A stretch of DNA of 32,446 nucleotides from Bacteroidales bacterium (lineage in GTDB: Bacteria > Bacteroidota > Bacteroidia > Bacteroidales > GCA-2748055), in NCBI GenBank assembly GCA_018400695.1, contig JAGYMF010000007.1:1-32446 (forward strand). Direction: 5' to 3'. The notes under the pieces were generated by a model. That model had not been told where the DNA came from and searched no databases. It saw only the letters and a list, made by a program, of their open reading frames with translations. Below are positions 1-32,446 of this stretch, in pieces. Positions within the stretch are counted from its first letter, which is position 1. Every line of letters starts with the position of its first letter. The position numbers and the translations under genes are program-made.

Positions 1-56
1 TTGAAGGTGTTGCATTGTTTGCTATTGTGGTAGCACTGCTATCAGACAGTGCATAG
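1..56 (+). CDS. atpE: ATP synthase F0 subunit c, C-terminal fragment (truncated by window start)
   Basis: Frame 3 translation EGVALFAIVVALLSDSA* (stop 54-56) matches the end of subunit c and is followed directly by atpF. Confidence 0.85.
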   Translation, partial: EGVALFAIVVALLSDSA

Positions 57-64
57 AGAAAAAT

Positions 65-89
65 GACCCGCAACCACGTGTTGCGGGTC
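65..89 (+). promoter_or_regulatory. Intercistronic RNA hairpin between atpE and atpF
   Basis: GACCCGCAAC (65-74), loop CACGT, GTTGCGGGTC (80-89): perfect 10-bp GC-rich stem with a 5-nt loop and no following T-tract. Confidence 0.75.
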
Positions 90-117
90 GTTCATTGAAA
101 ATTTAATTCATAATATT

Positions 118-612
118 ATGGATCTTGTAACTCCCGGAATAGGAATGATCTTCTGGACGACGTTGTTCTTCCTGGTATTGCTCCTGCTGTTGAGGAAATT
201 TGCCTGGCCGGCTATTCTTTCTGCTGTGCATGCCCGGAATGAGAGCATCAGGAAAGCTTTGAAATCCGCTGAAAAAGCGCGGGAAGAGATGACAAAGCTC
301 CAGGCAGATAATGAGAAGATTCTTGCTGAAGCAAAGGCAGAGCGCGATGCGATGATGAAAGATGCACGTGATGTAAAGGACAAGATTATTGCTGAAGCGA
401 AGGACAAGGCCTCCGAAGAGGCTGAAAAGCTATTGAAAAACGCCCGTAGTGCGATCCGGAATGAAAAGGATGCTGCCATTGCGGAGCTGAAACAGCAAAT
501 GGCTGTGCTTTCTGTTGAAATTGCTGAAAAAATACTGAAGCATAAGCTGAGCGGAGATAAGGAACAGGAAGCCCTTGTTGGTAAACTGATTGACGATATC
601 GATCTGAACTGA
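118..612 (+). CDS. atpF: ATP synthase F0 subunit b
   Basis: N-terminal TM segment plus long charged helix (FAWPAILSAVHARNESIRKALKSAEKAREEM); position between atpE and atpH. Confidence 0.95.
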   Translation: MDLVTPGIGMIFWTTLFFLVLLLLLRKFAWPAILSAVHARNESIRKALKSAEKAREEMTKLQADNEKILAEAKAERDAMMKDARDVKDKIIAEAKDKASEEAEKLLKNARSAIRNEKDAAIAELKQQMAVLSVEIAEKILKHKLSGDKEQEALVGKLIDDIDLN

Positions 613-620
613 AGCGCGCC

Positions 621-1157
621 ATGAATGATAGTAAAATACCGGTTCGTTATGCCAGGGCGCTTTTTGAAAGTGCCCGGGAAAAAGAGATCCTTGACGATGT
701 CATGAAAGATATGATAGCGTTGCAGGAAATCTGCACCTTGCCGGAATTTCATTTCCTGGTAAACACACCTGTAATCAGGGTATCTTTGAAATCTGAAATA
801 ATGTCCCTTGCGCTTGCAAAAGGATTGCATGAACTGACCCTGTCATTGATGGACCTGCTGATCAGGAATGGAAGGGAACAATATATTGGAGGCATTGTCC
901 GGAATTTTATTGGACTTTATAAAAAGCATAAGGGAATCAGATCGGCTACATTTACTACCGCAGTTGCAATGTCGAAGGAGATAAAAAAAGATGTAGAGAA
1001 GGTCATTCAGGAGACGCTTAATCACTCCGTGGAGCTGGAAACCGGGCTGGACAAAGATCTGATCGGGGGATTTGTGATCAGAATAGACGACCTGCAATAT
1101 GATGCCAGCGTCGCCAATAGTTTAAAAAGAGTTAAACAACGGTTATTGAATCAATAA
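621..1157 (+). CDS. atpH: ATP synthase F1 subunit delta
   Basis: 178 aa, RYARALFESAREKEILDDV...GGFVIRIDDLQYDASVANSLKRVKQRL is typical of subunit delta. Confidence 0.95.
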   Translation: MNDSKIPVRYARALFESAREKEILDDVMKDMIALQEICTLPEFHFLVNTPVIRVSLKSEIMSLALAKGLHELTLSLMDLLIRNGREQYIGGIVRNFIGLYKKHKGIRSATFTTAVAMSKEIKKDVEKVIQETLNHSVELETGLDKDLIGGFVIRIDDLQYDASVANSLKRVKQRLLNQ

Positions 1158-1172
1158 GAAAAAGTATAGCGT

Positions 1173-2756
1173 ATGGCTCAGATCAAACCTTCAGAAGTAT
1201 CAGAAATACTTAAAAAACAACTTGAAGGATTTAAAAGTGATGTTGAACTTGAAGAGGTGGGTACGGTACTTCAGGTTGGCGATGGTATTGCGAGGATCTA
1301 TGGCTTGAACCGCGTTCAGGCAAATGAACTCATTGAATTTGACAGTGGTGTAAGGGGCATTGTACTGAACCTTGAAGAGGATAATGTAGGTGCCGTGTTG
1401 CTCGGTCCTTCAGAGAAGATCAAAGAGGGAGATACAGTCAAGCGGACAAAGCGGATTGCTTCTATCAAGGTAGGTGAGAAATTACTGGGCCGTGTGATCA
1501 ATACCCTTGGAGACCCCCTGGACGGTAAGGGGCCCATATCAGGTGAGCTTTACGAAATGCCAATGGAAAGGAAGGCTCCCGGGGTAATTTTCAGACAACC
1601 TGTGAATGAGCCTTTGCAAACGGGGATTAAATCGATCGATGCCATGATCCCTATTGGAAGGGGTCAGCGTGAGCTGATTATTGGTGACAGGCAGACCGGG
1701 AAGACTGCTATTGCTATTGATACGATACTTAATCAGAAGGAGTTTTTTGATAGGGGAGAGACGGTTTATTGTGTATATGTGGCGATCGGACAGAAAGGAA
1801 GTACCGTTGCCAATGTGCGCAACACGCTGGAGAAGAATGGTGCAATGGATTATACAGTGATCGTTTCAGCAACAGCGTCAGACCCTGCTGCACTTCAGTT
1901 TTATGCTCCTTTCGCAGGATGCACGATCGGTGAATATTTTCGGGATACGGGACGCCCGTCACTGATCATCTATGACGATCTGTCCAAACAAGCGGTCTCC
2001 TACAGAGAAGTGTCCCTTCTGCTAAGAAGGCCTCCGGGACGTGAAGCGTATCCAGGAGATGTCTTCTACCTTCATTCACGCTTGCTGGAAAGAGCCGCCA
2101 AGATCATCGAATCTGATGAGATCGCTGCCAAAATGAACGACCTGCCTGATTCCCTTAAACCGCTGGTTAAGGGAGGGGGTTCTCTGACAGCTCTTCCGAT
2201 CATTGAAACACAGGCCGGGGATGTTTCAGCCTATATTCCAACCAATGTGATCTCAATTACCGATGGACAGATCTTTCTGGAGCCAAACCTCTTTAATGCA
2301 GGAATCCGTCCTGCCATTAATGTCGGCATCTCAGTATCCAGAGTGGGAGGTAACGCGCAAATTAAGGCGATGAAAAAAATCGCCGGTACGCTGAAACTGG
2401 ATCAGGCGCAGTTTCGTGAACTGGAGGCGTTTGCCAAATTTGGATCTGACCTGGATGCAGCTACGAAGGCGGTACTCGATAAGGGTAGAAAGAACGTAGA
2501 GATCCTGAAGCAGGGTCAATATTCACCCTTTCCGGTGGAGAAACAAATCGCTATTATCTACTGTGGAACCAAAGGATTGTTGAAAGATATCAAAATCAGT
2601 CAGGTACAGCAGTTCCAGAAAGAATTCCTTGAATTCCTTGAGCTGAAACATAAAAACATCCTGAAGAAATTGTCGGAAGGAAAAATCGATGATGAGATAA
2701 CCAACGTTCTCGAATCTGTAGCCAAAGATATCGTGGAAGAATTATCAAACAACTAA
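1173..2756 (+). CDS. atpA: ATP synthase F1 subunit alpha
   Basis: 527 aa; Walker A GDRQTGKT; alpha signatures ([13 protein letters not shown]). Confidence 0.98.
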
Positions 2757-2788
2757 CCCTCAACTAAACTAAGCTCTCAATAATAAAA

Positions 2789-3676
2789 ATGGCTAACCTT
2801 AAAGAAATACGGGACCGAAGGGAATCAGTTGCTTCTACAAGGCAGATAACGAGTGCTATGAAAATGGTTGCTGCAGCAAAGTTGAAAAAGGCGCAGGATG
2901 CCATTGTCCAGTTAAGACCTTACGCTGATAAATTGCAGGAGATCCTGGGAAGTATTAGTGATAGTCTGAAAGGGGATGAGCAGAACATCTATGCGCAAAG
3001 CAGGGATGATGAGAATATACTGTTGGTGTTGATCACCTCAAACAGGGGTCTCTGTGGTGCATTTAACAGCAATGCTATCAAGGCATCCATCCATGCTGCA
3101 CTGGATACCTATTCTGACCAGATGATGGCCGGACAGGTCGATTTTCTGGCTATCGGAAAGAAAGGAGCCGATTTTCTTAAAAGGAATGGTTATAATGTCA
3201 TCTTCAATGGCAGTGAGATTTATGATGATCTCAGCTTTGAAAGATCGGTTGAAATATCAGAAATGGTGATGAAACTCTATGTTGCAGGTGATTATGACCA
3301 CGTGGATATTGTATATAACCAATTCAAAAATGCGGCGACCCAGATCCTGGCCATTGAGCAGTTCCTGCCCATAAAAATGGTGGAGCTGGCAGAAGAAGAG
3401 CCTTCCATGGTGCATACAGATTTTATTTTTGAGCCTACCAAGGAGTTTATTCTTAAAGAACTGATACCCAGGTCACTAAAACTTCAGTTTTATAAGGCAA
3501 CTATTGATTCTTTTGCATCTGAACATGGTGCGCGGATGACTGCCATGCATAAGGCAACCGATAATGCCACGGAAATGATGAAAGAGCTTGCCCTGGAATA
3601 CAACAAGGCCCGACAGGCGGCTATAACCAACGAGATTATCGAAATTGTGGGTGGTGCAGAGGCCCTGAATGGCTAA
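2789..3676 (+). CDS. atpG: ATP synthase F1 subunit gamma
   Basis: MANLKEIRDRRESVASTRQITSAMKMVAAAKLKKAQ and C-terminal RQAAITNEIIEIVGGAEAL. Confidence 0.97.
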   Translation: MANLKEIRDRRESVASTRQITSAMKMVAAAKLKKAQDAIVQLRPYADKLQEILGSISDSLKGDEQNIYAQSRDDENILLVLITSNRGLCGAFNSNAIKASIHAALDTYSDQMMAGQVDFLAIGKKGADFLKRNGYNVIFNGSEIYDDLSFERSVEISEMVMKLYVAGDYDHVDIVYNQFKNAATQILAIEQFLPIKMVELAEEEPSMVHTDFIFEPTKEFILKELIPRSLKLQFYKATIDSFASEHGARMTAMHKATDNATEMMKELALEYNKARQAAITNEIIEIVGGAEALNG

Positions 3677-3999
3677 TCCATGTTTCCTGATTCCTTCAAT
3701 AATTTTAACCTATCCAGCTGTCTTTTTCATTCTACTATGATGAAGCACTGCTATTGCGCTGAATGTAATGCAATAATGCGTTATGCCCAAGGAGAATTTG
3801 CTTGGTTTTGTAGTTTTTCTACTATCTTCGGCACGTCAAAAGATATTTAGGATTGGCTATGCTTTAATTTGTCTGAGAAAATTAGAAAATGGATGTAATC
3901 TTACCGTTAGATATCCGGTACAGACGACGATAATATGCTATAAATGGCAAATATATAAATGAATACATTATTATGTCAAAGTATAATTAGGTATACAAA

Positions 4000-5157
4000 A
4001 TGAAATTAACAAAACAGTTCAAAGAATTTTTTAACAGCGAAAAGGCAGGCGGACTAATTTTAGTTATCGTGACAGTTCTTTCACTTGTTCTTGCAAACTC
4101 TGCCTGGCAAATAGACTATATCAATTTTTGGCATATTGACCTGGGCGGACACAGTATGGTTCACTGGATTAATGACGGGCTGATGACCTTCTTCTTTTTG
4201 CTGATTGGATTGGAATTGCAACGAGAAATATACGTAGGAGAGCTTTCCAATATAAAAAAGGCGTCATTGCCCATTTTTGCAGCATTGGGTGGTATGATTG
4301 TTCCCGCAGGAATATATTTATTATTTAACTTTGGTACGGACACGCAATCAGGTGTAGGTATTCCAATGGCAACTGATATTGCTTTTGCAGTTGGAATTTT
4401 ATCCATATTAGGTAATCGTATTCCCGCAGCACTAAAGATATTTTTACTGGCTATCGCAATCGTGGACGACTTAGGAGCAATTATTATAATTGCAATTTTT
4501 TATACATCCACGTTGGTTTTGACCAATTTGTTTATTGCTTTGGCCATTTGGGGTTTGCTTATTGTTCTCAACAGACTAAAAGTTAATAACTTAATCCCTT
4601 ATTTAATAGGGGGTGTAGTCATGTGGTATTTTATGTTGCATTCAGGCGTACATGCTACAATAACAGGAGTTTTATTGGCGTTTGCCATTCCATTTCGAAA
4701 TGGAGGAGAGAAAACCCCTTCATTTATTCTTCAACATTTCTTACATAAACCAGTAACATTTCTGGTTTTACCATTGTTTGCGATAGCAAACACCTGCATT
4801 TCAATTGGCGGCAGTGGGCATAGTATTTTTGAACAAACAAGCAGTTTAGGTATTATAGCAGGGCTTTTGATCGGGAAACCTTTGGGTATTTGGCTCTTTT
4901 CATTTATTGCTGTTGGAGTGGGAATTAGTGTAATACCCGGAGGTCTGAAATGGAAAAATATCTTTGGAGTAGGATTATTGGGTGGTATCGGTTTTACAAT
5001 GTCAATCTTTATTACACTTCTTGCGTTTGATGATATAGATATCATAAACAATTCTAAAATGGCTATTCTTCTTGCTTCTGCTACTGCAGGGATTATCGGC
5101 TTTGTTTTTCTAAGACTGACAATGAAGCCACATGTTGAAAATGAAGATGCAATTTGA
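4000..5157 (+). CDS. nhaA: Na+/H+ antiporter NhaA
   Basis: 385 aa; NhaA signatures GLELQREIYVGEL, GVGIPMATDIAFAVG, AIVDDLGAIIIIAIFY, HSGVHATITGVLLA. Confidence 0.97.
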   Translation: MKLTKQFKEFFNSEKAGGLILVIVTVLSLVLANSAWQIDYINFWHIDLGGHSMVHWINDGLMTFFFLLIGLELQREIYVGELSNIKKASLPIFAALGGMIVPAGIYLLFNFGTDTQSGVGIPMATDIAFAVGILSILGNRIPAALKIFLLAIAIVDDLGAIIIIAIFYTSTLVLTNLFIALAIWGLLIVLNRLKVNNLIPYLIGGVVMWYFMLHSGVHATITGVLLAFAIPFRNGGEKTPSFILQHFLHKPVTFLVLPLFAIANTCISIGGSGHSIFEQTSSLGIIAGLLIGKPLGIWLFSFIAVGVGISVIPGGLKWKNIFGVGLLGGIGFTMSIFITLLAFDDIDIINNSKMAILLASATAGIIGFVFLRLTMKPHVENEDAI

Positions 5158-5340
5158 TAATAGAAAATGGCTGTTTACAAATACTAAGAAGCTGATAGAT
5201 AAGAGAATTTCCTGGTTTAGAGATAACTGCCATTCACCAGGTGACTGAAATCGTCACGGATGTGATGAAGGAGTTCGCCGTTTTTTTCAGCATGTCCAGC
5301 CGGCCTTGATTTCGCGGTGTAACTGCGTTCGGAAAACACT

Positions 5341-8300
5341 TTAACTGCTGTATTCCCCCCAGCTCTTGATCGGGATATCATCCATCTCCATTTTGCAGAT
5401 GGCATAGATGAACGCACTGGCCAGACGTGCATTGGTAATTAGCGGGATGTTGAAATCCACTGCTGAACGCCTGATGGTGTAATCGTTGGATAATTCATGG
5501 GAGGTGAGGTTTTTTGGGATGTTGATCACCAGGTCGATCTGACCTCCTGCCAGATGATCCAGCACATTGGGCTTTTTGTCTTCATCCGGCCAGGCAAGAT
5601 CGATCGAATCAAAACCGTTGAGCCTTAAAAACTCATGGGTTCCGTGTGTGGCGAACAGGTTGTACCCCTTCCCGATAAGCATCCTGCAGGAATTAATCAG
5701 TTCAACCTTGGAGCGCATGGGGCCCGTGGAGAGAAGGATATTCTTTTTAGGAATGGTATACCCTACAGACAGCATCGCCTTTAGAATCGCTTCGTAATAA
5801 TTGTCTCCTATACATCCTACCTCGCCGGTAGATGACATGTCTACACCAAGCACAGGATCGGCCTTTTTAAGCCTGCTGAATGAAAATTGTGGTGCTTTGC
5901 AACCGATATGGTCAAGGTCAAAAATCGATTTATGTGGCTTTTCTACTGGAGCATCCAGCATGATGCGCGTGGCCTGGTCAATAAGATTGGTCTTTAGAAC
6001 CTTGGAGACAAATGGCATGCTCCTGGAGGCGCGCAGATTGCATTCGATCACTTTGATGTCATTGTCCTTGGCCAGGAATTGCATATTAAAGGGACCAGAG
6101 ATATCCAATGCACCAGCCAGCTGGTGGGCAATCTTCTTAATCCTTCTGACAGTTTCAAAATAAATCTTCTGCGGCGGAAATACAATGGTCGCATCACCGG
6201 AATGGACCCCGGCAAATTCCACATGCTCAGAGATGGCATAAGAGAACAATTCACCCCCCTTCGCTACAGCATCAATCTCGATCTCCTTTGCCTGTTCAAT
6301 AAATTCTGAAACCACCACCGGGTACTGCTTCGATACTTTGGCTGCCAGGGTCAGAAAATCTTCCAGTTCCTCACTATTCGACACAACATTCATGGCTGCT
6401 CCTGAAAGCACGTAGGATGGACGAACCAGCAGGGGATAGCCTACCTCACTGACAAACGCTTTGATCTCCGTGAGGCTTGTAAGCTCTTTCCAACGGGGTT
6501 GATCAATTCCAAGTTTGTCGAGCAGCATGGAGAATTTATGGCGGTTCTCTGCATTGTCAATAGAAGTTGGAGAGGTGCCCAGAACATGTACATCGAATTG
6601 ATGCAGCCGCAGAGCCAGGTTGTTGGGGATCTGTCCCCCTACCGAAACGATCATCCCCTTGGGATTCTCCAGGTCGTGGATGTCCATGACACGCTCGAAC
6701 GATAATTCATCAAAATAGAGCCGGTCGCAAACATCGTAATCGGTCGAGACGGTTTCCGGGTTGTAATTGATCATGACAGACCGGTATCCCTGCTCGTTAA
6801 TCGTTTTCAGGGCATTGACACTGCACCAGTCGAACTCTACACTGCTTCCAATCCGGTAGGCTCCGGAGCCCAGAACTACCACTGATTGCCGGTCGTTGTA
6901 AAATTCAATGTCATGTTCCCTGCCGCTATACGTCAGGTAAAGGTAATTTGTAAGGGCCGGGTACTCAGCTGCGAGGGTGTCAATTTGCTTAACATAGGGC
7001 AGGATATTTCGCTTTTTTCTGTGCTCGCGGACCTGGTGCATCTCCTCGGTAACATCGCCGTTCAGGATAATCCGGGCCAGCTGGAAATCGCTGAAGCCAT
7101 ATACCTTGGCTTGCAGCAGCAAAGTATCATCCAACGCTTCAAGTGACGAAACCTGCTCCAGCTCATTTTTCAGGTCAAAGATGTTTTTTAACTTTACGAG
7201 AAACCATTTATCAATCTTCGTCAGATCATGGACCTGGTTGATCGTATACCCTTTTTCAAAGGCCTTTTCAATAACAAGCACACGCATGTCAGTGGGTTCG
7301 GTCAACTCTTTTTCAAGATCATCGAATGAAAGATTTATATTTCCGACAAAACCATGCATTCCCTGTCCGATCATCCTGATTCCCTTCTGAATGGCCTCCT
7401 CAAAAGTGCGTCCGATAGCCATCACTTCTCCTACGGATTTCATGCTGGAATCGATCATCTTTGATACACCGCTAAATTTGTTGAGATCCCAGCGCGGTAT
7501 CTTGCAGACAATATAATCGAGCGCAGGTTCAAAAAACGCAGAGGTTGTTTTGGTAATGGAATTTCTCAATTCATGCAATCCATATCCCAATGCCAGCTTT
7601 GCAGCGACAAATGCCAGCGGATAACCGGTGGCCTTGGATGCCAGTGCTGAGGACCTTGAGAGACGGGCGTTCACCTCGATCACCCTGTAATCTTCTGATT
7701 CAGGATCAAGTGCATACTGAACATTGCACTCTCCGATGATGCCGATATGCCGGATGATCTCAATAGCCAGTTTTCGTAATTTATGGTATTCACTGTTGGT
7801 AAGCGTTTGCGACGGAGCTACAACAATGCTCTCCCCGGTATGAATGCCCAGGGGATCGAAGTTTTCCATGTTGCATACGGTGATACAGTTGTCATACTTG
7901 TCACGCACAACCTCGTATTCTACCTCCTTCCAACCCTTCAGTGACTCTTCAACCAGGATCTGATTGGAGTAGGAAAAGGCATTGGTGGCGAGCTGCTGAA
8001 GCTCATCACGGTTGTTGCAAAAACCACTGCCCTGTCCTCCCAGGGTGTAGGCTGCCCTTATAATGATAGGAAAACCAAGCTTTTCCGAAGCTTTGTGCGC
8101 ATCGGCAACCGTGGTAACAGCTATGCTGCGCGGGGTTTTGATGTTGATCTCCTTTAGCTTTCCGGAAAAAAGCTCCCGGTCTTCTGTGTCCATGATCGCC
8201 TGTACAGGCGTGCCCAGCACCCTGACATTGTATTTTTTAAGGATTCCCTGCTGGTACAACGCTACTCCACAATTCAGCGCGGTCTGTCCGCCAAATGCCA

Positions 8301-8556
8301 GCAATATGCCTTCGGGTTGCTCTTTAATGATCACCTTCTCAACAAAATAGGGAGTGATGGGTAGAAAATAGATCTCGTCAGCAACCTCTTCAGAGGTCTG
8401 GATCGTCGCAATGTTTGGATTGATCAGAACAGTACGTACCCCTTCTTCTCGTAATGCCTTTAATGCTTGTGAACCTGAATAATCAAATTCTCCTGCTTCT
8501 CCGATTTTTAGTGCTCCTGAGCCAAGGATGAGTACCTTGTTGATTTTTTCAACCAT
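5341..8556 (-). CDS. carB: Carbamoyl-phosphate synthase large subunit
   Basis: Duplicated ATP-grasp halves (KVLILGSGALKIGEAGEFDYSGSQALKAL / SVVVLGSGAYRIGSSVEFDWCSVNA). Likely start MVEKINKVL at 8556; the tracked ORF extends to 8652. Confidence 0.97.
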   Translation of the reverse strand: MVEKINKVLILGSGALKIGEAGEFDYSGSQALKALREEGVRTVLINPNIATIQTSEEVADEIYFLPITPYFVEKVIIKEQPEGILLAFGGQTALNCGVALYQQGILKKYNVRVLGTPVQAIMDTEDRELFSGKLKEINIKTPRSIAVTTVADAHKASEKLGFPIIIRAAYTLGGQGSGFCNNRDELQQLATNAFSYSNQILVEESLKGWKEVEYEVVRDKYDNCITVCNMENFDPLGIHTGESIVVAPSQTLTNSEYHKLRKLAIEIIRHIGIIGECNVQYALDPESEDYRVIEVNARLSRSSALASKATGYPLAFVAAKLALGYGLHELRNSITKTTSAFFEPALDYIVCKIPRWDLNKFSGVSKMIDSSMKSVGEVMAIGRTFEEAIQKGIRMIGQGMHGFVGNINLSFDDLEKELTEPTDMRVLVIEKAFEKGYTINQVHDLTKIDKWFLVKLKNIFDLKNELEQVSSLEALDDTLLLQAKVYGFSDFQLARIILNGDVTEEMHQVREHRKKRNILPYVKQIDTLAAEYPALTNYLYLTYSGREHDIEFYNDRQSVVVLGSGAYRIGSSVEFDWCSVNALKTINEQGYRSVMINYNPETVSTDYDVCDRLYFDELSFERVMDIHDLENPKGMIVSVGGQIPNNLALRLHQFDVHVLGTSPTSIDNAENRHKFSMLLDKLGIDQPRWKELTSLTEIKAFVSEVGYPLLVRPSYVLSGAAMNVVSNSEELEDFLTLAAKVSKQYPVVVSEFIEQAKEIEIDAVAKGGELFSYAISEHVEFAGVHSGDATIVFPPQKIYFETVRRIKKIAHQLAGALDISGPFNMQFLAKDNDIKVIECNLRASRSMPFVSKVLKTNLIDQATRIMLDAPVEKPHKSIFDLDHIGCKAPQFSFSRLKKADPVLGVDMSSTGEVGCIGDNYYEAILKAMLSVGYTIPKKNILLSTGPMRSKVELINSCRMLIGKGYNLFATHGTHEFLRLNGFDSIDLAWPDEDKKPNVLDHLAGGQIDLVINIPKNLTSHELSNDYTIRRSAVDFNIPLITNARLASAFIYAICKMEMDDIPIKSWGEYSS

Positions 8557-8629
8557 GCTGTCCTGGTATTTGTGTTTGAGTGATCGGTCCGGAGAAACTA
8601 ACCGCCCCGGCAGATCATGATCCGGGAGC

Positions 8630-8637
8630 CAAAAATA
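8630..8637 (-). promoter_or_regulatory. Putative carB -7 element (TATTTTTG)
   Basis: Reverse complement of CAAAAATA matches Bacteroidota TAnnTTTG and lies about 75 bp upstream of the carB start. Confidence 0.4.
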
Positions 8638-8675
8638 TATAAAAAAAAACAAAATTTGGCATGATTATTTAAAAA

Positions 8676-8693
8676 AATGCATAATTTTGCAAA
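8676..8693 (+). promoter_or_regulatory. ARG-box-like palindrome 1 (AATGCATAATTTTGCAAA)
   Basis: Fits much of TNTGAATWWWWATTCANW; contains TAATTTTG (8682-8689), a TAnnTTTG -7 match. Confidence 0.6.
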
Positions 8694-8696
8694 TTA

Positions 8697-8714
8697 AATG
8701 TATAAAAATACAAA
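8697..8714 (+). promoter_or_regulatory. ARG-box-like palindrome 2 (AATGTATAAAAATACAAA)
   Basis: Perfect dyad TGTAT-AAAA-ATACA; starts exactly 21 bp after box 1 (3-bp gap) and abuts the argR ATG. Confidence 0.65.
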
Positions 8715-9191
8715 ATGAAAGAGAGGAACAGCAGGCTCATGGCCATCAGACGTCTGATTACAAGGGAAAATATCTCATCACAAGAGGAACTGCTATCTAT
8801 GCTGGAGAAGCAGGGCTTTTCGATGACACAGGCGACGTTGTCACGCGATCTGAAATACCTGAGGGTGGCAAAGATGCCGGATAGCGAAAAGGGATATATT
8901 TATATGTTGACAGAGCGGCAACTAAATGATCCGTCAGAAAATTCAGAGCTTCCAATTACTGGGTTTGTCTCTATCGATTTTGCCAGGGGCATGGCCGTGA
9001 TGAAGACATTGCCCGGACATGCCAGCAGTATTGCCTATGCGCTTGATAATCTGAATTCATATGAGATCGCTGGAACTATCGCTGGTGATGATACCATTCT
9101 TATCATTCCGCGCGATGGGGTTGTGAAGAGAGACCTCGTGCACCTGCTAAAAACGAAGATGCCGGGTTTTAGTAATGACCTGGTGAATTAA
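8715..9191 (+). CDS. argR: Arginine repressor
   Basis: 158 aa; N-terminal wHTH (AIRRLITRENISSQEELLSMLEKQGFSMTQATLSRDLKYLRVAK) and C-terminal oligomerisation domain (GTIAGDDTILIIPRD). Confidence 0.95.
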   Translation: MKERNSRLMAIRRLITRENISSQEELLSMLEKQGFSMTQATLSRDLKYLRVAKMPDSEKGYIYMLTERQLNDPSENSELPITGFVSIDFARGMAVMKTLPGHASSIAYALDNLNSYEIAGTIAGDDTILIIPRDGVVKRDLVHLLKTKMPGFSNDLVN

Positions 9192-9217
9192 TAAACCAAA
9201 AAAAAACATATAAAGTG

Positions 9218-9805
9218 ATGTCACAATTTAATATTTACGTTGCAGGAAGCAATGATTTAACTTATCTGGACCATATTGAGAAGGCTATCTATGATGCTGC
9301 AAGGGTGAAGGGAACGGGTATAGCGGTCAGAAGCAGGGATTACCTCTCTGAGAAGATGCTGGAGGGAAAATCTGTGATTGCTTTGCATTCCGATGGCTCA
9401 TGGGCCGGATTCTGTTATATTGAATCATGGGGGCATAATAAATTTGTTGCCAACAGCGGACTGGTGATTAACCAGTCTTTCAGGGGAAGAGGATTGGCAA
9501 AAGCAATCAAGGCTCGTGCACTTGAACTCTCTGAAGAACTGTTTCCTGGTGCAAGCCTGTTTGGTCTTACTACCAGCCTGGCTGTGATGAAAATAAACAG
9601 CAGCCTGGGATATAAGCCGGTTACCTTCTCCGAGCTGACGGACGATGATGCATTTTGGAAAGGATGTGAGTCGTGCCCCTATTATGATATTCTCGTACGA
9701 ACCCGCAGGGCCCATTGCCTCTGTACGGGAATGTTGAAGGAGGGAAACAGGGATGTTAACACAAAAGGTGAAGCCAAGGCTACCGAACCGGAACGGGCTG
9801 CATGA
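9218..9805 (+). CDS. GNAT N-acetyltransferase, arginine-operon type (candidate N-acetylglutamate synthase)
   Basis: GNAT core SGLVINQSFRGRGLAKAIKARALELS, Cys-rich tail CESCPYYDILVRTRRAHCLC; between argR and argG. Confidence 0.8.
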   Translation: MSQFNIYVAGSNDLTYLDHIEKAIYDAARVKGTGIAVRSRDYLSEKMLEGKSVIALHSDGSWAGFCYIESWGHNKFVANSGLVINQSFRGRGLAKAIKARALELSEELFPGASLFGLTTSLAVMKINSSLGYKPVTFSELTDDDAFWKGCESCPYYDILVRTRRAHCLCTGMLKEGNRDVNTKGEAKATEPERAA

Positions 9806-9819
9806 AAAATAGATAAAAA

Positions 9820-11016
9820 ATGGAAAAAAAAGAAAAAATATTGCTTGCTTTCAGCGGTGGACTGGATACTTCATTTTGTACTGTTTACCTGGCAGAAGAG
9901 AAAAATTATGAGGTGCATACGGCCATTGTAAATACAGGTGGATTCAATGATGAGGAGCTGTCCCGGATGGAAGCGCATGCGATCAGATTGGGTGCTGTCT
10001 CACACAAGGTGTTGGACGTAACAGAGAATTATTACAAAAATTGTATTCGTTTTATGCTCTTCGGAAACGCCCTGCGCAATAGAAACTACCCGCTGTCAGT
10101 TAGTTCTGAACGCTCCTTCCAGGCCATTGCCATAGCCGGGTATGCGAAAAAGAGGGGGTTCAGAAAGATTGCCCACGGATCCACTGCAGCGGGCAATGAC
10201 CAGGTGAGGTTCGATCTTACAATGCAGGTGATCTCCCCGGAAATTGAGGTGATCACCCCTATTCGTGATCTGAAAATTTCACGCGAAAAAGAGATTGAAT
10301 ACCTGGAAAAGAATGGGATCAGTATGGCGGCCAGGGAGGTCAAATATTCTGTTAATAAAGGAATTTGGGGAACCAGTATCGGGGGAAAGGAGACATTGAC
10401 AAGTGAGCTTGAATTACCCGATAGTGCTTATCCTTCAGGGGCTCCTAAAACTGGGACTGAAGTCGTGGAAATTGAGTTTTTCAAAGGTGAGCCCACAGGC
10501 TTCAATGGAAAAAAAATGTCCCCCCTGGAGGTAATTGCTGAACTTGAAAAGGCCGGTTCAGCATATGCTGTTGGCCGGGATGTGCATGTGGGAGATACCA
10601 TCATCGGTATCAAAGGCCGTGTTGGATTTGAGGCCCCTGCAGCAAGACTGCTTATCGATGCCCACCTGGCATTGGAGAAACATGTACTTACCCGCTGGCA
10701 GCTCCATTGGAAAGAACAGACGGGAAGCTGGTATGGAATGTTTGTTCATGAGGCTCAGTTCCTGGAGCCGGTAATGAGAAACCTGGAAGCTTTCCTGGAA
10801 TCCACCCAGGAGCGGGTTACAGGAAAAGTGACCATGAGGTTGAGACCATACCATCACTGCGTTACCGGTGTGTCCAGCGCCTTTGACCTGATGGATGCAG
10901 ATTTTGCTGCATACGGAGAAGAAAATCGTGGCTGGACCGCAGCGGATGTGGACGGGTTTACAAAATTACTGGCCAATCAGCAAAAAATCTGGCACTTGAA
11001 AGGTCGGAGCCGCTAA
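9820..11016 (+). CDS. argG: Argininosuccinate synthase
   Basis: LAFSGGLDTSFCTVYL PP-loop; AHGSTAAGNDQVRFDLT. Confidence 0.97.
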   Translation: MEKKEKILLAFSGGLDTSFCTVYLAEEKNYEVHTAIVNTGGFNDEELSRMEAHAIRLGAVSHKVLDVTENYYKNCIRFMLFGNALRNRNYPLSVSSERSFQAIAIAGYAKKRGFRKIAHGSTAAGNDQVRFDLTMQVISPEIEVITPIRDLKISREKEIEYLEKNGISMAAREVKYSVNKGIWGTSIGGKETLTSELELPDSAYPSGAPKTGTEVVEIEFFKGEPTGFNGKKMSPLEVIAELEKAGSAYAVGRDVHVGDTIIGIKGRVGFEAPAARLLIDAHLALEKHVLTRWQLHWKEQTGSWYGMFVHEAQFLEPVMRNLEAFLESTQERVTGKVTMRLRPYHHCVTGVSSAFDLMDADFAAYGEENRGWTAADVDGFTKLLANQQKIWHLKGRSR

Positions 11017-11093
11017 CAGTATGGGTTTTTTCTTTTTCTGCCGGTTCAATATTATAGCAGAGAATGTGAATGAATACGTAAGATTATAAAAAT

Positions 11094-11885
11094 ATGAAAA
11101 AAACAGGGATCATCGGTGCTGGAAACATCGGTGGAGCAATTGCCAGGGGACTGGTGAAGTATGGAGGACATCCGGCAGACAATGTGGTGATCAGCCGCAG
11201 AAAAGAGGCGTTGCTGGAACCTTTCCGGAAGCTGGGGATGGACGTTGAAACAAACAACATGGCCGTGGCAGAGAAGTGCGGAGTGATAATTCTTGCTGTT
11301 CTTCCCGGACAGGCTGAAAATGTGATCAGGGAAATCCTGCCGGTGCTGGAAGCAGACAGGCACATCCTGGTAAGTGTTGTTTCAGCTGTTTCAATTCCAG
11401 AGATAGAAAAATGGGTGGATAAAAAGATTCCGGTGGTCAGAATCATGCCCAATACTGCCGTTGAATTCGGAGAGTCGATGACCTGCATTGCCGGTAACGA
11501 TCCCGGTGCTGAAAAAATTGTTGAAGCACTCTTCGATCCAATGGGCTCTACGATGATTATCAGTGAGCGGCTGATGCCTGCGGCTACCATCCTGGCTGCA
11601 TGTGGAATTGCTTTTTTCCTGCGGTTCATAAGGGCAGAGACCCAGGGTGGAATTCAAATCGGATTCCATGCTGAAGAGGCTGGAAAAATAGCCGCACAGA
11701 CGGCCAAAGGAGCAGCACAGATCCTGCTCAGTACTGGAAACCATCCAGAAAGGGAGATCGATAAGGTGACCACCCCAATGGGTTGTACCATCGCAGGACT
11801 GAACGAGATGGAACATTATGGTCTGAGTTCTGCCCTGATCAAAGGCATTATCACTTCACATGCCGGTATTAGCGGTCTGAAATGA
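11094..11885 (+). CDS. proC: Pyrroline-5-carboxylate reductase
   Basis: TGIIGAGNIGGAIARGLV Rossmann motif; C-terminal TPMGCTIAGLNEMEHYGLSSALIKGI. Confidence 0.95.
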   Translation: MKKTGIIGAGNIGGAIARGLVKYGGHPADNVVISRRKEALLEPFRKLGMDVETNNMAVAEKCGVIILAVLPGQAENVIREILPVLEADRHILVSVVSAVSIPEIEKWVDKKIPVVRIMPNTAVEFGESMTCIAGNDPGAEKIVEALFDPMGSTMIISERLMPAATILAACGIAFFLRFIRAETQGGIQIGFHAEEAGKIAAQTAKGAAQILLSTGNHPEREIDKVTTPMGCTIAGLNEMEHYGLSSALIKGIITSHAGISGLK

Positions 11886-12931
11886 ACCAGTTGGAAAAAT
11901 ATACGGAGCTGTTGTTGCAGATGCTTGCAATACCAGCCCTGAGCCGGAATGAAGACAGCCGTGCGACATTTCTTGAACACTGGTTCTTAGCAGAAGGATT
12001 CACCGTGGAAAGAGTAGTAAACAACCTGGTGGTTACAGCTGGATGCAATCCCGCATATGCCACATTGCTGCTGAACTCCCATCTGGACACTGTTGCTCCT
12101 GGCGACGGCTGGAGAACAGATCCGTATCAGCCGTTATCAGTGAACGGGAGGATTACTGCACTGGGCAGTAACGATGCTGGTGGTTCAGTGGTGGGGTTGA
12201 CAGCTGCTTTTTGTCAGCTTACTAAAATGGATAAGGCAGACGGTATCGTCCTGGTAATCTCTGCAGAAGAGGAGGTCAGTGGGAAAAATGGAATCACTGC
12301 CGTGATCCCACTGTTGAAAGCCATTCAGTTTGCTATTGTAGGAGAACCTACAGCCATGCAGCCGGCCGTGGCAGAGCGCGGACTCATGGTGATTGATGCC
12401 CAGGCAAAAGGTGTTGCAGGCCATGCAGCACGTGATGAGGGGGAGAACGCGATATATAATGCAATCAAAGATATTGAGAGGATCAGGAAATTATCGTTCG
12501 ATGATCCCTCTGAATGGTTGCGTGATCCTTCATTGAATGTAACTATGGTTAATGCCGGTACGGCACATAACGTCATTCCTGCAATATGCGATTTTGTAAT
12601 CGATGTGCGGAGCAATGACCGGTACACAAATCAAAGACTTCTTGATTTGCTGAGAGAGGTCTGTAATTCCAGCCTGAAACCCCGATCTATGAGGCTGAAC
12701 AGCTCCTCCCTTTCACCTCAACACAGGGTGTTTCGGCTGCTTAGGGAGATGCAGCTCAAACCTTTTGGTTCACCTACACTGTCGGATATGGCACTGCTGG
12801 ATGTGCCAGCAGTGAAGATGGGTCCGGGAGACTCCTCCCGCTCACATACAGCCAATGAATATATCGACATTCTGGAGATCGAACAGGGAATCGAACAGTA
12901 TATCCGCCTTATCAGAATGATTGCTGAATGA
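11882..12931 (+). CDS. argE: M20-family deacylase, ArgE-like (acetylornithine or acetylcitrulline deacetylase)
   Basis: M20 metal motifs LNSHLDTV, SAEEEVSG, GEPT, SRSHTANEYI; ATGA overlap with proC stop. Confidence 0.85.
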   Translation: MNQLEKYTELLLQMLAIPALSRNEDSRATFLEHWFLAEGFTVERVVNNLVVTAGCNPAYATLLLNSHLDTVAPGDGWRTDPYQPLSVNGRITALGSNDAGGSVVGLTAAFCQLTKMDKADGIVLVISAEEEVSGKNGITAVIPLLKAIQFAIVGEPTAMQPAVAERGLMVIDAQAKGVAGHAARDEGENAIYNAIKDIERIRKLSFDDPSEWLRDPSLNVTMVNAGTAHNVIPAICDFVIDVRSNDRYTNQRLLDLLREVCNSSLKPRSMRLNSSSLSPQHRVFRLLREMQLKPFGSPTLSDMALLDVPAVKMGPGDSSRSHTANEYIDILEIEQGIEQYIRLIRMIAE

Positions 12932-12970
12932 AGAATTTTCCGGAATACGTAAATATAAAAGAACAGGAAT

Positions 12971-14329
12971 ATGAAATTATGGGAGAAAGAGAAAAAAACG
13001 GAACAGGAGGTCATGCAGTTTACCGTTGGTGACGATCCGCAATTTGACAGGTTACTGGCTCCATACGATGTGATCGGCTCTATGGCACATGCAATTATGT
13101 TGGGAGAAACAGGTATCATTCCTGTTGAGGAGTCGGTGTTGCTGAACGATGCGCTGGCAGCATACTATCCCGTTACACTTTCCGGCGATTTCCAACTGGC
13201 ACCCGATGATGAGGATATTCACAGCCACCTGGAGAACCTTCTTCAGCAAAAGCTGGGCGAACCGGGAAAAAAGATCCATACCGCACGTTCACGGAACGAC
13301 CAGGTGATGATGGCCATGCAGTTGATGATGAAGGAGGAATACAGACAGATAATCAAGGATGTACAGCTGCTGTTTGACACCCTGGTATCACAGGCAGAAA
13401 AATATAAGGATATACTCATTCCGGGATATACACATACACAGATCGCCATGCCTTCTTCCATCGCTGTATGGTTGGGAGCGTATGCAGAATCACTGGTGAA
13501 TGACCTCCAGGTCTCTGCGGGAATTATCCGCGTACTGGACCAGAATCCACTTGGGTCTGCTGCAGGATATGGTTCTTCATTTCCGGTTGACCGGGATATG
13601 ACAACAAATCTGGCCGGATTCAGGGATCTGCAGGTCAGTTCTGCATCGCCACAACTGAATCGGGGGAAGATGGAATCGTTAATGACATTTGGAATTGGTA
13701 CCTTTGCACAAACGATGTCCAGGCTCGCTTCGGATATGATACTGTTTATGAACAGTGATATGGGCTTCATCTCTTTCAAAGATGAGCTGACAACCGGGTC
13801 CAGTATTATGCCGCACAAAAAAAATCCGGATGTATTGGAACTCGTAAGGGCACATTGCAATACCGTGCAACAGATGCCCGCTATGCTGAACAGCCTTTCG
13901 GCCAACCTGGTGTCAGGTTATCACCGTGACTTTCAGCTGACAAAGGAAATTCTTGTTCCTGCGATCCGGAAGATCAGACAGTGCTTGTCAATGATGAACC
14001 TGATGGCCTCATCCATGGTTCCGAAGGAAAAAATCCTGGAGGATGAAAAATACAGCCTGCTTTTTTCCGTAGAGGAGGTAAACAAAAAGGTAATGAATGG
14101 CTTGCCTTTCAGGGATGCCTACCGGGAGGTGGCAAAAGAGATTGATCAAGGTCGCTACAGTCCGCGTCACGGTACGGCCTACACCCATACAGGCAGCATT
14201 GGCAATCCTGGAATTGACAGGATCAGGGCGAAGATGAAAAAGACCCTGACCGATATAGAGATAAGGCCTGCAAATGCAGTTTTTGAATCATTAAAAAACC
14301 ATTATCATTATTTAGACACAACAAATTGA
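12971..14329 (+). CDS. argH: Argininosuccinate lyase
   Basis: Fumarase/ASL signature GSSIMPHKKNPD; HTARSRNDQV. Confidence 0.97.
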   Translation: MKLWEKEKKTEQEVMQFTVGDDPQFDRLLAPYDVIGSMAHAIMLGETGIIPVEESVLLNDALAAYYPVTLSGDFQLAPDDEDIHSHLENLLQQKLGEPGKKIHTARSRNDQVMMAMQLMMKEEYRQIIKDVQLLFDTLVSQAEKYKDILIPGYTHTQIAMPSSIAVWLGAYAESLVNDLQVSAGIIRVLDQNPLGSAAGYGSSFPVDRDMTTNLAGFRDLQVSSASPQLNRGKMESLMTFGIGTFAQTMSRLASDMILFMNSDMGFISFKDELTTGSSIMPHKKNPDVLELVRAHCNTVQQMPAMLNSLSANLVSGYHRDFQLTKEILVPAIRKIRQCLSMMNLMASSMVPKEKILEDEKYSLLFSVEEVNKKVMNGLPFRDAYREVAKEIDQGRYSPRHGTAYTHTGSIGNPGIDRIRAKMKKTLTDIEIRPANAVFESLKNHYHYLDTTN

Positions 14330-14333
14330 AAAA

Positions 14334-15152
14334 GTGAAACACAGGGAGTTACTAAAGAGCAAACAGCGAATTATTATTAAAGTAGGAACCGCACTGATCA
14401 CCCATGAAAATGGAAAGATCAACCTTTTGAACCTGGAAAAGCTGGCGCGGGTGATCGCTGGCCTTCAAAATGAAGGAAGGGAGATCATTTTGATTACCTC
14501 CGGAGCCGTTGGAGCCGGGATGGGTATCCTGAACCTGAATGAAAAACCGGATAGTGTAGTTCAAAAACAGGCCCTCGCGGCCGTGGGACAGGCAGCTTTA
14601 TTGCGGATGTACGAAACCTTTTTTAAGGAATACGACCAGACCATCGGACAGGTCCTGCTTACAAGGGATGGCATTGAAGAACCTGTAAGAAGAAGAAATG
14701 CGAAAAATACAATAGAACGGTTGCTGGAGATGAATGTCACCCCGGTGATCAATGAAAATGATACGATATCAACGGTCGAAATTGAATTCGGTGACAATGA
14801 TATGTTGTCTGTGCTTGTCGCTGAACTGATTCATGCTGATTTACTGATTATTTTAACCACTACAGATGGTGTATTTACTTCCGACCCGAAAGTAGACAGC
14901 AAGGCAAGACAGGTGTCGACAGTGATGAAGGCCGGAAGGGATCTGAAAGGGGTTGTGACAGATGGAAAGTCAAATCTTGGTTCGGGTGGAATGCAATCCA
15001 AGATAGAGGCGGCAGAGCTGTGCCGTCAGAAAAACATTGACGTAGTTATCGCAGATGGATCGGAGGCAAATGTGATTTATGATATCCTTGATGGAGAAAA
15101 ACATGGAACCTTCTTTGTCAGCAAATCCACGGACCAGAAGTCGTCCGAATAA
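14334..15152 (+). CDS. proB: Glutamate 5-kinase
   Basis: KSKQRIIIKVGTALI, ITSGAVGAGMGIL, amino-acid kinase fold; GTG start, 4-bp gap to argH. Confidence 0.95.
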   Translation: MKHRELLKSKQRIIIKVGTALITHENGKINLLNLEKLARVIAGLQNEGREIILITSGAVGAGMGILNLNEKPDSVVQKQALAAVGQAALLRMYETFFKEYDQTIGQVLLTRDGIEEPVRRRNAKNTIERLLEMNVTPVINENDTISTVEIEFGDNDMLSVLVAELIHADLLIILTTTDGVFTSDPKVDSKARQVSTVMKAGRDLKGVVTDGKSNLGSGGMQSKIEAAELCRQKNIDVVIADGSEANVIYDILDGEKHGTFFVSKSTDQKSSE

Positions 15153-15202
15153 CCCGCAGCGAACTATTATACACGTACATCAACTTCAAAAACAGATAAT
15201 TT

Positions 15203-16456
15203 ATGGTACAGAAGGAGATCAATGAAATTGGGAAAAAGGCAAAAAAAGCTTCATACGAACTGGCCCATTTGGGAACACTTGAGAAGGATGAAATACTGAA
15301 TGGTGTGGCTTCCGGACTGCTGGAAGCTACGGCCGATATCCTGGCAGCCAATGAAAAAGACCTGGCGATGGCCGATAAAATGGGACTGAAGGGAGCGATT
15401 GTTGACAGGCTGACACTGAACGCGGAGCGTATCAAGGGCATTGCTGAAGGGCTGGAGCAGATAGCTGCACTGGATGATCCCGTGGGGGAAGTGCTCGAGA
15501 TGAAAAAGCGTCCCAACGGTCTGATGATTGGAAAAAAGCGCGTTCCGATGGGAGTTGTCGGTGTGATCTATGAATCAAGGCCCAATGTGACAGCTGATGT
15601 GGGCGGACTATGTATCAAGACCGGCAATGTCTGTGTGCTGCGGGGAGGAAAGGAGGCATTTAACTCAAACCTTGCCATTGTAAATATTTTCCGGGAGGTG
15701 ATCAGCAGCAAGGGATACGATCCTGATATGATACAGCTGGTAACCAATACCACCCGTGAGAGTGCCAACGCGTTGATGAAGCTGAATACTTACCTGGATA
15801 TTCTCATTCCAAGGGGAGGTGGGGGACTTATTCGGGCGGTGGTGGAAAACAGTACGGTGCCTGTGATTGAAACAGGGGTGGGTAACTGCCATGTGTTCGT
15901 TGATCGTACAGCCGACCTCGAAATGGCGACGAAAATTGTGGTGAATTCCAAAACCCACCGTCCCGGTGTATGCAATGCAGCTGAAAGCCTGCTGATCCAT
16001 GCCGGTATTGCAGAGAAGGCAATTCCCATGATCGGCAAGGCGCTTCTGGATGCAGGTGTGGAAGTAAGGGGGGATGACCTGGTTTGTCATTTGCTGACAG
16101 ATGCAAAGCAAGCTACCGAAAAGGACTGGGCAACCGAATACCTCGATTACATCATCAGTGCAAAAGTGGTTAATTCCCTCGAAGAGGCTATTGCACATAT
16201 CCATACTTACGGTTCTTCACACTCCGAATCTATCGTCACTTCCGATTATGCAAATGCACAGTATTTTCTTGACAGGGTGGATGCTGCTGCTGTGTATGTG
16301 AATGCATCCACAAGGTTCACTGATGGCTTTGAGTTTGGGTATGGTGCAGAAATCGGGATCAGCACCCAGAAATTGCATGCCCGCGGACCAATGGGGCTCA
16401 GGGAGCTTACCACAACGAAATATGTGATTTACGGAGATGGACAGATCAGAAAGTAG
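15203..16456 (+). CDS. proA: Glutamate-5-semialdehyde dehydrogenase (gamma-glutamyl phosphate reductase)
   Basis: GVIYESRPNVTADVGGLCIKTGNVCVLRGGKEA; DRVDAAAVYVNASTRFTDGFEFGYGAEIGISTQKLHARGPMGL. Confidence 0.97.
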   Translation: MVQKEINEIGKKAKKASYELAHLGTLEKDEILNGVASGLLEATADILAANEKDLAMADKMGLKGAIVDRLTLNAERIKGIAEGLEQIAALDDPVGEVLEMKKRPNGLMIGKKRVPMGVVGVIYESRPNVTADVGGLCIKTGNVCVLRGGKEAFNSNLAIVNIFREVISSKGYDPDMIQLVTNTTRESANALMKLNTYLDILIPRGGGGLIRAVVENSTVPVIETGVGNCHVFVDRTADLEMATKIVVNSKTHRPGVCNAAESLLIHAGIAEKAIPMIGKALLDAGVEVRGDDLVCHLLTDAKQATEKDWATEYLDYIISAKVVNSLEEAIAHIHTYGSSHSESIVTSDYANAQYFLDRVDAAAVYVNASTRFTDGFEFGYGAEIGISTQKLHARGPMGLRELTTTKYVIYGDGQIRK

Positions 16457-16470
16457 ATCGTTTTAATTCA

Positions 16471-17550
16471 CTATTCTTTTGATGCAATTATCATATCGAT
16501 AAATTTATCGAAGAGGTATGCTGTATCGGTAGGTCCGCCAGAAGCTTCAGGATGAAACTGTGTTGAGAAGAAGGGCTTTGTCTTGTGCCGCATCCCTTCA
16601 TTTGTTTGATCATTCAAGTTTATAAATAGTGGTTCCCAATCTGTTGTAAGTGTATCATTGTCGATGGCAAAGCCATGGTTCTGTGACGTGATATAGGCCC
16701 TGTTGGTTCCTACTTCAAGTACAGGCTGGTTATGGCTCCTGTGACCATACTTCAGTTTATAGGTATCGGCATTGGCCGCCAGGGCCATCAACTGGTTCCC
16801 CAGGCAAATACCGAAAATGGGCATATCTTTGCCATAAGCTGTCGATAACTGCTCAATGGTCGCGTGGCACTGCTTCGGATCTCCCGGGCCGTTGGAGATA
16901 AACAAACCATCGTAATCCTCATTTGAAATGTCATGGTTATAAGGAACCCTGATCACGGTGGTATCCCTCTCCAGCAGGTAACGGATAATGTTGTACTTCA
17001 CCCCGCAGTCGATGAGCAGAATCCGGTGTTTACCGGAACCGTATACTTCCCTCTTTTTTACCGTGACCTGTTCCACCAGGTTTACCTGGTTGGGATCATA
17101 CCAATCAGGCTCAATATCGTTGAATATCACCTTTCCCAGCATGGATCCTTTTTCCCGTAATACTTTTGTCAGCATCCGTGTATCAATGCCAAAAATTCCG
17201 GGAATCCCATTTTCCTTCAGCCAGTCACCCAGGCTCTTCTCAGCATTCCAGTGAGAATACTCTGCGGAATAATCACTGATGATCAACGCAGAAATATGGA
17301 GTGTGTGGGATTCAAAAAAGCGGTAGAGGTTATGCTCTTCTTCGTGATCCGGCACACCATAATTGCCAACAATTGGATAGGTGAGCACCAACAGCTGACC
17401 CCGGTAGGAGGGATCGGTGAGACTTTCCGGGTAACCGGTCATGGCCGTGTTGAAAACCACTTCGCCCGCAGCACTTCCTTCATAACCGAAGGAGTAGCCA
17501 TCAAACGTACTTCCGTCTTCCAGCTTCAGCCGGATCTTTTGATATTTCAT
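16471..17550 (-). CDS. carA: Carbamoyl-phosphate synthase small subunit
   Basis: Class I glutamine amidotransferase motif FGICLGNQLMAL; FNTAMTGYPESLTDPSYRGQLLVLTYP; FHPEASGGPTDT. Confidence 0.97.
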   Translation of the reverse strand: MKYQKIRLKLEDGSTFDGYSFGYEGSAAGEVVFNTAMTGYPESLTDPSYRGQLLVLTYPIVGNYGVPDHEEEHNLYRFFESHTLHISALIISDYSAEYSHWNAEKSLGDWLKENGIPGIFGIDTRMLTKVLREKGSMLGKVIFNDIEPDWYDPNQVNLVEQVTVKKREVYGSGKHRILLIDCGVKYNIIRYLLERDTTVIRVPYNHDISNEDYDGLFISNGPGDPKQCHATIEQLSTAYGKDMPIFGICLGNQLMALAANADTYKLKYGHRSHNQPVLEVGTNRAYITSQNHGFAIDNDTLTTDWEPLFINLNDQTNEGMRHKTKPFFSTQFHPEASGGPTDTAYLFDKFIDMIIASKE

Positions 17551-17568
17551 AGATTCCCAGTAAAATGA

Positions 17569-19035
17569 TCACTTATTTAAAAAACGGTTTAATATATCAT
17601 CTGCCTGCTCCGGGGAGAGACTCTTTGCAACGATCCGCTTGTCCTTATCCAAAAGGAAGAGCTGTGGAAAGCTTAGCAGGTTGTATTGGTCCCTGAAGTC
17701 GTTGCTGTATGGACTCCAGCAGTTAATCCAGTCAATGGTCCCATGTTCATTGACAAAATCGACCCATTTGATCTTGCCTTCAACGGAGTTGATAACATGT
17801 ATGGACAGTACCTGTACACCCTGGTCCCTGTATTTTTTGAAAACTTCATATAACGCAGGGGTAGATTTTTTACAATGTCCGCAGTCTGCCTCCCAGAAAT
17901 AGAGCAGTGTATATTCCGCAGTAATTTGCGACAGGCTGAAAGTATATCCAACATAGGGATCGCTTTTTATGTCATCGTCCATCTTTGCCATTTCGAAGTG
18001 TTCCGCGGGAATTCCTCTCAGTTCAAAATCAGGTGCAATATTTCCGATAAAGGTAGGCTTGCTTTTCTTCAGGTTCTCGCTGAGTTTGTCGATAAACTCG
18101 GGACTGCTCCAGGTAGCTTCCGGTATATAGTATTTTTCTGCAAGATGAAAATAGACCTTGTCCATTCCCATGATCTTGCTTTCTGCATAGTTATTAAAAA
18201 GGGTGATGAGCATGTAACGGAAGATCTCTTCATCGGATCTTGCTTTTTCCATGAGCCTGTCTACAGCGATGATCAGTGAATCAGGATGTTGAGGAACCAC
18301 ACGGTTGATGTAAGTCTTTAATTTTGTTTCGTAGAGCGGGGTGTGCAGCAGCCTGATATCGGAAAAATCAAAATGGTCCAGGTAATGGTTTTTTATGTAT
18401 GTATACCTGATGGAATCTTTCTCTCTCTTTGTCCCGGTAACAATCTCTTCAGGAACGGAGACCTCCCTGGTAGCGTTCAGGAATGTGGAAAAGAAAGTTC
18501 CCCGGTTTTCAGTGATCATGGCCTCGATGTAGGCCATCATCTCTTCGTTAAGGGCCTCCATTTTTTTTCTTGTCCGGCTGGAATCTGCACTGTTTTTTGC
18601 CGTTTCCAGATCCTTTGCATATTGCTGTTGCAATGCTCGTTTTTCAGTCAGGTACTGTTTGTAACTGTAAAAAAGTTTGTTTTCAGCGGATCCCTCAAAA
18701 ACCGTTTTCCCTGTCAGATCAGCACTGTCTGCCGATATGGAAAAGTGCTGGTCATCGTCAAGCAGGAAATCAAAATAATAATTCTGATCCATAAACATTA
18801 TGTACAGTCCTCCGTCGAACGGCTCATTACCGGAAAACTCAGCCTCTCCCAGAAGGCTGACGGTGGCAGTATCCTTGGGCACCATCCTGTTGGTAAAATA
18901 TTCAGCAAGGATCACCTCCTTTCCGGCAAAATCAGGGACACTCAATTGGATATGGTATCCCTGTGCTGTAAGTGAAACACCGGTAAAAAGAAGGGAAATG
19001 AAAAGAAGGCAGTATTTTTTTCTCATATCTTTCAT
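17569..19035 (-). CDS. Secreted TlpA/thioredoxin-like protein with DUF4369-like N-terminal region
   Basis: Signal peptide YCLLFISLLFTGVSLTAQ; redox motif WEADCGHCKKSTPALYEVFKKY near the C-terminus. Confidence 0.85.
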   Translation of the reverse strand: MKDMRKKYCLLFISLLFTGVSLTAQGYHIQLSVPDFAGKEVILAEYFTNRMVPKDTATVSLLGEAEFSGNEPFDGGLYIMFMDQNYYFDFLLDDDQHFSISADSADLTGKTVFEGSAENKLFYSYKQYLTEKRALQQQYAKDLETAKNSADSSRTRKKMEALNEEMMAYIEAMITENRGTFFSTFLNATREVSVPEEIVTGTKREKDSIRYTYIKNHYLDHFDFSDIRLLHTPLYETKLKTYINRVVPQHPDSLIIAVDRLMEKARSDEEIFRYMLITLFNNYAESKIMGMDKVYFHLAEKYYIPEATWSSPEFIDKLSENLKKSKPTFIGNIAPDFELRGIPAEHFEMAKMDDDIKSDPYVGYTFSLSQITAEYTLLYFWEADCGHCKKSTPALYEVFKKYRDQGVQVLSIHVINSVEGKIKWVDFVNEHGTIDWINCWSPYSNDFRDQYNLLSFPQLFLLDKDKRIVAKSLSPEQADDILNRFLNK

Positions 19036-19048
19036 CTTATCAGCAGCA

Positions 19049-19056
19049 CAAATTTA
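19049..19056 (-). promoter_or_regulatory. Putative -7 element TAAATTTG for the TlpA-like/carA transcript
   Basis: Reverse complement of CAAATTTA; exact TAnnTTTG just upstream of the ORF start at 19035; -33 element not clear. Confidence 0.4.
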
Positions 19057-19233
19057 AACATTATAACCAATTTTCCACCCTTAAGCATTTACTGTGTTAT
19101 AACGTCAATGTCTGTGCCAAAGTTCATAATTAATTTTACCTAAAAATCACATGTATTGCTTGGTGCAGGAAAAAAATGGAATTAACTTCGTTCTTTCTCC
19201 TGCAATGCTTAATAATTACTCAATTCAAATGTG

Positions 19234-20208
19234 ATGTATACATTAGCTGAAGCGCAAAAACTGATCGAAAAACATCTTGCCAATATTCGGTTTCCTGAAG
19301 AGCCCGGAGAGCTTTACGATCCGGTAAGGTATATTTTGAGTATCGGTGGAAAAAGGATCCGCCCGGCCCTCTGCCTTCTGGCTTGCGATATGTTTGCCGG
19401 ATCGGTCGATTCAGCCCTTCATCCCGCCACAGCCATTGAGATCTTCCATAATTTTACCCTGCTGCATGACGATATTATGGACCGGTCGGAATTGCGGCGT
19501 GGTAACGAAACGGTCCATCTTAAATGGAACGAAAATGTAGCTATTTTATCTGGCGATGTTATGTCGATCCTTGCAGGACGGTTTATGAACGAGGCTCCCG
19601 GAGCAGTGCTGAGGAATGTCAATGATGAGTTTCTGCGGACTGCCATTGAGGTTTGCGAAGGGCAGCAGTTGGATATGAATTTTGAACGAAGACTTACAGT
19701 GTCTGAGGAGGAGTACCTGAAAATGATCGAGCTGAAGACAGCGGTTCTGATCGCTGCCAGCCTGAAGATCGGTGCAATGCTTGGCGGTGCTGCTGAACGG
19801 GATGCCGCAGAGCTGTATCATTTTGGAAAAAACCTGGGGATTGCTTTTCAGCTGCAGGACGACCTGCTGGATGCTTACGGTGATCCGGAAGTTTTCGGTA
19901 AAAAACCAGGAATGGATATCGTCGATAATAAGAAAACCATCCTGATGATCACCGCCCTGAGAGAGGCGGATGAAAAACAGAAAGCAGTGTTGAACAATTG
20001 GCTTAAAGCAAGCGGTTTTGATCCTGAACAGAAGGTTGCAGAAGTGTTGCGCATCTTCGACGAATTAAGGATAAAAGATACAGTGGAAACGCTGATCAGC
20101 AATTATTATAGGTCATCTGTGCAAAGCCTTGACCAACTCAACACCCCCCGCGAAAGGAAGTCTGAACTGTATGCGTTTTCGGAATACCTTATGAAGAGAG
20201 AACGCTAA
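19234..20208 (+). CDS. Polyprenyl synthetase (trans-isoprenyl diphosphate synthase)
   Basis: FARM-type LLHDDIMDRSELRRG and SARM-type LQDDLLDAYGD; GGKRIRPAL. Confidence 0.93.
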   Translation: MYTLAEAQKLIEKHLANIRFPEEPGELYDPVRYILSIGGKRIRPALCLLACDMFAGSVDSALHPATAIEIFHNFTLLHDDIMDRSELRRGNETVHLKWNENVAILSGDVMSILAGRFMNEAPGAVLRNVNDEFLRTAIEVCEGQQLDMNFERRLTVSEEEYLKMIELKTAVLIAASLKIGAMLGGAAERDAAELYHFGKNLGIAFQLQDDLLDAYGDPEVFGKKPGMDIVDNKKTILMITALREADEKQKAVLNNWLKASGFDPEQKVAEVLRIFDELRIKDTVETLISNYYRSSVQSLDQLNTPRERKSELYAFSEYLMKRER

Positions 20209-20241
20209 CTAGCCCTTGAAAAAAAACTGCTGATTTTTACA

Positions 20242-20279
20242 AGTGGCTTGCTAGAAGGCTTCATTTTCTTGCAGCCACT
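20242..20279. terminator. Hairpin between convergent genes, candidate bidirectional terminator
   Basis: AGTGGCT (20242-20248) pairs with AGCCACT (20273-20279) in the convergent gap between polyprenyl synthetase and DUF2723. Confidence 0.45.
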
Positions 20280-20281
20280 AG

Positions 20282-23200
20282 TTACATGCCTGAATCCGGA
20301 ATCGGTTCATCCTGTTCATATTGTGTAAGCAGCATTCGTAACTCCTCCATCTGTGAACGGGTTTCATACATTTCCTGATCAACCAGCTGCCTGAACCTGG
20401 GCTTCAACGAATTGAAATAGGTGAGCCTCTCGTTCAATACCCGCTGATAATCACTGAGCAGTTCATTGGCTTTTTCCGTTTCACCACACATGTAGTAGCT
20501 TTCAATAATTCCCTCATGGTGTATCGTCTGTCCGTTTCTCTGTGCAAAGGTCATTCCCCCTACAAACTGATCATATGGCAGGACAGAATGGGGGGCAAGC
20601 TCCATGCACCTGTCAAGCACTTCAACGGCTTTTTCCCGTTCACCCTTTTCAAGCAGGGCCAGTGCAAGCCGGGTATGGAGGTTCCGGAACCGGATGACGG
20701 ACAGCGTTCTGACAGAATAGTAATCCAGCGTTACATCTTCCGCATTCATCCGGCCCCAGCTGAATTTATTCATGACGATATCGTACATTTTATCCGGATC
20801 GATGCGGCCCATCACAAGAATGCTCTCTTGCGGGGTTCTGATCGGTACTACCTGGTATGCAAGCCCGTCCAGCTGGTAATAGGGTTCAAGACCCATGCTG
20901 CTGTCAAAACCGCCGGCTGTGAAGTAGATCGGCCGCTTCCAGTCATTCTGTGCAAAGATATCCAGCTGTGCCATATTTCCCTTGAGTATCTGCTCATTGG
21001 GGGTGAGCTGGAACCTGACATCATCCACGATCTGACCGGCATCTTCCGGTTTCACGATTCCGTTTTCCACTACGGTGGCAGAATCGACTTCAATTACAAT
21101 CTTGTGGGTCGGGATATAATCAACTTTGTTACCGTTTCGAAGGGTCAGTTGCGTCTGCGCATTGTTGCTTTTAATGAAGTTGGAGATATAATCTACCGTA
21201 GCCCATCTTTCATTCTCCCTGACAATGAGAGAATTGTTGGTTCCGTCTCTGTATTTTGAGTTGGGGAGTGAGAGCGGTAATGGTTCTGATTTATAGGCCT
21301 TCATCTTCATCTGGTCGATGTGCCACTCGGTATTGAAAAGCATCATGTTTACCACCCTGACGTCAGTGCGAATTCCCTCTACCTCCTGCAGGTACCAGAG
21401 TGGGAAAGTGTCGTTGTCGCCGACAGTGTAGATGATTGCATTCTCGTCACACGATTCCAGGTAGTTCTTGGCAATATCCCTGGCGACGTACCGCCCTGAA
21501 CGATCGTGGTCGTTCCAGTTCTGGGTGGCCATCAGCATGGGAACCCCCAAAAAAGCGATGATAAAACTGAAGACAGCGGCCGTTTTCATTGATAACCACC
21601 GGTGGAGCGTCATTGCCAGTCCTGCCACCCCCATGCCTATCCAGATGGAGAAGGCATAAAAAGAGCCTGCATAGGCATAATCGCGTTCACGTGGCTGAAT
21701 GGGACTCTGGTTGAGATAGACGACAATGGCAATTCCTGTGAGGATAAACAGGAAAAGAACAACCCAGAAATCTTTCAGGTGTTTCCGGAGATGAAAGAAA
21801 AGACCGATCAGACCCAGGATCAGGGGAAGGAAATAGTAGGTGTTTCTTGCAGGATGATTGACCATCTCTTCTGTCAGCTTGTCCTGGTTTCCAAGCCACA
21901 GGCTGTCGATACCTTTAATGCCACTTACAACCCTGCCATCAAGAATTCCTCCGTGGCTCTGTACGTCATTCTGACGGCCTACAAAATTCCACATGAAGTA
22001 CCGGAGATACATATGTCCCACCTGGTAACGCAAAAAGAATTCAATGTTGTCCAGGTAGGTTGGGTTTTTCGGATCTTTGATGGTTCCATACTGAATGTAG
22101 CTTTGCCTGTGCTGACCATCGGGACTGTACATGCGCGGAAAGAGACTCTTCCCCTCTTTGTATTTTACTTCTGCCTTTCTGGATCCTACTTCGTAACGGT
22201 TGGTCTCCTTGTTCAGGATATATAAAGGTTTGGTGTATTCAACGGATTCGATCTCTGCATTGTACTGGTGCCCAAAAACCAGCGGCCGGTCACCATACTG
22301 TTCCCTGTTGAGGTACGATAGCAGTGCAAAAGCATTGTCGGGCCGGTTTTCATTCATCGGTGGCTGGGCTGTTGACCGTATAATGATCAGGGCATAGGAT
22401 GAATAACCAATGAGAATTACCGTAATGCCTGTCAGGATGGTATTCAGTAATACACGCTTTTTTATGAATTGTGTCCTGTAAATACCATATGCCAGCAGTG
22501 CCAGCAGAAGAACAAAATATACCAGGAGTCCGGTATTGTAATGAAGTCCGAAGCCGTTGGTAAAGATCAGTTCAAAATAGGTGCCTGCCTTTACAATTCC
22601 AGGAATGATGATGTACATGATGGAACCAAGGATGATCACGGAGACGAGGACCGCCTTGATGATCCCATTCCGGGTAACAGGGTATTTCCTGAAATAATAT
22701 ACCAGCACAATGGCCGGAATTGCCAGGAGATTCAGAAGGTGCACACCAATAGAGAGTCCAATCAGGTAAGCAATCAGGATCAGCCAGCGGTTGGAGTATT
22801 CCTGGTCAGCAATGTTTTCCCACTTCAGAACAGCCCAGAAAACCACCGCTGTAAAGAGCGAAGAGGTGGCATAAACCTCTGCTTCAACCGCCGAAAACCA
22901 GAAGGTGTCGGAAAAAGTATAGGCCATGGCACCGATAAAAGCACTTCCCATTACCAGTATGTAATGGGTCATATGATGATCACGTTCATTCTTGATGAAG
23001 ATCTTCCTCAGCAGGTGCGCAATGGTCCAGTAAAGGAAAAGAATGGTGAAGGCACTGCTGGCAGCAGATAACGCGTTGTACATTTTTGCCACGTTTGCCG
23101 GATCACTGGCGAACAGTGAAAAGAGCCTTCCGAGAAGCATGTATAACGGGGCTCCGGGGGGATGCCCGATCTGCAGCTTGTATGAGCTGGCAATGAATTC

Positions 23201-23314
23201 GCCACAGTCCCACAGACTTACAGAGGGTTCAATAGTGAGCAGGTAGACGATGAGGGCGATAAGGAAACTGAACCACCCAAGAACCAGGTTATATCTTCTG
23301 AAATTATTCATCAT
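20282..23314 (-). CDS. DUF2723 family multi-pass membrane protein (glycosyltransferase-like)
   Basis: LLTIEPSVSLWDCGEFIASSYKLQIGHPPGAPLYMLLGRLFSLFA is typical of DUF2723; about 12 TM segments then a soluble C-terminal region. Confidence 0.85.
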   Translation of the reverse strand: MMNNFRRYNLVLGWFSFLIALIVYLLTIEPSVSLWDCGEFIASSYKLQIGHPPGAPLYMLLGRLFSLFASDPANVAKMYNALSAASSAFTILFLYWTIAHLLRKIFIKNERDHHMTHYILVMGSAFIGAMAYTFSDTFWFSAVEAEVYATSSLFTAVVFWAVLKWENIADQEYSNRWLILIAYLIGLSIGVHLLNLLAIPAIVLVYYFRKYPVTRNGIIKAVLVSVIILGSIMYIIIPGIVKAGTYFELIFTNGFGLHYNTGLLVYFVLLLALLAYGIYRTQFIKKRVLLNTILTGITVILIGYSSYALIIIRSTAQPPMNENRPDNAFALLSYLNREQYGDRPLVFGHQYNAEIESVEYTKPLYILNKETNRYEVGSRKAEVKYKEGKSLFPRMYSPDGQHRQSYIQYGTIKDPKNPTYLDNIEFFLRYQVGHMYLRYFMWNFVGRQNDVQSHGGILDGRVVSGIKGIDSLWLGNQDKLTEEMVNHPARNTYYFLPLILGLIGLFFHLRKHLKDFWVVLFLFILTGIAIVVYLNQSPIQPRERDYAYAGSFYAFSIWIGMGVAGLAMTLHRWLSMKTAAVFSFIIAFLGVPMLMATQNWNDHDRSGRYVARDIAKNYLESCDENAIIYTVGDNDTFPLWYLQEVEGIRTDVRVVNMMLFNTEWHIDQMKMKAYKSEPLPLSLPNSKYRDGTNNSLIVRENERWATVDYISNFIKSNNAQTQLTLRNGNKVDYIPTHKIVIEVDSATVVENGIVKPEDAGQIVDDVRFQLTPNEQILKGNMAQLDIFAQNDWKRPIYFTAGGFDSSMGLEPYYQLDGLAYQVVPIRTPQESILVMGRIDPDKMYDIVMNKFSWGRMNAEDVTLDYYSVRTLSVIRFRNLHTRLALALLEKGEREKAVEVLDRCMELAPHSVLPYDQFVGGMTFAQRNGQTIHHEGIIESYYMCGETEKANELLSDYQRVLNERLTYFNSLKPRFRQLVDQEMYETRSQMEELRMLLTQYEQDEPIPDSGM

Positions 23315-23480
23315 TACGAAAAGAATAAAGATGTTAAGGCCACGAATTTAAGATTTTTTTGTTATCCGGCAGAGATAAAATTGATTAACTGATGATTGAT
23401 TTCCAGCTTTCCGGGCCTGGCAATGGAAGCTGACAGGTACGAATTTTATGTTAAAAATTGATGAATTCCACCAGGAACCA

Positions 23481-23488
23481 TATATTTG
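23481..23488 (+). promoter_or_regulatory. Putative promoter -7 element TATATTTG, with TTG at 23458-23460 as -33
   Basis: Exact TAnnTTTG match, 23 bp from TTG to TA, 23 bp before the ATG at 23512. Confidence 0.55.
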
Positions 23489-23511
23489 TACCTTCACTAA
23501 CTGAAAATGTG

Positions 23512-23862
23512 ATGGGCGCAAAAAATCTCCATTCTTCTGAAGAGGTGATCTATTCAACGTATCCGGAATTTGAATATGAATATGCCAACATTCATGAGCA
23601 AACCACACTGAAGCCTGAAGACCAGGAACTGATCATATCCCTGGAAAAACGGAAGATCGATGGCGCACCTGTAACAGTTATCAGCGGTTTTGTCGGGAAA
23701 CGGATGGACCTGATCTGTATCGGAGATAAACTGTCGGAGGTTTGCAGGACCGACGGTTCAACGCGGATGTATGAAATTATTCTGTTACGTGATGTGCGAA
23801 AAAGAGCTTATGTCTATCTTCGAAACAGTGGTTACAAAGTTCGGTTTGCGCTGGAGCATTAG
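23512..23862 (+). CDS. Divergent SUI1/eIF1-like (YciH-type) protein
   Basis: VIYSTYPEFEYE...ELIISLEKRKIDGAPVTVISGFVG...EIILLRDVRKRAYVYLRNSGYKVRF follows the bacterial SUI1 pattern; canonical Gly-rich/KDG segment replaced by CRTDGSTRMYEI. Tracked ORF starts at 23458 (TTG). Confidence 0.65.
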   Translation: MGAKNLHSSEEVIYSTYPEFEYEYANIHEQTTLKPEDQELIISLEKRKIDGAPVTVISGFVGKRMDLICIGDKLSEVCRTDGSTRMYEIILLRDVRKRAYVYLRNSGYKVRFALEH

Positions 23863-26746
23863 GAGGTTCGGAAATTCTTTCCGTTATCTGTATCATTTTC
23901 TGATTTTACTCTGCCTTTCGGCCTGGCAGGTAAATGGTATTGCACAGTTTTATGAATATGGACAAGACCGGGGGATGATCCGCTGGAACCAGTTTAATAG
24001 TGAGCATTACAAGATGATCTATCCATCGGGCCTCGACAGCCTGGTGATGAGTTTTGCCGATAAACTTGAATATTTCTATCCGCACCAGTCAGCTGTGCTC
24101 GACCATGAACACGGGTTGATGCCGGTTGTTATTCATAACGAATCCAGCTTTTCCAACGGTGTGTTTGTGTGGGCACCCAGGCGACTGGAGATCTTTACCA
24201 ATCCGGATCCCAATGGGTATCCGCAGGACTGGATGACACAGCTGGCGTTGCATGAAGGCAGGCATGCGGTGCAGGTTTCCAAGCTCGACCAGGGATTCAG
24301 CAGGGCATTATCTTTTATCGCCGGTGAGCAGGCCGTGGGAGCCATTACCGGTTTCCTGCCACTCTGGTATCTTGAGGGAGATGCAGTGGATGCCGAAACC
24401 CGGTTCTCATATACCGGCAGGGGCCGTCTTCCCTCCTTTGAGATGGGAATGAAAGCACTCCTGGTGGAAAAAGGACAGCGCTACCCCTTCTCCAAAGCAG
24501 TGCTGGGATCCTACAGGGATTATGTGCCTGACCATTATCAGCTCGGGTACCTGATGGTGCGCTATGGCCGTCGAACCTATGGTAACAGCTTCTGGACGGA
24601 CATGGAAGATTATGCGGCAACCAAACCCTATCTGTTGGTGCCTTCCCGTTTCAGCATGAAAAATTACGGTGTAGGATCAAAAAATGAGCTCTATAACAGC
24701 TCCCTGGATTTTTATGAAGCGCACTGGAGAAATACCAGTAAACAAAGAATTCCGGATAGTACCAGGCGCTGGAGCAGTGCAACGCATAAAGCCTATACCA
24801 ATTATCGTTTTCCGCAACCTGCCGGCGATTCTGCGATTGTTGCACTGAAAACAGGATTGGACCAGATTCCTGAATTTGTGGTTATCGGAGATGGTAGACG
24901 GGAACAGCGGATCTTTCGTCCGGGGTATCTGAATTCCGGACGGTTCAGTTATCACGGCGGACTGCTTGTCTGGGATGAGTGGATCCCGGATACCAGGTGG
25001 AGCAACAGAAATTTTTCTGTTATCAGGCTTTATGACATGGAGCGAAAACAGGTGAAGAGTTTGGGCAGGAAAACCAGGTATTATTCTCCTGCAATCTCCG
25101 GCGGTGGTGACCGGATCGCTGTGGTGGAGCAACGGAATGATCACACCTTTCATCTGGTCTTACTGGACCTGCAGGGCCGGATGGTCAGCACTGTAAGCTC
25201 CCCGGATGGCGTGTTCATGCAACACCCTGAATGGATGGCCAACGATACTGCCCTGGTCGTTACAGTAAACAATCAAAAAGGGGAGTCACTGTATAAGTAT
25301 TCCATCAAGGATGAGGAGTGGAGCCCGCTGTTTCATGCGGGATATCATGATATCTCTTTTCCGATGGTTGAAGAAAATCATATCTATTTCAATTCCACCT
25401 TTTCCGGAATTGACAATATCTACCGGTACAACCTGACAGATGGATCACTGTTTCGTGTGACGGAGGCAGCATTTGGTGCATTCGAACCTTCTGTTTCTGG
25501 TAAGCAGCTCTATTTTAGTGATTACCATGCAGATGGTTACCGTGCAGTCTCCATGTCCCTCCGCCCTGAAAATTTCAGGGAGGTGACTGTTTCCGGATTT
25601 CCGGCAGAACAGCAGGATGCGCAACCAACCCAACGGGAAAGGGAGATCATTGATGGAGCAACAGATGCTCCCGCCGGGGAATATACTTCCCGTCCCTACA
25701 GAAAATTTTTTAATGCCATCAATATTCATTCCTGGCTGCCACTCTATTTTGATTATATGAACCCTGAAGCAGCACTGACCCCTGAACAATTTCCCGTTAG
25801 CGCAGGCGCAACAATACTAACCCAGAACCTGCTGAGTACCGTGACAGGAATGATGGGTTATGAATACAGGGACAAGATGCATTTCCTTCATTCTGGTTTG
25901 CGGTTGAAGGGCCGTTTGCCGGTGTTTGATATAAGCCTTAATTACGGCGGTCCTCCGCAGGTCTACAGTATGAATAATACAGCGCCGGAACCTCCGCTGC
26001 CGGGTCGGCTGACATTCATCACGAACAGCCATATACCCCTGCGGCTGAATACGGGTAAATTTATTACGTATGTGCAGCCTTTTGTTTCCTATATGTATGC
26101 ATCAGATATCTATCCCAATGAGCAGCAGACTGATTATGAAACAGGTAACCACACCCTTTATTACAGGTTGTTCATGAGTACATATCTGCGCATGGGCAGG
26201 AAGGATATTATTCCCAGACTGGGTTTTGTGGCCTATGCCGGGTATAAACACGCCCCATTTAATGCCCATAACTTTGGAAGCCAGCGCGTTGCCGGTCTTA
26301 CGCTCTACCTTCCCGGATTATTGAAGCATCAATCTGCCCGCCTGCGTTTAATTTCGCAGAACCATGATCCTGAACGTTACCTGTTCGGCAATGAGATGCC
26401 GATGCCGCGTGGGTATAAATATATGACGGGAATGGACATGAAGTTATGGAGTGCAGATTATAATTTTCCCATTGTTTACCCCGACCTGAACCTTGAGGCC
26501 ATTCTCTATATCAAACGGATTCGGGGGAACCTGTGGATCGACTACCTTAATGGAAAGGATCTGCTCATCGAAAACAGCCATCCACGCTGGCAGGACAGGA
26601 ACTATACCTCATACGGTGCTGATCTTTTGTTTGATTTCCACCTGTTACGCTTCTTCTTCCCGCTTTCCATGGGAGCGAGGGTCGGTTATTTACCATTGAC
26701 GGAAGAATGGGTACCGGAGTTGCTATTTACCATCGATGTGAACTAA
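23771..26746 (+). CDS. Secreted protein: gluzincin-like peptidase region, TolB-like beta-propeller, probable C-terminal outer-membrane beta-barrel
   Basis: HEGRH zinc motif (24251-24265) plus WYLEGDA; propeller repeats (IYFNSTFSGIDNIYRYNLTDGSLFRVTE); C-terminal amphipathic strands. Start uncertain (23771, 23792 or TTG near 23847), overlaps the SUI1-like gene. Confidence 0.7.
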   Translation: MKLFCYVMCEKELMSIFETVVTKFGLRWSIRRFGNSFRYLYHFLILLCLSAWQVNGIAQFYEYGQDRGMIRWNQFNSEHYKMIYPSGLDSLVMSFADKLEYFYPHQSAVLDHEHGLMPVVIHNESSFSNGVFVWAPRRLEIFTNPDPNGYPQDWMTQLALHEGRHAVQVSKLDQGFSRALSFIAGEQAVGAITGFLPLWYLEGDAVDAETRFSYTGRGRLPSFEMGMKALLVEKGQRYPFSKAVLGSYRDYVPDHYQLGYLMVRYGRRTYGNSFWTDMEDYAATKPYLLVPSRFSMKNYGVGSKNELYNSSLDFYEAHWRNTSKQRIPDSTRRWSSATHKAYTNYRFPQPAGDSAIVALKTGLDQIPEFVVIGDGRREQRIFRPGYLNSGRFSYHGGLLVWDEWIPDTRWSNRNFSVIRLYDMERKQVKSLGRKTRYYSPAISGGGDRIAVVEQRNDHTFHLVLLDLQGRMVSTVSSPDGVFMQHPEWMANDTALVVTVNNQKGESLYKYSIKDEEWSPLFHAGYHDISFPMVEENHIYFNSTFSGIDNIYRYNLTDGSLFRVTEAAFGAFEPSVSGKQLYFSDYHADGYRAVSMSLRPENFREVTVSGFPAEQQDAQPTQREREIIDGATDAPAGEYTSRPYRKFFNAINIHSWLPLYFDYMNPEAALTPEQFPVSAGATILTQNLLSTVTGMMGYEYRDKMHFLHSGLRLKGRLPVFDISLNYGGPPQVYSMNNTAPEPPLPGRLTFITNSHIPLRLNTGKFITYVQPFVSYMYASDIYPNEQQTDYETGNHTLYYRLFMSTYLRMGRKDIIPRLGFVAYAGYKHAPFNAHNFGSQRVAGLTLYLPGLLKHQSARLRLISQNHDPERYLFGNEMPMPRGYKYMTGMDMKLWSADYNFPIVYPDLNLEAILYIKRIRGNLWIDYLNGKDLLIENSHPRWQDRNYTSYGADLLFDFHLLRFFFPLSMGARVGYLPLTEEWVPELLFTIDVN

Positions 26747-26753
26747 GAGCTAT

Positions 26754-27338
26754 TTAGTTTCCCGACCGGTACTCCTTGCTAATGGTAAAATAATCATGGT
26801 ACGGCAGCATGGTCGAACCAACTACGACAGAGGGTTTGATCTTGAGACTTAGCCGGGTAGGCTGACCGCCGGCATCAACCAGGTTGAGTGCAAAATTCAG
26901 CATGGTTCGCGGGCTGTCCCCTTCAAGATATTCAAAAAGGTCGGATTCGATTCTGACAGGAACGATGGCGGTGCCACCGTTGGGAAGGATCTCTACCCGC
27001 TGTTCGATTTTCCCTGATGAGATCTGCACATCATCAATGAAGGCAATCCACTCAATATGGTTCAATGCTGCTTTGGTGATGCCTGGATTCCTGACCTCGA
27101 TATTTGCAGTAATCCCGAATGGAAGCCGTTTCTGGAGAAGCTGGGAGGCGACCCGCTGCCCATCCATCAGGGTGAGGTCGCTGAACGACTGTACGCGCAT
27201 CACATCAATGCCAGCCACAACAGGATCCTGTGCCGAATGAAAGCTGAATTCGCATTTTGACAAGGCGGTCAGCTCCGATAGTATACTGCAACCTGAAAGC
27301 AGAGAGGAAAGAAGAACAAGGGTCCATATTTTTTTCAT
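26754..27338 (-). CDS. Lipoprotein, LEA type 2-like
   Basis: Lipobox LLSGC after MKKIWTLVLLSSLLSGC; LEA-like FGITANIEVRNPGITKAALNHIEWIAFID. Confidence 0.7.
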   Translation of the reverse strand: MKKIWTLVLLSSLLSGCSILSELTALSKCEFSFHSAQDPVVAGIDVMRVQSFSDLTLMDGQRVASQLLQKRLPFGITANIEVRNPGITKAALNHIEWIAFIDDVQISSGKIEQRVEILPNGGTAIVPVRIESDLFEYLEGDSPRTMLNFALNLVDAGGQPTRLSLKIKPSVVVGSTMLPYHDYFTISKEYRSGN

Positions 27339-27389
27339 GATCAGGAGTTTTCGTAATGATTTTTTATTTGTCTTATCTTCGTTATGTAA

Positions 27390-28217
27390 ATGTACAATAT
27401 TTCTTCATTCTGCGGAATGATCCTATTTTTGCATTACCAAATGGCAGATCTCTTTTCATACGGTCCCAGGAATATACGGGAGTTTTTTAAAACGAACCTT
27501 GTGGCTGTATTGTATACCATCATGCTTCATTTGGTAATCCTGATCATCCTGGTTATTGTCAAAACAGAGGGATTAAAAAATGACCGTGAGCTGGGGGTGT
27601 TGCTCGATTTTACTGAAGAGCAGACACTTGAGGAGTTGCTCAGGGAGGAGCAGATTGAAGTCCCCCCGGAATGGATCGATCAGGTATATGAAGCCCGGGA
27701 ACAGGCCAGCAACAGGGCAGTGAACCTGGAAGACCGAATAAAGGAGGATATTTCGACAGAAGACTATGTCAATGAGCTGCTTAATGAGTTGGAATCTCAG
27801 AAAGATGAAGACTTCCTGGAGAACAGGGAAAAATGGAAGGAGGTCATCTCCTCCTATGTTTACGAAGAGGAGGCTGTAGAACAAAAGCCTGTAGCTGACG
27901 AGGAGAAGGAGCCCTTTACCGGACCGACCACCATCACCTATGAATTCCTCGATCAGCCAAAAGACAGAAAACAGCGGATGCTTACCATTCCGGTGTACCG
28001 TTGTGAAGGATCAGCCCTTGTGGAAGTGCTGGTCACCGTACGCCGCAATGGTATGGTTGGAGATGTCGAAATCAGCAGTGTACAGTCAGCCGAAAACCCC
28101 TCCTGTTTTATTGAAGCGGCTGAAAATGCTGCACGCACTTCTGTTTTTTTCAGTGACTATAAGGGTCCGGAGAAGCAGCGGGCAAAAATCACTTATCAGT
28201 TTGTGGCGCAGCATTAA
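27390..28217 (+). CDS. TonB-like energy transducer (single TM, TonB-C-like end)
   Basis: TM VLYTIMLHLVILIILVIV, acidic linker, C-terminal ALVEVLVTVRRNGMVGDVEISSVQS...ENAARTSVFF. True start may be ATG at 27441. Confidence 0.6.
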   Translation: MYNISSFCGMILFLHYQMADLFSYGPRNIREFFKTNLVAVLYTIMLHLVILIILVIVKTEGLKNDRELGVLLDFTEEQTLEELLREEQIEVPPEWIDQVYEAREQASNRAVNLEDRIKEDISTEDYVNELLNELESQKDEDFLENREKWKEVISSYVYEEEAVEQKPVADEEKEPFTGPTTITYEFLDQPKDRKQRMLTIPVYRCEGSALVEVLVTVRRNGMVGDVEISSVQSAENPSCFIEAAENAARTSVFFSDYKGPEKQRAKITYQFVAQH

Positions 28218-29199
28218 GGCATAGGGCATTTGCTGCTTCTGCAACCCTATCCATGGCATGGTCCTGCATGCACCTGAAGTGTTTTTTCGGACAACGCATT
28301 TTTCCCAGCTTCGAGCATGGCCTGCAGCGCAGCCCCTCCACCTGGAAGTTGAGTGAGCCTTCAGCAGGCTGATAGGCGTACATTCCAAATTCGGGGACCG
28401 TGTTTCCCCAGATCGTGATGATTTTTTTGTGAAACGCAGCCGCGATGTGCATCATGCCGGTATCGTGGGTGATGATGCACGCTGCCTGCTGAATGAGAGA
28501 GGCCGATTGGCTGATGCTCCATTGACCGCATCCGTTCAGGATCTCCCTGCCTGGTAGTGCCCGGATCAGTGATGCAGCTGTGTTTTCGTCTTCCGGGCCA
28601 CCCACAAGAATCACCGGTTGTTGAAGCTGACGGCAAAGATCAATGAGCTGGTCAGAAGGCAGTTTCTTTGTTGCATGTCCCCCACCAATGGCTATAACAG
28701 TGTAGCCGTTGCGGAAAACTTCCGGCAGGGCAGATGGCTTTACAATCGCTTCGGCGGGAATGTAATAGTCCAGACCCTTCCCGTCGTTCTGCACATCAAA
28801 AAGCTTCAGGGTGTCCAGGTAACGGTCCACAAGGTGTCTCTCAGGCAGCCGGTCAATCTTGAAATTCACCAGAATCCATTTTTTCAGGTTCAGTTTGTGC
28901 ACTGTAAAATACATCCGCTTTAGTGCACTTTTAATGTTCATCGAACGCAGGTTGTTCTGCAGGTCGATCACATAGTCAAATCCCTCCTCTTTCAAGGCAG
29001 CAACAGTCTTTCCCTGGTTGTCGGACAATTGATGAATCTTATCGATATACGGATTTGCCTTCAGGATCTCTGCATATCCCGGTTTGGTGAGATAGTGTAC
29101 TTCAGCATGCTCCACCTGGTTTTTCAGGCAGCGCACTACCGGGGTGGTAAGCACGATATCACCAATGGAGCTGAAACGGATGACCAGGAATTTTACCAT
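28189..29199 (-). CDS. Glycosyltransferase family 9 (ADP-heptose:LPS heptosyltransferase-like)
   Basis: FLVIRFSSIGDIVLTTPVVRCLKNQ; CIITHDTGMMHIAAAFHKKIITIWGNTVPE. Confidence 0.88.
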   Translation of the reverse strand: MVKFLVIRFSSIGDIVLTTPVVRCLKNQVEHAEVHYLTKPGYAEILKANPYIDKIHQLSDNQGKTVAALKEEGFDYVIDLQNNLRSMNIKSALKRMYFTVHKLNLKKWILVNFKIDRLPERHLVDRYLDTLKLFDVQNDGKGLDYYIPAEAIVKPSALPEVFRNGYTVIAIGGGHATKKLPSDQLIDLCRQLQQPVILVGGPEDENTAASLIRALPGREILNGCGQWSISQSASLIQQAACIITHDTGMMHIAAAFHKKIITIWGNTVPEFGMYAYQPAEGSLNFQVEGLRCRPCSKLGKMRCPKKHFRCMQDHAMDRVAEAANALCLNAAPQTDK

Positions 29200-29981
29200 T
29201 ACTGAAGGTCCTTGAAAAAGAGGAGAATGTTAAACCAGTATTCACTGCTGGAGGGGTTGGAGGGAAGCAGGGCCTGTGTGCCCCGTTCACCAGGTGATTG
29301 ATCGGGGGCAAACAGGATTATATTCGTATTATTCACTTTCGTGGTGAGCTGCTCCATATAAGGGAATTCTTCTTTGGTTGCAGTAATAAGTACAGGCTTC
29401 TGCAGTCCGGCAATCGTGTCCTCTACACTTAGTAATGGCTGAAAGAATTCGCCCGGGCTGAGCGCGATCACGGCATGTACAGTCTCCTGCTCTTTCGCTG
29501 CTTTCAGGGCGAGTGAAGCGTTGGCCCCGGCTCCCAGGAGGACGACCCTTTTTCCGGACTTGCGGTATGCATGGTTTACAGAAGCAAGGATGTCCTGTTC
29601 TACCGCATGCCTGTTGCGGCTGACGCCCAATTCCCTGCTCCGTACAGCCGTTTCGTTGCTGGTAAAATTGGCATTTCCGCCATTTCGCAGATCAGGTACC
29701 AGGCAGTTAAAGTTCATCTTTTGAAAGCGGTGAACGATTTCGGTAAATTCTCCCCTGCTGGACCCCTGTTCATGCAGAAGGATCAGGTAGGGTAGGGTGT
29801 CTGACTGAAAATATTCATCGGCAGTGATCAGCAGGCTATCGCCTGATGGATACGTAATCACTGAATGTTCAGGTTGTGCAAAGGCGATCACGCCGGACCA
29901 CATAAAGAGTGCGGCAATGATCAGGTGCCGAGCGGAAAAACAGCATTGGACGACCCTATTTTGCGTTTTCAGCAAGTACAA
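29199..29981 (-). CDS. Alpha/beta-hydrolase-like secreted protein lacking the canonical nucleophile motif
   Basis: LPYLILLHEQGSSRGEF...LVPDLRNGG...VVLLGAGANASLALKAA...PVLITATKEE. Signal-like ARHLIIAALFMWSGVIAFAQ. Start unclear: TTG at 29981, or ATG at 29946 after a 1-nt frameshift. Confidence 0.65.
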   Translation of the reverse strand: MYLLKTQNRVVQCCFSARHLIIAALFMWSGVIAFAQPEHSVITYPSGDSLLITADEYFQSDTLPYLILLHEQGSSRGEFTEIVHRFQKMNFNCLVPDLRNGGNANFTSNETAVRSRELGVSRNRHAVEQDILASVNHAYRKSGKRVVLLGAGANASLALKAAKEQETVHAVIALSPGEFFQPLLSVEDTIAGLQKPVLITATKEEFPYMEQLTTKVNNTNIILFAPDQSPGERGTQALLPSNPSSSEYWFNILLFFKDLQ

Positions 29982-30201
29982 TGATCTTGTTGTTTTTTAC
30001 TTCAACCACACCCCCGTCAACTTCAAAAGTGCGCTGTTCTTTATCAGTGACCATAATGCGGATCACCCCCTTTTCCAGCGTGGAGATGATGGGTGCATGA
30101 TTGTTTAGAATCTGGAATGGTCCTTTTGATCCGGGCACACGCAGGCTGATCACTTCTCCTGAAAAGAGGTTTTTATCCGGTGATATGATTTCCAGCAACA
30201 T
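29956..30201 (-). CDS. atpC: ATP synthase F1 subunit epsilon, short form (beta-sandwich domain only)
   Basis: 81 aa MLLEIISPDKNLFSGEVISLRVPGSKGPFQILNNHAPIISTLEKGVIRI; no C-terminal helical domain. Confidence 0.93.
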   Translation of the reverse strand: MLLEIISPDKNLFSGEVISLRVPGSKGPFQILNNHAPIISTLEKGVIRIMVTDKEQRTFEVDGGVVEVKNNKIIVLAENAK

Positions 30202-30231
30202 GGTTCTTATCCTGTATGATTATATCATTGA

Positions 30232-31767
<1,536 letters not shown>

Positions 31768-31780
31768 TTAGTGAAAGCAA

Positions 31781-31788
31781 CAAATTTA
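31781..31788 (-). promoter_or_regulatory. Putative -7 element TAAATTTG for atpDC
   Basis: Reverse complement of CAAATTTA; exact TAnnTTTG about 40 bp upstream of the atpD start; no convincing -33. Confidence 0.4.
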
Positions 31789-31907
31789 GTATTTTTTGTC
31801 TCATAATCATAGGCTCTCGTCAAAGCTTCTTTCATTCAGAGACATATTTTTTTACATTTGTCCGGGTGAAGATGTACCATGCCTCCAAACATGATGCACA
31901 TGTAAGT

Positions 31908-31915
31908 TATATTTG
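31908..31915 (+). promoter_or_regulatory. Putative -7 element TATATTTG upstream of the beta-barrel gene
   Basis: Exact TAnnTTTG match; a second match TACATTTG at 31853-31860; no clear -33 element. Confidence 0.3.
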
Positions 31916-31995
31916 CTGTCAGAATGGAGCAACCGGGGATGCGGGTGAGCATAGTAAATGCAATGCATGTCTTTGATTGTTGATATTGTTCAAAA

Positions 31996-32446
31996 ATGAG
32001 AAAACTGCTTTTTATTACAGGGATGGTACTGCTGACTGCTGCATCAGTAACCGCCCAGCCGGAACGCATCGGTGCCGGGCTGACTTTTGCAACGAAAAAA
32101 AGGCTCGACAACGGGGGTCTTACCGGAAACCCCGGAGTCAATATCAGAACCTGGATCCCGCTGGATAAAAGGCTGATTTTTCATTTGGTGCCTTCTGTGA
32201 CGGTTTTTAATCCGCTTGAGAACAGCGGAACCTATTATATCTCCAATACATACATGTTTTTTGGTGATCTCGACCTTCAGGCAAGGTTGCTGCATGACCA
32301 GACGCTGAAGCTGGTGGCCCTGGCCGGGGTGAATTATACCCATATTATTTCAAACAATGAAATGCTGATCTCATTGCCCGATCCTCCTCAAGACCAAAAC
32401 ATCTCAGGATTTGGCCCTTCACTGGGCACTGCACTCGAGATGCGGA
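31996..32446 (+). CDS. Outer-membrane beta-barrel-like protein, N-terminal part (truncated by window end)
   Basis: ORF open to window end (150 codons): signal peptide MRKLLFITGMVLLTAASVTAQ then alternating strands (LDLQARLLHDQTLKLVALAGVNYTHII). Confidence 0.6.
   Translation, partial: MRKLLFITGMVLLTAASVTAQPERIGAGLTFATKKRLDNGGLTGNPGVNIRTWIPLDKRLIFHLVPSVTVFNPLENSGTYYISNTYMFFGDLDLQARLLHDQTLKLVALAGVNYTHIISNNEMLISLPDPPQDQNISGFGPSLGTALEMR

Follow-up and report, generated by a model that had tools for sequence, protein, structure and literature searches.

The window, a stretch of 32,446 nucleotides from a Bacteroidales bacterium, carries an open reading frame (ORF) on the forward strand that encodes a 991-residue protein. 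We assign the following features to this gene, each given with its position in the window, its strand and the evidence used.

23771-26746, forward: ORF of the 991-residue protein
23888-23944, forward: signal peptide, about residues 40-58 (LYHFLILLCLSAWQVNGIA), from the DNA and homologue N-termini; the exact start codon is uncertain
23945-24802, forward: predicted zinc-peptidase domain (Peptidase_MA/M9-like), residues 59-344, from conservation and profile matches
24251-24265, forward: HEGRH (HExRH), residues 161-165, predicted to supply two zinc-ligand histidines and the catalytic glutamate; invariant in 54 of 54 members and aligned to HEYTH of ColG
24365-24397, forward: WYLEGDAVDAE, residues 199-209, with E202 the third zinc ligand by homology; family alignments show D204 and E209 to be invariant
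24416-24427, forward: GRGR, residues 216-219, a near-invariant, family-specific motif in the 54-member alignment
24536-24538, forward: Y256, an invariant tyrosine and candidate active-site residue, which pairs with a tyrosine of ColG in alignments
24803-25600, forward: TolB-like beta-propeller, residues 345-610, from TIGR02800 and a profile comparison with the PDB
25601-25696, forward: variable linker, residues 611-642, with 18.5% mean identity and no invariant column
25697-26743, forward: putative Omp85-type barrel domain, residues 643-991, from residue alternation and profile comparison
26405-26416, forward: PRGY, residues 879-882, matching the Omp85 loop-6 motif (x)RG(F/Y) in sequence and position

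The gene and its surroundings

That a single chain joins a signal peptide, a zinc-peptidase domain, a propeller resembling TolB and a predicted barrel of the BamA type is confirmed as an observation, with each part assigned from sequence. The signal peptide proposed in an earlier note on this DNA is present. It lacks a lipobox cysteine, and in close homologues it ends in AQ and is followed by FYEYGQD. The start codon is uncertain because the in-frame ATGs near the beginning of the ORF fall within an upstream ORF (23458-23862), and because the stretch from residue 14 to the signal peptide contains no ATG, GTG or TTG. This upstream ORF, also on the forward strand, encodes 134 amino acids and overlaps the annotated start of the 23771-26746 ORF in the source genus. 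Its end resembles by eye a SUI1/YciH-type translation factor, and a Pfam match for it was not found.

A gene for a TMEM260-like protein O-mannosyltransferase (PF11028; 20285-23314, reverse strand) adjoins the gene. On its other side (26757-28214) are ORFs for a 194-residue lipoprotein-like product on the reverse strand and a 275-residue membrane protein on the forward strand, neither of which matches Pfam. The earlier note had proposed a search for conserved neighbours, and this search came out negative: the neighbourhood, including the genes just described, is kept essentially only within the taxonomic family of the window. Operon partners were rejected on this ground. Given that no conserved neighbour was found outside this family-level syntenic block, the protein looks self-contained. 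Elsewhere, genes for the alpha and gamma subunits of an F-type ATP synthase and for a V/A-type ATP synthase subunit (1173-3673 and 30235-31740) occur within the same 32-kb window.

A predicted gluzincin site

Both motifs named in the earlier note, LALHEGRHAVQ and WYLEGDA, are present, with the codon for H161 at position 24251 as stated there. In an alignment of 54 family members, residues H161, E162, R164, H165, E202, D204, E209, R217 and Y256 are invariant. The equivalents of H161, E162, H165 and E202 also stay invariant in a 36-member alignment that reaches down to 15% identity. The two motifs are thus not a matter of chance. Among the three domains, 21 of the 25 gap-free invariant columns sit in the peptidase domain, which also has the highest mean identity (42%, compared with 35% for the propeller and 32% for the barrel, each of which has two such columns).

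The window protein itself has no match in Pfam. Distant homologues from the same phylum, which match the family profile with E values from 1e-95 to 1e-39, link it to known peptidases. Three of nine matched Peptidase_MA_2 just below the cut-off in a full-length scan, and 8 of 36 homologue domain slices matched it, the best at 1.1e-9. When the peptidase-domain profile was compared with the PDB, it found the clostridial collagenase ColG at an E value of 0.0024; like those to Peptidase_MA_2, this match is modest. In this alignment HExRH pairs with HEYTH, and W-x-x-EGDA pairs with WFDEGTA (within WFDEGTAEF), whose residues we take to be the zinc ligands of ColG from established knowledge of M9 enzymes. 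The downstream Tyr-x-x-Gly region aligns as well. An HExxH motif with a glutamate and a conserved tyrosine is the normal set of a peptidase. Thus, the gluzincin-type zinc site that the earlier note proposed is well supported, with E202 as its predicted third ligand, and the domain probably joins the Peptidase_MA/M9-collagenase (gluzincin) group.

The window's family differs from ColG and Peptidase_MA_2 in its HExRH, EGDA..ET and GRGR signatures, and we know of no propeller-barrel fusion in that group. Distant homologues L092-L099 carry the same propeller together with a plain Peptidase_MA site (HEFTH...WFAEGTAQY) that lacks D204, E209 and GRGR, and some of them show a clearer Omp85 motif (L099: GMRGYPFYSLGGN).

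A TolB-like propeller and a probable Omp85-type barrel

The propeller recognized earlier is confirmed by two comparisons. TIGR02800 covers residues 418-607 (E=6e-10), and a 26-member profile finds TolB structures in the PDB (E=1e-17). Judged from its length only, the propeller probably has six blades. The linker that follows is too short for a POTRA domain.

The alternating strands that the earlier note described in the C-terminal region are real, whereas the region spans about 350 residues rather than 300. Its two-residue alternation is strong (z=4.8, 17 peaks), in contrast to the peptidase and propeller domains, whose z-scores are negative. An Omp85-type barrel is expected to have 16 strands. 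When compared with a reference made by pooling BamA and TamL barrels of related genomes, the barrel profile of the family alone gives E=2.5e-5, and addition of distant homologues improves this to E=2.5e-7 with a probability of 93%, in an alignment that spans the last 83-86 columns rather than the whole barrel. Controls were not significant (0.06 for TonB-receptor, 0.05 for reversed), and the highest score among 40 block-shuffled versions of the narrower family alignment was 23.9, versus 47.1 for the real one. Matches of the family profile to the single references are weaker (0.09 for BamA alone, 0.001 for TamL alone). PRGY begins 113 residues from the C-terminal end, within the range of 109-123 residues at which RGY begins in the BamA-type proteins that related genomes encode. 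The sequences of several homologues finish with a typical beta-signal.

Neither a direct match of the window protein to Pfam Omp85 (PF01103) nor a match of the barrel profile to PDB sequences was found. A single-sequence AlphaFold model of the whole protein reached a pLDDT of 31. A two-sequence model of the C-terminal region, likewise of low confidence (pLDDT 45, pTM 0.42), has long strands. Its best Foldseek matches are mainly various kinds of outer-membrane barrel, with none at E<=0.001 and no preference for Omp85. The alternation supports the barrel that the earlier note proposed on the same chain as the peptidase, and the BamA/TamL profile match supports its Omp85 type. Compared with BamA and TamL, the protein would share the barrel end, whereas their POTRA domains are replaced by the peptidase and the propeller.

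An Omp85-type barrel preceded by a TolB-like propeller, with no POTRA domain, is the arrangement described for the WD40-Omp85 subfamily in the text of Heinz and Lithgow (2014; PMC4104836), where a role like that of BamA plus BamB is proposed. The window protein would therefore be placed with or next to this subfamily; the comparison was made with the text of that paper and does not prove that the two groups are the same. The text does not mention a peptidase for WD40-Omp85 proteins, which sets the window protein apart from the proteins described there, and the separate 'Metallo' Omp85 subfamily in the same text uses another domain, PF00149. The WD40-like Omp85 group has been termed not well characterised (PMC11116518), and our literature search for peptidase-propeller-Omp85 proteins found no paper that describes them. 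The earlier note could not assign a described function. This is now narrowed to the WD40-Omp85 subfamily (or a neighbour) and the Peptidase_MA/M9 group.

Distribution, location and proposed role

Full-length homologues of 930-1,000 amino acids occur in most close relatives and are patchy across the phylum. Matches were found in 45 of 61 genomes of close relatives. A sample spanning the phylum gave matches in 143 of 297 genomes, many of the weaker ones covering the propeller only, and in a sample spanning the class 25 of 158 genomes have the family. The source genome (~69% complete) has one copy. A scan of genome contigs with one query sequence returned one relative, and the viral contigs and plasmids searched held no homologue. 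The patchy distribution and the lack of conserved neighbours suggest an accessory, self-contained enzyme. A required link to type IX secretion was rejected, as SprA is near-universal (152 of the same 158 genomes) whereas the family is patchy, and one genome with a family member (G062) has no SprA match.

We consider it somewhat probable that the protein is a self-anchored outer-membrane zinc endopeptidase that cuts envelope proteins from the periplasmic side. The signal peptide would export the chain, and the C-terminal region would form an Omp85-type barrel inserted in the outer membrane. The propeller and the gluzincin peptidase would probably remain on the periplasmic side, where the propeller could hold or present substrates to the HExRH/E202 site. 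Cleavage of envelope proteins might then serve, for example, to clear or mature outer-membrane proteins, and outer-membrane quality control is perhaps the role. The likeness to BepA, an M48 peptidase at BAM, lies in the proposed task of a periplasmic zinc protease for outer-membrane proteins and is an analogy only, with BepA being a separate protein from another peptidase family.

The earlier note suggested a surface protease tethered to its own barrel. In such a reading the barrel would bring the peptidase and propeller to the cell surface, much as happens to a type V passenger, and external protein would be digested there. The peptidase does resemble secreted collagenases, and PlpD was formerly thought to be of a surface-passenger type, as the text of PMC4104836 relates. 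We find this location unlikely because those Omp85 proteins that have been studied keep their N-terminal domains in the periplasm; one of these is the patatin domain of PlpD, which is an enzyme (PMC11116518). PlpD likewise joins a catalytic domain to an Omp85 barrel, although its domain is a lipid hydrolase and it has POTRA rather than a propeller. Moreover, folded domains with a total of about 550 residues would need to pass through the membrane, the distribution of SprA gives no sign that type IX secretion is required, and nothing was found to indicate export of the peptidase.

Decidedly improbable is an assembly factor of the BamA-plus-BamB kind, as suggested in the text of PMC4104836 for WD40-Omp85 proteins, in which the HExxH domain would be structural or secondary. 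The Omp85-type barrel and TolB-resembling propeller agree with such a function, but the peptidase is the most conserved domain and its catalytic set is invariant. Furthermore, POTRA domains would not fit, and the patchy distribution speaks against a central part in assembling the outer membrane.

Most doubtful is a metal-dependent enzyme of other specificity on a gluzincin scaffold (for example a glycan or lipid hydrolase, or a special-substrate peptidase): the invariant R164, D204, E209 and R217 and the near-invariant GRGR are not general in Peptidase_MA, and R164, D204, E209 and GRGR, which are unusual for a general protease, may signal other chemistry, but the HExxH, glutamate and tyrosine form a normal peptidase set and the nearest solved relatives are peptidases.

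In the literature we found no characterised member of the WD40 branch of the Omp85 superfamily. The family described here is widespread in Bacteroidota, and its proteolytic activity is predicted from sequence. If the N-terminus is an active protease, then WD40-Omp85-type proteins would be enzymes rather than assembly factors like BamA plus BamB. We tentatively suggest that WD40-Omp85 proteins, or a sister class, might be outer-membrane-anchored zinc proteases, which would unite protease, substrate platform and barrel in one chain as a single-protein device for quality control or maturation of the outer membrane in Bacteroidota.
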